Shown one piece after another: positions 1 through 64,000 of a stretch of 64,000 nt of DNA (within the stretch, counting starts at the first letter, position 1; each line of letters opens with the position of its first letter). The notes beneath the pieces are model-generated. The model ran no database searches. It was not told the DNA's origin and saw nothing but the letters and a program-made list of their open reading frames with translations. Location of the stretch: the NCBI RefSeq assembly GCF_003946085.1, contig NZ_RHOB01000012.1:1-64000 (forward strand), given 5' to 3'. Source of the stretch: Levilactobacillus angrenensis (GTDB lineage Bacteria > Bacillota > Bacilli > Lactobacillales > Lactobacillaceae). A program made the translations under genes and the position numbers.

Positions 1-32
1 GCAGCGATAATTTCTGTGGTAAGTTCATTCAT
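1..32 (-). CDS. 5' end of a gene leaving the window (partial)
   Basis: Only the first codons are inside the window, read leftwards as MNELTTEIIAA. An AGGAGG ribosome site lies 8 bases upstream of the ATG (41-46), so this is very likely a real start. The product cannot be identified from about ten residues. It diverges from the DeoR remnant and HAD gene on the other strand, and the 46-bp leader carries GGCATTCCC, which recurs on the opposite strand at 84-92. Confidence 0.6.
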   Translation of the reverse strand, partial: MNELTTEIIA

Positions 33-77
33 GGGGAATGCCTCCTGTGATGTTTTCTGTGGTTACTAAATATCATA

Positions 78-106
78 AGGGAAGGCATTCCCTATTTCTA
101 TACAAT
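78..106 (+). promoter_or_regulatory. Possible promoter and operator palindrome
   Basis: AGGGAA-GGCA-TTCCCT (78-93) is a perfect inverted repeat, and TACAAT (101-106) resembles a -10 box. The motif GGCATTCCC also overlaps the ribosome site of the divergent gene. A regulator could bind both, possibly the ancestor of the DeoR remnant that follows, but this is inference. Confidence 0.3.
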
Positions 107-119
107 TTAGAAATCTTTT

Positions 120-392
120 GTGCGTTTACACAAGATATTTTACGCTCTCGGTATTTTCTATGCTTATCAAGAGGATGTCGCCTTTAAACAGCAGTTACGG
201 GCTCAATCACAAAAAATGGCTCTGGTAGTTGATCACACGCGGTTGGGTGTGGCACATAATTATCGGGCGCTACGCTTGGACCAAATTGATTACCTGATTA
301 CAGATGGGCCGGTGCCAACGGAAATTATGACAGCACTCCAAGCATCACAGGTAACGATTAAAATGACAACGGAGGAGATTGATCATGATTAA
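120..392 (+). pseudogene. Truncated DeoR-family regulator (C-terminal remnant)
   Basis: The 90-residue reading frame matches only the last part of the DeoR sugar-sensing domain. KMALVVDHTRLG followed by LDQIDYLITD is the usual family pattern near the C-terminus. The N-terminal helix-turn-helix and most of the effector domain are absent, and there is no convincing ribosome site at the GTG that opens the frame. Full-length DeoR proteins have about 250 residues. The end overlaps the start of the HAD phosphatase gene by 8 bases, an arrangement typical of a former operon. A shortened protein would lack DNA binding, so I treat it as a relic. Confidence 0.7.
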
Positions 393-1041
393 GACGTATA
401 TTTTTGATTTCAACGGCACCATGATTTTTGACGCTGAACTCCAGAAGCAAGCTTGGCAACAGGTCTTGAAACGGGCCTTTCACCATCAGCTGACGGAGGC
501 CGAATTTCAAGCGCACGTTGCTGGACGAAATAATCAGCATACCTTTAGTTACTTTGCGTCCACTCCGTTGAATGCAGCCGAGATTACACAGTTGTCAATG
601 GAAAAGGAGGCCTTATACCGACAGATTTGTTTGACACGGCCGGATAAATTTCGACTGGTTCCTGGACTTAGCAACTTTTTGACTAATTGTATTGCTGTTA
701 ATCATCAAGTTAATATCGCGACCGCGTCTGAAGCCGGTAACGTTGACTTCTTCTTTGAGCAGTTGGGGTTGGCAAGGTGGTTTGACCGAGATTGTGTGGT
801 GGTGAATGATGGTCAGCTGCCAGGGAAACCAGCGCCAGACATGTTCCTGGCAGCAATTAAACAAGTTGGTGGTCAAGCTGCAACTGCAGTAGTCTTTGAA
901 GATTCACCATCAGGATTATTGGCTGCCAATCGTGCTGGTGTGGCCGCCACAATTCAAGTGGTTGACCCAGCAGAAAATACACCAGCTGTGGACTCGACAA
1001 TTACCGTGACGCAAGTGATTCAGAATTATCGGGAGCTGTAA
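385..1041 (+). CDS. HAD-superfamily phosphatase (beta-phosphoglucomutase-like)
   Basis: A 218-residue cytoplasmic HAD hydrolase. Motif I is DFNGT (Asp8 as nucleophile, with Asn10 where most members have the general-acid Asp). GKPAPD near residue 150 supplies the conserved Lys, and FEDSPSG near 170 is the acidic motif. The insertion after motif I is helical, as in the phosphoglucomutase/phosphatase subgroup. I start at ATG 385 because GGAGGAG (371-377) is 7 bases upstream; a TTG at 379 is in frame but too close. It overlaps the DeoR remnant, which suggests an origin in a sugar-phosphate operon. The substrate is unknown, and the Asn10 replacement could alter or weaken mutase or phosphatase chemistry. 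Confidence 0.88.
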   Translation: MIKTYIFDFNGTMIFDAELQKQAWQQVLKRAFHHQLTEAEFQAHVAGRNNQHTFSYFASTPLNAAEITQLSMEKEALYRQICLTRPDKFRLVPGLSNFLTNCIAVNHQVNIATASEAGNVDFFFEQLGLARWFDRDCVVVNDGQLPGKPAPDMFLAAIKQVGGQAATAVVFEDSPSGLLAANRAGVAATIQVVDPAENTPAVDSTITVTQVIQNYREL

Positions 1042-1085
1042 GAGATCGTTTAGAAAAAATCACAACAAGGATTCATAAAAATGGC

Positions 1086-1115
1086 AAAAAAGGTTAGGAC
1101 CGCGGCCCTAACCTT
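1086..1115 (-). terminator. Intrinsic terminator of the NlpC/P60 gene
   Basis: A 9-bp perfect stem, AAGGTTAGG with CCTAACCTT, around an 8-base loop. On the minus strand it is followed by a T-tract, so it serves the leftward hydrolase gene; it may also stop rightward HAD transcripts. Confidence 0.85.
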
Positions 1116-1126
1116 AGCGTTTACGT

Positions 1127-1897
1127 TTAGCTTAATGTAGCGGGCCGTGAATAGCCGACCGTGTGCCACCAGGAAACGTTGGTGGCTTCATTGATGACCC
1201 CGCGGAGTTGCGCGTCGATCATCTTGTTGTTGCCCTTGTAGATTCCCACGTGGCTGATGTTGTTCTTGCTGGTCCCAAAGAAGATCAGGTCGCCAGCCTT
1301 GGCGTTAGCCGCACTAACGTGGGTGTAGGTGTCATACTGCGACTGTGCGGTCCGGGGGAGCGTTTGACCAAGCGCCTTGCTGTAGACGTACTTGGTGAAG
1401 CCGGAGCAGTCAAATGAGCTGGGACCGTTGGCACCGTAAACGTATGGCTTACCTAATTGCGCCTTGGCCACCTTGTAGAGGTCACTGTAAGACCCAGTGC
1501 CGGTCGTTGCCGCGCTGGTGTGCGCGTAGTTTTTCTTTTGTAAATAACCGTGCCAGATCCACCCAGAAGCCGTTTTCCGGCCGTTAGTCACGTAGTAGTA
1601 TAAATACTTCACGCCGTTCTTCTTGATGATGTAGCGCTTCTTAGTGGCGTGCCAGGTGGTGTTGGGGTAGTTCTTTAGGTAGTGGGTCTTCTTGCCGAAG
1701 GTCATGTTGCTGGCAGTCCCACCTAAGTTATAAGTCCAGCCAGTCGCGCTCTTACGCGTGTAGGCGGTGTCAGTCATGTTGCTGGTGCTGACAATGGTGT
1801 TGGTCGCATTGGCCTGAGCGGTGGTGCCTTGGCTCAGTACAGGTACTAGCGCGGCAGCAAAGGCCACGGCGAAACTAATTTTTTGTAGTGTCTTCAT
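1127..1897 (-). CDS. Secreted NlpC/P60 peptidoglycan hydrolase
   Basis: A 256-residue exported protein. Residues 1-30 form a signal peptide (basic MKTLQK, hydrophobic core, cleavage near AQA). Residues 45-120 form a Tyr/Lys-rich wall-binding-like module ending GWIWHGYL, also found in the CAP protein at 32650. The C-terminal NlpC/P60 domain has catalytic Cys164 in FDCSGF and His216 in SHVGIY. Such enzymes are usually gamma-D-glutamyl-diamino acid endopeptidases that cut stem peptides during wall growth. ATG 1897 gives a clean signal peptide; an in-frame ATG at 1909 is possible but sits on the ribosome site. It is a single gene with its own terminator. Confidence 0.9.
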   Translation of the reverse strand: MKTLQKISFAVAFAAALVPVLSQGTTAQANATNTIVSTSNMTDTAYTRKSATGWTYNLGGTASNMTFGKKTHYLKNYPNTTWHATKKRYIIKKNGVKYLYYYVTNGRKTASGWIWHGYLQKKNYAHTSAATTGTGSYSDLYKVAKAQLGKPYVYGANGPSSFDCSGFTKYVYSKALGQTLPRTAQSQYDTYTHVSAANAKAGDLIFFGTSKNNISHVGIYKGNNKMIDAQLRGVINEATNVSWWHTVGYSRPATLS

Positions 1898-2180
1898 GTG
1901 GTTATCCATCCCTCGTATGTAATCGTTAAATGCGCTTGCTTGCTACAGTTACTAAGATAACCGTTGGGCGTTACAGAACGATTACGCTAGAAAATCATTG
2001 CGATTACCGTTCTGTGGTCGGTCGTAATATTACAAGGGTTGGATGGATTGCGCGTAGTGGCGATCCCATACGGCGACTAGTTCTCCTAGTGGTCCAATCG
2101 TTAAAAAAGTTCAGGTGAACCATCAAGCAGATGATTGACCCGAGTTGACCCCAGTTAGACGTTAGTTGCGATAACAAACT

Positions 2181-2236
2181 TTGACAGAATTACGCCTAAT
2201 TTCTCATATTAAAATCATAATCTGTAACCGTTATCA
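2181..2236 (+). promoter_or_regulatory. glpF promoter with perfect CcpA cre site
   Basis: A consensus -35 TTGACA (2181-2186) and a -10-like CATATT (2205-2210) lie upstream of the facilitator gene. TGTAACCGTTATCA (2223-2236) fits the cre consensus TGWAANCGNTNWCA at every position and falls just after the expected start of transcription, where bound CcpA would block RNA polymerase. The rest of 1898-2324 shows only a palindrome GTAATATTAC (2024-2033) of unknown meaning. Confidence 0.7.
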
Positions 2237-2324
2237 TTTCAGTATCTACAATCATTACAGAATGTGATAGACTATGACTAGCTCTTATTTAATCCATTAC
2301 ATATTTAAGAGGACGGTGTTTTAC

Positions 2325-3035
2325 ATGAGTGGTTTTATCGGTGAATTTTTTGGAACTCTGATTCTGATTCTGCTAGGGGTCGGGACCATGGCGAGTGTTA
2401 ACTTGAACAAAGCGTATGCCAAAGGGGCCAACTGGACCTACGTCTGCGTGGCCTGGGGAATGGCAGTCACGATGGGTGTTTACGTGGCTGGTCTGCTCGG
2501 GTCACAGGGGCATTTGAACCCAGCTGTGACGATTGGGTTTGCGGTGTTTGGCTACTTCCCGTGGGCCGACGTCGTTCCCTATTTGCTGGGACAATTCTTA
2601 GGCGCCTTCGTCGGGGCAGCTCTGGTTGTTATCCATTATTATCCTCATTTTCAAGCATCACCTGACGAAGCGAACGGCAATCATGTGGGCATTTTCGCCA
2701 CGAAACCAGCCGTTAAGAACCCGGTCTTTAATTTCCTCTCTGAAACGATTGCCACTTGGGCTTTCGTCTTCATTCTCCTGAACCTGGGCAATTTTACTGC
2801 CGGGTTGAAACCCTTCATCGTCGGCATGGTCATCATGGTCGTCGGGATGGGCTTAGGGTCGACCACTGGTTTCGCCCTGAACCCCGCCCGTGACTGGGGG
2901 CCACGCTTGGCGTACACCATTTTGCCAATCCCCCACAAGGGCGGCGCTGAATGGAACTACGCTTGGGTCCCAATGGTGGGGCCGCTGGTTGGGGGCATCT
3001 TAGCTGCCGGCCTGCAATTCTGGATTACCTACTAA
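2325..3035 (+). CDS. glpF: Glycerol uptake facilitator (aquaglyceroporin)
   Basis: A 236-residue MIP-family channel with six membrane segments and two half-helix NPA loops, HLNPAV (residues 65-67) and LNPARD (186-190). The Asp after the second NPAR is typical of glycerol-conducting members; strict water channels lack it. The protein would let glycerol, and possibly dihydroxyacetone or lactate, cross the membrane passively. ATG 2325 opens the first membrane helix (MSGFIGEFFG) and has AAGAGGA upstream; earlier in-frame codons are not expected to be used. No glycerol kinase gene adjoins. The cre site predicts repression during growth on preferred sugars. A strong terminator follows. Confidence 0.92.
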   Translation: MSGFIGEFFGTLILILLGVGTMASVNLNKAYAKGANWTYVCVAWGMAVTMGVYVAGLLGSQGHLNPAVTIGFAVFGYFPWADVVPYLLGQFLGAFVGAALVVIHYYPHFQASPDEANGNHVGIFATKPAVKNPVFNFLSETIATWAFVFILLNLGNFTAGLKPFIVGMVIMVVGMGLGSTTGFALNPARDWGPRLAYTILPIPHKGGAEWNYAWVPMVGPLVGGILAAGLQFWITY

Positions 3036-3066
3036 TTTTAAAATCTTAATGGATGGATTGAGAGCT

Positions 3067-3105
3067 AAAAACCGCGTGTGCTGAGACTGAGCACGCGCGG
3101 TTTTT
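3067..3105 (+). terminator. Terminator of glpF
   Basis: A 12-bp GC-rich stem (ACCGCGTGTGCT with AGCACGCGCGGT, one wobble pair) with a 7-base loop and TTTTT after it; the A-run on the other side could let it work in both directions. Confidence 0.9.
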
Positions 3106-3109
3106 GTTA

Positions 3110-3687
3110 ACTTCTAGGGGGTGGCATTAACCCGTTGATTCCCGAAATAACACTGTTCTGTCGGCTAAAATTAGCGAGACCAGGGGCCTGCGTCAGCCAG
3201 AGATTCCGCCCGCTATGGGGGACACCGCCAGCCTGAGAAGCGGGCTTCCGGCTTGCTTGGAAGTCTGACAAAGCCAGTCAGTCTACAGCGCCAACACAGC
3301 TGGTGTCATCTCTGGCTGCCTCCGGCGGGTTGGTGATTGTCTGCAGCATTGCGTCAGCTAAGCGTCTGTTGCCAAATCAGTGTTATCCAGGGCTAAACCG
3401 GCTGTTACTGGCACGTATGATTATAGCCGAGAGTCCGCCAAATATGGGTTCAGCCGTGGGAGTTTTCTTAGCGGCACGGTTCATGCCGCTTAGACAACTG
3501 GCGTCTTTGAGACGTGACTTGCGGCTCAAAGCGAGGCGTCGAGACCGCACTTTGGCTGGACCCGTCCGCCCCAGCGTTCCAACCCATATTTGGCGGACGG
3601 TAGGCGGCCAGTACGACCTACGAAGCTAGACACGACTATTCTTAGCACTACGGGTTACCTGGTGATAATGGTTCTAGCCAGTTTAGA
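3110..3687 (+). repeat. Structured MITE-like element, copy A (near full length)
   Basis: This non-coding stretch has the same order of motifs as copy E (47827-48464). Module 2 comes first, starting at GCCTGCGTCAGCCAGAGA and closed by TCTCTGGCTGCC. Module 1 follows, bounded by a perfect 17-bp stem (3434-3450 with 3581-3597) and holding CAGCCGTGGGAG and the hairpin CGTCTTTGAGACG (3502-3514). The 3' flank matches copies B and E down to TAATGGTTCTAGC. I cannot find intact terminal repeats, so this copy looks worn. It ends against the stop codon of the convergent tatD gene. Short reading frames inside it have no ribosome sites and are not conserved between copies. Confidence 0.8.
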
Positions 3688-4398
3688 TTAGCTCAAAAAA
3701 CGCTGTAAATTCTGATAGACTTGCGCTTCCAGCTCGACCGGTGCGATGCCGCGGAGATTGGCGACGATGCGTAGGCTTTGCCGCAGGATGTCTGGGTACT
3801 CGCTGATTTGCACGGGCCGGTGTTGCGCCCACGCGACGGCGGACAGTCCGTCCGTTTCGATCAGCAGGCGGTTCAACGGAATAGTCTTGGCTAGTTGGGT
3901 GACCGCGGGATCGGTCAACACGTCCGGACCAATCGTGAAGTAGCAATCCAGTCGGATGTAGTCGGCTTGGTACTCAGGTGAGGCGTACCAGTGGACCAGG
4001 TAGCGGTTGGGGTATTTGCGAATGGCGGTCAGCACCGCGCGCTCACAACCCTTGGTGTGCAAGATGACCGGCTTGCGATGGTCGTGGGCAAAATGCAGCT
4101 GTGCCTCAAATAACCGGGATTGGTCGAGTAAATTGACGTCGGTCCACACACTGTCCATGCCGATTTCCCCGACGATTGACGTGGCCTCGAGGTAAGGCGT
4201 GACTGCCGCCCAGCGCAGATCAGACGCCTCCCACGGATGGATGCCAAAGCTCAAGGGCTGGTATGTGCCCACGAGTGTCCGATTGGTTTCCCACTCGGCA
4301 GGCGACTGACAATTGATAATGGCTAAAATGTGTTCGTCACGCTGCAACGCCGCTAATTCAGCGCTGCCATCCAAGTGACAATGAGCATCGGCTAACAT
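3688..4398 (-). CDS. TatD-family metal-dependent hydrolase
   Basis: A 236-residue TIM-barrel hydrolase. The metal ligands are visible as DAHCHLD at residues 4-10 (HxH), the Glu in VGEIGMD, a His in ILHTKG, a His in LVHWY and the Asp in IETDG. TatD-type proteins are 3'-5' DNA/RNA exonucleases or related deoxyribonucleases of repair and turnover. This one is shorter than the usual 255-260 residues but has all ligand motifs, so it is probably active. AAAGGAGG lies 8 bases before ATG 4398. It is a single gene; its 3' end touches repeat copy A. Confidence 0.85.
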   Translation of the reverse strand: MLADAHCHLDGSAELAALQRDEHILAIINCQSPAEWETNRTLVGTYQPLSFGIHPWEASDLRWAAVTPYLEATSIVGEIGMDSVWTDVNLLDQSRLFEAQLHFAHDHRKPVILHTKGCERAVLTAIRKYPNRYLVHWYASPEYQADYIRLDCYFTIGPDVLTDPAVTQLAKTIPLNRLLIETDGLSAVAWAQHRPVQISEYPDILRQSLRIVANLRGIAPVELEAQVYQNLQRFLS

Positions 4399-4676
4399 GA
4401 CGACCGCCTCCTTTGGTCTGATTCAGGGCTAGTGTAGCATGTTCTGACAAAGAGACCTAGCGAACCGCTGGGTTAACGCGGCGAACTTACCAAGAAAAAA
4501 TGGTAACGACTTAGAAAATCTGGGAGATACCTAATTTAGAAAAATATTCATCCAAAATATAAAAAGTGCTGAAATTACTTCCCAAACTAAAACACGATTT
4601 TCGCCTGGTTAGTGGCGACTTAATTGACGTAACGAATGAATAAGTTAGTTATATTATTAGTTGCACACAATCATAA

Positions 4677-4706
4677 TTGGTGCCTAAACTAGTTATGGTG
4701 TATACT
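4677..4706 (+). promoter_or_regulatory. Promoter of the first surface-protein gene
   Basis: TTGGTG (4677-4682) and TATACT (4701-4706) are separated by 18 bases, 79 bases before the start codon. The remaining 4399-4785 interval is AT-rich with no other feature I can name. Confidence 0.55.
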
Positions 4707-4785
4707 TAATTTAACGATTAATCAACTTGTTCAATGATGACAGTTGTGACACCCTAAGCGCAATCCCGATAAAGGAGGAAATATC

Positions 4786-6954
4786 GTGTTCAATTCAGTT
4801 GAGAGTAAGCGGCATTATAAGATGTATAAAAAAGGGAAGCACTGGCTGTTTGCCGGGATTCTGACGGTAGCGCTGGCTAGTGGGGGCGGGGTCGTTGCGA
4901 CTGCGGATACCACTGATTCAGATCAGGCGGCACCAGCAGCCGAGAACGCCCAGGAAGCACCGACGAATCAGCCCGACGTGGTCAACGACCCTGAAGTGCA
5001 GTTGACCAAACCGGAACAACCAGCGGAAGCTCCCGCGGTGGCTGACGAAGAGCCGGTTGACAATACGGCAGAGGGCACACCATCAGAAGAAGCGGCCCCA
5101 GAAGAAGCGGCTTCAGAAGATAAGGTGGCTGATGCAAAGGAACCGACAACACCAGCGCCGGAGCTTGAAATCGAGCCGGAATCAGCTACGCCGGCTAAGC
5201 CAGCAGCTGCTAGTCCCAAGCGACTGGCAAAATATCAGGCACCAGCACCTCAGAAACCGGCAGCCCCAGCCGCGGTAACGGCCGATACACCGGTAACGCC
5301 AGTCGTCGACAATTTTATTGATGAATGGTTGCCGAACCAAACGTTACAGAATGAAGTGTTGCGGCAGTTACAAGGACTGAGCACGCAAGCCGCCAACGAC
5401 CGTCACTGGGACAGCGTGGCTGACATTACGCAAGACGACATGGCGTTGCTCACCAATCTATCGGTTTCTGGTGGAGGGAGTTTCCCCGACACCTACATTG
5501 ATGGGAAAAAGTCATTCTCGCTGAAAGGGCTAGAGTACGCCGTTAACTTGACCAAAATTCATTTCTCAGCATCGCAAAACACGTCGACGATGGTCTTCGG
5601 TGACATCACGGATATTAGTCCGTTGGCGGGATTGAAGAAACTGGAAGACGTGGATCTGTCAGGGAACCGTATCAGTGATCTCACGCCGCTGGCCGGTCTG
5701 ACAAACATTAAGGACCTCGACCTGACCTATAACCAGATTACGGACTTCTCCGTGTTGGCGGGGCGGAAATTTGATCAACTGAGCACCAAGTGGCAGTACA
5801 TCATCTTGCCTAAGATTCGGGTCAACAGTCGGACGCGGACGGCAGACATTTCGCAACTGTACGTGAATAGTGACGGGCAGGTAGTTACTTGGAGCTCGGG
5901 GAATAGCTTTACGATGCCATATCAGGTTGTCGATAATGGGCACAGTGTTCAGAAACTTTTCTACCGCGGAATGAACGGAGCGCCGAAGAAAAATACGGAT
6001 GGTAGTTTGACGTTTACTGGTATCTACGACCAGGAACCGGGGCCAACAACCACCAGTTCGAATTATACTGTGGACCCCCAAGATGATAAGTATTTCCTGA
6101 TTGGCCAACTCAGTGAAAATAATGGAAGGATTGTTTTGGCCGCGATTTTCCAACCCTATGAAATCGCCGACGAAGCCGCAACCGTGACCGCCCACTATCA
6201 AGATGAGGCGGGGAAGACTTTGCGTGAAGATGAGGTGTTGCCGATGGGTCTAGTGGGCGATAGTTATCAGACGCAGGCTAAGGAAATTGCTGGCTATACG
6301 CTAACGGCGCTGCCAGAAAACGCTGAGGGACTTTATGGTACAGAGCCGATTGAAGTCTATTACGTTTATCAAAAGACGGCAACGGTCGAGCCGCCAGTGG
6401 TGACGCCGGCCGCTGAAATCAAGGTGACGGTTCATTATCAACTGGCGGACGGAACAGCGGTAGCGGACGACACGACGTTTACCGGGAAAACAGGCGAGGC
6501 CTATTCAACGACGCCACTGGATTTGAGCGGTCAAGGCTTGAAGCTGGTTGGCACGCCGGCTAACGCGAATGGTACGTTGGGAAACGCTGACGTGACCGTC
6601 GTTTATGTCTACGCAAATGCGGATACGGATACTGACGAAGTGGATACCGGCACGATGCCGGATAAGGTGACTCCGGATGTGCCGGATGCCACTGATAACG
6701 ATGAGCTTAAAAAGGCTGGGCTGGGAGCACAGATTACGGCCGAACGCTCACAGCAACGGAAACAAGCAGACGCGATTGCCCAGCCAACCCAGGTCCGGGC
6801 CAAAACGGCAACTCGCCAGGAAGCTCGTCCCACACCGACCCAAGCAGTTCTGCCACAGACGAATGAAAACCAGTCTACCGCTAAAATGGGCTGGATCATC
6901 CTGGGAACGTTATTGGGCGGTCTGGGATTAGGACTCTTGCGGAAACCACACTAA
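4786..6954 (+). CDS. LRR-MucBP surface protein 1, LPQTN-anchored
   Basis: A 722-residue wall-anchored adhesin-like protein. HYKMYKKGKHW at residues 10-20 is a KxYKxGKxW-type signal peptide, cleaved near ATADT. A Glu/Pro/Ala-rich stalk runs to about 180. Next come a DEWLPNQTLQ cap, SDS22/internalin-like leucine-rich repeats (about 230-330), a beta-rich region, two MucBP domains (from about 465 and 545, each starting VHY/AHYQ), a linker, and LPQTNE at 689 followed by a membrane helix and RKPH. Sortase should join it to peptidoglycan. MucBP domains are known mucin-binding modules, so a host-surface or extracellular glycan role is inferred. GTG 4786 has AAAGGAGG 7 bases upstream. It is the first of nine co-oriented surface genes. 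Confidence 0.9.
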   Translation: MFNSVESKRHYKMYKKGKHWLFAGILTVALASGGGVVATADTTDSDQAAPAAENAQEAPTNQPDVVNDPEVQLTKPEQPAEAPAVADEEPVDNTAEGTPSEEAAPEEAASEDKVADAKEPTTPAPELEIEPESATPAKPAAASPKRLAKYQAPAPQKPAAPAAVTADTPVTPVVDNFIDEWLPNQTLQNEVLRQLQGLSTQAANDRHWDSVADITQDDMALLTNLSVSGGGSFPDTYIDGKKSFSLKGLEYAVNLTKIHFSASQNTSTMVFGDITDISPLAGLKKLEDVDLSGNRISDLTPLAGLTNIKDLDLTYNQITDFSVLAGRKFDQLSTKWQYIILPKIRVNSRTRTADISQLYVNSDGQVVTWSSGNSFTMPYQVVDNGHSVQKLFYRGMNGAPKKNTDGSLTFTGIYDQEPGPTTTSSNYTVDPQDDKYFLIGQLSENNGRIVLAAIFQPYEIADEAATVTAHYQDEAGKTLREDEVLPMGLVGDSYQTQAKEIAGYTLTALPENAEGLYGTEPIEVYYVYQKTATVEPPVVTPAAEIKVTVHYQLADGTAVADDTTFTGKTGEAYSTTPLDLSGQGLKLVGTPANANGTLGNADVTVVYVYANADTDTDEVDTGTMPDKVTPDVPDATDNDELKKAGLGAQITAERSQQRKQADAIAQPTQVRAKTATRQEARPTPTQAVLPQTNENQSTAKMGWIILGTLLGGLGLGLLRKPH

Positions 6955-6968
6955 GCTTTCAAACGGAG

Positions 6969-7001
6969 CTCGTTTAGTTGAAAAACTAAGCGAGTTCTTT
7001 T
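6969..7001 (+). terminator. Terminator of surface gene 1
   Basis: CTCGTTTAGTT pairs with AACTAAGCGAG (one G-T pair) around GAAAA, followed by TTCTTTTCT. Confidence 0.8.
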
Positions 7002-7182
7002 CTACACATTTTTATATCTGTAACATAACTATTTTCCCGCGATTTTCGGCTAATCTTGTGAAATGGTTAAAACGTATTACCTGCTATCAGTACTGATTTA
7101 GCGGCACTTGAATCACTATATAGATATGGATATATGTTAATCGAATTAACACAAAAATAGCCAAACTGTTTTATATATCGTC

Positions 7183-7211
7183 TGGATTTTTAACCAAAAA
7201 GACGTTATAAT
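7183..7211 (+). promoter_or_regulatory. Promoter of surface gene 2
   Basis: TGGATT (7183-7188), 17 bases, TATAAT (7206-7211). The same boxes at the same spacing precede surface gene 3, and both are followed by the shared CTACACCGTTTG / ATACACCGTTTG segment. The 5' untranslated region is about 100 bases. The rest of 6955-7314 is AT-rich and otherwise empty. Confidence 0.7.
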
Positions 7212-7314
7212 GCATTTGTAAAGGGCCTACACCGTTTGCAATGGTAATAGGACGAATAAACTCGTAATTATGCGGAGAAAAACTTTAATAACATGTTTTA
7301 GAGGGGTGTTATTT

Positions 7315-9828
7315 ATGTTTAACGGGATGAATACGAAGGAACATTATAAGATGTACAAGAAAGGTAAGGCTTGGGTCTTTGCCAGCATTGTCACGGCCAC
7401 GTTGGCACTGGGAGTCGCCGGGGGACAGACAGCCCAGGCGGATACCACTGATACTGCGGATTCTGGCCAGGAGAGTACTTCAAGCCAGAGTGCTACACCA
7501 GCTAAGGAAGTTACGTTGACACAAAAGACTGCGGAGAAGACTACTGAAACTACGACAGCATCTGACGCCATGAAGACTAGCGAAGAGGCTAACACGGAGA
7601 AGGATACGCCGGATGCTGCTAAGCCGAGTGATCCAGTAACACCGGCCACGACGCCAACGACGCCAGTAACGTCAAAGACGCCGACTACTCCAGAAACACC
7701 AGCCGTCACGACACCGGTGACCAAGACGGACAAGACAGTCAAAGATGTAACCGATACCACAAAGAAATCAGTAGTGAAAGTCACCACGGCTGTGACGCCT
7801 GACATGCGGATCAAGGCGCCAACCCGTACGAAGATGATGCACACTGCACGAGCGATGGCACCAGCTACGCCGACTACCCAGGCCCCAACAGTCACACCAG
7901 CTGTGAACGCTGCAACACCAGTGACGGAAGCGGATGAGTCGATTGACCAGTGGATGCCGAATAAGATTTTGCAGAAGATGGTTTTGGATACGTTTAAATT
8001 AGCAAACACATCCTCGAATCCAGAGATTGCGGCATCTGGAAAGACTTGGAATAGCGTTAATGATATTACTAAGGAAGATATGTTGTTACTGAACAAGTTG
8101 GATATTCAGGCTAGAGGAACCACTTATATTGATGGTAAGACGTCATTCTCGTTGGAAGGCTTACAGTACGCGACTAATTTGACTTATTTGGATCTTGCAA
8201 ATAGCCAAGACTGGGCGCCGCATTCGATGCGAGGAGACATCACCGATTTAAGTCCACTTAAGGGGTTAACTAAATTAACTTGGCTACAGTTTACTGGAAA
8301 TCGAGTTTCAGATATTACACCGATTACGGGATTAAAGAATATTACTTCTTTGACTATGAATTTAAACAACGTTGCAGATTTTTCATCCATGAATCCCAAT
8401 CAATATACAGACGGTTATTCGATTGGAGAACAGTTTGTTGAGAACAAAGTGGTTTATATTCCTAAGACGGGAACCTATACCATGATTAATCCAGTCAAAG
8501 CACCTCAAGGAAGTGAGTTTACTTCATCGGTACCGGGCACTGCTTTTGCACTTCCAATTACCTCAGTTACTTACAGTGATCCTACGCCTACGGTACGTAT
8601 CCTTTGGAATGGTGCAACTTCAGCAAGCGTAAACGGCGACCATATTACCTACAGTGGTATTCGCAATCAGATCTTACCAGGTCAGACCTATAATCCAATA
8701 GCAGAACAATTTCCGAACTTGATCCAGGAGGACTACACGTACTTCTTGAACGCATCGTTCAATGATAGCAATGATGGTATTGTTATCTTGTTGGTAACAC
8801 CATATATTCAGGCAGATGAAGCTCAAAATGTCACTGTTAATTACGTAGATGAGGCAGGAAATACATTAGCTGATTCAGACACGTTAACTGGTTTAGTTGG
8901 TGAAAGCTACACCGCTGCCCCTAAGGAATTTAAGGGCTACACACTAACCGCCACCCCAGCCAACGCCACTGGGACCTTCTCTGACAAAGCTCAAACGGTC
9001 ACCTTCGTCTACAAGGAAGCTACGTCTACGGTGACGGTCCACTATCAAGACGAGCAAGGTGCAACGATTAAGCCTGATGATGTTCAAACGGGTAAGGTTG
9101 GTGACGCCTACACGATTGACCACCCAGCCATTTCCGGTTACACCTACAAGGAAACGGTTGGGGAGGCCGCGGGTGACTATGCCGAAACGCCAACTGAAGT
9201 GACCTTCATTTACACCAAGGACAGCACCGTCACACCACCAACCAATCCAGAACAAACGATTACGGTCACGGTCCACTATCAAACGGCCGATGGCACGCAG
9301 GTCGCACCGGACGTGGTCATCACTGGAAAGACCGGGGATGCCTACACGACTAGTCCAGCGACAAATGTTTTGGACGGCTATGAACTGGTTTCCACACCGG
9401 CTAATGCCACTGGGACCATGGGTGACAGCGACATCACGGTGACCTATCTGTATACCAACACGGGTGACGGTGATCAGGTTGACCCCGAACCAGAGAAGCC
9501 AACTAAACCAACCAAACCAACCAAGCCAGCGACTGATCCAGATATGGTCACGCCAACGAAGCCAACTACACCGGCTAACCAGCGACCAGCTCAAGGCGGC
9601 CAAGCTGACCAAGTGACGACCGGCCAACAGACGCCGGCCAAGGGCGGCGCGGCCGCAACGGTTGACTTAGCGGCTAAACCAGATGCGAAGACGGCCAATC
9701 AGCCAGCTACCAGCGCCAAGACCACGCTGCCACAGACCGATGAACAATCGAGTTCACCACTGTGGGGTTTGGCGTTACTGGGGAGCTTGCTAGGACTTGT
9801 TGGATTTAAGCGGTGGAAGAAAAACTAA
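7315..9828 (+). CDS. LRR-MucBP surface protein 2, LPQTD-anchored
   Basis: An 837-residue member of the array. EHYKMYKKGKAWVF near residues 9-22 is the signal motif; cleavage is likely near AQADT. A Thr/Lys/Pro-rich stalk (about 45-215) leads to DQWMPNKILQ, then LRRs (TNLTYLDL, LTKLTWLQF, LKNITSLTM), a beta-rich region, three MucBP domains (about 500-570, 570-640, 650-725), a TKPTKP linker and LPQTDE at 805 with membrane helix and KRWKKN. ATG 7315 has GAGGGG 8 bases before it; an upstream in-frame GTG/ATG would add a non-signal extension. The LRR-coding part (about 7970-8800) is visibly more AT-rich than both ends, and the third MucBP and tail closely match surface gene 3. Confidence 0.9.
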   Translation: MFNGMNTKEHYKMYKKGKAWVFASIVTATLALGVAGGQTAQADTTDTADSGQESTSSQSATPAKEVTLTQKTAEKTTETTTASDAMKTSEEANTEKDTPDAAKPSDPVTPATTPTTPVTSKTPTTPETPAVTTPVTKTDKTVKDVTDTTKKSVVKVTTAVTPDMRIKAPTRTKMMHTARAMAPATPTTQAPTVTPAVNAATPVTEADESIDQWMPNKILQKMVLDTFKLANTSSNPEIAASGKTWNSVNDITKEDMLLLNKLDIQARGTTYIDGKTSFSLEGLQYATNLTYLDLANSQDWAPHSMRGDITDLSPLKGLTKLTWLQFTGNRVSDITPITGLKNITSLTMNLNNVADFSSMNPNQYTDGYSIGEQFVENKVVYIPKTGTYTMINPVKAPQGSEFTSSVPGTAFALPITSVTYSDPTPTVRILWNGATSASVNGDHITYSGIRNQILPGQTYNPIAEQFPNLIQEDYTYFLNASFNDSNDGIVILLVTPYIQADEAQNVTVNYVDEAGNTLADSDTLTGLVGESYTAAPKEFKGYTLTATPANATGTFSDKAQTVTFVYKEATSTVTVHYQDEQGATIKPDDVQTGKVGDAYTIDHPAISGYTYKETVGEAAGDYAETPTEVTFIYTKDSTVTPPTNPEQTITVTVHYQTADGTQVAPDVVITGKTGDAYTTSPATNVLDGYELVSTPANATGTMGDSDITVTYLYTNTGDGDQVDPEPEKPTKPTKPTKPATDPDMVTPTKPTTPANQRPAQGGQADQVTTGQQTPAKGGAAATVDLAAKPDAKTANQPATSAKTTLPQTDEQSSSPLWGLALLGSLLGLVGFKRWKKN

Positions 9829-9840
9829 TTATGGTGATTG

Positions 9841-9880
9841 AATAATGTCTCAGCTAGAAATAGCTGGGGCATTATTTATT
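9841..9880 (+). terminator. Terminator of surface gene 2
   Basis: AATGTCTCAGCTA and TAGCTGGGGCATT form the stem around GAAA, with ATTTATTTTT following. Confidence 0.75.
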
Positions 9881-10137
9881 TTTGGTGGTTGTTGCCTTTG
9901 CTGGTGGTAGGGTTGGTTATTAATTTAGACAACTGAATCAAGAAATAAACGGCTCTTACGGTACAAATATCCAAGAGTGTAACATTACGAAATCATACAT
10001 TAATAGAACTTTAATCTATAAATATCGATAATGTGTTATTGGATAGAACAGCTATAATCAGCGGATTTCAGATTGAATCAATGAAAACAAGTCTATCTTA
10101 TTAAATAAAAAATATCGTATCTAGTTTATACTTTAAC

Positions 10138-10166
10138 TGGATTTTTGATGTGAGTGGCACTATAAT
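10138..10166 (+). promoter_or_regulatory. Promoter of surface gene 3
   Basis: TGGATT (10138-10143), 17 bases, TATAAT (10161-10166), the same layout as for surface gene 2. The interval 9881-10137 is AT-rich and shows nothing else I can support. Confidence 0.7.
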
Positions 10167-10266
10167 GATTTTGTATAGGGCATACACCGTTTGGATGAAT
10201 CACCAACTAGGTAAAAGCGTAATTGTGCGAATAGTAAGAACAACGACATTTAGTAGGGGGTTACTC

Positions 10267-12831
10267 ATGTTTAACAGGGTGAACACGAAGAAACGCTACG
10301 AGAAGGGGAAAATCTGGGCTTTTGCAGGTGTGGCGACAGCAACATTGGCCTGGGGAGTTGCCTGGGAATCGACGGCTTGCGCGGCCACTACTGATGCAGG
10401 CCCTAATCAAGAGAATGTCTCAGGACAAATTGCCAAGGCGGCTACGTTATCGCCTACACCAGTTTCTGAAGACGGAGAGCAATCGGCAGGTGACGTCGTT
10501 TCTACGCGCGCTAGTGAGGATGAAAAGGAAGATGAAGGTAGCCACAGAGAAAAGAATGCCGCTACCGGTACATCGATCAATCTGGAAGATTCGCCGGTAG
10601 CTGTCGCAAATGAGCCGTTGCCCAAGATGACAAGCAATAGAGCCACTAAGGTTACCACAGCTGTGACGCCTGACATGTCGATCAGATCGCCTGAACAGGC
10701 TAGCACAAGACGAACCGCGCGGATGACGACGTCGACCTCATCGACGCCGCAGCAGCCAGTATCGACTCCAGCTGTGCCCGTTGCGACGCCTGTAACTGAG
10801 GAGACTGAGTCAATTGATCAGTGGATGCCAGACAAAAATTTACAGCAGGTTGTGTTGTATCGCCTTAAAAGTGATTACAATATCTCTTCTGTTAATCAGA
10901 TTACCAAGAAAATGCTATCCACACTGGTTGTCTTTTTTAGTGAACCAAAGTATGAGCAGAAAAATGAGGCCTATCACAATGCGATTATAGGTATTCAATC
11001 ACTGAAGGGCCTAGAATATGCGACAAACTTGGAAAAATTTGCCGTTTATCCAGATGTGGGGGCTTCGCTTGATTGGAATGGTAGTCCTGTTGTTTACGGA
11101 AAAATGCATGATATTAGTGCCTTGGCAAATCTGAAAAAATTGATTAGCGTGAGAGTTGAGACGAGTAATGTTAGTGATATTTCTGCACTAAAGAATTTAA
11201 AACTAAAAACAGTTTCGTTATCTCGCAATCACCTCTATGATATTTCGGCATTACAAAATTCAATTGATACGCTAGACACATCTACAACCATGGCGTCTCA
11301 GCAAATTAATATGCCAGCGGTCGTATTGAATTCGAATACTTATACTTTGCCATCGTTTGTGATTAATGCCCGGGGACAAAACGTCCCGATTACCCCCCAA
11401 AATACAGCAGGCAATGAGGGTACTAAGCTTGACTCGCAGACAGTTGTGTGGCAGTTGAATGCTAGTCAGGGTAATTTGTTTATGAATTGGAACGACGCCT
11501 ATTTGGGTAAGGGGGGATATCCATTTGATGGTAGAATCGTTGTTCCATACAAAATAGATAATACGGTTGGCAATGTAAATGTTACTTTTAAAAATAAGGC
11601 AGGGTTAACTTTAGCACCGCAAGTAACATTAGCTGGGCCTCTCGGGGATTCATTTGATTTGAGCAAGTCTACTGATGTCGTAATGTCTGCTCAACGAATT
11701 GAGCAGAATGGTTATTCATATATTGGAACTGAAAATAATGCATTAATCACAGGGTCTTATACTAAGAATCCTACTAATGTTACGTTACTTTTTGATGTAA
11801 TTGATATGAAAGATGTTAATACGACGTTTAACTTTTTTGATGAGACTGGCAATAAGATTGCGAAGTCTAAAACAGTAAAGGGTAAGAGTGGACAAGGCTG
11901 GCAGTTCACGGTTCCTGATTTAACTGGTTATACATTTACCAGGGCTGAAAATGACGGTGAAAATTTACCTGTGATTGACAGGAAACTGTCCGGAACCTTC
12001 GCAACAGATTCTGTAATCAATCTGGTTTATGCAGTGAGTGATGAGACAGCAACGATTCGTTATGTGTATGCGGATGGTAGCGAAGCGGCTCCTAGCAGGA
12101 AAGTAACCGGCAAATATGGAAGTACGATTGTATTTCCCAAATCACCGGTCATCAGCGGATACCTAGCCAGCAAATTAGCACCATCCAATTTTAGCGGTGG
12201 AGATGAAGCCAATACCTTTACGGTTACTTACACCAAAGACAACACCATCGCCCCGCCGGTAACGCCCACTCAGAGTATCACCGTCACGGTTCATTACCAA
12301 ACGACTGATGGTACGCAGGTCGCGCCCGACGTGGTTATCACTGGGAAGACTGGGGATGCCTATACGACCAGTCCAGCGGCCACCGTTCCGGAAAGCTACG
12401 AGCTAGTCGCCACGCCAGCCAATGCCACAGGGACCATGGGCGATAGCGATATCACCGTGACTTACCTTTACGCTAAGACTGAAACTGATGGGGGTAGCAA
12501 TCAGGTTGCTCCCGAACCGGACAAGCCCACGACGCCAAGCAAGCCGACGAAACCAACGGCTAAGCCAGGTAAGGTGACGTCAACCACACCGGATCCAGGC
12601 AATCAGTCTGACCGGGTAACTGGTCAACAGACACCAGCCAAGGGCGGTGCGGCCGCAACGGTTGACTTAGCGGCTAAACCAGGTGCGAAGGTGGCCAACC
12701 AGGTCGATGATAATGCCAAGACCACGTTGCCACAGACCGATGAACAATCAACTTCACCGTTGTGGGGCCTGGCATTATTGGGTTCCTTACTGGGACTGGT
12801 TGGTCTCAAGAAGAGAAAAAGTGAACACTAA
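10267..12831 (+). CDS. LRR-MucBP surface protein 3, LPQTD-anchored
   Basis: An 854-residue array member with a shortened signal motif, KKRYEKGKIWAF (residues 7-18), which lacks the extra residues of its neighbours and has Glu where Lys is usual. The stalk is Glu/Ser/Thr-rich, then DQWMPDKNLQ and a diverged LRR region (LEYATNLEKF, LANLKKLISV, LKNLKLKTV). Four MucBP-like units follow; only the last (about 670-740) is close to those of surface protein 2. LPQTDE is at 821 with a membrane helix and KKRKSEH. ATG 10267 lies 6 bases after TAGTAGGGGG. The central part (about 10850-12240) is markedly AT-rich between GC-richer ends, suggesting a swapped ectodomain. Confidence 0.88.
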   Translation: MFNRVNTKKRYEKGKIWAFAGVATATLAWGVAWESTACAATTDAGPNQENVSGQIAKAATLSPTPVSEDGEQSAGDVVSTRASEDEKEDEGSHREKNAATGTSINLEDSPVAVANEPLPKMTSNRATKVTTAVTPDMSIRSPEQASTRRTARMTTSTSSTPQQPVSTPAVPVATPVTEETESIDQWMPDKNLQQVVLYRLKSDYNISSVNQITKKMLSTLVVFFSEPKYEQKNEAYHNAIIGIQSLKGLEYATNLEKFAVYPDVGASLDWNGSPVVYGKMHDISALANLKKLISVRVETSNVSDISALKNLKLKTVSLSRNHLYDISALQNSIDTLDTSTTMASQQINMPAVVLNSNTYTLPSFVINARGQNVPITPQNTAGNEGTKLDSQTVVWQLNASQGNLFMNWNDAYLGKGGYPFDGRIVVPYKIDNTVGNVNVTFKNKAGLTLAPQVTLAGPLGDSFDLSKSTDVVMSAQRIEQNGYSYIGTENNALITGSYTKNPTNVTLLFDVIDMKDVNTTFNFFDETGNKIAKSKTVKGKSGQGWQFTVPDLTGYTFTRAENDGENLPVIDRKLSGTFATDSVINLVYAVSDETATIRYVYADGSEAAPSRKVTGKYGSTIVFPKSPVISGYLASKLAPSNFSGGDEANTFTVTYTKDNTIAPPVTPTQSITVTVHYQTTDGTQVAPDVVITGKTGDAYTTSPAATVPESYELVATPANATGTMGDSDITVTYLYAKTETDGGSNQVAPEPDKPTTPSKPTKPTAKPGKVTSTTPDPGNQSDRVTGQQTPAKGGAAATVDLAAKPGAKVANQVDDNAKTTLPQTDEQSTSPLWGLALLGSLLGLVGLKKRKSEH

Positions 12832-12846
12832 TTTTTATTGAAAAGA

Positions 12847-12873
12847 GGAGCTGACGAATTGTCGGCTCTTTTT
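12847..12873 (+). terminator. Terminator of surface gene 3
   Basis: GAGCTGAC / GTCGGCTC stem (one G-T pair) around GAATT, then TTTTT. Confidence 0.85.
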
Positions 12874-13142
12874 AGTTACAACTTTTACAATTAGTAACTA
12901 TGAAAAACAAATTGTTTCTTGAACTGTTTCACGGCACAAATTTGTTTTCTAAGCGTATCATGTCACTGCTTACATGTGTTTTGCATGATAATTTTAAAAA
13001 TGATGTATGTCCTAAACAATCACGGGGTATAGATTTAATGCTGGTTTGATAATATAATGAACTCAAGTAATCAACATCACAGACATCTACGGCAGCCATC
13101 ATAAGAGAATCATGCGGGTTCAATACTTAGGGAGTGAAGATG

Positions 13143-15611
13143 ATGTTTAAGCAGTGCGATGCGTCAGAACATTATAAGATGTACAAGAAGGGAAAATCGT
13201 GGGTTTTTGCGGGGATTCTCACAACTTTCTGTTTGGTCACGGTTGGCGGTACTGAGGTCGTTCATGCGGATACGGTCGCTGATCCCGCGGCAGATTCTAG
13301 CCAACAGACAATCAAGGATCAAAAGCCGGCTAATCAAGTGACCTTGAAGAGTAGCAAGCCAACGAGTCCCACACCGGAAGTTAAGGATGCGGAGACGCCA
13401 ATTACAGAACGGCCAGAATCAGAACAACCAGAATCAGAGCGGCCAGCGACTGACGAGCAAACGCCAGAAACACTAGCACCGGCGCCCGAAGGACAGGAGC
13501 CAGACAGTCAGGAACCACAGTCTGACGGGCAACTTGAAAATGCACCGGCAGATAGTTCAGATGTCCAAGATGACAAGGATCAGGCCATTGTGAATGATGG
13601 TGCCGAAGACGCTGGCGCTCAGCCTGGTACACAGTCAGAACAGCCAGTATCCAATCAGCGGTCGCCTAAATTGCGGCTAGCTAAGGCGCCAAGTACGCCC
13701 CAACCAGTCGTTGCGGTACCAGAGGATGAATCCGTGGCAGTCACGGCGGACCAGTCGATTGATGAGTGGATGCCGAATAAACGGTTACAGAGCATGGTGT
13801 TGTGGACACTGAACAACAGTGATCTTGGCCGGACTTGGGCCAGTGCCAGTGAGATTACCAAAGATGATATGTTGTTGCTGACCACACTGTCGACGACCAA
13901 TGGACGTTTCTCGGCCGAGACCTGGATTTCTACGCACATTGATGGTAAGACGTCATTTTCATTGGAGGGCTTGCAGTACGCTACTAACTTGACTTCCTTG
14001 GACCTTATTAATAATTTAAATATTGGGGAAGGCTGGTATTACGGCGATATCACGGACATCAGCCCATTACGAGCGCTGACCAAATTAACTTATCTTCAGT
14101 TGTCTAGTAATCGGGTCACGGATATTTCACCAATTGCTGGCTTGAAGAACTTGGTTGGTCTACAGGTGCCTTACAACTGTATTTCAGATTTTTCTTCGCT
14201 CAATGCGGCTCAATATACACAAGTTTTGACGTTTAACAACCAACTGATTATTAACGACCCGGTTGTGGTTGATGGTCAGACGCGGACGTACACTACGCCA
14301 ATCACAGTTAAATTACCACAGAATTACGGAGATACATTGACGGCTGGAGAAGGTTATGGCTGGGAACGCTATACTAGAAATGAATTTTACGAATTTTTAC
14401 CTGCTGGGACTGCGACAGAGGATGGTCAGGGCAATGTAGTCTACACGGACTTACCGGATCAGGTAATGCCTGGACGAACCCATGATGACGATGGGTTGGT
14501 GAATCATCAGCAACCATATCAACGCTACATGAGTCGTGGTTACACTGTGAAGGGACAAATTAATGTTTTTGAAGTCTACACGCCTTACACGATTGCGGCT
14601 AAGGCTGCGGCCATTACGGTACATTATCAGGATGCGGCCGGTCAACAAATTGCTGATGACTTGGTTCTGCCAGAAGGGATGGTTGGTGATGATTACACGA
14701 CCTCGCCGCTGACGATTACGGGGTACCAGTTAAAGACGACACCGGCCAACGCAACGGGAACTTATAGTGATCAGGCAATTGATATCGTTTACGTTTATGA
14801 TGAAACGACTTCGAGCGTGACGATTCATTATCAAGATACTGCGGGCCAATCTTTATTAGCAGATAAAATGATTACTGGACAAGTGGGCTCAGACTATGTG
14901 GTGACCTATCCTGAGATTACCGGGTATACGTATTCACGGACGGATGGTCAAGCCACTGGTGTGTATGCCGATTCACCAACTGAAATCACATTTATTTACA
15001 GTAAGAATGCTGTGACACCGCCGATTACGCCACCAGTCACACCAACCACGGAAGTAACCGTGACTGTGCATTATCAAACGGCTGATGGTACGCCAGTTTC
15101 TCCGGATGTCGTGATTACTGGGCATGCGGGCGACGGCTATCAAACACAACCGGCCGCAACGGTTCCAGCTGGCTATCAACTCGTGACGACCCCCGTTAAC
15201 GCGACAGGAGTGATGGGGACCACTAATGCTGACGTCACTTATATTTACGCTGTACCAACGACTGGTGGGGATGGCGACCAAATTGCACCAGAGCCTGATC
15301 GACCAACGACACAGGTGGATAAGCCACAGACTGGTAAGCCAAGTCAGACGACACCAACCGCTGTCACGACAACACAGAAGGGCGGTCAAGCAGCTAAATT
15401 AGCGACTGGTAAATCCGTACGGACGGCCACTCAGAAGGGGCAAGCTGACCAGGTTAAGTTGACCCGCCCACAGGCATCTGCCAAGGGTGTAACCAAAGTT
15501 AAATCTGATTTACCACAGACTAACAATGAGGAGTCGGCTTCACCGTTATGGGGACTCGTCGTATTAGGCGCACTCCTAGGCCTAGTCGGGTTCCGCAAAA
15601 AGCAACACTAA
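13143..15611 (+). CDS. LRR-MucBP surface protein 4, LPQTN-anchored
   Basis: An 822-residue array member: EHYKMYKKGKSWVF signal motif, a Pro/Glu/Ser-rich stalk with PESEQPESERP repeats, DEWMPNKRLQ cap, LRRs (TNLTSLDL, LTKLTYLQL, LKNLVGLQV), three MucBP domains from about residue 485, Gln/Lys/Thr-rich linker, and LPQTNN at 790 with helix and RKKQH. I place the start at ATG 13143, giving MFKQ like the MFN starts of its neighbours, with AGGGAG 8 bases upstream; ATG 13140 and GTG 13134 are in frame but too close to that site. Cys residues are scarce but present (FKQCD, YNCIS). TATAAT (about 13055) lies upstream in the 311-bp gap. Confidence 0.88.
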   Translation: MFKQCDASEHYKMYKKGKSWVFAGILTTFCLVTVGGTEVVHADTVADPAADSSQQTIKDQKPANQVTLKSSKPTSPTPEVKDAETPITERPESEQPESERPATDEQTPETLAPAPEGQEPDSQEPQSDGQLENAPADSSDVQDDKDQAIVNDGAEDAGAQPGTQSEQPVSNQRSPKLRLAKAPSTPQPVVAVPEDESVAVTADQSIDEWMPNKRLQSMVLWTLNNSDLGRTWASASEITKDDMLLLTTLSTTNGRFSAETWISTHIDGKTSFSLEGLQYATNLTSLDLINNLNIGEGWYYGDITDISPLRALTKLTYLQLSSNRVTDISPIAGLKNLVGLQVPYNCISDFSSLNAAQYTQVLTFNNQLIINDPVVVDGQTRTYTTPITVKLPQNYGDTLTAGEGYGWERYTRNEFYEFLPAGTATEDGQGNVVYTDLPDQVMPGRTHDDDGLVNHQQPYQRYMSRGYTVKGQINVFEVYTPYTIAAKAAAITVHYQDAAGQQIADDLVLPEGMVGDDYTTSPLTITGYQLKTTPANATGTYSDQAIDIVYVYDETTSSVTIHYQDTAGQSLLADKMITGQVGSDYVVTYPEITGYTYSRTDGQATGVYADSPTEITFIYSKNAVTPPITPPVTPTTEVTVTVHYQTADGTPVSPDVVITGHAGDGYQTQPAATVPAGYQLVTTPVNATGVMGTTNADVTYIYAVPTTGGDGDQIAPEPDRPTTQVDKPQTGKPSQTTPTAVTTTQKGGQAAKLATGKSVRTATQKGQADQVKLTRPQASAKGVTKVKSDLPQTNNEESASPLWGLVVLGALLGLVGFRKKQH

Positions 15612-15620
15612 TCACCTTTA

Positions 15621-15655
15621 AATAGACTAGTCACTAAATGGACTAGTCTATTTTT
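15621..15655 (+). terminator. Terminator of surface gene 4
   Basis: Perfect 11-bp stem ATAGACTAGTC / GACTAGTCTAT with a short loop and TTTTT. Confidence 0.9.
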
Positions 15656-15694
15656 GTGCAATTAATTACATGCAGTTAATCTTTTAAACTATGC

Positions 15695-15723
15695 TGGCTT
15701 TTCGGGTGATAACCGGTTATAAT
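15695..15723 (+). promoter_or_regulatory. Promoter of surface gene 5
   Basis: TGGCTT (15695-15700), 17 bases, TATAAT (15718-15723), similar to the boxes of surface genes 2 and 3. Confidence 0.6.
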
Positions 15724-15817
15724 AGGACTTAGTTAGGGATTGCCAATAACACACTAATAACCAATTTCGTAACACTACGGTGCACTGACAACAGTCAGTA
15801 GATTGAGGAGGATTATT

Positions 15818-18019
15818 GTGCTAAGGACAGTTGCGTCAAAACGACAGATGGAAATGATGAAGCGAGGACGGACGTGGGTGTTTGCCAGTTTGGTAACGGC
15901 CACGCTGGCCGTCGGAGTGGGCCAAGTGACGGCCCAAGCCGATGAATCGCCGACACCGGTTGCGCCGACAGCGGCGACGGGGGCGGCTAGCCAGCAAGAT
16001 TCGACAGTAACGTTAACGCCGGCAGCGACTCAGTCGGCAGATGAGGACCCGGCAGTGGCGAATGCGGATGCGACCACGATGGTTGATGAAAATGAAAGCG
16101 CTGACACAAATAATGTAATATCGGATGTGGCTACTCCAGCACCAGCGGCAGACGAGGCGATAGACCCGGTGGCAACGGACAAGACGACTACAGACACATC
16201 AGCGGTAACCGACGCTGAGCCAACAACGACGACGCCCGCCGACACGAAGCCGGTGGCGATTAGCGCGCCAGCAGCGCAACCAGCGACCGCTACCAAGACC
16301 GTGACGGGGGCCGCCCCGCAGCTCAAGGCCGTGAAACTGGTGAAGGCCGAAGTGGCTAAACCAGCGACCGTGAAGTTGGCTCATCAGCAGAAGGCGGCCA
16401 CGATTGATGAGTGGATGCCAAACACCGTGCTCCAACAGGCAGTGTTGAAGGCCTTGCGGACTCAGAACCCTAGTCAAAGCTGGGCGAGCGCCGCCGACAT
16501 CACGCAAGCTGACATGGCCCTGCTGAAGTCGCTCTCGATACAAACCGGCGCGGGGACCTACATTGATGGCAAGACGGACTTTAAGCTGGACGGGCTGGAA
16601 TTTGCCACGAACCTGACCAGCTTTTATGCTGGCGGCAACTTGGACGGTGAACCGGGGGCTTACTACGGGGATATTGCCGACGTAACACCGCTGGCCGGTT
16701 TGGAAAAGCTGACGACCTTGGATTTGCAACACAACCGTATTACGAATGTGGCGCCGCTAGCTGGCTTGAAGAATCTCCAGACGCTATATTTGTCATATAA
16801 CCGGATTCAAGATTTCTCCGTGCTGAAAGGAAATAGTTATCAAAAATTTCATGCGGGGTCCCAGGCAGTCGTCTTAGATCCAGTCAAGGTGAGTGCTAGC
16901 AAACGTGCCGCCCAACTGAAGGTTCAATTTATCACGATCGACGGTAACGTGATTCAGCTGGAACCGGCGGCAGTACGGGTTGCCAATCCCGTCTTTTACA
17001 ACAGTAGTGGCTTCACTTACCGTTTCTACTTCACTGGCGGTACCGGGGTGAGTGATGGGCAAGGTGGACTGAACTATACGGAACTTAAGGACCAGATTCC
17101 GGGAATTACCGAATATCCTGGGGTGACGGTCGATGTGCAGGAAAATAATTATTTTATGACCGGAAAGGCCGAGGGCAACGACTCGTATGGCAGCTATTTG
17201 TTCGTGGCCATGCAGGGGTATGACATCACGGAAGAGGCTGCGGCAGTCACGGTCAAACACCAGGATGAAAATGGCCAGACGCTAGCCGACGATGTGGTCC
17301 TGCCGGCGGGCATGATTGGCGAGGACTATCAAACGACGCCGGCAACCATCAAGGGGTACAAGCTAAAAACCACGCCGGCCAACGCCACCGGGAAATATGG
17401 CACGGATCCCATCACGGTGATTTACGTGTATGAAAAGGATGATGGCGGGACTGTCACGCCGCCACCCGTGGTGACGCCGGATGAAGACGTGACCCTGACG
17501 ATTTACTATCAGTTGGCGGACGGTACCAACCTGGCGGCGAGTCAAACGATTAGCGGGCAACCCGGCACGGCGTACATGACGAGTCCGTTGACGATTGCCG
17601 GTTACACACTGGTCACCACGCCGGCCAATGCTACGGGCGTCTTTGGGAGCACCGATGGCAGTATTGTTTACGTCTATGAAAAGACGGGCGATGAAACAGA
17701 TGGCGGTGACGGCGATCAGGTCATTGACGGCGGCGATGGGGATGAAATCACTGACGACGGGGATGACGTGACAACGGATGGTCCCACCGGCTCAGTAACG
17801 ACAGCAGATGGTGGCGCCGGTGATACCGTGAGTGGCCGGCCCATCAATACGGGACAGAGCACAACATCCAGTCCCGCTACGACACCGTTGACGACCAACG
17901 CCCCAACGACCACCTTGCCACAGACCGATGAGCGTCAGACGTCGGCTTGGTGGGGCGTGGCCCTGCTGGCAGTGACCGCGGTTGGCGGTTGGTTAAGCAA
18001 ACGGCGGCGGATAAAGTAA
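15818..18019 (+). CDS. LRR-MucBP surface protein 5, LPQTD-anchored
   Basis: A 733-residue array member. The signal region reads RQMEMMKRGRTWVF, a degenerate KxYKxGKxW motif: the Tyr is Met and the second Lys is Arg, but the Gly and Trp remain. A long Ala/Thr/Asp-rich stalk leads to DEWMPNTVLQ, LRRs (LEKLTTLDL, LKNLQTLYL), a beta region, two MucBP domains (about 475-545 and 560-630), an acidic Gly/Asp linker (GGDGDQVIDGGDGDE) that could bind calcium, and LPQTDE at 700 with helix and KRRRIK. GTG 15818 has GAGGAGG 6 bases upstream. GC content is even and high throughout, unlike genes 2 and 3. Confidence 0.88.
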   Translation: MLRTVASKRQMEMMKRGRTWVFASLVTATLAVGVGQVTAQADESPTPVAPTAATGAASQQDSTVTLTPAATQSADEDPAVANADATTMVDENESADTNNVISDVATPAPAADEAIDPVATDKTTTDTSAVTDAEPTTTTPADTKPVAISAPAAQPATATKTVTGAAPQLKAVKLVKAEVAKPATVKLAHQQKAATIDEWMPNTVLQQAVLKALRTQNPSQSWASAADITQADMALLKSLSIQTGAGTYIDGKTDFKLDGLEFATNLTSFYAGGNLDGEPGAYYGDIADVTPLAGLEKLTTLDLQHNRITNVAPLAGLKNLQTLYLSYNRIQDFSVLKGNSYQKFHAGSQAVVLDPVKVSASKRAAQLKVQFITIDGNVIQLEPAAVRVANPVFYNSSGFTYRFYFTGGTGVSDGQGGLNYTELKDQIPGITEYPGVTVDVQENNYFMTGKAEGNDSYGSYLFVAMQGYDITEEAAAVTVKHQDENGQTLADDVVLPAGMIGEDYQTTPATIKGYKLKTTPANATGKYGTDPITVIYVYEKDDGGTVTPPPVVTPDEDVTLTIYYQLADGTNLAASQTISGQPGTAYMTSPLTIAGYTLVTTPANATGVFGSTDGSIVYVYEKTGDETDGGDGDQVIDGGDGDEITDDGDDVTTDGPTGSVTTADGGAGDTVSGRPINTGQSTTSSPATTPLTTNAPTTTLPQTDERQTSAWWGVALLAVTAVGGWLSKRRRIK

Positions 18020-18040
18020 GAGACAGTAACTGAATACTGT

Positions 18041-18072
18041 GACAGGGCAGGGCGCGGGCTCTGTCCTTTTTT
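18041..18072 (+). terminator. Terminator of surface gene 5
   Basis: GACAG...CTGTC outer stem with a GC-rich interior, followed by CTTTTTT. Confidence 0.7.
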
Positions 18073-18073
18073 A

Positions 18074-18145
18074 ATTATAAATATATTATTACCTTAATAA
18101 ATAATTAATATTATAGTAGTTTTGTGTCTTATCTTGTCGTATACT
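18074..18145 (+). promoter_or_regulatory. Promoter region of surface gene 6, twin of 20340-20411
   Basis: A 72-base AT-rich segment ending in TGTCGTATACT (the -10, TATACT, is 18140-18145). It aligns without gaps to the segment before surface gene 7, with 61 of 72 positions identical by my count, so the two genes are probably co-regulated. Confidence 0.6.
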
Positions 18146-18221
18146 TAGAGTTAACTAATCACCTGATTAGTTATAAATAACGCTGAAGTCATAGTGATTT
18201 GAAATTGGAGGGGAGTTTATC

Positions 18222-20288
18222 ATGCGGGTTCAGCCACGAAAGATGCGGTGTCAAAGTAAGGATAAGACTGATAAATACGGGATTGTAGTAGCGGTGACGC
18301 TAATGGGGGTGGGGTGGCAGCTACAGGCAACGGTGCCAGCCGCCGCAGATCAGCCGTCGATTGGCATGAGCGCACAGCAACCGGTAACATCAAGCGGAAA
18401 GGGCGAGAGTTCGTCGCAACTGAAAACGGCTAGTGCAAATGCGGCGCCAGTAAAGCCAGCTAGCGTGGCGTTGACACCGGATGAGATTGTTGATCAGGCG
18501 GCGATTACCCGAACGGTGGCCCAGGCGACGCAACCGACTCGGGTGGCACAAGTGGACAGAGAAACTGAACCTCAGCAGGGCACCTCGGTGACAGTTGATA
18601 AGGAGACGACGCAGTCAGCAGATAGGGTAAATAGCTCCACTGCGGTGGCCCCCGTCCCAGCGATTGCCACTGATGAATTGCCAGAAACGCCGGTACAGGC
18701 GTACACGAGTGAAACGATTGACCAGTGGATGCCTAATAAGATTTTACAACGCGCCGTTTTATTGGCGCTACAAGACACGCCCCAAGCGGATGGGAAGACC
18801 TGGGCCACTCAGCAGGAAATTACCCAGCAGGATATGCGGCGGTTACAGAGTTTGTATGTCACGGGAAATGCTGAATCGCATGGCATCAGTAGTTATATTG
18901 ACGGAAAGACTGAATTTTCGCTTAAGGGATTAGCTTATGCCGTAAACCTTACGACGTTATCATTGGGTGGTGGACACATTCAAAGTAAACCATTCAACGT
19001 GTACGGTGACGTGGTCGACATTTCGCCGCTGGCCTATCTGCCTAAGCTAGAATCTGCGGCCTTAGATAACAACCGAATCGCAGATATTTCGCCCTTGCGG
19101 TATTTGCAGCAGTTGGACCGGTTGTATTTAACGTTTAATCGTATCGCTGACTTTAGTCCATTGATGGACCATGAATTTAGCCAACTGACAGTGACTAGAC
19201 AAATGGTGACGTTGCCTGCGATTGAGGTCGATGCCCAGACGCGAAGGGCGCAAATGGCGTCACCTTACATACAGCCGAATGGTCCCTGGGCAGTGGCGGG
19301 ATTGGGAACGATGCCTGTAAATTATCTGCGACAAAATATTTCATTTCAACTGACTAAGACGGGGCATCTCTGGAATTTCGTTGAGTACCACACCATGCCA
19401 GGTACTGATATCGATATGGGTGAGACTGATGATGATTGGGGTACCCTGTATTTTAAAAATATTCCTGATCAGTTGCCAGGTGATCATGGCGGCTTAGAGG
19501 ATAATAAGACCAGACACCAGATTGCCTTACCGGATTATTATTACCTGATGGGGGAGGCTTATCCGGATACGGATGAGTTTAAGACGACCGACGGGGATAT
19601 CGAATGGTACGTGGTTCAGCCCTACACCATTGTCCAGAAAGCTGGGGCCATCACGGTCCATTATCAGGATCAGACGGGCCAAACGCTGGCGCCAGACCGA
19701 ACGTTGCCGCAGGGAAATGTCGGGGACGCTTATGATACCAGTCAGTTGGTCGTGGCCATTAAGGGATACACGTTGACGACGCCACCGGATAATGCGGCAG
19801 GGAAATATACTGCCGAGCCCATCTCGGTGACCTATGTTTACCGGAAAAATCCAGTGAAACCGGATACGACACGGCCGCCGGTTCCTGGGGTAACCCCACC
19901 AGCCGAAGTCACGCCACCGGAGACCACACTGCCAGAGGTAACGCCGCCGAGCACTGTGGCACCGCCAACTGTGACCGAACCGAGTGAAGTTGTACCGCCG
20001 GAAACGCCACCAGCCGTTGCGTTACCAGCTCCTGCTACAGCACACCCTGCCGGCACCAGTGCCAGTGCAGTGACGCCGACAACGGCAGTTGATACTGCGG
20101 GGATCGGTGATTTGCTGAATCGTGATTCGCCATTGCCGCAGCAGCCGGTAACTGCACGACAGCGACCGTCGTCACAACCGGTCTTGCCGCAAACCAATGA
20201 GCGACAAAATGTGGTTTGGTGGGGTGTGATTTTGCTAGTCATAACGGCGATTGGCGGCTGGTTTAAGAAGTCCCAGTGGTTGAATTGA
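18222..20288 (+). CDS. LRR-MucBP surface protein 6, LPQTN-anchored
   Basis: A 688-residue array member. The N-terminus (RKMRCQSKDKTDKYG, then a hydrophobic run ending VPAAADQ) is a signal peptide but lacks the KxYKxGKxW motif. The stalk is followed by DQWMPNKILQ, LRRs (AVNLTTLSL, LPKLESAAL, LQQLDRLYL), a beta-rich region, a single MucBP domain (AITVHYQDQTGQ, about 480-545), a long Pro/Val/Thr linker with PPETTLPEVTPP-type repeats, and LPQTNE at 655 with helix and KKSQWLN. ATG 18222 follows GGAGGGGAG. It is a close relative of surface protein 7, probably a tandem duplication that includes the promoter. Confidence 0.88.
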   Translation: MRVQPRKMRCQSKDKTDKYGIVVAVTLMGVGWQLQATVPAAADQPSIGMSAQQPVTSSGKGESSSQLKTASANAAPVKPASVALTPDEIVDQAAITRTVAQATQPTRVAQVDRETEPQQGTSVTVDKETTQSADRVNSSTAVAPVPAIATDELPETPVQAYTSETIDQWMPNKILQRAVLLALQDTPQADGKTWATQQEITQQDMRRLQSLYVTGNAESHGISSYIDGKTEFSLKGLAYAVNLTTLSLGGGHIQSKPFNVYGDVVDISPLAYLPKLESAALDNNRIADISPLRYLQQLDRLYLTFNRIADFSPLMDHEFSQLTVTRQMVTLPAIEVDAQTRRAQMASPYIQPNGPWAVAGLGTMPVNYLRQNISFQLTKTGHLWNFVEYHTMPGTDIDMGETDDDWGTLYFKNIPDQLPGDHGGLEDNKTRHQIALPDYYYLMGEAYPDTDEFKTTDGDIEWYVVQPYTIVQKAGAITVHYQDQTGQTLAPDRTLPQGNVGDAYDTSQLVVAIKGYTLTTPPDNAAGKYTAEPISVTYVYRKNPVKPDTTRPPVPGVTPPAEVTPPETTLPEVTPPSTVAPPTVTEPSEVVPPETPPAVALPAPATAHPAGTSASAVTPTTAVDTAGIGDLLNRDSPLPQQPVTARQRPSSQPVLPQTNERQNVVWWGVILLVITAIGGWFKKSQWLN

Positions 20289-20300
20289 TAGGCATGAGAG

Positions 20301-20332
20301 AGGACGGGGCGAAGTGGCCACTGTCCCTTTTT
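20301..20332 (+). terminator. Terminator of surface gene 6
   Basis: GGACGGGG and CTGTCC form an imperfect stem enclosing TGGCCA, followed by TTTTT. Confidence 0.6.
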
Positions 20333-20339
20333 GTGTTGG

Positions 20340-20411
20340 ATTATAAATATATTGTTACCACGGTAAATAATTAATGTTATAGTAGCTTTCTGACTTATTC
20401 TGTCGTATACT
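20340..20411 (+). promoter_or_regulatory. Promoter region of surface gene 7, twin of 18074-18145
   Basis: AT-rich segment ending in TGTCGTATACT (-10 at 20406-20411), gapless match to the promoter of surface gene 6. Confidence 0.6.
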
Positions 20412-20489
20412 AGTGATTAACTCATCAGTGGTCTAGATGACTGCGGGTGATGATCAATTGGTGATGAGGAGAAAGTGAGGGAACTGTAA

Positions 20490-22595
20490 TTGGGTAAATT
20501 TCAACGAGAAAGAAGACGATTATTAACGGACAACGCTGATAAGGGCGTGATTGTTTCAACGATGATGCTGATGGGAGTGGGTTGGCAGTTGGGAACGGCG
20601 ATGCCGGCTTCAGCTGACCAGCGAGATGAACCACTAATCAGTCAGTCACAATCAATGAACGATGAGACTGATCAGGTTGAAATTGGTCCAATTACTGACC
20701 AATCTACGCCGACAACCGATGACGATGGTGATGTGGTTGAGACTACGCAAGAATTGGTGACGACGGCACTCACGCCGAATACCCCAGTCGACCAGCCAGC
20801 TATTGCGCGAGCGGCGGACCAGGTCACGTCAGCACCAGAAGTAGGTGATGAGCCAACGCAGTCCGGGAAACTTTCGACGGATGAGTCGACTGCGGCTGTT
20901 GTGCCGACGGATATTCCGGTATCAACTGAGCCTGCTCCTGACCAGTCAGCTCCAGTTATGGCTTACGATGATCGAACGATTGATGAGTGGATGCCGAATC
21001 CAATCTTGCAAAAAGTAATTTTATGGACGCTCAAAAGGGGTGATCCTAATCAAGTAAAGTTTCATCCAGATAATAGAAATTGGAAAACAGTTGATGATAT
21101 TACGCAACAGGACATGAGCTTACTGCTTAATGTGAGTATAATCGGGGATTCCAATTCGGATGGAATAAGCACTTATATTAGTGAGAAAACTAGTGGGAAA
21201 ACTGAATTTTCACTTAAGGGGCTAGAATATGCCGCAAACATGACTAACATTGCATTAGGTGGAGGAGGAAGAGAATTTCCTTATCATTTACAGGGTGATG
21301 TGGTCGACATCTCACAGCTAGCTTATATGCCTAATTTGAATTCGGCACTCTTGAGTTTCAATCGTATTGAGGACATTTCACCATTACGGAATTTGAAAAA
21401 TTTGGGTACACTCCATTTAGCGTATAACCATATAGCGGACTTTCGAGTGATAAGTGGGCTTAACAGTAACATGAAGTTATATTTAGAGGAGCAATATGTA
21501 GTTTTGCCTTCAGTGAAAGTGGATGTTAAGACTCGGAGTCATCACCTGCTGTCACCGTTTAGATTGCCAAATGGAAATACACCGGGGTTATCGGGATTTT
21601 TGGGAGACTTATGGCAAGACTTCATATATGATATAAATGATGAAGACACTAATTATCATTTGGTTTACCATACCTTACTTAGGAAGAATTTTGCTTGGGT
21701 TAAGGGGGAGAAAGGGATGTGGTTCAAGGACATTCCAGATCAACAACCAGGAAAGCTTGATCCATTCGATAATCATCAGATAGAATCACTAGATAATAAA
21801 TATTACTATTTAGTATCTCAAGCTAATGTTTTAAAAAAGGACGTGGAACCGGTAGATTCTGCCTGTGAATTAGAACCGGAAAAATTTGACTGTTCGGCTT
21901 ATTGGTACGTCATCCAACCCTACACCATCGGTCAGGCAGCCGGCACCGTCACTGTTCATTATCAAGACCAATCCGGAAAGACCATAGCACCTGACAAAAA
22001 ACTTGCTCAGGGGTTTGTGGACGATGATTACGATGCCAAAGATTTGGCAGTGAATATTGAGGGCTACACGTTACAGGAGCCATTACCTGACAACGCCAAA
22101 GGCAAGTACACCGAAGGACCAATTGAGATTACGTACATTTATCAGCAGGATCAAGTTAAGCCGGGAGGCACGCAACCACCCGTTTCTGGAGTGACGCCAC
22201 CGGTACCGACGCCAGTACCATCAACGCCAGTGGTTACCCCACCGGCGTCATCAGAGAAGCCAGCCCCAGCACCTGTGCCACCCGTGACGGCTCCCACCGA
22301 GATGGTGCGACCGGAGACACCCAAGCCGGCCGTTACCCCTGAGCCAGTCGTGCATCAGGCGGGGGCGGCTAGTGCCGTGGCTCCTGTAACGCCAGTGGAT
22401 CACGGTGGCGTCAGTGACGCCGTGGCCGTTGCCTTACCAGTGTCTCAGCAGCAGACAGATTCCAACGGGTCAGCGCCCGAACAGCCGATACTACCGCAGA
22501 CTAATCAGCGCCAAGGTCAGTTAGCGTGGCTGGGTGGCTGGGGACTCCTTGTCGGCATCGTCGGTGTCATTTGGCATCGTCGCAAACGAGAATAA
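20490..22595 (+). CDS. LRR-MucBP surface protein 7, LPQTN-anchored
   Basis: A 701-residue array member. RERRRLLTDNADKG plus a hydrophobic core ending MPASADQ is a signal peptide without the KxYKxGKxW motif. Next come an acidic stalk, DEWMPNPILQ, LRRs (MPNLNSALL, LKNLGTLHL), a beta region with an unusual Cys pair (SACELEPEKFDCS), one MucBP domain (TVTVHYQDQSGK), a Pro/Val linker, and LPQTNQ at 668 with helix and HRRKRE. The start is a TTG at 20490, chosen because the signal peptide begins there and GTGAGGG lies 8 bases upstream. The middle (about 21000-21880) is clearly more AT-rich than the flanks, as in genes 2 and 3. Confidence 0.85.
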   Translation: MGKFQRERRRLLTDNADKGVIVSTMMLMGVGWQLGTAMPASADQRDEPLISQSQSMNDETDQVEIGPITDQSTPTTDDDGDVVETTQELVTTALTPNTPVDQPAIARAADQVTSAPEVGDEPTQSGKLSTDESTAAVVPTDIPVSTEPAPDQSAPVMAYDDRTIDEWMPNPILQKVILWTLKRGDPNQVKFHPDNRNWKTVDDITQQDMSLLLNVSIIGDSNSDGISTYISEKTSGKTEFSLKGLEYAANMTNIALGGGGREFPYHLQGDVVDISQLAYMPNLNSALLSFNRIEDISPLRNLKNLGTLHLAYNHIADFRVISGLNSNMKLYLEEQYVVLPSVKVDVKTRSHHLLSPFRLPNGNTPGLSGFLGDLWQDFIYDINDEDTNYHLVYHTLLRKNFAWVKGEKGMWFKDIPDQQPGKLDPFDNHQIESLDNKYYYLVSQANVLKKDVEPVDSACELEPEKFDCSAYWYVIQPYTIGQAAGTVTVHYQDQSGKTIAPDKKLAQGFVDDDYDAKDLAVNIEGYTLQEPLPDNAKGKYTEGPIEITYIYQQDQVKPGGTQPPVSGVTPPVPTPVPSTPVVTPPASSEKPAPAPVPPVTAPTEMVRPETPKPAVTPEPVVHQAGAASAVAPVTPVDHGGVSDAVAVALPVSQQQTDSNGSAPEQPILPQTNQRQGQLAWLGGWGLLVGIVGVIWHRRKRE

Positions 22596-22603
22596 CGGAT
22601 ATT

Positions 22604-22636
22604 GAGCACGCCAGGATTGCTGGGGTGCTCTTTTTT
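22604..22636 (+). terminator. Terminator of surface gene 7
   Basis: GAGCACGCCAG...CTGGGGTGCTC stem followed by TTTTTT. Confidence 0.85.
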
Positions 22637-22837
22637 CGACAAAAACTGTTTAAGTAAATTGAAATAACGAACATAGGATTTATGAAATAGCAGCAAGTAT
22701 TCTTAAAAATCAGAATCGGACACTACCGCTAAGATGCGCTAAAATTGGCGACCAATAGCATTGAAATACAGCTAGTGGCTAGCAAGTAAAACCTTTGATG
22801 AAACACTAACAAGCAGTCTCCAAAAGAAATATTTTTT

Positions 22838-22914
22838 AAGAAAGCAAGTGTTTACACCAATTAGTTTTATCACCTGACAATTAAGCTTGCTTTTCTTGCG
22901 AAAGGGGATACAAT
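22838..22914 (+). promoter_or_regulatory. Promoter of surface gene 8 with flanking inverted repeat
   Basis: TTGCTT (22887-22892), 16 bases, TACAAT (22909-22914). The -35 lies inside CTTGCTTTTCTT (22886-22897), which is the inverted partner, with one extra base, of AAGAAAGCAAG (22838-22848). This could be an operator. The rest of 22596-23012 is AT-rich and featureless to me. Confidence 0.5.
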
Positions 22915-23012
22915 ATAGATGTAAAAAAGATTACTCACATTGATAAATGTGTAACGCAAAAATAAATGACTAGGGCGATTGCATCACAGAACTTCATTAG
23001 GGGGAAGTTATC

Positions 23013-25205
23013 ATGCGGAATGAATTGGGAACAATGAAAGAACACTACAAAAGCTACAAGGCAGGCAAACGCTGGCTTTTCGCATGCATCACGGTGATGA
23101 GTTTAGGGTTAGGCATGGTTGGTGCGGAAACTACGGTCCAAGCTGATACAACGTCAAACAATGATGGGACGCCCAGTGCGATTCAACCGGCAAGTAGCAG
23201 TACGTCAAGTCAGGAACACGTGTTGCAGTCCGGATCACAATCCTCAAATTCTGATGTGCCTGACACCAAGGCAGATTCTGAAATTAATGATGAACCAACC
23301 GATGTTGATGGTGGGCCAACTGATAGTGACGAAGTGAAGGATGACACGCCGGCACCAGCAACGGATCCTAATGCGAATGTTAACGATGATAAGGTCAATA
23401 CTGATAAGGGGAACACAGCCGATTCGTCAAAGCCAGCTGGCGAAGAATCTCAACAATCAGAAGAGAAGACTAGCGATGACATCAAGGCACCTGAAGAAAA
23501 CAATGTCGAAGCGAGTGACGATGTCGTAAAAGATGATGCAACTAAGCCAGTTTCAACGACGACCAATCAGGTGAATGTTCACGACTTGCAGGAGATGCCA
23601 TCGACTCTCGGTGCAGCCAAATTCTCCCGCAGTAGTCTGTTGAAATCCGCTACTAGTAGCATTGCTGGTGTGGATGCTTCCGTTTGGATGCCCGATGCCA
23701 ATCTGCGGGCTTGGATTGAAGGATACTTGAGCAGTAACTGGCACATTACGATAAATGATGCAAATTTGTCACAGTACGTGGGAAAGGTTACAGCTTTAGC
23801 AGATGGCTATGGAGCAACAATTGGTAATCCAACACCCAGTTATGCAGGTAGTATTCAGAGCTTTGAAGGGTTACAATACTTTACCAAACTTGCTAGGTTC
23901 AGCTACTACAAGGGTATTCCGGCAGACAAGGTAGTCGATTTTTCATTTGCACCTGGTTTAACTAGCTTATACATTTCGGGTTCGGGAACATCTACAGGGA
24001 TGGATGTTGCTACGCTGTTCCAAGGACTCACAACTAATACTGCTTTACAAAATATTACCCTTAAAAATTGTGGCTTGACTGGCCAACTGCCTAATTTGGC
24101 AAAATTTACTAGCTTACAGTCCTTAGACTTATCCGGTAATATGTTAACGGGGGATTTATCTAATCTTGGAACTTTGCCTCGATTAACGGATTTGATGGTA
24201 AATGATAATGAACTTACTGGTGCAGTACCTAGTTTAGCGACACTGCCGTCACTTAGTTACTTTGTTGCGTCTAACAACAGATTGTCGGCATTACCAGATA
24301 TGAGTAATTACACCGGATACATGGAAATCCTCAATAACGCATTAACTAATGGATTACAGAATCCCGGAATGAACAACCTCATTTCGCAAAAGGTTACTGG
24401 AAAAGAATACGTTCTCACACCCACAGTTCGGTCTTTTGATCCAATCACCGATGTCCTTCAAGGTGTGCAAGGAAGCGATGGACAAATAGATTTGACCGAT
24501 CCAATGGTGGCATATAATTTAGGAACCCCTGGTGTCTCGTATTTTACGGTGGCACCGGATCCAGATAATGCATTAGGATTTCTCTTAGTAGCAGATGCAG
24601 ATACACCTGATGGTACTTATACCATTGAGGTGTGGAACCAAAAGACGCATCAGTACAATGTTGATTTGACGTTTACTGTCAAGAACGGTAAGGATCCAGT
24701 GAAGCCAGACCCAGACACTAAAGATCCTGACGCCAATACCAACACCCCTGGCGGCACGACCACGCCGGACACCACAACTACCACACCAGATACACCGGTC
24801 ACTGGTGGCGACGCGGACGAAATCGTTGCGCCGACCACGGATGACTCGACGACGGCCACTCCGTTAACTGGCGGGGATAGTGCCACCATTGATACCACGA
24901 CACCAGCCACCAAAGTTGCGACCAAGTCAGCTGGTCAAGCCGACCAGGTAGTGAAGGGCACGACCAAGCGGAATAGTCAGCCAGTTACCTTAGTGGCAAA
25001 GAACAGTTCGCGGATCGTTCGGGGCACCAAGGCGCCGGTGGCTCACCAACGGGCTACTGCCAGCCAACCACTTGCTACCAAGCAGACCGCGACGCAAACG
25101 ACGTTACCACAAACTAACGAGCAGAATAGTGCAGAACTGATTGCTGCCGGCGTAGCGGTTGCTTTAGCGACGTTGGGCATGGGCGTTAAGGTTCGTCATA
25201 ATTAA
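23013..25205 (+). CDS. Surface protein 8 with plant-type LRRs, LPQTN-anchored
   Basis: A 730-residue wall-anchored protein. EHYKSYKAGKRWLF (residues 10-23) is a canonical KxYKxGKxW signal motif, cleaved near VQADT. The stalk is rich in Asp/Glu/Ser. VWMPDANLRAWIE replaces the WMPNK cap, and the LRRs have the SLDLSGNMLTGDLSNLGTLP pattern typical of plant-like repeats, not the SDS22 type of proteins 1-7. There is no MucBP domain; a short beta domain (about 465-560) precedes a Thr/Asp/Pro linker and LPQTNE at 698, with helix and KVRHN. ATG 23013 follows AGGGGGA. The LRR region is AT-rich relative to the ends. The ligand is unknown; a binding role at the surface is inferred. Confidence 0.88.
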   Translation: MRNELGTMKEHYKSYKAGKRWLFACITVMSLGLGMVGAETTVQADTTSNNDGTPSAIQPASSSTSSQEHVLQSGSQSSNSDVPDTKADSEINDEPTDVDGGPTDSDEVKDDTPAPATDPNANVNDDKVNTDKGNTADSSKPAGEESQQSEEKTSDDIKAPEENNVEASDDVVKDDATKPVSTTTNQVNVHDLQEMPSTLGAAKFSRSSLLKSATSSIAGVDASVWMPDANLRAWIEGYLSSNWHITINDANLSQYVGKVTALADGYGATIGNPTPSYAGSIQSFEGLQYFTKLARFSYYKGIPADKVVDFSFAPGLTSLYISGSGTSTGMDVATLFQGLTTNTALQNITLKNCGLTGQLPNLAKFTSLQSLDLSGNMLTGDLSNLGTLPRLTDLMVNDNELTGAVPSLATLPSLSYFVASNNRLSALPDMSNYTGYMEILNNALTNGLQNPGMNNLISQKVTGKEYVLTPTVRSFDPITDVLQGVQGSDGQIDLTDPMVAYNLGTPGVSYFTVAPDPDNALGFLLVADADTPDGTYTIEVWNQKTHQYNVDLTFTVKNGKDPVKPDPDTKDPDANTNTPGGTTTPDTTTTTPDTPVTGGDADEIVAPTTDDSTTATPLTGGDSATIDTTTPATKVATKSAGQADQVVKGTTKRNSQPVTLVAKNSSRIVRGTKAPVAHQRATASQPLATKQTATQTTLPQTNEQNSAELIAAGVAVALATLGMGVKVRHN

Positions 25206-25223
25206 GCGAACAACTAATTTTTA

Positions 25224-25268
25224 AAAGGGTGACCTGACGAAATTGATCGTCAGAGTCACTCTTTTTTT
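25224..25268 (+). terminator. Terminator of surface gene 8
   Basis: Long imperfect stem AGGGTGACCTGACGA / TCGTCAGAGTCACTCT followed by TTTTTTT. Confidence 0.85.
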
Positions 25269-25420
25269 GGCCAATTTCTACCCAATTTCATGAATGTGGT
25301 AAACTACAAGACGACTAAGCAATTTTTGTTAAAAATAATTTTCGAATTATGTTGATTGTTGCCGTCGGGAGGACGAAAATAAGGGTGGAGTCTTATTGGA
25401 AAGGTAGGGATTTAATCAAT

Positions 25421-27514
25421 ATGGAAACGAAACGGACGCACTTTAAAATGTACAAGAGTGGCCGCCGCTGGGTCTTCGCTTGCGCTGTGTTGTTAGTCAC
25501 GTTGGGCGCCGGGACCACAGTGACCGCTAACGCCGATGCTGCAGGGACTGAGTCTGAGAGTAGTTCGCAAGTCAGTGAGACAAATCCATCGAGTGAAAGC
25601 GCTACGAGCAGCTCGTCTTCGACCGAATCTGCCTCGTCTTCATCTGAGAGCACTGGTGAAAGTAGTGAATCATCAAGCCAATCCAGTGAATCTAGCGAAA
25701 ACGCGCAATCAGATGCAACGAGCACAAGTGAATCTACTGTTCAGTCGAGTCAGGCGAAGAAGACGACTAGCCTCAAAGCCGCGGTACCAGTCACGAAAAA
25801 GTCAGCCGCTAAGCACGTTAAGGTCAACGCTAGTCTGAAACGGTCCATCAAGTCCACGGTGAGTGAAGCAACTGCACCAAAGCGTTATGTGCACACAAGC
25901 TTGAGCGCCGTCGCTAAGGCCGCTGCCAGTTCAAAGAAAGTTCAATCCATCAGCAACTTACTACATAAGCTCGCCGGCACCAACGCCACGGCCGCGGCCG
26001 TTACGCCATATGCCGACACGGGGATTCAAGCCGGCGGTAGTGTCTACGATGATTTCCCTGATTTGGACAACATCTTAGGCGTTTCGTCCGTCTTCCACAT
26101 TTTTGCGCGGGAAGCAGAATTGAACGCCCACACCAACGGGAACGTTGCCGTGCAAAATTTGATTGGGAACGTCAACTTTGGGACCAACATCATTGAAGAA
26201 CTGCTGGACAAGGATATTTCTTATATTCAAAATATCACCAACATTGCCAACAGTTCCTTCGTTTCCGGTGGGGATACGCGGTCGAACAAGGTTATCTTTG
26301 GTGAGAACATCACCATTGACATCAGCAATCCTAACCGACCGATGATCAACGGTGAATACATCGACCACTTGTTGGCCAGTGAAGTTTACCAAGACCAAAA
26401 TGGCCAAACTTACATCGACTTCGACGCTGAATTTGCCAAACTGAAGGCCTTGAATGAAGCATTGGCCAACCAGTCCAGCAATGCCACGTACAGTAACAGT
26501 GATTTCGACGATCAAAACAACCGGGTCATCGACATCACGAACATGACGCCAAACAAGGACAACCAAATCGTCATCAATTTGACGCCAGATGTCTTGAATA
26601 GCGATACGCCACTGACCATCTACGGCCTGTCACCAGACGCTGACGGGACCACGGTCATCATCAACGTGGACACCGGTGGCAATGATAATTACGACGTGAA
26701 CTCCCAGATCAAGGTCTTCTACAGTGATGGGACCGAACGGAACAACCATGAAACCGAAGACTTTGGGGACAACCATTTGCTGTGGAACTTCTATAACAGT
26801 GGTGCCAGCGACAAGCAATACACTGGGACACTGGACTTTAAGAAGGCCTTCCAGGGCAGTATCTTAGCACCATCCGCTGAGGTGATTGCCGACTCCAACA
26901 TCGACGGTAACATCATTGCTGACAAGGTCATCGTCAACGCGGAAACCCACCGTTGGGACCTGCAAGATAACAAGGGCGATGAAGAAGACGTCGATGAAGG
27001 GGACGAAAATGACTTTGAAATCCCGGTTCACCCGGGCATCGAAGTACCTGGCATTCCCAACACGGAAGAACCCGATACTGAAAATCCTGACACAGAAACG
27101 CCGGGGACCGAGGAACCAAATGTCGTTGACCCCGACACCGAAGAACCTGAAGACGAAAATGGTGGCGACGAGGATCTGAGCTACGAACACGAACACCCAG
27201 AATACTCGGAAGCTGAAGCCGAAGACTTTGAAGACGACCTGATCGACTTTGAAGAAGAAGGCAACGTTGCTGGCGAAGAAGCCTTGTTGAACAAGGTGGA
27301 CGCTGCTATCGCGGCCGCTCGGGCCAAGGGTGACACCCAATTAGTTGCCCAACTCGAATCCGTGCGGAGTAACATCTTGCGTGCCTTGGGATTAAGCGAT
27401 GGCTTGCCACAAACTGGTGAAGCCAATGACAGCTGGTTGAGCGCAGTCGGCTTCGTATTGGCCGGCACCTTACTGGCTACCGGTGTTGCCGTTGACCGGA
27501 AGCGTCGCTATTAA
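25421..27514 (+). CDS. Choice-of-anchor-A surface protein, LPQTG-anchored
   Basis: A 697-residue protein unlike surface proteins 1-8. HFKMYKSGRRWVFA (residues 7-20) is a KxYKxGKxW signal motif, followed by a Ser/Glu-rich segment (about 45-110) of the kind that is often glycosylated, and a Lys/Ala-rich stretch. From about residue 205 (GGSVYDDFPDLDNILGVSSV) it matches the choice-of-anchor-A domain: FHIFAREAELNAHTNGNVAV, later APSAEVIADSNIDGNIIA, and ending near ETHRWDL. An extremely acidic tail (EEDVDEGDEN, PDTEEPEDEN) leads to LPQTGE at 662, the only canonical LPxTG in the array, with helix and DRKRRY. ATG 25421 has a modest upstream AGGTAGGGA, so the start is less certain. The function is unknown; an adhesive or biofilm role is inferred. 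Confidence 0.85.
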   Translation: METKRTHFKMYKSGRRWVFACAVLLVTLGAGTTVTANADAAGTESESSSQVSETNPSSESATSSSSSTESASSSSESTGESSESSSQSSESSENAQSDATSTSESTVQSSQAKKTTSLKAAVPVTKKSAAKHVKVNASLKRSIKSTVSEATAPKRYVHTSLSAVAKAAASSKKVQSISNLLHKLAGTNATAAAVTPYADTGIQAGGSVYDDFPDLDNILGVSSVFHIFAREAELNAHTNGNVAVQNLIGNVNFGTNIIEELLDKDISYIQNITNIANSSFVSGGDTRSNKVIFGENITIDISNPNRPMINGEYIDHLLASEVYQDQNGQTYIDFDAEFAKLKALNEALANQSSNATYSNSDFDDQNNRVIDITNMTPNKDNQIVINLTPDVLNSDTPLTIYGLSPDADGTTVIINVDTGGNDNYDVNSQIKVFYSDGTERNNHETEDFGDNHLLWNFYNSGASDKQYTGTLDFKKAFQGSILAPSAEVIADSNIDGNIIADKVIVNAETHRWDLQDNKGDEEDVDEGDENDFEIPVHPGIEVPGIPNTEEPDTENPDTETPGTEEPNVVDPDTEEPEDENGGDEDLSYEHEHPEYSEAEAEDFEDDLIDFEEEGNVAGEEALLNKVDAAIAAARAKGDTQLVAQLESVRSNILRALGLSDGLPQTGEANDSWLSAVGFVLAGTLLATGVAVDRKRRY

Positions 27515-27526
27515 CCCGCTACTAGT

Positions 27527-27565
27527 ACTAACGAAATCCAATCGTAATTTGTAACCCCCTAATTG
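27527..27565 (+). repeat. 39-base motif shared with 50432-50470
   Basis: ACTAACGAAAT, ten variable bases, then TTTGTAACCCC and TAATT recur at the same spacing at 50432-50470. Both copies follow the stop codon of a plus-strand gene by 12-20 bases. There is no obvious hairpin. Confidence 0.5.
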
Positions 27566-27631
27566 GGAAAAAGATGAAACGATTAGCGAGAAACGTTGGT
27601 CTAGCAGTAATTTAAGTGAAAAAAAGTTTTT

Positions 27632-27680
27632 AAAAATGACCTTGGTGGACCACAGAAATGTGGTTCATCAAGGTCATTTT
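27632..27680 (+). terminator. Long hairpin after the choice-of-anchor gene
   Basis: AATGACCTTG...CAAGGTCATT with an inner ACCACA/TGTGGT stem, then TTTT. It adjoins the left end of repeat copy B and could terminate transcription from the surface gene. Confidence 0.65.
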
Positions 27681-28328
27681 GTCGTTAACTGAAGGTTGAA
27701 ACTTGAAAATCAGCTAGAAACATTGTCACCACGCAGCTCATGACGTAAAAATTAGTTGTTTACAACTTTGTAGTTCAATCTGGCCGCCTACCGTCCGCCA
27801 ACTATGGGTTGGAACGCGGTGGGCGGACCGGTCGAGCCAAAGGGCGGTCTCGACCTCGCTTTGAGCCGAAGGTCACGTCTCAAAGACGCCAGTTGTCTAA
27901 GCGGCATAAATCGCGCCGCTAAGGCAACTCCCACGGCTGAACCCATATTTGGCGGACTCTCGGCTACAAAAGTGCTTGCCAGTAAAAGGCGACTTAGCTC
28001 CAGGCAACAGCTGATCTAGCAACTGGTTCCTAGCACAATGCTGCTGACAATCGCCAACCCGCCGGAGGCAGTCAGAGATGGAGCCAGCTGTGACGACGGT
28101 GTTGGCTGAGGCTTTTTCTCAGCCTACAGCGTGCGGCGACTTTGGAGACTGGCGGGTTTTGCCAGGCTTCAAAGCGAACCAGAAGCCCGTTTCACAGGCT
28201 GGAGGTGTCCGCCATAGCAGGCGGAATTTCTGGCTGACGCAGGCTCCTGGTTTGACTAATTTTAGTGAACAGAACACTGTCGTTCTGAAACTTACCGCGC
28301 TAATGTTACTTTCAACCTTTGTCGTTAA
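27681..28328 (-). repeat. Structured MITE-like element, copy B (full length, with target duplication)
   Basis: The element proper is 27689-28320 and lies inverted relative to copies A and E. The left end CTGAAGGTTGAAA is matched by TTTCAACCTT on the right. GTCGTTAA occurs directly outside both ends (27681-27688 and 28321-28328) as a target duplication; the match extends to TTTGTCGTTAA. Module 1 is closed by TCCGCCAACTATGGGTT with AACCCATATTTGGCGGA (one mismatch), and GGTCGAG/CTCGACC and CGTCTCAAAGACG are present. The right duplication contains the stop codon of the TSUP gene. Confidence 0.88.
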
Positions 28329-29068
28329 AAGATCATGCGCAGACCCATGAATACCAGCAGGATGCCCATGAACGGCTTAACGTAGTAGTTCAGCTTAGCG
28401 GGGTCCACGTGCATCAACAGGCGTGGCGCACATACTGCGCCCAATACGGCGCCAATCATCAACCCAATGCCGACTTGCCAGTCGATGTTGTTCGCTGACA
28501 AATGAAAGAGCAACCCCACTAGTGAGGTGCCGACCAGCACATAAGAGGAGGTCGCCGCGGCCGGGAGCATGTCCAGTCCCAGCACCAACAAACCCGCAAT
28601 GATGGGCCCGCCGCCACTTAGACCGGCCACGCCGACCATGATACCGCTCAGCAGGCCATAGACTGCGGCTTGGGTGCTTTGGTGCCGCGGAGCTTTGGTT
28701 TGACGGATGAGGAAACGTTTGACCAGCACCTGAATGCCCAAACCAGTGAGGATGATGGCGACGATCCACGTGTAGACGTCGTTAGGAATGTACGGGGCCA
28801 GGAGTGCGCCCACCACGGTGGCGGGGATGGCAGTCATCAACATTTGATTGCCGACCTTAAAATGAATCTGACCGGTGCGGTAGTGGCCGTAAGCGCCGAC
28901 CACCAAGGACGGAAATGCCGTAAACAGGGACGTGGAAGCCGCTACGGCGGGGGCCAACCCGAAGACGCTGGTCAGTAGGCCTAGGTAAATGGCCGCGCCA
29001 CCACCACCGGTCGAAATGACCAACAGGCCAACTAAAAACCCAATTATTAGAAAGACTAACCACATCAT
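28325..29068 (-). CDS. TSUP-family (TauE/SafE) membrane permease
   Basis: A 247-residue integral membrane protein with about eight hydrophobic helices. The N-terminal STGGGGAAIYLGLLTSVFGL and the later GVAGLSGGGPIIAGLLVLG are the two characteristic glycine-rich repeats of the TSUP (DUF81) family. Members export or import small anions such as sulfite, sulfoacetate or thiosulfate; the substrate here cannot be told. AAGGAGA lies about 11 bases before ATG 29068, and a second ATG follows directly. The final codons (RMIF, stop) lie at the edge of repeat copy B, whose target duplication includes the TAA. The protein itself appears complete. Confidence 0.88.
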   Translation of the reverse strand: MMWLVFLIIGFLVGLLVISTGGGGAAIYLGLLTSVFGLAPAVAASTSLFTAFPSLVVGAYGHYRTGQIHFKVGNQMLMTAIPATVVGALLAPYIPNDVYTWIVAIILTGLGIQVLVKRFLIRQTKAPRHQSTQAAVYGLLSGIMVGVAGLSGGGPIIAGLLVLGLDMLPAAATSSYVLVGTSLVGLLFHLSANNIDWQVGIGLMIGAVLGAVCAPRLLMHVDPAKLNYYVKPFMGILLVFMGLRMIF

Positions 29069-29192
29069 TTACCCACTCGTCTCCTTATCGACTAATTCTG
29101 TTAATTAGTTTACCGGTTACGCCGCATATCGTCAATTTGCTGGGGGATTTGGTCATCTTGTTGTATCATGACAAGTAAAGAGCGGAGGTTCG

Positions 29193-29927
29193 ATGAATAT
29201 GAAATTAGCACAACAACGGCTACTCATCGTCGGTGGGACGTCTGGCTTCGGCGAAACGGTGGCTGAACAAGCGCTGGCGGCTGGGGCGACGGTCCACGTG
29301 ATTGGTCACAGTCAAGCGCACGTGGATGCGGCCCTCGAGCGGCTACAGGCCAAAGCCCCGGTCATGATTGGGACGGCCTTGGATGCCCAGGACCCGGATC
29401 AGTTGGGCGTCTTCTTTTCCTGCCAGCCTAAATTCGACCACGTTTTGTCATTTCTAGGTGGAGCCATGGGCGGCGGCTTTTTGGATAACGATGTCGCCAC
29501 GATTCGGCAGGCAATCGAAGATAAATTCTTTGCCAACTTACAACTGGCCAAAGCGGCGGTCGGCCATTTAAATGCGCACGGGTCGTTGATCTTTACCTCT
29601 GGCGCTGGTGGGCACCCCGACGATGCCTCGGGCGCCATCATCGGCAACCAGGCCATCAATACCATGGTAGCCGGACTGGCGGTCGAAATGGCACCAGATT
29701 TTCGAGTCAACGCGGTCGCACCAACCTGGACGCCGACGGGACTTTGGCGCAAGCTGACCATCCAGCAGGTCGACCAGCAGGCGCACGACTTCGCGCAAGG
29801 CGTACCGCTAAAGCGTGTCGCGACCAAGGCAGAAGTGGCCTCGGCGTATCTGTATTTGATGCAAAATGATTTCGTCACGGGTCAGGTGCTCCACGTGGAT
29901 GGTGGGGTCGACCTGGGCGTACGGTAG
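29193..29927 (+). CDS. Atypical short-chain dehydrogenase/reductase lacking the YxxxK motif
   Basis: A 244-residue Rossmann-fold protein. VGGTSGFGE (residues 13-21) is the dinucleotide-binding glycine motif, and LIFTSGAGG holds the usual Ser. Where classical SDRs have YxxxK, the sequence reads AIIGNQA, so both the catalytic Tyr and Lys are missing. The C-terminal VLHVDGGVDLG is typical of the superfamily. It may bind NAD(P)(H) without standard oxidoreductase chemistry, or use another mechanism. GCGGAGG precedes two possible starts (ATG 29193 or ATG 29199); the second has better spacing. It stands alone between divergent and convergent neighbours. Confidence 0.85.
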   Translation: MNMKLAQQRLLIVGGTSGFGETVAEQALAAGATVHVIGHSQAHVDAALERLQAKAPVMIGTALDAQDPDQLGVFFSCQPKFDHVLSFLGGAMGGGFLDNDVATIRQAIEDKFFANLQLAKAAVGHLNAHGSLIFTSGAGGHPDDASGAIIGNQAINTMVAGLAVEMAPDFRVNAVAPTWTPTGLWRKLTIQQVDQQAHDFAQGVPLKRVATKAEVASAYLYLMQNDFVTGQVLHVDGGVDLGVR

Positions 29928-29993
29928 TGAGAGTGAAAGAGAGGCGGAGTCGGCTGCCTTTGGGTGCACGTTTCGGTCATTTAAAGTTGATGC

Positions 29994-30205
29994 ATGGGGG
30001 CCTGGGATATTTTTTCCCAGACCCTTTCGAAGTGGCTGGATTGGTTCGGTTCGTTCAAGCCATCTTCGCCACTTTATCCCGATTCTGGCGGCCTCCGAAA
30101 CGTGTTCCGCGAACCAGACTCCTGCGCTTAGAAAAATAAGGTGCCCCCATTCGGCTTTGCCGAATGGGAACACCTTATTCCTCTAATGCTCAGAGTCTAA
30201 GCGGT
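29994..30205. other. Hairpin-rich intergenic region between convergent SDR genes
   Basis: GGGCCTGGGATATTTTTTCC is the start of a hairpin (CTGGGA/TCCCAG, extended by GGG/CCC). AAGTGGC (about 30030) pairs with GCCACTT (about 30073). AATAAGGTG...CACCTTATT encloses CCCATTCGGC/GCCGAATGGG, a strong two-way terminator (30137-30178), itself bracketed by CGCTTAGA and TCTAAGCG. Reading frames across it have no ribosome sites. It serves both convergent genes as terminators; further function is unknown. Confidence 0.6.
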
Positions 30206-30223
30206 TCGCTCCGCACTCTTATC

Positions 30224-30988
30224 TTAATAACTAGTCCACCCGCCATCAACTGGCACGACCGTTCCGTTCACGTAACTGGCTGCGTCTGAGCAGAGGAACA
30301 GGGCCGTTTGGGCGATTTCGTCGCCAGTTCCTGGTTCTGGTGACAGTGGCATGCCCACGCTTTGGCGTTCCATGCCTTCCTTGTCGACGCCCTTCATGGA
30401 TTCGGCGATGTTGGTCTTGATACCACCGGGGGCGATGGCGTTGGTTCGGATGCCCATGTTCTCGTACATGTAAGCCGTATTCTTGGTCAAACCGACCACC
30501 GCGTGCTTAGAAGCCGTGTAAGCCGCACCGGCGCGGCCGCCACCGATACCGCCAACGGAGGCGATATTTAAGATGACCCCGGATTTTTGCTTGGTGAAGA
30601 GCTTCAAAGCCTCCCGCGTTGCCAGCATGACGCTGGTCGTGTTGACCGTCATAACGCGGTCCCACAACTCGTTGGTCAGCGTACCCACGGGCGCCATGTT
30701 ATCCATGATGCCGGCGTTGTTGACTAAGATATCCAACTGACCAAAGTTGTCAACGGCCGCTTGGACCATGGCGACCACATCGGCCTCTTTGGTAACGTTC
30801 GTGACTGCGGCGACGGCTTGATTGCCGGCGTCTTTGATGTCTTTAACCACTTCATTTAAACGATCTTCATTGATATCGGCGGCCACGATTTTGGCGCCTT
30901 CCTTGGCAAATAATTCCGCCATGGACTTGCCCATGCCGGAGCCGGCACCCGTGATGATGGCCACTTTTCCTGCTAATTGTTGACCCAC
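30224..30988 (-). CDS. SDR-family NAD(P)-dependent oxidoreductase
   Basis: A 254-residue classical SDR. TGAGSGMGKS binds the dinucleotide, NNAGIMDN is the structural motif, the catalytic Ser is in NIASVGGIGG, and AAYTASKHA supplies the Tyr and Lys. The C-terminal NGTVVPVDGGW is usual for glucose-dehydrogenase or 3-oxoacyl-reductase-like members. Physiological substrate unknown. I choose GTG 30988 (MGQQLAGKVAIITG), which is 8 bases after AAGGAG; the GTG at 30997 overlaps that site. A TATAAT -10 and a cre-like GAAAGCGCTTA lie upstream. Confidence 0.9.
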   Translation of the reverse strand: MGQQLAGKVAIITGAGSGMGKSMAELFAKEGAKIVAADINEDRLNEVVKDIKDAGNQAVAAVTNVTKEADVVAMVQAAVDNFGQLDILVNNAGIMDNMAPVGTLTNELWDRVMTVNTTSVMLATREALKLFTKQKSGVILNIASVGGIGGGRAGAAYTASKHAVVGLTKNTAYMYENMGIRTNAIAPGGIKTNIAESMKGVDKEGMERQSVGMPLSPEPGTGDEIAQTALFLCSDAASYVNGTVVPVDGGWTSY

Positions 30989-31037
30989 GTTACTCACTCC
31001 TTAATAAAAATGTTTTAGGCTTAATTACCTTAGCTCT

Positions 31038-31071
31038 ATTATATTCTTTTACTTAACAGAAAGCGCTTAAT
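31038..31071 (-). promoter_or_regulatory. Promoter of the SDR gene with a cre-like element
   Basis: TATAAT on the minus strand is at 31043-31038. AGAAAGCGCTTAAT (31058-31071) has the AAGCGCTT core of a cre site but lacks the outer TG...CA, and it would overlap the -35 region. Confidence 0.4.
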
Positions 31072-31160
31072 ATGCTGAGGGATGAGTCAAAATGTTTGAC
31101 GCTGTTCACCATTCATGTAACAATTAAAGTAACATCAAAAAAGCAAGGGAGTTTTGCCAC

Positions 31161-32024
31161 ATGAAATACGTGATTACCGGTGCGACTGGTCACTTAGGTC
31201 GCCAAATCGTTGAACAACTGGCCCAACGCGTGCCGGCTACCGAAATGACGCTCGGGGTCCACACCCCGGCCAAGGCGCAGGCGTTTGCGCAGCGGGGGAT
31301 GACGGTCCTGCCACTGGATTATCGCGACGCTGCTAGCGTAACCGCCAGCCTGCAAGACGCCGACGTAGCCATTTACGTGCCCAGCAAGAGCCACGACAGT
31401 TTTAGCCGGGTCACGGAATTTGAAAACGTGATTGCGGCCGCCGAACAGGCTAGCGTTAAGCACCTAATCGTGATGGGCTTTATCGCTGACCAGGTCAATA
31501 ATCCGTTTGACTTGTCCGCCTTCTACGGCTACGTGCCGCGGCGATTGGCGGCGTCGGGCTTGTCGTATACCATTTTGCGTAATGCGCTATACGCCGACCC
31601 ACTGGTACCGTATTTGCCGGAGCTGATTGAACGGCACAATGTCATCTATCCCTTAGGCGACGCGTCGCTGAGTTTCATCAGTCTGGCCGACAGTGCGGCT
31701 GCCTTTGCCCAGGTCGCCGTCACGCCGCAACTGTGGACGCAGCCCATTTACACGTTGACGCAGGAACGCTCCTACACTATGCCGGCGCTGGCCCAAGTGC
31801 TCAGTCAGGTTTCGGGGGCGGCGATTGGCTATGCGCCAGTCACGTTGGACCAATTTGCCACGATGTACGATGAAGGTCACGAGGGCCACATGTTGGCGTC
31901 GATGTATGCCGGTGGGGCCCAGGGGCTGCTAGCCACGGTGACGGATGACTACCGCAAAATCATGGGGCATCCGGCGCAAAGTCTGCCTGATTTCTTGACC
32001 GCGGCACTTGCAGCCCAAAGTTAA
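31161..32024 (+). CDS. NmrA-like NAD(P)H-binding protein (quinone reductase 2-like)
   Basis: A 287-residue atypical extended SDR. ITGATGHLGRQIVEQL (residues 4-19) is the GxxGxxG dinucleotide site. The central YGYVPRRLAASGLSYTILRN and the absence of YxxxK are as in the NmrA/QorB group, whose members bind NADPH and reduce quinones or act as redox sensors. AAGGGAG lies before ATG 31161. The Rrf2 regulator starts 45 bases after its stop, so the two probably form one transcript. Such regulator-reductase pairs often answer electrophile or redox stress, which is inference here. Confidence 0.87.
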   Translation: MKYVITGATGHLGRQIVEQLAQRVPATEMTLGVHTPAKAQAFAQRGMTVLPLDYRDAASVTASLQDADVAIYVPSKSHDSFSRVTEFENVIAAAEQASVKHLIVMGFIADQVNNPFDLSAFYGYVPRRLAASGLSYTILRNALYADPLVPYLPELIERHNVIYPLGDASLSFISLADSAAAFAQVAVTPQLWTQPIYTLTQERSYTMPALAQVLSQVSGAAIGYAPVTLDQFATMYDEGHEGHMLASMYAGGAQGLLATVTDDYRKIMGHPAQSLPDFLTAALAAQS

Positions 32025-32068
32025 GCGGGTATAATGGTTCGATGAATACTAGTGAAGGGGGTCTGGCT

Positions 32069-32515
32069 GTGCGCTACTCGCATAAATTAAGTGATGCTGT
32101 GCACATTTTAGCTTATATTGACATTTGTCATGACGATGATCTATCGAGTACGGCCATCGCGGCCAGTGTCGAGTCCAATCCGGCACTGGTCCGGCGACTG
32201 ATGGGCGCATTGCGCCGCGGTGGTTTACTAGCGACGCAGCAAGGGTCGGCGACGCCCAAATTGGCGCGGCGACCGGCTGCTATCACGCTCCTGGATATTT
32301 ACCGAGCGGTCGAAGACGACGGCAACCTCCTGCACGTTGATGACAAAACCAATCCGCACTGTATCGTGGGTGGCAATATTCAAGATACCTTGCGGGTGGC
32401 CTACGCGGAGGTTCAATCCGCGGCGGAAGTCCAAATGAAGACCATCACGTTAGCGCGGTTGATTGGGGATATCTTGACCCGAGAACGTGCGAAACAAGGG
32501 TCGGCTGGTGAGTAG
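32069..32515 (+). CDS. Rrf2-family transcriptional regulator
   Basis: A 148-residue regulator. RYSHKLSDAVHILAYI at the N-terminus and SNPALVRRLMGALRRGGLL form the winged helix typical of Rrf2; ITLLDIYRAVE is the usual dimerisation segment. There is one Cys (PHCIVGG), not the three of iron-sulfur-binding members such as IscR, so sensing through a single thiol or no cluster is likely. I start at GTG 32069, 7 bases after AAGGGGG, because family members begin with (M)xYSxKL; ATG 32042 would add nine unlikely residues. It probably controls the preceding NmrA-like reductase. Confidence 0.85.
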   Translation: MRYSHKLSDAVHILAYIDICHDDDLSSTAIAASVESNPALVRRLMGALRRGGLLATQQGSATPKLARRPAAITLLDIYRAVEDDGNLLHVDDKTNPHCIVGGNIQDTLRVAYAEVQSAAEVQMKTITLARLIGDILTRERAKQGSAGE

Positions 32516-32574
32516 GCGACGATTGACAGTAAGTTAGATGCTAGGGTAACCAACCTTTTATACTGTTTAGTGGA

Positions 32575-32600
32575 AGTCACTCGTTGCGAGTGGCTTTTTT
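32575..32600 (+). terminator. Terminator of the reductase-Rrf2 unit
   Basis: AGTCACTCG / CGAGTGGCT hairpin with a TTG loop and TTTTTT tail. Confidence 0.9.
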
Positions 32601-32612
32601 GTCTGTGAACTG

Positions 32613-32618
32613 TATAAT
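32613..32618 (+). promoter_or_regulatory. -10 box of the CAP-domain gene
   Basis: TATAAT lies 31 bases before the start codon, directly downstream of the previous terminator. No clear -35 box is visible. Confidence 0.45.
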
Positions 32619-32649
32619 TAAGCTAGTAAACAAAGGAGGAATTTATTTC

Positions 32650-33468
32650 ATGGGATTGAAAAGAAGTTTTATGGGGTTGTTGGTTGTGACCTTAGCGCTT
32701 GGTGGGCTGGCTAGTGGTACTGCGTCAGCATCGGCGAAAGTCAAGCCAGCACGAGTGGTGAAGACGACAAAGGTTAGTGCTAAGGCTTACCATGCAACGA
32801 AGGGGAAAATTTATCGGACTGCCAAATTAACTAAGGTTGTACATAACGCTAAGAATTATCAGCATACGACGTTCATGGTTACGAAGCATGCAACCATTCG
32901 CAAGGCTAACCATAAAAAGGCAATTTATTACTACATTGGTAAGGGGAAGGCCAAAGGATGGATCTGGCGTGGTTATTTAACTGTTGGTAAGGCGTCTAAG
33001 AAGGTAACGCCCAAAACAGTTAAACAGACAGCTAAGTTTGTAGCAGATAAACAATCGCAAAACTTCTTAGCTGTAGTTAATCAAGAGCGGGCTAAATTAG
33101 GGGTGGCACCTTTAACGCTTAATGATAAGCTAACCAACTTAGCAAACCAACGTGCCAAAGATGACGGCGCAATCAATGGGTTATCGCACACGGATGCACA
33201 AGGGCAGTTAATGTTTGATAAAGAAGCAGCTGACTTTGGCGTGACGGGAGAATCGAGGTGGTCAGAATGCTTATACGCAAGCGGTTATACAAGTCTAGAT
33301 TTCAATTTTGGCAAAGATGCTGCGGATCAATATTTGTATCATGATGCTGCTTCTGACTGGGGACACCGAAAGAATTTAATTGATTCAGATGCTACCCAGA
33401 TTGGTATTGGTTGGTACGTTAAGTCTTCTACCAAAATTGTCTACAATGCGATTGATCAAACTAACTAA
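32650..33468 (+). CDS. Secreted CAP-domain (SCP/PR1) protein
   Basis: A 272-residue exported protein. MGLKRSFMGLLVVTLALGGL...ASA is the signal peptide. Residues about 45-120 form a basic Tyr/Lys-rich module ending GWIWRGYL, homologous to the one in the NlpC/P60 protein at 1127-1897. From about 140, NFLAVVNQERAKLGVAPL opens a CAP domain with GLSHTD, ESRWSECLY and DWGHRKNLID, the usual His/Glu-bearing motifs. Bacterial CAP proteins have no agreed reaction; calcium or sterol binding and proteolysis have been proposed for the family. AAAGGAGG precedes ATG 32650 by 9 bases. Single gene with its own terminator. Confidence 0.88.
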   Translation: MGLKRSFMGLLVVTLALGGLASGTASASAKVKPARVVKTTKVSAKAYHATKGKIYRTAKLTKVVHNAKNYQHTTFMVTKHATIRKANHKKAIYYYIGKGKAKGWIWRGYLTVGKASKKVTPKTVKQTAKFVADKQSQNFLAVVNQERAKLGVAPLTLNDKLTNLANQRAKDDGAINGLSHTDAQGQLMFDKEAADFGVTGESRWSECLYASGYTSLDFNFGKDAADQYLYHDAASDWGHRKNLIDSDATQIGIGWYVKSSTKIVYNAIDQTN

Positions 33469-33554
33469 GTAAAGGCGCCTTAAAGTATCAAGGTGTCATC
33501 TTTTAAGGACAGCATATTTTAGAAATTGGAGAAGAAGTTTTTGCCAAATACCAA

Positions 33555-33596
33555 GCAAAACCCCTGACCGGCGCAATCTACCAGTCAGGGGTTTTG
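33555..33596 (+). terminator. Terminator of the CAP-domain gene
   Basis: CAAAACCCCTGAC pairs with GTCAGGGGTTTTG around a 15-base loop, followed by TTG; active in both directions in principle. Confidence 0.8.
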
Positions 33597-33739
33597 TTGT
33601 CTTTAGGTTAAAGAGAGTTTTAGCGTTACCAGTCATACTGAGGGGGAGGGACTGGCGTTGCACAGGAGACATCAAATTGTGAGGTAGTCATGCAGCGCAG
33701 TGTTTGGGGGAGGCTGCGGCTCAGCGGACTAGGAAAATG

Positions 33740-34033
33740 TTATTTGAGTTGGCCATCGTGATGTTGCTGGTCGAGATTCAGCGCACTGGCATCGACCGCC
33801 GTCTGGACCTGACTAGAGATTTGAGTAGTCGTGACGCGCTTGTGCAGTTTGATGGTCGTGGGCCGAATCTCTGGTTGGGCCTGTTTCTTCAAGGTCACAG
33901 TCGGCTGGACCACGGCCGGTGCTGGCGTCGTGGTCGTTGTGGCGGCCGAAGCTCCCGCAGACGTGGCCAGTAAGGTCGTCACCGTCATTGCGCTCAGCAT
34001 TACTTTTGTCATCATCGTTTTTAAGTTTGTCAT
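33740..34033 (-). CDS. Small secreted Thr-rich hypothetical protein
   Basis: A 97-residue protein that I do not recognise. MTNLKTMMTKVMLSAMTV followed by TLLATSAGASAA is a signal peptide. The mature part is Thr/Pro/Gln-rich (TTTTTPAPAVVQPTV) and ends HHDGQLK. No anchor, membrane helix or Cys is present. ATG 34033 has GAGGAG 8 bases upstream, which supports real translation; a GTG at 34042 overlaps that site. It is a single gene read leftwards, with repeat copy C on its upstream side. Confidence 0.7.
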   Translation of the reverse strand: MTNLKTMMTKVMLSAMTVTTLLATSAGASAATTTTTPAPAVVQPTVTLKKQAQPEIRPTTIKLHKRVTTTQISSQVQTAVDASALNLDQQHHDGQLK

Positions 34034-34117
34034 GGTAACCACTCCTCAAATTGTTTGGCGTTTCGCTTTCGATATATTAGTTATACCATCTGCCGACGCC
34101 CGGCGCTTGAGGGCACA

Positions 34118-34696
34118 CTAAAGGTTACCTGTGAATTTCTTAGGTTGGACTTAGGAAATGTTGAGAATGCTGACGTGACAGGGATTGTTGGGAAATATAG
34201 TCGGTGCTGGCAGTCTTGTGGTTCACTAGCAGTAGATGGGGCGAGAGGACGGTCTCGTCACCTCACTTTGAGCCGAAGAACGCGTCTCAAAGATGTCAGT
34301 GACCTAACCGGCGTGAATCGTGCCACTAAGGGAATTTCCACGATAATATCTAGCGAACTAGCTACTCTGGTAGCGGTGGTCAGCAACTTTGACCTGCCGT
34401 CTCGACCAGGCGTTTAGCCACTGTATCATTTGACCACAGTTAGTAACAGCTAGCGGTGTTTGGGCTAGCGCTATGGTCATGCACAATCACGCCGGAGGCG
34501 GCCAGGGGTGGAGCCAGCTGTGTCGACGGTGTTAGCTGGCGTTATTTGCCAGGTTACAGCGTGGGGCGACTTGAGAGACTGGTGGTCTTTGCCAGGCTTT
34601 CAAGCGAACCGGAAGCCCGCTTTTCAGGCTGGAGGCGTCCCCCATAGCAGGCGGAACCCCTGGCAGCCGCAGGCAACTGGCTGCTGGGCGGGATGG
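34118..34696 (-). repeat. Structured MITE-like element, copy C (diverged)
   Basis: Same orientation as copy B. Module 2 is well kept: GCCAGGGGT (34501-34509) pairs with ACCCCTGGC (34656-34664), with GGAGCCAGCTGTGTCGACGG and GCGAACCGGAAGCCCGC between. Module 1 is worn, but CGTCTCAAAGATG (34283-34295) and GAGAGGACGGTCTCGTC remain recognisable. The left end CTAAAGGTT (34118) may be a decayed terminal repeat. The right end is cut at the stop codon of the HxlR gene. Confidence 0.75.
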
Positions 34697-35059
34697 CTAA
34701 ACATCGTCGCGGCTGAGGAGGGTGATGGCTTCACCAGCGGCTTCTCGACGGTCGATGTTGTCTTCGCCCCAGACGCACAGCTCGTGCAGAATGCCTGACA
34801 ACGACTGACCGTAATCCGTCAGGGAATACTCAACCTTGGGCGGGACCTGCTTGTACACGCGGCGGGCAACGATATTGGCAGCCTCCAGTTCGCGGAGCTG
34901 TTGCGTCAACATTTTTTGCGAAATCTGGGGGATGGCGCGGGCCAATTCACTGGTACGCATGGTGTGGTGACGGAGATGGCATAAAATAATGGATTTCCAC
35001 TTGCCACCGATGATTTCCATCGTGGCTTCGACGCCAATGTGATAAGTTTTTGTGGGCAT
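34697..35059 (-). CDS. HxlR-family transcriptional regulator
   Basis: A 120-residue winged-helix regulator. MEIIGGKWKSIILCHL and ISQKMLTQQLRELE with VEYSLTDYGQSL are the standard HxlR motifs; family length is 100-130 residues. The early Cys in ILCHL is close to where redox-sensing HxlR proteins carry their thiol, but with one such residue that role is only possible. It diverges from the MFS gene at 35189 and probably controls it. The stop codon abuts repeat copy C, so its native terminator may have been replaced. Confidence 0.9.
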   Translation of the reverse strand: MPTKTYHIGVEATMEIIGGKWKSIILCHLRHHTMRTSELARAIPQISQKMLTQQLRELEAANIVARRVYKQVPPKVEYSLTDYGQSLSGILHELCVWGEDNIDRREAAGEAITLLSRDDV

Positions 35060-35118
35060 GAAACGGCCTCCTGTTCATTTATTACCTTTTGGTGGGTAGG
35101 GCACTTTAAAGTCGGTTC

Positions 35119-35167
35119 TTGTACCTGGGTTGCTAACCAGTATAATCATTATTTATCACGTTAGCAA
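35119..35167 (+). promoter_or_regulatory. MFS promoter with inverted repeat operator
   Basis: TTGTAC (35119-35124), 16 bases, TATAAT (35141-35146). TTGCTAAC (35130-35137) and GTTAGCAA (35160-35167) are perfect 8-bp inverted arms either side of the -10, a good position for the divergently encoded HxlR protein to bind. Confidence 0.6.
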
Positions 35168-35188
35168 ACGAAAAACAGGGAGGTCATT

Positions 35189-36394
35189 ATGACTAAAAAA
35201 ATTTCACCGACCATGACGCTACTTGCGTTGGCCATTAGTGCCTTTGCCATCGGCTCCACGGAGTTCATCAGCGTTGGGCTCATGCCATTATTAGTTCAAA
35301 GTTTTCACGTTAGTTTGGCGCAGGCGGGCTTGACGGTCTCGGTCTACGCGCTGGGAATCATGGTGGGGGCGCCGGTAATGACGCTGCTGACCGGACAGAT
35401 CAACCGCCACACCTTGATGGTCATCATCATGTTGTTATTCATCGCTGGAAATTTGGTAGCGGCCTTCGCGCCAGCCTTTACCGTTCTATTGGCCGGGCGG
35501 GTGATTGCTGCGCTGGCTCACGGCATCTTCATGACGGTGGCCTCCGTGATTGCTGCGGACGTGGTGGCGCCGTCTAAACGGGCCTCGGCCATTGCCGTGA
35601 TGTTTACCGGTTTGACCGTCGCCACGGTGACGGGGGTGCCGCTGGGGACCATGATCGGCCAACTCGGTGGCTGGCGCTGGTCGTTTATCTTTATCAGTTT
35701 GATTGGCGTCTTGGGCCTGTTGGCGGACTACGTGTTAGTACCGCGCAACTTGCCGCTACCTAGTAAAGCCACGGCCCGGGGCATCTTGCGGGTCTTGGGC
35801 AATCCTCAACTGCTGGTCGCTTTATTGGTCACGGCATTGGGCTACGGTGGGACCTTCGTGGCCTACACCTATCTGTCACCGCTCCTGGAACAAAAGATGG
35901 GCTGGTCCGCTAGCGCCGTCGTGGTTATTTTGGTCATCTACGGCTTGATGGTCGCCTTGGGCAACACGATGGGCGGCCGCTGGGCCAATGCCAAGCCCCT
36001 CGCCGCTCTGTTAAAAATGTTCACCGGCCTCTTCGTCACGCTGGTGGTCTTGACGTTTACCGCCAACAGTCAGTGGTTAGGCCTCCTGACGGTGTTAGTG
36101 ATGGGCTTCTTTGCCTTCATGAACGTGCCCGGCCTGCAGCTGTACATCGTTCAACTCGCGGAAAAATACACGCCGCAAGACATTACCATGGCGTCGGCGT
36201 TAAACATTGCTGCCTTCAACGTCGGGATTGCGCTGGGTTCGGGTATCGGTGGGCAAGTCACTAGCCAATTTGGCTTGGGCTGGACCCCCTTGTTCGGTGC
36301 CGGAATGGTGGCCTTGAGCATTGGTCTGACACTGTGGCTGATTCGGTTGGCGCGACCGGTCAAACGGTTGATTCACAAATTCAATCAATTCTAA
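35189..36394 (+). CDS. MFS efflux transporter (DHA1, AraJ/YdhP-like)
   Basis: A 401-residue permease with 12 predicted helices. The N-terminal IGSTEFISVGLMPLLVQSF is typical of the AraJ/YdhP/PbuE branch, and GRVIAALAHGIF and VTGVPLGTMIGQ match its helix 4-5 signatures. Members export sugars, purine analogues or drugs; the substrate here is unknown. GGGAGG lies before ATG 35189. The divergent HxlR gene suggests induction by a toxic or redox-active compound. A terminator follows at once, so it is a single gene. Confidence 0.9.
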   Translation: MTKKISPTMTLLALAISAFAIGSTEFISVGLMPLLVQSFHVSLAQAGLTVSVYALGIMVGAPVMTLLTGQINRHTLMVIIMLLFIAGNLVAAFAPAFTVLLAGRVIAALAHGIFMTVASVIAADVVAPSKRASAIAVMFTGLTVATVTGVPLGTMIGQLGGWRWSFIFISLIGVLGLLADYVLVPRNLPLPSKATARGILRVLGNPQLLVALLVTALGYGGTFVAYTYLSPLLEQKMGWSASAVVVILVIYGLMVALGNTMGGRWANAKPLAALLKMFTGLFVTLVVLTFTANSQWLGLLTVLVMGFFAFMNVPGLQLYIVQLAEKYTPQDITMASALNIAAFNVGIALGSGIGGQVTSQFGLGWTPLFGAGMVALSIGLTLWLIRLARPVKRLIHKFNQF

Positions 36395-36424
36395 GCAAAA
36401 AACTTACCAGTGTAATGACTGGTC

Positions 36425-36468
36425 AAAAACCACCGACAATCCTTCGAAAAGTGATTGTCGGTGGTTTT
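36425..36468 (+). terminator. Terminator of the MFS gene
   Basis: AAAACCACCGACAATC / GATTGTCGGTGGTTTT, a perfect 16-bp stem with an 11-base loop. The following 36469-36743 gap is AT-rich, with TATACT at about 36698 as a likely -10 for the lectin gene. Confidence 0.9.
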
Positions 36469-36743
36469 GGGTGTAACGGGTATTTTTAATCAATAATTTG
36501 ATAATTGCTACTCGAAAAATTAATGGGTGCAACCAGGCAAAATTGCGGTGAGATAAGGCTGAGCGATGGTGAAGGTCAACAATAGTTAGTGTGCAACGAT
36601 TATCTGGGGGATAGCCGGAATACGGCCGTTTATAAATAACATAATATTTAAATAATTATAACGATAAATTTAAATTGTGATGGTCAATAGGTTTGCGTAT
36701 ACTCCAAGCTATGAAATCAAAACCAAAGTTGGGAGGGACCGCG

Positions 36744-38891
36744 ATGGATAAGCGGTGGTTAATGGGGATGCTAGTCGGCGTGAGCCTGGTGATGGGCGCA
36801 GTGACCGGTCATGCGGCGACCAGTTCCAGTAGCAATGCTGACCTAGAACATGCCATCGCAACGGCACCTCAGGGAATTCCCCTGGATAAACTATTTGCGA
36901 TGAGTGGCGAAGACAACTTTACCAAGCTGATAGGTTCACCACTGGTTGACCAGTCAATTGCCCAAATTACGCGAAATAATCCGACTTCGCAATATGTGCA
37001 AGCCGGGGCAATTTGGTCAAAGACGGGATTGGCCCGGATGAATAATCAGTTTGACCTGAGTCAAGATACGCAAATTTCTATGTGGCTGTATTTTGGCAAT
37101 AAGGGGAGAAATGCAGCCGAGGGCATGGCGTTTGTTTTGCAGAATTCAACTGATGGTATCTGGGCAATAGCCGGTGGCGGTCAAGCATTAGGTGTTTGGG
37201 GAAACGATCGGGGAGGACACGGTAGGAACGTTGTTGCCCAAACGGCGATTGACCACAGTTGGGCCTTGGAATTTGATACGCATGTAAATAATAGTGGTGC
37301 TGTTGGTCAAGCTGACGCGTTCGATATGGATGCGAATGTGCAAGGTGGTATGCACATTGGGAGTGGCTATCCTGGATTACAAGAAACCTACACTGAAATG
37401 GGGGGTGAAGGCTCGCATTATTCAAGCTTAAACCACACCCAGCCCAAGCCAGTGACTAACTTCGCTGACGCTCAATGGCACCATCTTTCTCTGTCTTGGA
37501 ATGCTACCAAAAAACAAATGACCTACCGCTACAACGACCGCGATGCACAAACGAATACGGTTCGTTCTGGTATGGATATCGTTCAAGATACCATCAATAT
37601 TGACCCCAAGAAGCTGGGAGCCACGGCAGATCGACCTAATGTTTACTGGGGAGTCACAGGGTCAACTAGTGCGAGGCGAAGTGAAAACGGCCTAGTAATG
37701 ATCGACAGCTCCGATACCTTGGGGCAGATCACGGCCCACGCAACGCTGGAAAACACGACGACCCATCACGCGTTGACGGCTGGCAGTCGCGTGGCAATGG
37801 GCGACCAATTGACGTATCGCTACACGTTTGATTACGATGCCGCGACCAGTCATCAAGACATTCAACCGCTGACCATGGACCTGCCGTTGCCGCAACCATT
37901 GAAAGTGACCGGCGGGGGCGTCAGCTACAACGGCGGCCCCATCACTGAACCATTTAGCGCTACGGAACTACAGGCGGGGACGATTCATAAGGACTGGAAA
38001 CAGGGGCTAGACGCGACTCATCACCAAGCCGTGGTGACGATCACGGGGACTGTGCCGCCCGTCAGTCACAACGTGCCAATTTTGGCCGTCAACGCCCGTT
38101 TTTACGGGCCAAACTACCAAACGCAACTGCCACTGCCGAGCGTTCAGATTCAGGCCGACGTGGCGCCCAAATTGACAAATCTTGGCGTCACGACGCAACA
38201 GCTAGGGCATCACGAAGACGCGCGGCTGCGGGTACGGTTGACCAACCAAGATCAGCCGTTCGCCGTTGATGAGCTGGCCAACTATCAAATTCGTGGGTAT
38301 CTCAACGGCCAGGCGCTACCAGCCGCTGAGCTATCCACGACCTGGACGGCGGGCCAACTCGTGGGTACGGCTGATCTCATGTTGCCCGCCACTCGGTTGA
38401 AAACAGGCGACAACCAACTGATGCTACAAGCACAAGATAAAACCAATGCGGCGGTTAAATCCAATCCAGTAACCATTACCCTGAAGCGTGATCCGGGGAC
38501 GTTGCACTTTGCCGAGGTCTCGGACCAGGCGGACTTCGTGACGACCCAATTGACCGGGAGTGCCCAACGCATTCACCGGCAACCGGGCTGGCAGCTCAGC
38601 GTTGCGGATGAACGGGGGACCGGCCACGGCTGGAAGTTGGTGGTTCGCCAAGGCCAAGATTTTCAAACGGCGACCGGTCAGCCATTGAGCGGCCAACTTC
38701 TCTGGGGCGACCAGCCCATCAATGAGATAGATACGCAGATTGCCAAGCACACCACGCAGAGTGACGCGGATGTGGTCAGCGTGAGCGGTCATTGGCAAGC
38801 CGACAAAGGTCCGTTGCTGGCCATCCACAGTGATACGTTGGCCGGCCAGTATCACGGCACGCTGGAGTGGCGATTACAGGATACACCTTGA
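36744..38891 (+). CDS. Secreted L-type lectin with C-terminal WxL domain
   Basis: A 715-residue exported protein. MDKRWLMGMLVG...GHAATS is the signal peptide. Residues about 90-310 are a legume-type lectin fold (GMAFVLQNS, SWALEFDTHVN, DAQWHHLSLSWN). Beta-sandwich repeats follow to about 600. The C-terminus has a WxL domain: GHGWKLVV holds the first WxL, and YHGTLEWRLQDTP fits YxxxLxWxLxxxP. WxL domains bind peptidoglycan without covalent linkage, so this lectin probably displays a sugar-binding head on the wall. No other WxL or Csc gene is near. GGGAGG precedes ATG 36744. Its stop codon directly abuts that of the convergent TetR gene. Confidence 0.85.
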   Translation: MDKRWLMGMLVGVSLVMGAVTGHAATSSSSNADLEHAIATAPQGIPLDKLFAMSGEDNFTKLIGSPLVDQSIAQITRNNPTSQYVQAGAIWSKTGLARMNNQFDLSQDTQISMWLYFGNKGRNAAEGMAFVLQNSTDGIWAIAGGGQALGVWGNDRGGHGRNVVAQTAIDHSWALEFDTHVNNSGAVGQADAFDMDANVQGGMHIGSGYPGLQETYTEMGGEGSHYSSLNHTQPKPVTNFADAQWHHLSLSWNATKKQMTYRYNDRDAQTNTVRSGMDIVQDTINIDPKKLGATADRPNVYWGVTGSTSARRSENGLVMIDSSDTLGQITAHATLENTTTHHALTAGSRVAMGDQLTYRYTFDYDAATSHQDIQPLTMDLPLPQPLKVTGGGVSYNGGPITEPFSATELQAGTIHKDWKQGLDATHHQAVVTITGTVPPVSHNVPILAVNARFYGPNYQTQLPLPSVQIQADVAPKLTNLGVTTQQLGHHEDARLRVRLTNQDQPFAVDELANYQIRGYLNGQALPAAELSTTWTAGQLVGTADLMLPATRLKTGDNQLMLQAQDKTNAAVKSNPVTITLKRDPGTLHFAEVSDQADFVTTQLTGSAQRIHRQPGWQLSVADERGTGHGWKLVVRQGQDFQTATGQPLSGQLLWGDQPINEIDTQIAKHTTQSDADVVSVSGHWQADKGPLLAIHSDTLAGQYHGTLEWRLQDTP

Positions 38892-39542
38892 CTAGGGCTG
38901 TAAAACTTTTTCCAGTTCGGCGACTAAATAACCGGCTTCGACCTCATCATCCCATTCGCGATTCGGGAACAAAACGTAACGGTCGAGCACGTAACCTACA
39001 ATGACGGCAATCATGTACCGAAAGATTTCGTTGAAGGGCCAGTCGATAATGATGTGATTTTTCTGCAACGTCAGAATGGTGTCCTTGAAGGCCGCAATCA
39101 ATTCGTTGCGCGCAGTTTCGATAAATTGCGTCCGCAACGTTTCGTTGTACAGCAATTCACTGAAGAAGACCTTGATGGCGTCCTGGTTGTTGGCGGCAAA
39201 GGCCATGCGGTTGCGGACGAAGAAATCGAGAAAATCATGCAGGTTAGCGGCGGGATGATCAAGCGTTTCACGTTTGAACTCTTGCTCAACGTCGGGAATA
39301 ATCTCATGAATGATCGGTTCCAAGGCGGCGCGCAAAATGTTGGCTTTGGACTTGAAATGCTTGAACATCGTCCCTTCGGATTGGTGTGCGGCCGCGGCAA
39401 TTTGCCGGGTACTGGTGTTGGCATAGCCTTGTTCCGCGAAGAGGCGAATGCTAGTGATCAGAACATCTTTTTGTTTTTGCGTGAGGTCAGGATGGGCCTG
39501 AATGACCTCGGGAAACTCATCTAAAATTTTTTTGTTGGGCAT
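38892..39542 (-). CDS. TetR-family transcriptional regulator
   Basis: A 216-residue regulator. KDVLITSIRLFAEQGYANTS and TRQIAAAAHQSEGTMFKHFK form the N-terminal helix-turn-helix; the rest is the helical ligand domain. I start at ATG 39542 (MPNKKILDEFP), 7 bases after AAAGGTGG; an upstream extension of 38 residues in the same frame has no such site. The target is not evident: the lectin gene converges on it without any gap, and the 5' neighbour is a damaged membrane gene. GTTAGC...GCTAAC (about 39630-39655) could be an operator in its own leader. Confidence 0.88.
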   Translation of the reverse strand: MPNKKILDEFPEVIQAHPDLTQKQKDVLITSIRLFAEQGYANTSTRQIAAAAHQSEGTMFKHFKSKANILRAALEPIIHEIIPDVEQEFKRETLDHPAANLHDFLDFFVRNRMAFAANNQDAIKVFFSELLYNETLRTQFIETARNELIAAFKDTILTLQKNHIIIDWPFNEIFRYMIAVIVGYVLDRYVLFPNREWDDEVEAGYLVAELEKVLQP

Positions 39543-39714
39543 GAAAGTTCCACCTTTTCTGAGTATGACGAATTTGAAAGTTGCTGAGATTGTACGTTCA
39601 ACCGTTGGAAAAACGTGTGCCAACAGGCGGTTAGCATCAGCAATGTCGGCTAACACCTACTATCTTACCAGTGTGGCAAGGGATTGCTAGAGCAGAAGCC
39701 ACGATGTTTAGACC

Positions 39715-39755
39715 AAAAAGCCGGTCTGTCTGTGTCCAGGACAGTCCGGCTTTTT
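39715..39755 (-). terminator. Terminator downstream of the small membrane gene
   Basis: AAAAAGCCGG...CCGGCTTTTT with an inner CTGTC/GACAG stem; a strong symmetric hairpin able to work both ways. Confidence 0.85.
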
Positions 39756-39783
39756 GAGTTGATTAGGGGGTGAAGCAAAAGGT

Positions 39784-40053
39784 TTAGGCATGGTGGGCAG
39801 CCCCGACTTTGCGGTAAGCCAGGTAGAACTGGATGATGGCTAGGACGACATTGACCCAGTTGACTGCGGTGAACCAGCCCGCCAAAACGGCGACACTAGC
39901 AGCACCATAGAAGACCCAGAAGCCCAAGATGATTGCAACCACGTTGATCCAACCAAACCATTTCATCAACTCTTGGTTGCCGGTGGCAAAGCAAGTCCAA
40001 ACGCCGTTGACAACTAACCAGATGGCAAGAATCTAAAAAATAGTGGTAAACAT
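39784..40053 (-). pseudogene. Small membrane protein gene with an amber codon at position 7
   Basis: On the minus strand ATG 40053 follows GGAAAGGGGATTTTAATC and opens MFTTIF, then TAG (40035-40033), then the same frame continues ILAIWLVVNGVWTCFATGNQELMKWFGWINV to a stop at 39784. Without the amber codon the product would be a protein of about 89 residues with three or so membrane helices (FGWINVVAIILGFWVFYGA, VLAGWFTAVNWVNVVLAII). Everything after the stop keeps coding character, so the mutation seems recent. Translation could restart at the internal ATGs 39969/39966, giving 60-61 residues. I do not recognise the family. Confidence 0.65.
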
Positions 40054-40352
40054 GATTAAAATCCCCTTTCCATATCTTCGAGCGAGTACTTACTCGCCCT
40101 CAAGAACAACTTCAGTTTACCACCAAAATAAAAAAAGACAACCCTTTTTATCAAAAAAATTATGACCGAGTGTTGTAGCCTGGTTGTCATGCGTCATGAC
40201 AGTTTTAACGCCAATCTTTTTCGGTGTGGCTCATGGAAAGAGATCGTAGTAGCGAGGAGACTGACATTTGTCGGGTCCCGTTTTTGCGGTTGGCCGGATT
40301 ATTGAAGAGAAGCGATGCTCTGGTGACGACCGGCCGTTTTTAATTTGAAAGG

Positions 40353-40470
40353 CCAATCTTGCCGGAGGAGGTCAGGGGTGGAGCCAAGCGAGCCGGAAGA
40401 CCGCTTCTCAGGTTGGAGGCGTTCCCCAGAGCAGGCGGAACCCCTGACAGCCGCAGGCGCAGGTTAGCCC
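40353..40470 (-). repeat. Structured MITE-like element, copy D (module 2 only)
   Basis: GTCAGGGG (40371-40378) pairs with CCCCTGAC (40441-40448), and GGAGCCAAGCGAGCCGGAAG and CAGAGCAGGCGGAACCCC match copies B and C. Compared with copy C, about 100 bases between GGAGCCA and AGCGA(A/G)CCGG are missing, which removes one complete hairpin arm. Module 1 and terminal repeats are absent. A separate GGCCGG/CCGGCC hairpin with TTTTT (about 40296-40341) lies to its left. Confidence 0.7.
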
Positions 40471-40475
40471 AACCT

Positions 40476-40523
40476 AAAAAACGGCGCCGCCAACTGGAGA
40501 AGCAGTTGGGCAGCGTCGTCTTT
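40476..40523 (-). terminator. Terminator of the aldo/keto reductase gene
   Basis: Minus-strand CGACGCTGCCCAACTG and CAGTTGGCGGCGCCG form a long imperfect stem, followed by TTTTTT. Confidence 0.85.
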
Positions 40524-40559
40524 GCGTTGAAATTAAGATTTTAAAACTAAGGGCTAGGT

Positions 40560-41510
40560 TTAAGGCAGGTAGTTCCCGGCAGCAAAGTAGATGTCGTACC
40601 ATTCCTGCTTGGTCAAGTTAACGTCGGCCCCGGCCGCGCTATCCTTGATGTGTTCAGGGTTCATGGTTCCCAGCAGGACTTGAATGTTGGCTGGGTGGCG
40701 CAGAATCCAAGCAGTCGCAATCCCGTTCTTGGAAACGCCGTACTTATCAGCGAGTGCTTGCAGCTTGTCGTTTAACTCAGGGAACTTCGGATCATTGATG
40801 AACATCCCCGCAAACAGGCCGTATTGGAATGGTGACCAAGCTTGGATGGTCACGTGCTTGCGGCGGGCAAATTCGAGCATGCCCCCGTCAGTCACAGCTG
40901 GTGAATCATCCATGTTGACGCGCAGGCCTTCGGTAATCATTTGAGCGTGAGCCGCGCTGAATTGTAATTGGTTGAACATCAACTTCTGGTCAACGGCTTC
41001 TTGCACCATTTCGTATTGTTGGACGTTGAAGTTAGAAACCCCAAAGTGGCGGACTTTACCGGACCGTTGCAGCGTGTTGAAGGCGTCCGCAACTTCTGCG
41101 GGTTCCATCAAGGGATCTGGCCGGTGCAATAAGAAGGCGTCCAGGTAGTCTAACCCAGTCCGTGTCAAAATGCCATCGACGGCGTCTAACAGGTGTTGCT
41201 TGGAGAAGTCGTAGCGTTTCCCAAAGACTAAGCCATCGTGGCTACGGCTTTGGTCCAAGATGATGCCACCCTTGGATTGGATGTAGAAGTCGTTACGCGA
41301 CAAGCCGGATTTGGCCAGTGCTTCCTTGAAGACCTTTTCGGATTGCCCATCGCCGTAAATGTCGGCGGAGTCGATGTAGGTAATCCCGGCTTCGTGGGCG
41401 GCTTGTAAGGCTTTGGCGGCGTCATCGACCGACAACGTGGCCATCCGCATGATACCCAATGCGACGGCAGAGGCTTCCCAGTCAGTGCCACCTAAGTGTA
41501 ACTGTTTCAT
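40560..41510 (-). CDS. Aldo/keto reductase
   Basis: A 316-residue TIM-barrel oxidoreductase. The catalytic tetrad is visible: Asp in YIDSADIYG, Tyr a few residues later in the same motif, Lys in IQSKGG, and His in FLLHRPDP. Length and ends (QLHLGGTDWEASAVALG... AAGNYLP) match the YdhF-type group. These enzymes reduce aldehydes and ketones with NADPH; the substrate is unknown. The start ATG 41510 is preceded by TAAGTAAAGGAG. It is a single gene with a strong terminator, and no regulator adjoins. Confidence 0.92.
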   Translation of the reverse strand: MKQLHLGGTDWEASAVALGIMRMATLSVDDAAKALQAAHEAGITYIDSADIYGDGQSEKVFKEALAKSGLSRNDFYIQSKGGIILDQSRSHDGLVFGKRYDFSKQHLLDAVDGILTRTGLDYLDAFLLHRPDPLMEPAEVADAFNTLQRSGKVRHFGVSNFNVQQYEMVQEAVDQKLMFNQLQFSAAHAQMITEGLRVNMDDSPAVTDGGMLEFARRKHVTIQAWSPFQYGLFAGMFINDPKFPELNDKLQALADKYGVSKNGIATAWILRHPANIQVLLGTMNPEHIKDSAAGADVNLTKQEWYDIYFAAGNYLP

Positions 41511-41737
41511 CAGAAAAACTCCTTTACTTACAAAATGTTAAACAACTTTACCCTCTAAGTGTACACAAAACGCTAGGAGAATTCACGCCTCAGCCTTCAC
41601 CAGGCCAAAACCGTCGCGGGGGTGTTCCGGCTTGACAGGGAAAAATGGACTGCGGGTGGGGCGGAAAAGTTTTCCCTAGACCAGGGTGGTTGGCTGTGTG
41701 ATTGACCTAACCAACCAGGCCCAATTTAAAAAAAGGA

Positions 41738-41783
41738 TTGACAATTTGCCAATAACCGTTATAGTTAATTACACAAGTAACTA
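41738..41783 (+). promoter_or_regulatory. Promoter and likely GntR operator of the ABC-transporter operon
   Basis: TTGACA (41738-41743), 16 bases, TATAGT (41760-41765). TAGTTA (41762-41767) and TAACTA (41778-41783) are inverted arms that overlap the -10, in the style of YtrA operators. The GntR protein encoded last in the operon is the natural ligand. Confidence 0.6.
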
Positions 41784-41815
41784 ACCAACAAACTAATGAG
41801 CGGGGGAATTTTATC

Positions 41816-42574
41816 ATGACAACGAACACGGTGGTCAGTGTCAGTGACCTGGAAAAAACGTATGGCAAACCCAACGAGCGGCAGTACACGGCCTTAAAGG
41901 GCTTGAACTTTTCAGTGGCGGCGGGCGAATTCGTCGGCATCATGGGGGCGTCCGGCTCCGGGAAGACGACGCTGTTGAATATGTTATCGACGCTGGACAC
42001 GCCAACCAAGGGGAACGTGGTGGTCAACGGCCATGACGTCACGCAGATGCGTGGCAACCAGTTAGCGGACTTCCGGGCCCAAGAAGTCGGGTTCATTTTC
42101 CAAGACTTCAATTTGCTGGAAAGTCTGACGGCCGAAGAAAACATCGGCTTACCTTTGGCCTTGAAGGGCACGCCGTCCAAGGTCATGGACCAAGCGATTC
42201 ATGAAGTGGCCGACACCTTGTCGATTGCTGACTTACTGCAGAAATACCCGGCGGAACTATCCGGGGGCCAAAAACAACGGGTCGCGGCGGCGCGGGCCAT
42301 CGTCCATCACCCGGCCATTTTGATGGGGGATGAACCCACCGGAGCGCTGGATTCGACCAGTGCGCGGGAATTGCTGGACCTGTTGACGACCATCAACGCC
42401 CAACAGCAGATGTCCGTCTTGCTGGTGACGCATGATCCGTTCTCGGCCAGCTTCTGCCAACGCATCCTGTTCATCAAGGATGGCCAGATTGGCTCCGAAC
42501 TGCGGCGCGGCGACTTGGATCGGCGAGAATTTTACCAACAAGTCCTGAACGAACTGGGCACGTTTAACGAGTAG
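41816..42574 (+). CDS. ABC transporter ATP-binding protein (BceA/MacB-like)
   Basis: A 252-residue ATPase. GASGSGKTT (Walker A), QDFNLLESLT (Q-loop), LSGGQKQRVAAARAI (signature), ILMGDEPTGALD (Walker B) and LLVTHD (H-loop) are all intact. The length and the SATLDTPT-like N-half place it with the antimicrobial-peptide export/detoxification ATPases. It works with the FtsX-type permease starting 11 bases after its stop. The GGGGGAATT stretch before ATG 41816 supplies the ribosome site. The GntR gene third in the operon suggests autoregulation by wall-active compounds. Confidence 0.93.
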   Translation: MTTNTVVSVSDLEKTYGKPNERQYTALKGLNFSVAAGEFVGIMGASGSGKTTLLNMLSTLDTPTKGNVVVNGHDVTQMRGNQLADFRAQEVGFIFQDFNLLESLTAEENIGLPLALKGTPSKVMDQAIHEVADTLSIADLLQKYPAELSGGQKQRVAAARAIVHHPAILMGDEPTGALDSTSARELLDLLTTINAQQQMSVLLVTHDPFSASFCQRILFIKDGQIGSELRRGDLDRREFYQQVLNELGTFNE

Positions 42575-42585
42575 GGGGAACTGAG

Positions 42586-44397
42586 ATGTTAGGAAAATTA
42601 GCTTTGGCCGGGATCAAGAACCGGCGGCGAGACTATTTGGTCTTGCTGGCGGGTCTGACCATGTCGGCCGCTATCTTTTACATGTTTGCCAATCTGGCGA
42701 CCAATCGGGCCTTCCTGAACGCCAACGCCGTGGTCTCCTCGGCCAGTGTCATCTTTGGCTTTGGGGCCGTGCTGTTGATTTTGATCACGGTGGTCTACAT
42801 CATGTACGCCAATAGTTTTCTGCTCAGCATGCGGCAGCACGATTACGGGCTGTTCATGATGCTAGGGGCCACGCGCAAACGGGTTGGGGAATTGGTCTTC
42901 TTGGAAACACTGATCTTAGGGACCATTGCCACGGCCATCGGGGTAGTACTCGGACTGTTGTTGAGCAAATTTCTCGTCGGCTTCTTGTTAAATGCACTGG
43001 GGCTGCACCTCAAGCACCTGACCGCGTTTTATTTACCGGCCATCGTGGCGACGGTGGTGCTGTACGTGGGGCTGTTCATCCTGGCCTCGCTGTTCAATCT
43101 GGTTCGGTTGACGCGGACCACCGTTTTGAAATTACTCCACAGCGACGAACTGGCTAACCAGCCTAAAGTCAATCCGGTCTGGCAACTGATTCAAGGTGTC
43201 TTGGGGATTGGCTTACTAGCGCTGGGTTACTGGGCCATGGCGGCCATTAACGACCTGCAAATGGCGGCGATTCCGCTGGCCTTGGTCACGATTACCATCG
43301 GGACGTATTTGTTATTCCGGGCAACGATTTTGACCATCATTCGGGCGTTACGTCACACCAGTTGGGCAAAAAAACGGTTGAATGGCTTTTTGTTAGGCCA
43401 GTTGAATTTCCGGGTCCATAACTATACGCGGATGTTGACGATTGTGTCCTTGCTGTTTGCCATGGCACTAGGGGCCATCACGGTGGGGTCTGGCTACCAC
43501 CGGCAGTTGCCGCTCATGGCGCAACGCACCGGGACCTATTCAGTGGCGGTCCACGACCCGAATGCCCACGAACAAAAGCTGCTTGACCGACTAGACAGTG
43601 CCTACACGGCGACCTACACGCAAAAGCGCCAGGGCAAAACGGTCTACTACAATGCCGCTGAGCTGAAACGTCAACCAGTCGAGCAGCGCGCCTATACCAA
43701 GACCGGGACGGCTAAACACGTGTCGCGACAATCCTTTAAGGCCTTTCAAAAATCAGGCATCAAGGACCTCGATTTCTTAAGCCTGGCTCTGACGAAGGCT
43801 GGCAGTCCGTACGCACCGAAGATTCTGTCCGCCGCGCAATTCAAGCAACAAGCGGGCCAAACAATCACGGTCACGACGGTGCGGGTCAAGAACTTGGCCC
43901 AAGATCTGGGAACATTGAAGCGCCTGAATCAATTGGAAATGGCGCGCTTTAGCCATCCTGCTGAAATGACGGTCGGCAATTACCAGAGTTACACGCTGAT
44001 GCTGGGAATGTTTGGCGGCCTTGAGTTCATCGGCTACTTCCTGGGTATCGCCTTTCTGGCCATGTTGGCGTCCTGTCTGATGTTTAAAATTCTATCGGGT
44101 GCGCCTGGCGACCAACGCCGGTACCGCATGCTGTACAAGGTGGGGGTCCGCTACCACCTGATGCGCCACGGAATTGCAAAAGAAATCGGGATTTTATTCC
44201 TAATTCCTGGTATCATGGGGATAATCGATGTTTTGTTCGGTCTACAAATGTTTAAGCCGCTGATGCCGGCACCGATGAGTCCGTATCAAGGAATTGGGCT
44301 GACTTTCCTGATCTTTGTCGGGTTGTATGCCATTTACTATCTCATCACGCTGGCTCTGTATTGGCGGATCGTGTTGCCTAAGACCACGGACGCGTAA
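42586..44397 (+). CDS. FtsX-domain ABC transporter permease (BceB-like)
   Basis: A 603-residue membrane protein. A first helix (about 18-35) and FtsX-type triple (MRQHDYGLFMMLGATRKR between helices) in the N-half, further helices around 150, 200-260 and 290, an extracellular region of about 170 residues (RTGTYSVAVHDPNAHEQ ... MTVGNYQSY), and a second FtsX triple at the C-terminus. BceB-type proteins have the same layout and a large sensing loop of similar size. The partner ATPase is upstream. There is no two-component system next to it; regulation appears to rest on the GntR protein. Confidence 0.9.
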   Translation: MLGKLALAGIKNRRRDYLVLLAGLTMSAAIFYMFANLATNRAFLNANAVVSSASVIFGFGAVLLILITVVYIMYANSFLLSMRQHDYGLFMMLGATRKRVGELVFLETLILGTIATAIGVVLGLLLSKFLVGFLLNALGLHLKHLTAFYLPAIVATVVLYVGLFILASLFNLVRLTRTTVLKLLHSDELANQPKVNPVWQLIQGVLGIGLLALGYWAMAAINDLQMAAIPLALVTITIGTYLLFRATILTIIRALRHTSWAKKRLNGFLLGQLNFRVHNYTRMLTIVSLLFAMALGAITVGSGYHRQLPLMAQRTGTYSVAVHDPNAHEQKLLDRLDSAYTATYTQKRQGKTVYYNAAELKRQPVEQRAYTKTGTAKHVSRQSFKAFQKSGIKDLDFLSLALTKAGSPYAPKILSAAQFKQQAGQTITVTTVRVKNLAQDLGTLKRLNQLEMARFSHPAEMTVGNYQSYTLMLGMFGGLEFIGYFLGIAFLAMLASCLMFKILSGAPGDQRRYRMLYKVGVRYHLMRHGIAKEIGILFLIPGIMGIIDVLFGLQMFKPLMPAPMSPYQGIGLTFLIFVGLYAIYYLITLALYWRIVLPKTTDA

Positions 44398-44433
44398 TCG
44401 ACAAGACAAGTTTACAAAGAATGTGGGAAAAAT

Positions 44434-44805
44434 ATGAATTTTAATTTTGATAGTCCGGAACCGATTTACCTGCAGGTGGCCGAACAAGTGGAAGAAGCCA
44501 TCTTCACCGGGATTTACCGGGCAGGCGAACAGGTACCGTCGACGACAGAGATGTCCAAAGAATTTCATATTAATCCAGCCACGGTGCTCAAAGGGATGAA
44601 CCGGTTGGTCACGGCCGGCATGCTGGAGAAACGCCGGGGGCTGGGGATGTTCGTCACGGCGGATGCGGAAAAGATGATTCGGGACAAACGCCGATCAGAA
44701 TTTTCACAACGCTACGTGGCGGGCTTTACCAGTGAGGCCAAGAAGCTCAACTTGTCAGAAGATGAGCTGATCGCCTTGGTCAAGCAGAGTTACGAAGCGA
44801 AGTAA
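44434..44805 (+). CDS. GntR-family regulator (YtrA subfamily)
   Basis: A 123-residue regulator. SPEPIYLQVAEQVEEAIFTG and QVPSTTEMSKEFHINPATVLKGM form the winged helix. The C-terminal tail (about 50 residues, two helices) is the short dimerisation arm of the YtrA group, not the long effector domain of FadR or HutC types. YtrA-like proteins usually repress the ABC operon that contains them. It begins 36 bases after the permease stop, so it is the last gene of the operon; a terminator follows. Confidence 0.9.
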   Translation: MNFNFDSPEPIYLQVAEQVEEAIFTGIYRAGEQVPSTTEMSKEFHINPATVLKGMNRLVTAGMLEKRRGLGMFVTADAEKMIRDKRRSEFSQRYVAGFTSEAKKLNLSEDELIALVKQSYEAK

Positions 44806-44818
44806 ACAGTTGGTGCAC

Positions 44819-44850
44819 AAGGGCTGAGGGGATTCCCTCAAGCCCTTTTT
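44819..44850 (+). terminator. Terminator of the ABC-GntR operon
   Basis: GGGCTGAGGG / CCCTCAAGCCC stem (one bulge) followed by TTTTT. Confidence 0.9.
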
Positions 44851-44989
44851 GTCAGGTTAGGGGAGGAACGATTTGGTCGCCGGTACTTTCTTTTTGTAAG
44901 CTAATCAGTTTACTTTTCAGCGGGAATGCGTTATAAATAGTTGTGTACAATTGAGTAGCAATGAACGGCAAAGAAAGAGGGACTTGATT

Positions 44990-45394
44990 ATGGAAATCAC
45001 AATTAAAGATGCAGCAAAGGCTTATTTAGACCAAAACGTCCAACCGGATACGGTGCTTTTGCTGACGCTGGATGATGGCTCAAATCAGTACTCCACATTG
45101 GGTGGGAGCTGTGCCATCGGCGACAAATTCCAGTTTGTGGCCCTGACGCAACAAGACCCGAAGTACAATATTCCGGTGACCAACAACGCCGGCTTGAACC
45201 TGTGGACCAACGCGGATACGGAGCTGTACTTGAACAACGGTTTGATCTTGGACCGGGTCTTCAACCAGTTATCCTTGCGCGATGACACGGGAATCTTGGA
45301 CAGTGCGGTCGGGATGATTGAATACACCGCCGAAGAAAAGTCCAAGCTAGATTTGAAGAAAGAAATGCAAACGTTAGGCACACGGATCTGCTAG
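44990..45394 (+). CDS. HesB/IscA-like iron-sulfur biosynthesis family protein
   Basis: A 134-residue cytoplasmic protein. MEITIKDAAKAYL at the N-terminus, TLDDGSNQYSTLGGSCAIGD and the beta-rich middle match the Fe-S biosynthesis (HesB-like) family as it occurs in lactobacilli. The three Cys of true A-type carriers are not conserved: only Cys in GGSCAIGD and the terminal RIC are present. A carrier role is therefore doubtful. ATG 44990 has AAAGAGG 9 bases upstream; an earlier in-frame start (44951) has none. Single gene. Confidence 0.8.
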   Translation: MEITIKDAAKAYLDQNVQPDTVLLLTLDDGSNQYSTLGGSCAIGDKFQFVALTQQDPKYNIPVTNNAGLNLWTNADTELYLNNGLILDRVFNQLSLRDDTGILDSAVGMIEYTAEEKSKLDLKKEMQTLGTRIC

Positions 45395-45400
45395 TGTGTT

Positions 45401-45440
45401 GATGGGCGCTTCTGGGGATGACCTGGGGGCGTCCTTTTTT
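45401..45440 (+). terminator. Terminator of the HesB-like gene
   Basis: GGGCGC (45404-45409) pairs with GCGTCC (45429-45434) and TTTTTT follows. Confidence 0.65.
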
Positions 45441-45639
45441 GTTGGCTACAGCTTGTTGTTGAGCCGGCTACCTAGGTATGGCGGACGTGGAAATGGTCGG
45501 CACGTACCCCAATTTCACACTGAAACGGATAAAATCGTTAACTGCCTAACTTATTTAAAAACTTAGGCGACACCGGTTGTCAAGGGGGTGCTCGGGCGCG
45601 TATACTCAAATTACGTAAATGTTACGGGAGGGGATTTTT

Positions 45640-47001
45640 TTGAGCAAAAATAGTAAAGTTTGGCGACTACTGATTGGACTGTTTAGTTTAGTGTTTGTTT
45701 TGGTTGTGAGTCAGGCGGCGACACCGGCTAAAGCGGCCACCAATCACAATGGGGCTGATTTTACCACTTCTGCCAGCGTCACCAACGGGCCGGACTTCAA
45801 GCACGTTGACACGATTGATATTCAGTACAACTTGGACTTCGGCAGTACGCCAATTCACGATGGCGACACCATCACTTTGGATTTTCCAGCCAACTTGCGG
45901 GGGAAGACGCCAGGGGATACGTTTGACGTGATCGACCAAGATGGCACGGTCATTGGCAAGGCGGTCGTTTCCGATACGGGCGTGGTCATCACGATGAATA
46001 ACGCGCTGGAGGGTAAGACCAATGACAAATTGACATTGAATCTGGCCACGAAATATCGCGGCGACGATTACGGCGAGCAAAATGTCGTGTTCCCCTTGGA
46101 AAATGGCGGCAGTAGTACCTCGACCATCAACCTGGTCAAGGATGAAGCCAACCTGTCCAAGAAGGGCGTTATCCAGGACAACGGGACCATCAAGTGGACG
46201 ATTCTGGTGAACCGCCAGGAAGTTGATTTGGAGAACTTAACCGTCAGCGATACCATTGGCGACCACCAAGAGCTGATCGAAGGCATCACCGTTAGCAATG
46301 CGCATTGGACCAGCAAGACCCAGTACCAACGCGAAAAGCCAGCGCTGAAAGAAGATACTGACTACAAGGTTACATACAACGGCACGACCGGGTTTGATGT
46401 GAAGTTCAACGACACCGTCTCCAATCTGGTTGCCATTGATTACTACACCAAGATTACGGACGAAACGTTGACGCACTCCGGTTATAAATTTAGAAATAAA
46501 GCCGTCATGAGCTGGGGCGGTGGCACCGGTGATGGCAAGTACTCTGAACAGGCCAACGGGAGCGTTTCCTCCTCTACCGGGAATAGTGGTTCCGGTGGTG
46601 GCGACGTGAACGAGACCAACGAAGAGGAAGAAGACGAAGACACCGGGACCATCGATGTCGATGGCGGTACCGAAACGGACGAGGAAGAAGCCGCCCGTGA
46701 AGAGGAAGAAGCTAAGGACGAGGCCGCTAAGGAAGCTGACAAGAACGCCAGTCAGAACCAGGCAGCCAAGGAAAAAGCTGCCGCTAAAAAGGCTGCGGCA
46801 AAGAAAGCCGCTGCAGCTAAGGCAGCCGCCAAGGCCCAACACGTCGCACCAGCCACAGCGACACAAACGGCTGGCACCACGACCACACGGAACACCAAGC
46901 TCCCACAGACACGCGAAGCCGACAACACGGTAGCTAGTCTGATGGGCGTCACGGCCTTATTGGTCACGCTCGGCGGTGCTTGGATTCGGCGCCGGTTTTA
47001 A
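45640..47001 (+). CDS. Collagen-adhesin-like surface protein, LPQTR-anchored
   Basis: A 453-residue surface protein. MSKNSKVWRLLIGLFSLVF...AKAAT is a conventional signal peptide. Residues about 40-300 form two Ig-like DEv-IgG domains of the Cna/collagen-binding type (GDTITLDFPANLRGKTPGD, TIKWTILVNRQEVDLENLTV, NKAVMSWGG). A Gly/Ser patch, a strongly acidic run (EEEEDEDTG, DEEEAAREEEE) and an Ala/Lys helix (AKEKAAAKKAAAKKAAAAK) lead to LPQTRE at 421, helix and RRRF. Binding to an extracellular matrix protein is inferred. A TTG start at 45640 lies 6 bases after GGGAGGGG. A TATACT -10 is at about 45601-45606. Confidence 0.85.
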   Translation: MSKNSKVWRLLIGLFSLVFVLVVSQAATPAKAATNHNGADFTTSASVTNGPDFKHVDTIDIQYNLDFGSTPIHDGDTITLDFPANLRGKTPGDTFDVIDQDGTVIGKAVVSDTGVVITMNNALEGKTNDKLTLNLATKYRGDDYGEQNVVFPLENGGSSTSTINLVKDEANLSKKGVIQDNGTIKWTILVNRQEVDLENLTVSDTIGDHQELIEGITVSNAHWTSKTQYQREKPALKEDTDYKVTYNGTTGFDVKFNDTVSNLVAIDYYTKITDETLTHSGYKFRNKAVMSWGGGTGDGKYSEQANGSVSSSTGNSGSGGGDVNETNEEEEDEDTGTIDVDGGTETDEEEAAREEEEAKDEAAKEADKNASQNQAAKEKAAAKKAAAKKAAAAKAAAKAQHVAPATATQTAGTTTTRNTKLPQTREADNTVASLMGVTALLVTLGGAWIRRRF

Positions 47002-47028
47002 AGGATTTACAAGTAAATGAAGTAGGCT

Positions 47029-47072
47029 AGTCAGTGAACTGGGCGGGAAACCGCTTGGTCACTGACTTTTTT
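47029..47072 (+). terminator. Terminator of the collagen-adhesin-like gene
   Basis: AGTCAGTGA / TCACTGACT stem with a GCGG/CCGC inner hairpin and TTTTTT. Confidence 0.85.
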
Positions 47073-47214
47073 GGTGCTTAGTCGAGTGAGTGTGATTAAG
47101 CATTAGTGAGAGCAAGTGACCTAAATGCTATTGCCGGGTTAATTGCTTTCTTTGTGTGACTAAAGGTGATAAAAATAGTCACCAAAAGGTGCAAAATGGA
47201 GATGAAATATCATA

Positions 47215-47489
47215 ATGAAAAATTCTGAAAAACGCATATTACTATTCGTATGGATCTCAATCGAAAGTATGCAGCTGAAAAAGTCGCTAATAATTTAGGC
47301 ATTGATTTGACTGCTGCTGTGAATTTATTTATCTCACAAATGATTAAAGAAAACGGCTTACCGTTTAAGCCGACTAATGAGCCATTAGAAAGTGGACTTC
47401 AGCGGGCTTTAGAGGACGTTAAAAATGGGGATACGACTAAATATACGCTCGATGAGTTTATTGAACATGTTAAAAATCTAGGTGAATGA
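47215..47489 (+). pseudogene. RelB/DinJ-family antitoxin with an N-terminal frameshift
   Basis: ATG 47215 opens MKNSEKR, then the frame goes wrong at CGCATATTACT. Removing two bases (one AT) restores KRITIRMDLNRKYAAEKV, the expected ribbon-helix-helix start of a RelB/DinJ antitoxin. The rest (NNLGIDLTAAVNLFISQMI and an acidic C-terminus with TLDEFIEHVKN) is intact. From ATG 47250 a 79-residue product could still be made, but it would lack the DNA-binding beta strand. The toxin gene next to it is also broken, so the module is inactive or nearly so. Confidence 0.75.
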
Positions 47490-47493
47490 TTTA

Positions 47494-47734
47494 ATGATTA
47501 AAAATGTTCGAACGACTAAAGAGTTTGACCGTAGCTTAAAGAAACTCCGAAAAAAGCACTATGAGATGTTGCGAATCGCGCAAGCCGTTTTTTCATATTG
47601 CGCATGGCGACCAAGATACCTTAATCCGTAAGTACAAGTGGCACAAGCTCAAAGGTGATAAGGCGGGAATTAATGAAATTACGATTCTTTTGTTAGATAC
47701 GGGATCACATGATTCAGTCTTTAAGCGTGTATGA
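47494..47734 (+). pseudogene. Degenerate YafQ-family mRNA interferase toxin
   Basis: MIKNVRTTKEFDRSLKKLRKKHYEML is the N-terminus of a YafQ/RelE toxin. The frame is lost near a T6 run (47589-47594) and resumes in another frame as HIAHGDQDTLIRKYKWHKLKGDKAGINE. The central catalytic strand is missing before LLLDTGSHDSVF, and a stray VEDGELLLT lies past the stop in yet another frame (to about 47780). At least two separate lesions are needed. Repeat copy E is inserted just downstream. Confidence 0.75.
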
Positions 47735-47819
47735 GTTGAAGATGGTGAGCTTTTACTTACTGATGGCCAATCGTTTTAGCCAAATGGGTTTGCAAGCTTG
47801 AGGGTACAGTTGTTAAAGA

Positions 47820-48471
47820 ACATTATCTGAAGGTTGAAAGTTGAATTAATGTCTTGGCTCCCGAAGCGACAGCGTTTTGTCCACCAGAACTAGTGAAACC
47901 CGAGCCTGCGTCAGCCAGGGTTCCGCCTGCTCTGGGGAACACCTCCAGCCTGAGGAGCGGTCTTTCGGTTTGCTTTGGAGCCTTGCCAAAACCGCAAGTC
48001 TCCAAAGTCGTCCCACGCTGTAGGCTGAGAAAATACCTCAGCCAACACCGTCGACACAGCTGGCTCCACCCTGGCTGCCTCCGGCAAGTTGGCGCTTATC
48101 AGTAAGATGGTGTTAGTTAAAGACTAGTTGTTAAATCAACCGCTAACTGGGGCTAAGTCAACCATTACTAGTCCGCACACTTGTAGCCGGGAGTCCGCCA
48201 AATATGGGTTCAGCCGTGGGAGTTTACTTAGCGGTATGATTCTCACCGCTTAGCAAACTGGCGTCTTTGAGACGTGGGCCATCGGCTCAAAGCGAGGCCG
48301 AGACCGTCCCTCAGGCTCGGTCCGGTCCGCCCACCGCGTTCCAACCCATAGTTGGCGGATGGTAGGCGGCCAGCTCAAACTACGAAGCTGTAAACGAATA
48401 ATTCTTACGCCATGAGTCGCGTGGTGACAATGCTTCTAGCTGATTTTCATCTTTCAACCTTCAGACATTAT
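47820..48471 (+). repeat. Structured MITE-like element, copy E (type copy with intact ends)
   Basis: ACATTAT (47820-47826) is repeated at 48465-48471 as a target duplication. Between them, CTGAAGGTTGAAAG (47827-47840) and CTTTCAACCTTCAG (48451-48464) are perfect 14-bp terminal inverted repeats, so the element is 638 bp. Module 2 is closed by AGCCAGGG (47913-47920) with CCCTGGCT (48069-48076). Module 1 is closed by a 17-bp stem (48193-48209 with 48343-48359, one mismatch) and contains CGTCTTTGAGACG (48262-48274) and a CCGAG/CTCGG hairpin. No reading frame is conserved between copies and no transposase is present, so it must be mobilised in trans. Confidence 0.93.
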
Positions 48472-48619
48472 ATGATTAGGTCTAAGGAACGGAGCTGTAG
48501 CTGGGCGCGGTTCCTTTTTTCATCCCGCCACAGGTACGACTAAGCCGCAAAATGTGGCAAAAATCACAAGCTCTGCTATACTCGACTTAGAAGAAAAACT
48601 TACCCGGGGAGGGGATTTT

Positions 48620-50413
48620 ATGCAACAACTGCGTGAGTATAAACGATTCTGGTTCGTCATTGTTTTAGGGGCCATGGCGTTGGTGCTCCAGTTTGGTGCG
48701 CACCGAGCGGGAATTGCGCAGCTACTGATTACCGGACTGGGGATTTTGTTGGCGTTGTTGATGTTCATCGATATGGTCAAGACGTTGCGGTCTGGTAAAT
48801 TTGGGGTCGATTTGTTAGCGATTACCGCGGTGATTGCCACGTTAGCGGTCAGTGAATATTGGGCCGCCTTGATTGTCTTACTCATGCTGACCGGGGGAGA
48901 TGCGTTGGAAGACTTTGCCGCCCGCCGTGCCAACAGTGAGTTACAGGAACTGCTCAATAATTCACCACAGTCGGCGCACAAGGTGACCGGAGACACGATT
49001 GCCGACGTCGCCATTCATACGGTCGAAGTGGGCGACCGGCTATTGGTCAAGCCCGGTGAAGTCATGCCCGTCGATGGGACGTTGGCGACGGGGCCGACCA
49101 CGGTCAACGAATCCTCACTGACGGGGGAAGCGCGGCCAATCGATAAGCAAGCCGGTGATACCGTGATGTCCGGGAGTGTGAACGGCGAGGCGTCCGTTTA
49201 CCTGATGGCTGATCAGACGGCCGACAACAGTCAGTACCAAAACATCGTGCGGCTGGTCAAACAAGCCGAGGAGCAACCGGCCAAGTTCGTACGAATGGCC
49301 GACCGGTATGCCGTTCCGTTCACGCTGTTGGCCTACGTGATTGCCGGCATCGCTTGGTACGTATCGGGCGACCCCGTGCGGTTTGCGGAAGTTCTGGTCG
49401 TGGCCTCACCGTGCCCATTGATTTTAGCGGCGCCCATCGCGCTGATTTCGGGGATGAGCCGGGCCAGTCGGAACGGGATTATCGTCAAGACCGGGACCAC
49501 GCTGGAAAAGCTCGCGCAGGTCAAGACGTTTGCCTTTGACAAAACCGGGACCATCACCCAGGGTAAATTAGTGGTCGACCAGGTCGTGCCGACCACCGCA
49601 GTCACGCCGGAGACGCTCCTACAGCTGGCGGCCAGTGCGGAACAGCACTCGGGCCACGTGTTGGCGCAATCGTTGGTCGCAGCGACGACGGCACCATTAC
49701 TGCCGGCGACCGACGTCAAAGAGACCACGGCGCAAGGGGTCCAAGCTACTATCAAAGGCCAGGTCATCCGGGCGGGGAAGGCCGAGTTCGTGACGGATCA
49801 AGCGGTGACCAAGCCGGACCAAACGGCGGTCTACGTTTCCGCCGCGGGCATTTACCAAGGCTACGTCAGCTTCAGTGACCAAGTTCGTCCCGAAGCCGCA
49901 GCCACCATGACGGCGCTGCACCGCTTGGGTGTGGACAACCTGTTGATGATTTCCGGTGACCGGCAGCCGATTGCCCAACAGATTGCCGGGGAGGTCGGTA
50001 TCGACCAAATTCATGCCGAGTGTTTGCCGGCCGACAAGATTCAGGTGCTGGCCCAACTGCCGACCACGCAACGGCCAGTCGCCATGGTCGGGGATGGCAT
50101 CAATGACGCGCCATCGCTAGCTACGGCCGATGTCGGCATTGCCATGGGGGCGCACGGGGCCACGGCGGCCAGTGAATCGGCGGATGCGGTGGTCTTGAAA
50201 GACGACCTGACCCGCGTCAGCGCCGCCAGAAGCATCGCGCACGATACCATGCGGGTCGCTCGTCAAGCCGTGATGATCGGTATCGTCATCTGTACGGTGT
50301 TGATGCTGATCGCCAGCTTCGGCGTGATTCCGGCCATCATCGGCGCGGTGTTCCAAGAAGTCGTCGACACCGTCACCATCCTCTACGCCCTGCGTGCCCG
50401 GACCGACCGGTAG
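48620..50413 (+). CDS. Heavy-metal P1B-type ATPase
   Basis: A 597-residue metal pump without an N-terminal metal-binding domain. TGEARP is in the actuator domain, SPCPLILAAPIAL is the membrane metal site (SPC type, seen in cobalt/zinc/iron exporters of the P1B-4 group), DKTGTITQGK is the phosphorylation site, HSGHVLAQ replaces the usual SEHPLA, and GDGINDAPSLATADVG is the hinge motif. The metal is therefore more likely Zn, Co, Cd or Fe than Cu, but this is inference. ATG 48620 has GGGGAGG 7 bases upstream. A multicopper oxidase and a CadD module follow within 5 kb. Confidence 0.9.
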   Translation: MQQLREYKRFWFVIVLGAMALVLQFGAHRAGIAQLLITGLGILLALLMFIDMVKTLRSGKFGVDLLAITAVIATLAVSEYWAALIVLLMLTGGDALEDFAARRANSELQELLNNSPQSAHKVTGDTIADVAIHTVEVGDRLLVKPGEVMPVDGTLATGPTTVNESSLTGEARPIDKQAGDTVMSGSVNGEASVYLMADQTADNSQYQNIVRLVKQAEEQPAKFVRMADRYAVPFTLLAYVIAGIAWYVSGDPVRFAEVLVVASPCPLILAAPIALISGMSRASRNGIIVKTGTTLEKLAQVKTFAFDKTGTITQGKLVVDQVVPTTAVTPETLLQLAASAEQHSGHVLAQSLVAATTAPLLPATDVKETTAQGVQATIKGQVIRAGKAEFVTDQAVTKPDQTAVYVSAAGIYQGYVSFSDQVRPEAAATMTALHRLGVDNLLMISGDRQPIAQQIAGEVGIDQIHAECLPADKIQVLAQLPTTQRPVAMVGDGINDAPSLATADVGIAMGAHGATAASESADAVVLKDDLTRVSAARSIAHDTMRVARQAVMIGIVICTVLMLIASFGVIPAIIGAVFQEVVDTVTILYALRARTDR

Positions 50414-50431
50414 AAGGGTTGTCCCTACTCT

Positions 50432-50470
50432 TACTAACGAAATTCGCGGGCGATTTGTAACCCCTTAATT
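50432..50470 (+). repeat. 39-base motif shared with 27527-27565
   Basis: Second occurrence of ACTAACGAAAT...TTTGTAACCCC...TAATT, 18 bases after the ATPase stop codon. Confidence 0.5.
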
Positions 50471-50619
50471 TGGCGTGTTGTGGTGGGGATGTCCGATTAA
50501 CCTTGATATGACAGGAAAGGTGCGGCGAAAATTTTTTCTAGTTTTTCGTAAAAATTCCGCCAGATGATGCAGGCAAGCCGCCGATGTCGCGGGCAGAAAT
50601 GGGTGAAGTGACTGCTGTC

Positions 50620-50660
50620 AAAAAAGCCTACCGTAGCTGAGAGTTCACGCAACGGTAGGC
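50620..50660 (-). terminator. Minus-strand hairpin with T-tract between two plus-strand genes
   Basis: GCCTACCG (50626-50633) and CGGTAGGC (50653-50660) form a perfect 8-bp stem. On the minus strand it is followed by TTTTTT (50625-50620), so it is built to end leftward transcripts, although no leftward gene is visible. The remainder of 50414-50754 holds only the 39-base motif and an A/T-rich palindrome near 50530. Confidence 0.6.
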
Positions 50661-50754
50661 AGATGGTCTAGACTAACCCTTTTTCTCCCCTCGTGAATGC
50701 GGTATCATGGAGGCGGAGACATTTGCTTTAATCGATCGAAGAGGAGCCTGAAAA

Positions 50755-52290
50755 ATGACAAAATCAATTCACACTGATTATTTCTTTGATGAAGCGGCAT
50801 ATAACACTCACGATGGGGGCTATGTACCACTGGAGGAACCCAAGACGCCACAACAGCCCTTGCGGATTCCACCACTACTGAAGCCGGACAAGGAAACGGC
50901 GACGGACACCTACTACACGGTTGAAGCCCAAGCCGGCGAGACACAACTGTTACCAGGCAAGAAGACCAAGACTTGGGGCTACAATGGCTCATTGTTAGGC
51001 CAGACGGTCGTTTTCAAGCGCGGTAAGACCATGCATATTGATTTGAAAAATAGTTTACCCGAACTGACCACGTTCCACTGGCACGGGTTAAACGTTCCCG
51101 GGCCTTACACGGACGGTGGTTGCCACGCCCCCGTTTATCCCGGGAAGACGCGGCACATTGATTTCAAGGTCGACCAACCGGCCGCAACGTTGTGGTTGCA
51201 CGCGCATCCGTGCCCATCAACGGCGGAACAAGTTTGGCACGGCCTGGCTGGCTTAGCGCTGGTCACCGATGATGTCGAAGCCAAATTGCCATTTCCACGC
51301 AATTATGGGGTCGACGACATTCCGTTGGTCTTGCAAGACCGGCGTTTCCACGAAGATAACCAGTGGGATTACGAAGCCGATTACGATCCGGACGGGGTCC
51401 AAGGACCCACGCCAATGATCAACGGGACCATCAATCCGTACTTTGACGTCACCACGCAACGGGTCCGGCTACGGATCTTGGACGGTGCCAATCGGCGTGA
51501 ATGGCGGCTACACTTTAGTGATGACCTGCCATTTACCCAAGTGGCTTCCGACGGCGGTGTGATGCCGGAACCGGTCGAATTTACCCACTTGATGTTGACC
51601 TGTGCGGAACGGGCCGAGGTCATCGTGGACTTTGGCAAGGTCACGCCAGGCCACACGGTCACCCTGTACAGCGACGATGTGCCGCTGGTCCGTTTCCGGG
51701 TCCACGATTTTGAGGCGGACGACGTAACGTTGCCTGACCACCTGGTTGACATCCCGAATCCTGATGTGACACCGAACACGCCGGTGCGCAAGGTCGTCAT
51801 GTCCGGGATGGATGAACAAGTGATGATCGACGGGAAGAAATTTGAAATGCAACGGATCGACGCCCGCCAAAAGGTTGGTAACGTTGAACTCTGGGACATT
51901 ACCAACACCAATGACATGGACGGCGGCATGGTCCACCCATTCCACATGCACGGGACGCAATTCTTAGTGCTGTCGCGGAACGGCCACGAACCTTACGCCA
52001 ACGAACACGGTTTGAAGGATACGGTCGGCGTCAACCCTGGCGAAACGGTCCGCATCAAGGTTTGGTTCGAGCACACCGGGGTCTACATGTACCATTGCCA
52101 CATCATTGAACATGAAGATGGTGGGATGATGGCGCAGATTGAGGCCTACGACCCAGACCACCCACAAACGTACAAGTTGATGGACATGGACACGTTGATG
52201 AACGCCGTCGCTGAAGAGCGGGGCATTGACGTGAAGGACTTGAAGCTCCCTGGGATGAGCTCCTACGAAAAGATGGGGATGAAGATGTAG
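50755..52290 (+). CDS. Multicopper oxidase
   Basis: A 511-residue enzyme with three cupredoxin domains. Copper ligands are visible in all four expected motifs: HWHGL, LHAHPC and QVWHG, HPFHMHG, and HCHIIEHEDGGMM, where the final Met is the axial type 1 ligand. No signal peptide is present, so it is cytoplasmic. Such oxidases in lactobacilli have been reported to oxidise phenolics, Mn(II), Cu(I) or biogenic amines; which applies here cannot be read from the sequence. GAAGAGGAG lies before ATG 50755. A terminator follows, so it is transcribed alone or with the upstream ATPase. Confidence 0.93.
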   Translation: MTKSIHTDYFFDEAAYNTHDGGYVPLEEPKTPQQPLRIPPLLKPDKETATDTYYTVEAQAGETQLLPGKKTKTWGYNGSLLGQTVVFKRGKTMHIDLKNSLPELTTFHWHGLNVPGPYTDGGCHAPVYPGKTRHIDFKVDQPAATLWLHAHPCPSTAEQVWHGLAGLALVTDDVEAKLPFPRNYGVDDIPLVLQDRRFHEDNQWDYEADYDPDGVQGPTPMINGTINPYFDVTTQRVRLRILDGANRREWRLHFSDDLPFTQVASDGGVMPEPVEFTHLMLTCAERAEVIVDFGKVTPGHTVTLYSDDVPLVRFRVHDFEADDVTLPDHLVDIPNPDVTPNTPVRKVVMSGMDEQVMIDGKKFEMQRIDARQKVGNVELWDITNTNDMDGGMVHPFHMHGTQFLVLSRNGHEPYANEHGLKDTVGVNPGETVRIKVWFEHTGVYMYHCHIIEHEDGGMMAQIEAYDPDHPQTYKLMDMDTLMNAVAEERGIDVKDLKLPGMSSYEKMGMKM

Positions 52291-52362
52291 GTCACGTGGC
52301 TTGACGGTTCATCGGCGGGCGATTCACGTTTGACTACATGCTGAACAGCTAAATAACGAACA

Positions 52363-52408
52363 GAAGGCTCGTCAGTACGGTTTTGCCGATACTGATGAGC
52401 CTTTTTTG
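52363..52408 (+). terminator. Terminator of the multicopper oxidase gene
   Basis: AAGGCTCGTCAGTA / TACTGATGAGCCTT stem and TTTTTT tail. Confidence 0.88.
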
Positions 52409-52490
52409 GGTTGCACCGATATTGCGATGAGGTAATGTTTGATGTATAACATAGTTGGTACATAAAACAATTTTTATGGAGGAGATTCTT

Positions 52491-53027
52491 ATGCGGTTGA
52501 AGCGCCATGGTGGGATCGTACTTATGGTTTTGTCTCTTTTGGTAGGCGTCGGGGTAGCTACGAATGCCAATCAGTCTGTAGCACATGCCAAAGCTAAACG
52601 GACGTTGAAAGTTTACCCTAAGCGGATTCGAGGAACGTGGTACAGCTATCAGTATCACAAGATGTATCGTTACAAAATTACTGTCAAGAAGATGGTGGGG
52701 ACTGACTTCAAAAATCAGTTGCACTCCCGGAAAGTTAATTACGTTATCAAAAATAATGTCAAAATGAAGCATCCCAACTGGGTAGTTGCCAGCATTTTTA
52801 AGCTGTCTAACAATGAGCGGTGGGTCAACGTCATGGGCTGGTATCAAACTGCTGGCGATGGCAGTTCCTATTGGAAAAAGACCCACAAACTGGGTGGCCA
52901 TAAGCGAGCGGTACTGACAATGGCTGGCGGTGCCGGCTTTTGGACCTACGCCCATGGCTATCACAGTAAACATTTAGCCAAGAAGTATGCGAACCATTAC
53001 TTTAAGGGTGAGCGACGTCAACCATAG
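52491..53027 (+). CDS. Small secreted basic protein of unknown function
   Basis: A 178-residue exported protein. MRLKRHGGIVLMVLSLLVGVGVAT...AHAKA is the signal peptide. The mature part is rich in Lys, Tyr, Trp and His (GTWYSYQYHKMYRYKITVK, ANHYF) with no Cys and no anchor. It resembles lactobacillar secreted proteins with a predicted beta fold in general character only; I cannot name a family. The positive charge suggests retention on the anionic cell wall. TGGAGGAG precedes ATG 52491 by 6 bases, and a terminator follows. Confidence 0.75.
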   Translation: MRLKRHGGIVLMVLSLLVGVGVATNANQSVAHAKAKRTLKVYPKRIRGTWYSYQYHKMYRYKITVKKMVGTDFKNQLHSRKVNYVIKNNVKMKHPNWVVASIFKLSNNERWVNVMGWYQTAGDGSSYWKKTHKLGGHKRAVLTMAGGAGFWTYAHGYHSKHLAKKYANHYFKGERRQP

Positions 53028-53092
53028 AAATTACCTAATTGTAATAGCGAAAGCCAAAACAATGTACGACTTGGGTTACTAGATAATCAAAG

Positions 53093-53142
53093 AAAAAATG
53101 GCATCACAGTCCTGAATAAATCGGGTGTGGTGCCGTTTTTTA
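53093..53142. terminator. Two-way terminator between the secreted protein and ArsR genes
   Basis: AAAAAATGGCATCACA and TGTGGTGCCGTTTTTT are nearly symmetric, with T-tracts on both strands, serving the convergent genes. Confidence 0.85.
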
Positions 53143-53152
53143 TTGCTGAAGA

Positions 53153-53491
53153 TTATTCGCCGTGCTTCTTCCCGCGTAAGACGTGATCCACGTGGGCCAA
53201 GGTCTCGTTGACGATGTCCAAGATGTGGGGATCGTCCAGTTGATAGAAATTTTGCTTGCCCGCGCGCCGGGAGGTTACCAGCTGCTCTTTCTTGAGCAGG
53301 GCCAGTTGGTGGGAGACCACGGACTGTTCGACATCAAGCAGGGTGCTCAGTTCACTTACGTTGAGTTCGCGCTGTTCCAGTAAATATAAAATTTGGAGTC
53401 GCGTCGTATTGCTCAATAATTTAAAAATATCCTGCGACGCGACTAACGCAGGTTCTTGGATTAAGGTGACTGCTTCGGGGGTATCCGACAT
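53153..53491 (-). CDS. ArsR/SmtB-family metal-responsive regulator
   Basis: A 112-residue winged-helix repressor. [44 protein letters not shown] and [11 protein letters not shown] are the ArsR/CadC-type core, and the C-terminal helix holds [18 protein letters not shown] with His/Asp residues suited to the alpha-5 metal site. No ELCVCD motif is present, so it is not CadC-like at alpha-3 and is closer to SmtB/CzrA. I start at ATG 53491 (MSDTPEAV), after AAAGGAGC; the in-frame ATG at 53512 carries that ribosome site within it. It diverges from cadD. Confidence 0.9.
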
Positions 53492-53521
53492 GAAAAAGCT
53501 TGCTCCTTTCATATGAACATG

Positions 53522-53535
53522 ATAACATATGTTAT
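53522..53535. promoter_or_regulatory. Operator palindrome between arsR-type gene and cadD
   Basis: ATAACATATGTTAT is a perfect 14-bp palindrome; CATGATAAC on one side and GATAACATG on the other suggest further half sites. This matches the style of ArsR/SmtB operators and sits in the shared divergent promoter region. Confidence 0.75.
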
Positions 53536-53562
53536 AGATAACATGTATGAGGGGATGACATC

Positions 53563-54165
53563 ATGATAAAAACGATTCTAACCGGGGTTACAGCGTACAT
53601 TTCCACTGGATTAGACTACTTAATTATTTTAATGGTAATCTTCGCCCGCGTAAAGCACCAGGATCGCTGGTTGGTCTTGATTGGTGACTTTCTGGGGACC
53701 ATTGTGCTGGTCGGGAGCTCGTTACTGATTGCCTTTTTCTTGGGCTTCGTGCCGGCACCGTGGCTGTTGGGCTTTTTGGGGCTGATTCCGATTTATTTGG
53801 GGATCAAATTGTGGGTCCAGGGGGATGACGATGATACGGACGCCATTGCGGCCAAGGTTGCTAATCCTAAGCGCCTGATCGGGCAGGTGGCACTGATTAC
53901 CATGGCAACCTGTGGGGCCGATAACGTGGGGATTTACGTGCCCATCTTTACCACGGTAGCGCCCAACACGATTCCACTGATTCTCCTAACGTTTGCCGTG
54001 ATGGTGGTCATTTTCTGGGAAATTGGCTATCGCCTGGCCTGCCTGCCCAAGGTGGCCGACATTTTAGAGCGCGAGGGGCGCTACATCACAGTGGCGGTGT
54101 ACATCTTGATTGGGCTGTACATCATGTATGATAGCGGGACGTTCCAACATTTGTTGCAGCTGTAG
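53563..54165 (+). CDS. cadD: CadD-family cadmium resistance transporter
   Basis: A 200-residue membrane protein with about six helices. TGLDYLIILMVIFARV near the N-terminus, GFLGLIPIYLGIKLWVQGDD and ATCGADNVGIYVPIF are the CadD signatures. Family members confer cadmium (and some zinc) resistance, by binding or efflux. The acidic GDDDDTD after helix 3 is usual. The divergent ArsR/SmtB-type gene and the palindromic operator support metal-induced expression. ATG 53563 follows GAGGGG. Repeat copy F starts at the base after its stop codon. Confidence 0.93.
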   Translation: MIKTILTGVTAYISTGLDYLIILMVIFARVKHQDRWLVLIGDFLGTIVLVGSSLLIAFFLGFVPAPWLLGFLGLIPIYLGIKLWVQGDDDDTDAIAAKVANPKRLIGQVALITMATCGADNVGIYVPIFTTVAPNTIPLILLTFAVMVVIFWEIGYRLACLPKVADILEREGRYITVAVYILIGLYIMYDSGTFQHLLQL

Positions 54166-54315
54166 GTGTTAGGCCGAGACTGCCTCTCAGACTCGGTGCC
54201 CATAGCGTTCCAATGATAGGCTCACACTAGGATGTTGTAAATGACTAATTTTAACGTGAGAAATCAATCGCGTGGTGACAATGGTTTTAGCTGATTTTTA
54301 TCTCTCAACCGTTAG
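54166..54315 (+). repeat. Structured MITE-like element, copy F (3' part)
   Basis: GGCCGAGACTGCCTCTCAGACTCGGTGCC is the last hairpin of module 1, followed by CATAGCGTTCC and the conserved flank CGCGTGGTGACAATGGTTTTAGCTGATTTT. CTCTCAACCGTTAG (54302-54315) is a decayed right terminal repeat. The left part is missing, cut exactly at the cadD stop codon. Confidence 0.75.
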
Positions 54316-54326
54316 TACAGGCCAAT

Positions 54327-54372
54327 AAAATAGGCTACCGACCCAGGATTGACCCAGTCGGCAGCCTATTTT
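54327..54372. terminator. Terminator of the YeiH-type gene (two-way)
   Basis: AAAATAGGCTACCGAC / GTCGGCAGCCTATTTT, 16-bp stem with one mismatch and T-tracts on both strands. Confidence 0.9.
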
Positions 54373-54386
54373 GGTGCATTTAAATT

Positions 54387-55418
54387 TTAGAAGAAGAACT
54401 TGCTAGCCAACGTCACACCCGTCAGTAATACGACGGAGGACAGCGTAGCGGCCAGAAAGGCGTTGCCGCCGCGTTGGAAGATAACGCGGAAGTTCACACT
54501 CATCCCCAGGGCAGCCATGGCCATCCCCAAGAAGATGTAGGCCAACTTGACCAGCCCGGCTAACGTAGCGTCACCTAGGGGCAACCAGGTACCGATGATG
54601 CTGGTCAGTAAGAACCCAGCCATGAACCAAGGAATCGGCAACTTAGCAGGACCAGTCGTCGTGGTCGTGCTAGCCGTTTGCTTTTGGTACCACCAGCCAA
54701 TAATCAAGGCGGCCGGTGCCAGCAACAGGACCCGGGACAACTTGGTGATGATGGCGGTGTCTAGACTGACTGGACCGCCGGCGCTCCCGGCAGCCACGGC
54801 ATGGGCGATTTCGTGCAGTGAGCCCCCAGTCATGACGCCAAATTGGACGGCCGTCAAATGTAACAGGGGTTTCAGGCCGATTTCAATCAGGGTGAAGACC
54901 GTCCCGAGAATGGCGACGATGGCGACGGCCAGGACTTCGTTTTCCCGTTGCCGTTCGGCCTTGTCAGCACTGACCTTGATTTGCGGTGACACGCCCATGA
55001 CGGCGGCGGCCCCACAGATGCTGGTCCCAGTAGCGGTCAAGATGGCCAGTTCGCGGTCGACGCCCAGCTTGCGGCTGAGGTTGTAGGTCAACAGGACCAT
55101 CCCCGTGACCACCACGGCGGCCAGCGTAATCGTCTTGACCCCGGCTTGGGCCAGTTGAATCAAGTTAAGCTTGAAGCCTAATAAAATAATGCCTAATCGT
55201 AAGAATTTATTGCTGATGAAGCCGATGCCGGCGCGGTTGGCGTTGACCGCGCGGGGGGCCAATTGTAAGGCCATTCCTAATAATAAGGCGATGACCAAGG
55301 CCCCTACTAAGTTCAAATAAGGCAGTTGGGCCAGTTCACTACCAGCCACCGCGCAGACCAGTGTCAGGCCAGCGGCCCCCCAGAAGCTACGGGTCGCCAT
55401 CGTGGTTCGAATATCCAT
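54387..55418 (-). CDS. YeiH-family putative sulfate exporter
   Basis: A 343-residue membrane protein with about ten helices. LRLGIILLGFKLNLIQLAQAG and ILTATGTSICGAAAVMGVSP are the YeiH (UPF0324) signatures, and GGSLHEIAHAVAAG is the second conserved motif. The family is annotated as sulfate or other anion export, with limited experimental support. ATG 55418 has GAGGAGGAG upstream; the in-frame start at 55436 overlaps that site. The LysR gene diverges from it over 116 bases, the usual yeiH-yeiE arrangement. Confidence 0.9.
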   Translation of the reverse strand: MDIRTTMATRSFWGAAGLTLVCAVAGSELAQLPYLNLVGALVIALLLGMALQLAPRAVNANRAGIGFISNKFLRLGIILLGFKLNLIQLAQAGVKTITLAAVVVTGMVLLTYNLSRKLGVDRELAILTATGTSICGAAAVMGVSPQIKVSADKAERQRENEVLAVAIVAILGTVFTLIEIGLKPLLHLTAVQFGVMTGGSLHEIAHAVAAGSAGGPVSLDTAIITKLSRVLLLAPAALIIGWWYQKQTASTTTTTGPAKLPIPWFMAGFLLTSIIGTWLPLGDATLAGLVKLAYIFLGMAMAALGMSVNFRVIFQRGGNAFLAATLSSVVLLTGVTLASKFFF

Positions 55419-55534
55419 TGTGAATCTCCTCCTCAATCTTTCTCAAGCAAGCTCTAGTTTACTGGAAAACGATTATAAGTTAAAATTGGGATATTTAATA
55501 ACACTATAAAATCAGCTTATAAGGAGTGCCCACT

Positions 55535-56425
55535 ATGCTGGATAATCGCTATCAAACGCTGTTGGTCCTGACGCAGACCAAGTCGTATACCCAAACGGCT
55601 CGGCAATTATTTATCACCCAACCGGCCGTCACGCAACAGATCAAGAGTCTAGAAGCCGACTTGCAAATTGAATTGGTCCACTATCAACGACCCCATTTGA
55701 CCATTACGCCGGCCGGGCAGGAATTGGCGGCCTTCGTGCAGCGCGTCCAAGTCCAGGCCAACCGGGTGGTCATGGGCCTACAACACCCGCAGGCGCAGCG
55801 TCAGTTGACCTTTAGCACGACCTTATCGCTGAGTGAATTTTTGGCGCCCCAGTTGATTCGGACCTTGCAAACGCAGGGGGACTACCGCACGTTGACCTGC
55901 CAGGTGACCAATACGCAAGCGGCACTGGCGGCCATTGATGAGGGGACCAGTGACTTTGCACTGATTGAAGGCAACTTTGACAAGACTCAGTATGACTACC
56001 AAATCGTGCGGGAGGAACCCTTCGTGGGCGTGGTCGCTGCCGATAATCCGCTGGCACAAAAAGCACAAGTGAGTTGGGCAGACCTGACCGATACGCCGCT
56101 GTTGGTGCGGGAAGCCGGGTCGGGGAGTCGCGAGATTTTAGTCAGCCTGGCGCAGGCCGCCAACGTCACCTTGCGTGAGTTCCGGCAAATCGTCACCGTC
56201 AATAATCCCGCCGCTATTCGGCAATTGTTGTTGCAGGGGGCAGGCATCAGTTTTCTCTACCGCTCCGTGGTGGCCACGGAACTGGCGAACGGTCAGTTAA
56301 AAGTGCTGCCGCTACCGGCGGGTCATTTGCACCATGATTTGGACTTGGTTTATGCACACGACAGCTTCTTTGCGGCCGACTATCAGCGGTGGGCGCGGGA
56401 ATTGCAGGCGAACGAAACGGTCTAG
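55535..56425 (+). CDS. LysR-family regulator adjacent to yeiH
   Basis: A 296-residue LysR protein. YQTLLVLTQTKSYTQTARQL and ITQPAVTQQIKSLE form the N-terminal helix-turn-helix; the remainder is the two-lobed effector domain (REEPFVGVVAADNPLA, LLVREAGSGSREI). The sequence is close in style to CysL/YeiE regulators of sulfur metabolism. ATG 55535 is 8 bases after AAGGAG; the GTG at 55526 overlaps that site. It most likely activates the divergent YeiH-type gene. Confidence 0.9.
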   Translation: MLDNRYQTLLVLTQTKSYTQTARQLFITQPAVTQQIKSLEADLQIELVHYQRPHLTITPAGQELAAFVQRVQVQANRVVMGLQHPQAQRQLTFSTTLSLSEFLAPQLIRTLQTQGDYRTLTCQVTNTQAALAAIDEGTSDFALIEGNFDKTQYDYQIVREEPFVGVVAADNPLAQKAQVSWADLTDTPLLVREAGSGSREILVSLAQAANVTLREFRQIVTVNNPAAIRQLLLQGAGISFLYRSVVATELANGQLKVLPLPAGHLHHDLDLVYAHDSFFAADYQRWARELQANETV

Positions 56426-56447
56426 GTCGACAGGTCAACTGGGCGGA

Positions 56448-56463
56448 CGAAAAAATTTTTTCG
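56448..56463. promoter_or_regulatory. A/T palindrome in the LysR-MFS gap
   Basis: CGAAAAAATTTTTTCG is a perfect 16-bp palindrome preceded by GGGCGGA. It may act as the end of the LysR transcript or as a protein site; the rest of 56426-56639 shows only AT-rich promoter-like sequence (TATAAT near 56600). Confidence 0.35.
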
Positions 56464-56639
56464 CCTTGGTAAAGCTGATGTCCGGGCAAGTGGCATCGTT
56501 TTCCCAAGGGGCGCCCGACAGAAATATAAAAATAATGGTTGCGGGGCTCAACATCTGAGCGTAAGATTAGACAACTAATATAAAATATTGGTACTATTAT
56601 AATATTGTTGAAAAAATCTCAGAGAAGGGGTGAGCCATC

Positions 56640-57839
56640 GTGACGACAAAAACGAAACGGGCCATTTTTATTTTAATCTTTAGTGAATTCTTAGTGTGTT
56701 TAGGAATTAGTTTGATCATCCCGGTCATGCCATTCTTAAAGACGCAACTGCATTTATCCGCAACCGATATGGGTGTGATGAACGCGCTGTTTGCGTTTGC
56801 CCAGTTCGTGGCCTCGCCCCTGATCGGGCGGCTGTCCGATAAGATTGGGCGGAAACCGGTATTGACCGCCGGATTACTCTTGTTCATGGTGTCCGAAGCC
56901 TTATTTGCGTTGACCAACTATCTGTGGGTCTTCGACATCTCCCGGTTGATTGGGGGCTTGTCTGCCGCCATGGTCGTGCCAACTGCCATGGCTTTGGCTT
57001 CAGATATCACGACCAAACGGCAACGGGCGAAGGTCATCGGCTGGCTGTCCGCGGCCTTCAGTGGGGGGCTCATCTTGGGCCCAGGTATCGGTGGTATTCT
57101 GGCCGGTATCAGTTACAAGACACCATTTTGGGTAGCAGCCACGCTGGGGTTAGTCAGTGCCATCGTCTTGATTAGTCTATTGCCTAACGACGTGGAAACC
57201 AATCGCGTGGTCGAAACGCCAGCCGCCGATGCCCAACCGTCTGCGCATCCCATGACGCGGGCCTTTTGGACGGTACCCATCATCATTTTATTTACCATGA
57301 TTCTGGTCTCTTCCTTTGGTCTGCAAGGATTTGAGAGTATCTACAGTATCTACGTCAACGAAGTCTTTAACTTTAGTTTAAGCAACATCGCGGTTGTCTT
57401 GACGCTGAACGGGCTGATTTCACTGTTCTTACAGGTCGCTATGTTTGATACCTTAGTTAGCAAATTTGGTGAACGCCGCGTCATCCGCTTGTGTTTCTTC
57501 CTAGCTGCGGCCTGCACGATTTGGATCACGCAAGCCCACACCAAGATTGAAGTCATGGTGGCCACGCTGGTCATCTTCTCGGCGTTCGACTTACTGCGGC
57601 CAGCGATTACCACGTTGCTGACCAAGGCCAGTGAGTCCGACCAAGGGTTGATCAACGGGCTGAACATGTCGCTGACTAGTGTCGGTAACATCGTGGGGCC
57701 AATCATGTCGGGGATGTTGCTGGACTGGAACACTCACTCACCATACTTGGTTGTGTCCGGGTTTCTGATTGTTTCTTACCTGATGGCCTTCATGCTCAAA
57801 CGTCCAGAAAGCTTACGGTCCAATCAGTCGACGGACTAA
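56640..57839 (+). CDS. MFS multidrug efflux transporter (TetA/NorA-like)
   Basis: A 399-residue permease with 12 predicted helices. SPLIGRLSDKIGRKPVL is the cytoplasmic loop 2-3 MFS motif A, and SGGLILGPGIGGILAG is the antiporter motif C of drug/H+ exchangers. The substrate is unknown; TetA-like and NorA-like pumps share these motifs. The start is GTG 56640, after AGAAGGGG. No regulator adjoins in the same direction. Repeat copy G begins at the base after its stop codon. Confidence 0.92.
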   Translation: MTTKTKRAIFILIFSEFLVCLGISLIIPVMPFLKTQLHLSATDMGVMNALFAFAQFVASPLIGRLSDKIGRKPVLTAGLLLFMVSEALFALTNYLWVFDISRLIGGLSAAMVVPTAMALASDITTKRQRAKVIGWLSAAFSGGLILGPGIGGILAGISYKTPFWVAATLGLVSAIVLISLLPNDVETNRVVETPAADAQPSAHPMTRAFWTVPIIILFTMILVSSFGLQGFESIYSIYVNEVFNFSLSNIAVVLTLNGLISLFLQVAMFDTLVSKFGERRVIRLCFFLAAACTIWITQAHTKIEVMVATLVIFSAFDLLRPAITTLLTKASESDQGLINGLNMSLTSVGNIVGPIMSGMLLDWNTHSPYLVVSGFLIVSYLMAFMLKRPESLRSNQSTD

Positions 57840-58110
57840 ATCGTTTGCTGACATGGTCGGGGCTGGCCGCCTACCGTTCGCTAGAGATGAGTTGGAACGC
57901 GGTGGGCGGACGGGGTGAGCCAAAGTACGGTCTCACCGCCTCGCTTTGAGCCGAAGGGCGTGTCTCAAAGACGCCAGTTTTCTAACCAGCAAGCTGCTAA
58001 GAAAACTCCCACGGCTGAACTCATCTCTAGCGAACTCTCGGCTACGATAAGGGGTGCCAGCAACGATTGTCGTAGCCGCGGTCGGCATTTGATGCCAGTC
58101 GTTCGTAATT
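57840..58110 (-). repeat. Structured MITE-like element, copy G (module 1)
   Basis: A perfect 17-bp stem closes the module: TTCGCTAGAGATGAGTT (57877-57893) with AACTCATCTCTAGCGAA (58018-58034). The stem sequence differs from copies A, B and E, but complementarity is complete. GGTGAG/CTCACC replaces GGTCGAG/CTCGACC of copy B, and GTTTTCT/AGAAAAC closes the next hairpin. Conserved loops CTCCCACGGCTGAAC and TGTCTCAAAGACGCC are retained. Module 2 and terminal repeats are missing. Confidence 0.82.
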
Positions 58111-58234
58111 TAACTTAAGGTAAGGTCATGATTGCTTGAGACGGTCATGGCCTTTTTCAGACTTTACGCTTGGGTGTATTGGCATGGGCTATTGGCGAAC
58201 GGTAAGGCGGCCGACTCCCACAAATCGAGAACAG

Positions 58235-58559
58235 AAAAAAGAACCGCGTCCCCCCAGACGTGGTTCTTTTGTTTCCCCCAAAGACTCCGATGGCCATTTA
58301 CCTATCCTGCAGCTGAACTGGCGCAGCACTCCCCCCGAAGGATACGCTGTTCAGCTAACACGTTGGAAGTGTCAAGGGTCCGTGCGTTGCCCCCACAACG
58401 CCGGAACTTTGCGGTCTGGTTTTCAATAGGGAATGATTTGGTTACGGCCCAAATCATTCGTGGTCGGGCAACGGTGAGGCACTCCCCTAAGCGACCCACC
58501 CGAGACGTTGGGATGACGCAAATCAGGACCAACGACTTTTATTGCCTAACCGATGTTAC
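58235..58559 (-). ncRNA. Candidate structured ncRNA (unrecognised family)
   Basis: A minus-strand transcription unit without a credible reading frame. TATAAT is at 58571-58566, so transcription would begin near 58559. The RNA would fold into GTTGG/CCAAC, GTGGGTCG/CGACCAC, a perfect 11-bp hairpin GAATGATTTGG/CCAAATCATTC, GTTCCGGCGTTG/CAACGCACGGAC, AGCTGAAC/GTTCAGCT, and a terminator GAACCACGTC/GACGCGGTTC with TTTTTT (58241-58266 and 58240-58235). It does not carry the core motifs of RNase P RNA, tmRNA or SRP RNA that I know. The -35 box is poor (TTATCG). It lies between copy G and the AraC gene. Confidence 0.55.
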
Positions 58560-58721
58560 AAGTACATTATATCGGGGACAACCTGAATCGATAATCCCAT
58601 AATCTGATGATTGGATTACTAAATTTAACCTTATTTGCGGCGGACGTGGTATGCTAATGATTGAAGAGTGAGTCAGAATTGGTCTATCTATGTTGAAGCG
58701 GGCAGAATGGGGGTATTCAAT

Positions 58722-59582
58722 ATGCCGCGGCCGTATCATGAACGTTTGAATTTTACCATGAAATTACCATTGCGCGTGATTTCTCATGGAACCTGTGGAC
58801 CGAAGATGGTCTTGCCACATTGGCACCAAGCTATCGAATTGGCCTATGCCTATAAAGGGCGACCAGGGACCGTCCACATTGGCGCATCGACTTATGAGAT
58901 GCAAGAAGAACACCTTTACGTGGTGAACTCTGAAGTCGTGCATAGCTATGAAACTTTTTTGGATGAAACCAATCAAATCATTACGCTTCTGTTGCCACAG
59001 GCCTGGTTATTCCAGGTCGTGGCGGCGAAGCAGTTGCCGTTTTGGGGACCGTTGGATCTGGATTTGCGGACAGACCCGTATCGCGAATTGGCGCGCTCGG
59101 TCCACACCTTGGCGACTAACGCCTTGACCGAACCGGAAGAGCGGGCGGATTACCTGGCGAGTCTGGGCGCCGAATACCAGTTGGTCGGCGAATTACTGAA
59201 ACATTTGACTGTCAATGGCCGGGTCAACAGCGACCAATTGCCGTTGCCGCAGCCGCTGCGGCAGGCCGTCACGGAGATTCAAGAAAATTACGGGCAGGCC
59301 GTGTCCATTTCTGAAATGGCCGAACGACTGAACTATTCCAGCGTTTATTTTTCCCGGTATTTCAAGGAATACATGGGCATTTCACCCAAGGCTTACCTGG
59401 GGCAGATTCGCTTGGAACGGGCGACACAGCTACTGATGACGTCCAAGGAGTCGATTCAAGGCATCGCGATGAAGACGGGCTTTCGGACTGAGAAGAATTT
59501 TTTTGTCACCTTCAAGCGCCATTACCAGATGACCCCCAAGACTTATCGGGAGAAATATGCTGCCGAACAGTCTTGGTCGTAG
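58722..59582 (+). CDS. AraC-family transcriptional regulator
   Basis: A 286-residue regulator. The N-half is a cupin-like sensor (MVLPHWHQAIELAYAYKG, YVVNSEVVHSYET). The C-half has both helix-turn-helices: VSISEMAERLNYSSVYFSRYF and SIQGIAMKTGFRTEKNFFVT, ending TPKTYREKY. I start at ATG 58722 (MPRPYHERLNF), 8 bases after GGGGG; the frame is open upstream to GTG 58668 but without a comparable site. Sugar or other small-molecule sensing is likely from the cupin domain. No obvious target operon adjoins; the ABC-F gene downstream has its own promoter. Confidence 0.88.
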   Translation: MPRPYHERLNFTMKLPLRVISHGTCGPKMVLPHWHQAIELAYAYKGRPGTVHIGASTYEMQEEHLYVVNSEVVHSYETFLDETNQIITLLLPQAWLFQVVAAKQLPFWGPLDLDLRTDPYRELARSVHTLATNALTEPEERADYLASLGAEYQLVGELLKHLTVNGRVNSDQLPLPQPLRQAVTEIQENYGQAVSISEMAERLNYSSVYFSRYFKEYMGISPKAYLGQIRLERATQLLMTSKESIQGIAMKTGFRTEKNFFVTFKRHYQMTPKTYREKYAAEQSWS

Positions 59583-59590
59583 CGTAACCG

Positions 59591-59687
59591 TTGCTTGTCC
59601 AGGTGTTTTATGGTAAACTACCCTAACATGTCATAACGAATATAAGTTGAAACCAACGTCGCCGTTACCCTGACACGTTGGTTTTTT
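59591..59687 (+). promoter_or_regulatory. Promoter and leader terminator (possible attenuator) of the ABC-F gene
   Basis: TTGCTT (59591-59596), 17 bases, TAAACT (59614-59619). The leader then contains ATG-TCA-TAA and a hairpin AACCAACGT (59651-59659) / ACGTTGGTT (59675-59683) with TTTTTT, before the ribosome site of the ABC-F gene. The hairpin also ends AraC transcripts, but its place between promoter and gene suggests attenuation. Confidence 0.5.
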
Positions 59688-59714
59688 ACGCGAAAATCAC
59701 AGGAGGTATCGTTC

Positions 59715-61346
59715 ATGTTAACCGTCAATAATGTCAGTATGCAGTTCTCCGACCGGAAGCTCTACGACGAAGTTAATCTCAAGTTCACCCCAGGAAACTG
59801 CTACGGGGTCATTGGCGCTAACGGCGCTGGGAAGTCCACGTTCTTAAAAATCATTGAGGGCAAACTCAAGCCGACCAGTGGGACCGTTTCTTTGGGGCCC
59901 AACGAGCGGATGTCAAGTTTGAACCAGGACCACTTTGCCTTTGAAGACAATTTGGTGATGGACACGGTCATCCGGGGCCACAAGAAGCTTTACGATATCA
60001 TGACTGAAAAGAACGCCATTTACATGAAGCCAGACTTCAGCGACGCAGATGGGATTCGGGCCGCTGAACTGGAAGGCGAATTTGGTGAAATGGGCGGCTG
60101 GGAAGCCGAAGCAGAAGCGTCACAAATGTTGCAGGCGCTAGGCATCGACGAGTCACTTCACCAAGTGCCAATGAGTGAGCTGACAGAACCGCAAAAGGTG
60201 AAGGTCCTCTTGGGCCAAGCCTTGTTCGGTCATCCCGACGTTTTACTGTTGGACGAACCGACCAACGGGTTGGACGTGCAATCCATCAGTTGGCTGGAAA
60301 ACTTTCTGGCGGATTACGAAAACACCGTCATCGTGGTTTCCCATGACCGGCATTTCTTGAACCAGGTCTGCACGCACATGTGTGACGTGGACTTTGGGAA
60401 AATCACGCTGTTCGTTGGGAACTACGACTTCTGGATGGAATCCAGTGAATTGGCGGCCCAATTGAAGGCCAACGCCAATGCGAAGAAGGCCGACCAAATC
60501 AAGCAGCTGCAGGAGTTCGTGGCGCGATTCAGTGCCAACGCGTCGAAGTCCAAGCAAGCCACTTCCCGGAAGAAGCAGTTGGAAAAGATCACGTTGGACG
60601 ACATCAAGCCGTCTTCCCGGAAGTACCCATTCATCAAGTTCAATCCGGAACGGGAACTGGGTAATGACCTGGTCCGGCTCGAACACGTCACGAAGGCCAT
60701 TGATGGCGTAACGATTTTAGACGACGTCAGCTTGACGTTGCGTCCCGGCGAAAAGGTGGCGTTCATCAGCCGTAACGACTTGACGACCACCACCTTGATG
60801 CAAATCGTTGCTGGCGAACTGGCACCCGATAGTGGTAACGTGGTCTGGGGGCAAACGACCAGCACGACCTACCTGCCGAAGAACGTCAACGATTATTTTG
60901 CCGAGAACCAAATGACCGTGATCGACTGGTTGCGGCAATTTGCCTCCAAAGAAGAAAGTGACAACACGTTCTTGCGAGGCTTCTTAGGGAAGATGCTCTT
61001 CTCCGGCGACGACGTGAACCGTGAAGTTGACGTGATGTCCGGGGGCGAAAAGGTCCGGGCCATGCTGTCCAAAATGATGTTGAGCAAGGCCAACGTGCTG
61101 TTACTTGACGATCCAACGAACCATTTGGACTTGGAATCCATCACCGCGTTGAACGACAGTCTGGTTGGGTTCAGTGGCAGTATTCTGTTCACATCCCATG
61201 ACCACGAGTTCATCCAAACGATTGCCAACCGGATCATCGAAGTCAGTCCTAAGGGGATTGTCGATCGCGCCGATACCACTTACGACGAGTTCTTGGGCCA
61301 CGAACAGGTACAAGCACAAGTGGCTAAGTTGTATGACGCTGAATAA
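59715..61346 (+). CDS. ABC-F family ATPase (YbiT-like)
   Basis: A 543-residue soluble protein with two ABC domains and no membrane part. The first has GANGAGKST (Walker A), a weak signature MSELTEPQKVK, and LLLDEPTNGLD. The linker (about 245-305) is the charged helical P-site tRNA interaction motif region. The second has SRNDLTTTT where a Walker A is expected, so the P-loop Lys is missing, then MSGGEKVRAML and LLLDDPTNHLD. ABC-F proteins act on ribosomes during stalling or antibiotic challenge. The degenerate second site is notable but may be typical of the YbiT branch. AGGAGGT precedes ATG 59715. Confidence 0.9.
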   Translation: MLTVNNVSMQFSDRKLYDEVNLKFTPGNCYGVIGANGAGKSTFLKIIEGKLKPTSGTVSLGPNERMSSLNQDHFAFEDNLVMDTVIRGHKKLYDIMTEKNAIYMKPDFSDADGIRAAELEGEFGEMGGWEAEAEASQMLQALGIDESLHQVPMSELTEPQKVKVLLGQALFGHPDVLLLDEPTNGLDVQSISWLENFLADYENTVIVVSHDRHFLNQVCTHMCDVDFGKITLFVGNYDFWMESSELAAQLKANANAKKADQIKQLQEFVARFSANASKSKQATSRKKQLEKITLDDIKPSSRKYPFIKFNPERELGNDLVRLEHVTKAIDGVTILDDVSLTLRPGEKVAFISRNDLTTTTLMQIVAGELAPDSGNVVWGQTTSTTYLPKNVNDYFAENQMTVIDWLRQFASKEESDNTFLRGFLGKMLFSGDDVNREVDVMSGGEKVRAMLSKMMLSKANVLLLDDPTNHLDLESITALNDSLVGFSGSILFTSHDHEFIQTIANRIIEVSPKGIVDRADTTYDEFLGHEQVQAQVAKLYDAE

Positions 61347-61360
61347 TGAAATGTTTTGGG

Positions 61361-61416
61361 CGGTGTCTCACCGCAATGACCAGTTGGGTCGTTGTGGTGG
61401 GGCACCGCTTTTTTTG
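61361..61416 (+). terminator. Terminator of the ABC-F gene
   Basis: CGGTGTCTCACCGCAATGACC and GGTCGTTGTGGTGGGGCACCG (long imperfect stem) followed by TTTTTTT. Confidence 0.88.
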
Positions 61417-61574
61417 GTTCGCCTGGGGCTGGATGGTGGAGATTGTCCGCCTACAGCGGCACGCGCAAGTCAATGTCTGCGGCTGCCAGGGGGATGCCTG
61501 CTATGGACGATTTTTTTCATCTAAAGTGGTTCCTGCAACTGTCTATGTATGACTAAATGAGTAAGCAAATTGGC

Positions 61575-61790
61575 TAGCCAGACATTACCGTAGCCGAGAG
61601 CGGCGCGTCAGATGCGTTCAGCCGTGGGATTCTCCTTAGCGGCGGAGTCGGTTAGGAGAATGGCGTCTTTGAGACGTGTTCTTCGGCTCAAAGCGAGTGC
61701 CGAGACCGCTTCTCAGGCTCGGTGCGTCCGCCCACAGCGAACCGACGCATCTGACGCGCCGCGGTAAGGCGAACACCAGAGACAACGTTA
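61575..61790 (+). repeat. Structured MITE-like element, copy H (module 1)
   Basis: GCGGCGCGTCAGATGCG (61600-61616) pairs perfectly over 17 bases with CGCATCTGACGCGCCGC (61746-61762); no base-level similarity to the stem of copies A or E remains except the TT after it. The loops are conserved: CAGCCGTGGGA, CGTCTTTGAGACG (61664-61676), GGCTCAAAGCGAG and CCGAGACCG...CTCGG. TCTCCT/AGGAGA replaces the inner CTTAGCGG stem. Module 2 and terminal repeats are absent. The interval 61417-61574 shows nothing else. Confidence 0.82.
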
Positions 61791-61934
61791 ACGCCCAAGC
61801 CATTTTCAGGGCGAAACGTTGAGCGAATTAATGGCGCGCACCCCTAAAACGATAATGGTTGTCTGACCCTATAAGTGCATGTTAAGTTGGGGTTGTAGCA
61901 GATAGTCTAGGATGAATGATGAGGAGGATGAATG

Positions 61935-62216
61935 ATGACCAAGGTAGATAATGGCCCACAATCAGGGCATTTAGAACTCGATTTAGACCCACAACTGATG
62001 CAAGAAGTGACGCAGGTGTACCAAAAATACGGGATGAGTGTCACCACCGCGATTCACTTGTTTTTACAACAATCGGTGAGTGATCAGGATTTGCCGTTCG
62101 ATGTCGAATTGAGCCCCGAACAATTCCGCGCCGAAATTGCCCGCGAAAAGGCCGCGGGAGATTCCCAATCATTGGCGGCTGTTGAAGCCTTATGGCCGGA
62201 TTGCCCTGACCGCTGA
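61935..62216 (+). CDS. Orphan RelB/DinJ-family antitoxin
   Basis: A 93-residue protein. GHLELDLDPQLMQEVTQVYQKYGMSVTTAIHLFLQQSV is, in two overlapping pieces, the ribbon-helix-helix of RelB/DinJ antitoxins, followed by DLPFDVELSPEQFRAEI and an acidic tail, as in DinJ. No toxin gene follows: a terminator starts six bases after the stop and the next gene is on the other strand. It may act as a solitary regulator or counter a toxin elsewhere. GAGGAGG lies 7 bases before ATG 61935; ATG 61932 is in frame but closer. Confidence 0.78.
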   Translation: MTKVDNGPQSGHLELDLDPQLMQEVTQVYQKYGMSVTTAIHLFLQQSVSDQDLPFDVELSPEQFRAEIAREKAAGDSQSLAAVEALWPDCPDR

Positions 62217-62221
62217 GCGTC

Positions 62222-62272
62222 AAAACGGGTCCGCCGCATTGGCCAATTCGCCAGTGCACGGACCCGTTTTTA
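62222..62272. terminator. Two-way terminator between antitoxin and DMT genes
   Basis: AAAACGGGTCCG / CGGACCCGTTTT, a perfect 12-bp stem with T-tracts on both strands. Confidence 0.9.
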
Positions 62273-62287
62273 AGTGAAAAATGAAAG

Positions 62288-63220
62288 TTAAAATAGCCGA
62301 ATCAAGACGACCCCGCCAATCAGGACCAGCAACCCAAGTAATTGGACGGCGACCACCGGCTTACGTTTCGCTCCCAGCAGACCGAATTGATCGACCAATA
62401 AGCCACCGGTAATCTGTCCCAGCAGAGCGAAGACAACGGTCTGGCCGGTACCAATGATGGGGGCCAGGTAGGCGTTACCCAGCACGAAGAGGCCACCCAT
62501 GGCCCCGCCAAGCCAAATCCACCAGGGCTTACCGCGGCCAACTGCGCGCTTGATTTCTCGGAAACTGCGCTGGACGACGAGGACGATGAAAAACAGGCAA
62601 ATGGTCCCAATCAAAAAGGAAATGAACGCGGCATGTAGCGGCGAATCGAGGACGCGGCCCAAGCGGCCGTTGATAGTGGTTTGCGTGGCTCCTAATGCGC
62701 CGGTCACGATGCCCAGCAGTCGCCAGGGCCAGGGATTGCCCGCGTTTGTCACGGCTGTTGATTGATGATTAAGTAGGTCTGGTAGTGCCACGGTGATGAT
62801 GATACCGGTCAGTGCCAGGAGTAGGCCGAAAATCCGAACGGCCGTTAGAGGTTGAGGGGTCGCGTGGAACCAGCCAAAATTATCAATGATGGCGCCCATC
62901 GTCACCTGCCCCAGGATCGGCATGATGGCCGTCTGCACCCCGCCAATATGGGGGAATAGCAGAATGTTGGTCGTCAGAAAAATCACCCCGAGGAGGCCAC
63001 CGAGCCAGATCCACCACGGCTGTTGCGTCAAGATGCTGTGGGTGATGCCAAAGGACTCGCGTTGCGCCAGCATGACTACGGCCAAGAAAATCGTACCGAT
63101 GGTGAATGAGACAAATGAGGCTTGATAAGGCGAGCCGATAAAGCCGCGAAGTCGTGAATTGACGGCGGTTTGTAGGGATAGAATGATACCGATAACGATA
63201 CCAATGGTGATGGGCAGCAT
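62288..63220 (-). CDS. DMT-superfamily transporter (YdcZ/DUF606 type, fused repeat)
   Basis: A 310-residue membrane protein with about ten helices, built of two homologous halves. IGIILSLQTAVNSRLRGFIGS and SFVSFTIGTIFL in the first half correspond to VTGALGATQTTINGRLGRVLDS and AFISFLIGTICL in the second. Many relatives are single-half proteins of about 150 residues that pair; here both are fused. The substrate is unknown. GAGGAGG precedes ATG 63220. It may be co-regulated with the nucleoside hydrolase read in the same direction upstream of it (80 bases away). Confidence 0.88.
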   Translation of the reverse strand: MLPITIGIVIGIILSLQTAVNSRLRGFIGSPYQASFVSFTIGTIFLAVVMLAQRESFGITHSILTQQPWWIWLGGLLGVIFLTTNILLFPHIGGVQTAIMPILGQVTMGAIIDNFGWFHATPQPLTAVRIFGLLLALTGIIITVALPDLLNHQSTAVTNAGNPWPWRLLGIVTGALGATQTTINGRLGRVLDSPLHAAFISFLIGTICLFFIVLVVQRSFREIKRAVGRGKPWWIWLGGAMGGLFVLGNAYLAPIIGTGQTVVFALLGQITGGLLVDQFGLLGAKRKPVVAVQLLGLLVLIGGVVLIRLF

Positions 63221-63300
63221 GGGGGTTCCTCCTCAAAATGGATTGGTTATCGTGAGCGCCAAAAAAGAGGGCGCCCACGAAGGTTCCTTCTAAGTATAGC

Positions 63301-64000
63301 TTATTTGTCGGCTAAAATCGCTAGTTCGTCGATGCGGCGGAAGAACCCATCGTGATCGACCGTGGTGACCAATGTGATGGGCCGGCCAGTCGGCGTTTCA
63401 AAGGTCCGGCCGCGACCGGGACCCGTGGTCAAGACGTCGCTAGTGACCTGCTTGGTCGTGACGATGGCGGGCGTTTCACTGGCGACCGTGGTCAGCACGT
63501 CCCAGAGAAAGTACGTCGAGTTGGTTTCAAAATGTTGGAGTGCGGGAACTAACGCGTACCCCTGACCGATGAAATCAATGGCGGGATGTTGGCGTTGTGT
63601 TGCCCAGTGTTGACGAACGGCAGGGGTCAGTGGGACCTGCCGTGTGCTTTCCAGGCCAACCATTTGGATATCCAAGTCGCTGTCCCAAACAGTTTTGACG
63701 GCTTCCGGGTCCCAAAAGGCGTTCCATTCGGTCGTCCCATCCTGTTCGGGTTCGGCAACGTTGCCGCGACCGTCAAAGGTGCCGCCCATCCAGTAAAGCT
63801 TGTCGATCTTAGTAGCGATGCTGGGGTCGATGGTCAATGCGCGGGCCAAATCGGTCAAGGGGCCAGTCATGACCAAAGTCGTTGTCCCGGCCGTCTGGTT
63901 CACCTTGTCGATGAGGTCCAGGTGCGCTGGTTTGTCAGCAACGGGTGTCGTGATGGTGCCGGCCTCGTTGAGAATCGGCAAGGCGTCTAAGCTAAAGGCA
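63301..64000 (-). CDS. Nucleoside hydrolase, inosine-uridine preferring family (partial)
   Basis: The window holds the C-terminal 230 or so residues; the gene continues past the right edge, with the frame open to base 64000 (AFSLDALPILN). LVMTGPLTDLARALTIDP, YWMGGTFDGRGNVAEPE and TEWNAFWDPEAV are typical of the nucleoside hydrolase fold, and FLWDVLTT carries the late active-site Asp region. These enzymes release ribose and a free base from nucleosides for salvage. The N-terminal calcium-binding DTDxGxDD motif is outside the window, so activity cannot be judged. The DMT transporter gene follows it in the same direction. Confidence 0.88.
   Translation of the reverse strand, partial: AFSLDALPILNEAGTITTPVADKPAHLDLIDKVNQTAGTTTLVMTGPLTDLARALTIDPSIATKIDKLYWMGGTFDGRGNVAEPEQDGTTEWNAFWDPEAVKTVWDSDLDIQMVGLESTRQVPLTPAVRQHWATQRQHPAIDFIGQGYALVPALQHFETNSTYFLWDVLTTVASETPAIVTTKQVTSDVLTTGPGRGRTFETPTGRPITLVTTVDHDGFFRRIDELAILADK

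Follow-up and report, generated by a model that had tools for sequence, protein, structure and literature searches.

Layout of the element and its relatives in the window

A non-coding element of 638 bp with perfect 14-bp inverted ends and a 7-bp target duplication occupies positions 47827-48464 of the analysed 64,000-nucleotide stretch of Levilactobacillus angrenensis DNA (the window; Table 1). A preliminary description of this DNA had claimed perfect ends, a duplicated flank and a lack of coding content, all of which hold: the ends form an exact inverted pair that is rare in shuffled sequence, ACATTAT stands on both sides, the range 47820-48471 being the element plus the two copies of the duplication, and no open reading frame (ORF) of at least 100 aa overlaps the element. 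The terminal inverted repeat extends to 19 bp with one mismatch. The exact 14-mer is confined to the two ends of the element in the window, plus a site with one mismatch at 27689; in 100 shuffles, the mean number of matches with up to two mismatches was 0.38, and three matches were reached by one shuffle. When folded as RNA, the whole element surpasses each of 20 shuffled sequences on both strands (z of -9.2 and of -6.3).

The same description had pointed to relatives within the window, and seven further family members were found there. The copy at 27689 alone has two recognisable ends; each of the remaining six, a core or a fragment, lacks an intact pair of ends. The duplication around the copy at 27689 would read TCGTTAA if one base was lost at its right end. 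The density of modules, the structured units listed in Table 1, is about one per 6 kb of the window.

Table 1 Features of the 638-bp element and of further family members in the window. Divergence is the mean pairwise divergence among 30 source-genome copies.
Feature	Positions	Strand	Basis or remark
Left target-site duplication ACATTAT	47820..47826	.	sequence
Left terminal inverted repeat CTGAAGGTTGAAAG	47827..47840	+	exact match, copy comparison
Outer left region, low conservation between copies	47841..47903	+	divergence 0.246
Structured module A	47904..48085	+	covariance model R1 (62 sequences, among them the element itself, L001), 186 bits; divergence 0.093
Non-coding linker between modules, low conservation	48086..48186	+	divergence 0.228 (element positions 260-363)
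Structured module B, inverted diverged copy of A, facing A	48187..48367	-	R1, 62.5 bits; nhmmer
Outer right region	48368..48450	+	divergence 0.171 (element positions 535-624)
Right terminal inverted repeat CTTTCAACCTTCAG	48451..48464	-	exact reverse complement of left end
Right target-site duplication ACATTAT	48465..48471	.	sequence
Further copy whose two ends are recognisable (1 and 2 mismatches)	27689..28322	-	CGTTAA on both sides
Modules of the copy at 27689..28322	28061-28244, 27786-27964	-, +	covariance model
Core copy without intact ends	3121..3687	+	modules 3186-3326 (+), 3426-3605 (-)
Core copy without intact ends	34246..34675	-	module 34491-34674 (-), 187.8 bits
Module fragment	40361..40466	-	
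3'-half fragment	54169..54315	+	right end with 2 mismatches
Partial copy	57831..58146	-	module 57869-58042 (+)
Partial copy	61569..61786	+	module 61593-61757 (-)

Copies and target duplications in the source genome

The source genome (G000) is a 2.8-Mb assembly of 62 contigs and gave at least 41 matches to the element when 40 of 277 candidates were scored; counts of copies and of genomes are minimum values because scoring was limited to part of the first-look candidates. The exact 14-mer end occurs 49 times genome-wide compared to 0 occurrences of a reversed control pattern, and its left version lies, within 3 mismatches, beside 28 of 30 source-genome module pairs compared to 0 of 115 shuffled left windows. 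Among the 28 copies with paired ends (up to two end mismatches), 16 are flanked by an exact duplication of 7-9 bp, a count that took 28 of 99 end pairings, the other 71 having more than two mismatches, mostly as spurious internal pairings, and including L010 and L225, both with exact duplications. When flanks from different rows were combined, drawing on the flanks of all 99 pairings, 6 of 962 draws matched as well (p 6e-23). The duplication is 7 or 8 bp long in 15 of the 16 exact cases and 9 bp in one, and the duplicated targets are AT-rich (85% A+T in the 18 rows with a duplication of at least 7 bp). An exact duplication is absent in the other 12 of the 28 copies, some of which are off by one base (L020, L021).

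Ten of the 28 copies keep the ends but measure only 277-502 bp, mostly through internal deletion, and six of these ten carry an exact duplication (L209-L213, L221). Since L208 and L213 retain the same two parts (element 2-143 plus 495-638) at different sites, the short form itself has moved. The transposition of a non-coding unit, as originally proposed, is supported by the bounded copies with target duplications and by the shorter same-ended forms with duplications, and the genome-wide search for the 14-bp ends that had been suggested as a check returned further bounded copies. As for the comparison with an empty site, the orthologous intergenic locus in L. brevis CD0817 (CP032931.1) lacks the element, but the intergenic DNA is too diverged to fix the junction to the base.

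Genomes across the genus Levilactobacillus share the ends. A DNA query with the whole element matched 17 of 24 genomes of the genus, source included, and 0 of 16 genomes from other families of the order; in two of the 7 genus genomes without such a match (G005, G016), the covariance model still finds modules. Plasmid and phage DNA gave no match to the element at E 1e-5, in a set from which records very near the source genome were possibly left out. At one contig-end site of the source genome (L215, G000:C2:117193-118412), a perfect end of this type, from 301 on, is followed by DNA without similarity to the element or a transposase; the gene after this end looks, by eye, like a DeoR-type regulator.

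The partner transposase

It had been postulated that a partner element with the same ends, of a family that was left unnamed, must exist outside the window. Such a partner was found: the same ends flank a transposase of the IS4 family, with ISPepr1-like ends, and the source genome has a copy on contig C30. There, after the end CTAAAGGTTGAAAG, the opposite strand encodes the C-terminal part of a transposase, with an open C-terminal frame that matches PF01609 (DDE_Tnp_1) above the cut-off and NF049925 (IS4) with 148.4 bits, which for this short fragment is below the cut-off of 250. It is the sole match to the C-terminal query in the source genome, and its frame is cut off upstream by a second transposase frame, of the IS5 family (NF033580, 157.2 bits, cut-off 110). 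Since this frame truncates the sole IS4-type transposase found, the MITE family may be orphaned in the source genome, where movement would now require the arrival of an intact transposase or one that escaped detection. The IS5-type frame sits at 900-1500 of locus L220 (G000:C30:1692-4300).

An intact relative of the fragment, 51% identical over 148 aa, lies on a plasmid of Limosilactobacillus panis in an insertion sequence of 1562 bp that is bounded on either side by CTGAAACTTGAAAG and flanked by the duplication TAAGACAA, and reaches 468.7 bits against NF049925 (IS4, cut-off 250). The Y-(2)-R-(3)-E-(6)-K signature reads YARRWQIEGYFKVAK in the source-genome fragment and YARRWQIENYFKVAK in the L. 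panis relative. Relatives on plasmids of Lacticaseibacillus paracasei, 67-68% identical, adjoin an exact CTRAAGGTTGAAAG, and two further IS relatives (L229, L232) have both ends with flanks that do not match each other. In genome G003, of the same genus as the source, 14 matches over the same query range (L237, L239-L251) belong to a different, 440-aa transposase-like frame that is only weakly related to the query (29%) and could be an independent IS of high copy number there.

The ISPepr1 subgroup of IS4, as described in PMC2266710, comprises elements of 1500-1600 bp with ends YT-AA-YTT---A, the YREK signature, 7-8 bp repeats and AT-rich targets. Compared to this description (PMC2266710), CTRAAGGTTGAAAG fits seven of the eight fixed positions and the end of the L. 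panis relative all eight; consensus position 7 is C or T, whereas the Levilactobacillus end has G. The 7-8 bp duplications, the AT-rich targets, the YREK signature and the 1562-bp length of the L. panis relative, inside 1500-1600 bp, agree with the subgroup so described, and the CT ends do so apart from position 7 in the Levilactobacillus version, whereas the 638-bp element differs from it in having no transposase, two folded modules and, in one case, a 9-bp duplication (PMC2266710). Because of its ends, the duplications, the dispersed copies and the presence of the same ends around an IS4-family transposase, the element is very probably a long MITE, a transposon that is not autonomous and that an IS4-family transposase of the ISPepr1 type mobilises in trans. 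This transposase would bind the 14-19 bp ends, excise the element and insert it into a staggered cut, and repair of the gaps at this cut would yield the target duplication.

Paired modules in the interior

The interior had been described as dominated by hairpins. These hairpins proved, in iterated profile searches, to be two copies of one structured module of about 183 bp facing each other; the interior is an inverted, convergent pair of this module and not random filler. The modules differ by 8-9% among the 30 source-genome copies (module B, element positions 364-534, has a divergence of 0.082), like the ends with 8-10%, compared to 17-25% for the linker and the outer regions. Loci retrieved through matches to the element or the module gave 422 module hits, among which modules less than 300 bp apart were convergent in 115 cases, tandem in 24 and divergent in 0. 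We found neither an autonomous element carrying the modules nor, in the open-licence literature searched, a description of the module or the elements. The new part is the family of interior modules, the system of ends and transposase being of IS4 type.

Tandem multiplication of modules was seen at L164 2016-3339, L134 1505-2239 and L122 2932-3791, for example as two forward and three reverse modules, as if module arrays can grow. By eye, GCCTCCGG-like motifs form direct repeats at both module ends in L377-L393, and these could serve recombination between tandem copies. No gene is linked to the modules: the spacers between convergent modules contain an ORF of at least 200 aa in 4 of the 48 cases with a spacer of at least 240 bp. 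In two of these four, L070 and L086, a gene that by eye resembles a short-chain dehydrogenase (SDR-like) lies between convergent modules 1.1 kb apart; the two loci, from two related genomes, are probably the same locus.

Pairing in the module: DNA or RNA

The fold of the module consists of an outer stem, two three-way junctions and three hairpins. Two-sided changes occur in 34 of its 43 pairs in alignment A1, whose 62 sequences are L001 plus 61 of 114 non-redundant modules. In 99 distinct sequences from loci of other genera, 95.7% of the cells pair and two-sided changes occur in 42 of the 43 pairs, in an alignment that was fitted to the model and hence leans to it; this pairing was reached by 0 of 500 shuffles, and slid controls gave 36-45%.

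A branched fold with two three-way junctions and covariation of this extent could belong to a structured non-coding RNA, in which case the MITE would disperse RNA genes whose transcription might run outwards from the linker or come as read-through from neighbours. This reading is also suggested by fold z-scores of -5.9 and -6.4 on the two strands, by near-invariant unpaired positions and by the minus strand, which has the more stable fold in 60 of 62 modules. Folded RNA tolerates G-U pairs but not A-C pairs, and the mismatches of the module were therefore counted in each class. In the 62 sequences, G-T and A-C mismatches number 55 and 52, respectively. The counts are 77 and 77 in 99 sequences, which are the 114 non-redundant ones minus those with less than 85% Watson-Crick pairing (all 114 give 112 and 99), and 86 and 78 in the 99 sequences from loci of other genera. 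In clade consensuses, where private decay is removed, they are 16 and 10, and 14 and 12 or 13 and 12 at two other thresholds. In contrast, 36 tRNAs of the source genome, two of them not fully parsed, gave 42 G-T and 5 A-C mismatches. Fisher tests rejected a tRNA-like asymmetry for either strand in all of five comparisons, with p values from 7e-3 to 4e-9; these values are too small, the sequences being related and hence non-independent, and the tRNA finder has a bias of its own towards G-U over A-C.

A single pair, A1 columns 30 and 173, accounts for 17 of the 55 G-T cells, being T-A or T-G in many sequences, and may represent a special position instead of a true pair; without it, A-C exceeds G-T by 52 to 38. 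In helices H2 and H3, A-C mismatches also outnumber G-T mismatches (52 vs 31), which would be G-U on the minus strand and is a weak sign of RNA there. No Rfam family matched the window at gathering score, hits below it were at chance level only, and at E <=0.5 the 18 loci searched yielded two sub-gathering hits, neither of them on the module of its locus. The count of G-U against A-C, which lacks the G-U excess typical of RNA, disfavours the RNA reading, which we consider improbable. Covariation in the helices is almost confined to Watson-Crick pairs. Since G-T and A-C mismatches are equally rare in the module, unlike in the tRNAs, the fold appears to be kept as DNA rather than as RNA.

Pairing of DNA could also be kept without selection, if the modules were inert palindromic filler maintained by template-switching repair and gene conversion. 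The strand symmetry of the mismatches agrees with this explanation, and so does the excess of compensated over broken substitutions between close copies in the two largest clusters (232 vs 100 and 139 vs 44), the fourth (49 vs 33) and the sixth (12 vs 7). However, the third largest cluster shows the reverse (60 broken, 39 compensated) and the fifth is tied at 9 vs 9. Repair alone is further disfavoured because mismatches in register are themselves conserved at fixed positions (A1 columns 49/65, 85/106 and 129/159), which template correction should erase. It also speaks against filler that the modules are as conserved as the ends bound by the transposase while the linker is not, and that the model detects the fold in 10 genera. 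Inert filler is, in our judgement, unlikely. The data speak for conservation of DNA pairing, and we have less confidence in its cause, be it a function of the folded DNA or template-directed repair. Our leading, though tentative, proposal from these sequence comparisons is that the fold may work as DNA, single-stranded or as a cruciform, most likely as a structure for the module's own spread or copying.

Gene context

Using simple ORF calling, we determined the gene context of 281 element clusters, 8 of which overlap an ORF of at least 130 aa and 72 of which could not be classed by context. The 201 classed clusters lie between convergent genes in 85, tandem genes in 97 and divergent genes in 19 cases, compared to 33, 165 and 60, respectively, of the element-free gaps. 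The elements lie on the 3' sides of genes, with an odds ratio of 8 for convergent versus divergent pairs (p 3e-11). Such an excess would be expected if the elements were two-way transcription terminators or insulators, which need hairpins on both strands, and several of 30 flanks resemble, by eye, terminators with T runs. However, an insertion bias combined with selection against promoter damage would yield the same distribution, a branched fold of 180 nt with conserved mismatches is unnecessary for termination, and 97 elements lie between tandem genes, all of which makes a terminator role decidedly improbable. Among the functions considered, we rank folded DNA first, followed by inert palindromes, RNA and two-way terminators.

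The module in other genera

The covariance model, built from 62 modules, finds the module in at least 46 of 201 sampled genomes of the family, in 10 of 40 genera, and order-wide in at least 11 of 295 sampled genomes, all 11 of them in Lactobacillaceae; these family and order searches scored 13 or 8 candidates per genome with stricter filters. A scan with a pattern from the inner module gave Levilactobacillus records most frequently among the matches listed, which also included Lactiplantibacillus, Companilactobacillus, Secundilactobacillus and Lactobacillus sp.

In three genomes of other genera, 16 of 20 copies consist of a single module only, and in a fourth genus, the repeated stretches stop at the module borders. 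Non-orthologous copies that are 90-92% identical share a stretch of about 186 bp only. An element of about 243 bp with a single module is present in G177 and G129 and absent at the same locus in G099; in G177 it is flanked by TTTTT on both sides. At another locus of G177 (L398, 4554-5101), a module pair is smaller in the orthologues L408, L412 and L414, with borders that differ, and the orthologue in G154 has an 8-bp overlap at the join; these differences are partial losses or gains.

An IS4-like end within 3 mismatches was found on the 5' side of 6 and on the 3' side of 3 of the 90 other-genera modules examined for ends, out of 105 hits from which most hits below 52 bits, antisense echoes, further hits to the same place and all of L183 were left out; shuffles lead one to expect about 1 per side. 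At a distance of 19-128 bp from modules of other genera, there are IS4-like ends in Companilactobacillus huachuanensis (L101, L123; 0-2 mismatches, among them ends with 0-1), where L123 has one end on each side among its '+' modules, and one end each, with 2 mismatches, in the genomes G184 (L317) and G161 (L384).

Because IS4-like ends adjoin a few modules of other genera (L101 and L123 with 0-2 mismatches, L384 and L317 with 2), the copies that consist of modules only could be decayed MITEs. The IS4-type MITE would then be ancestral, and the single modules elsewhere would be remnants left after decay of the ends and outer regions. It is in line with this history that the outer regions diverge fastest and that a left end with up to 3 mismatches is retained by only 13 of 70 module pairs in Levilactobacillus genomes except the source genome, CD0817 and sp. 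HBUAS51381. The ends near the 90 other-genera modules are few, however, the non-orthologous copies of 90-92% identity appear too young for their flanks to have vanished beyond 186 bp, and the 243-bp element varies between relatives as a unit, so that we hold decay from a MITE to be possible but somewhat unlikely. We favour the view, as far as the sequences tell, that the modules would form an independent repeat family, which later became enclosed by ends of the IS4 type.

Discussion

Bacterial MITEs are short, non-coding and present in many copies, with terminal inverted repeats, target-site duplications and a partner IS. The element shares with them the inverted repeats, the duplications, the multiple dispersed copies and the lack of an internal transposase, but it is longer than usual, and its conserved part is mostly a module found elsewhere without the ends of the partner.

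REP sequences and REPINs consist of a folded intergenic unit that occurs alone, in inverted pairs and in tandem. The module likewise occurs singly, in inverted pairs and in tandem, which is compatible with REPIN-like mobilisation of the modules by a Y1 transposase (RAYT/IS200-type). It differs in its length of about 183 nt and its two three-way junctions, and many modules are present in the source genome although this genome has 0 matches to PF01797, while genomes without an element match (G004, G013, G014) have one. A Y1 transposase as the agent is very improbable on these grounds. For the source genome, the absence of PF01797 largely excludes a present RAYT/Y1 partner, though a past enzyme may have been lost since.

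GOLLD, ROOL, OLE and HEARO are large structured bacterial RNAs, and GOLLD was named after Lactobacillales. The module resembles them in its large covarying fold and differs in having no Rfam match at gathering score and no preference for G-U.

As a tentative and still doubtful account of the whole, the module may be a selfish or host-serving DNA element of Lactobacillaceae that works via folded DNA, single-stranded or as a cruciform, with Watson-Crick-only covariation, and that spreads alone, in tandem and as inverted pairs, having gained a second route of movement between IS4-type ends. The module spans ten genera of lactobacilli in our sample, and no earlier description of it was found in the open-licence literature searched. 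Since the pattern of mismatches separates folding of DNA from folding of RNA, counts of this kind could also serve as a check on predicted RNA families. With a folded repeat and IS ends combined in one transposon, it can be tested directly which of the two moves the other, and the module is a natural test case for structure that is conserved at the level of DNA.
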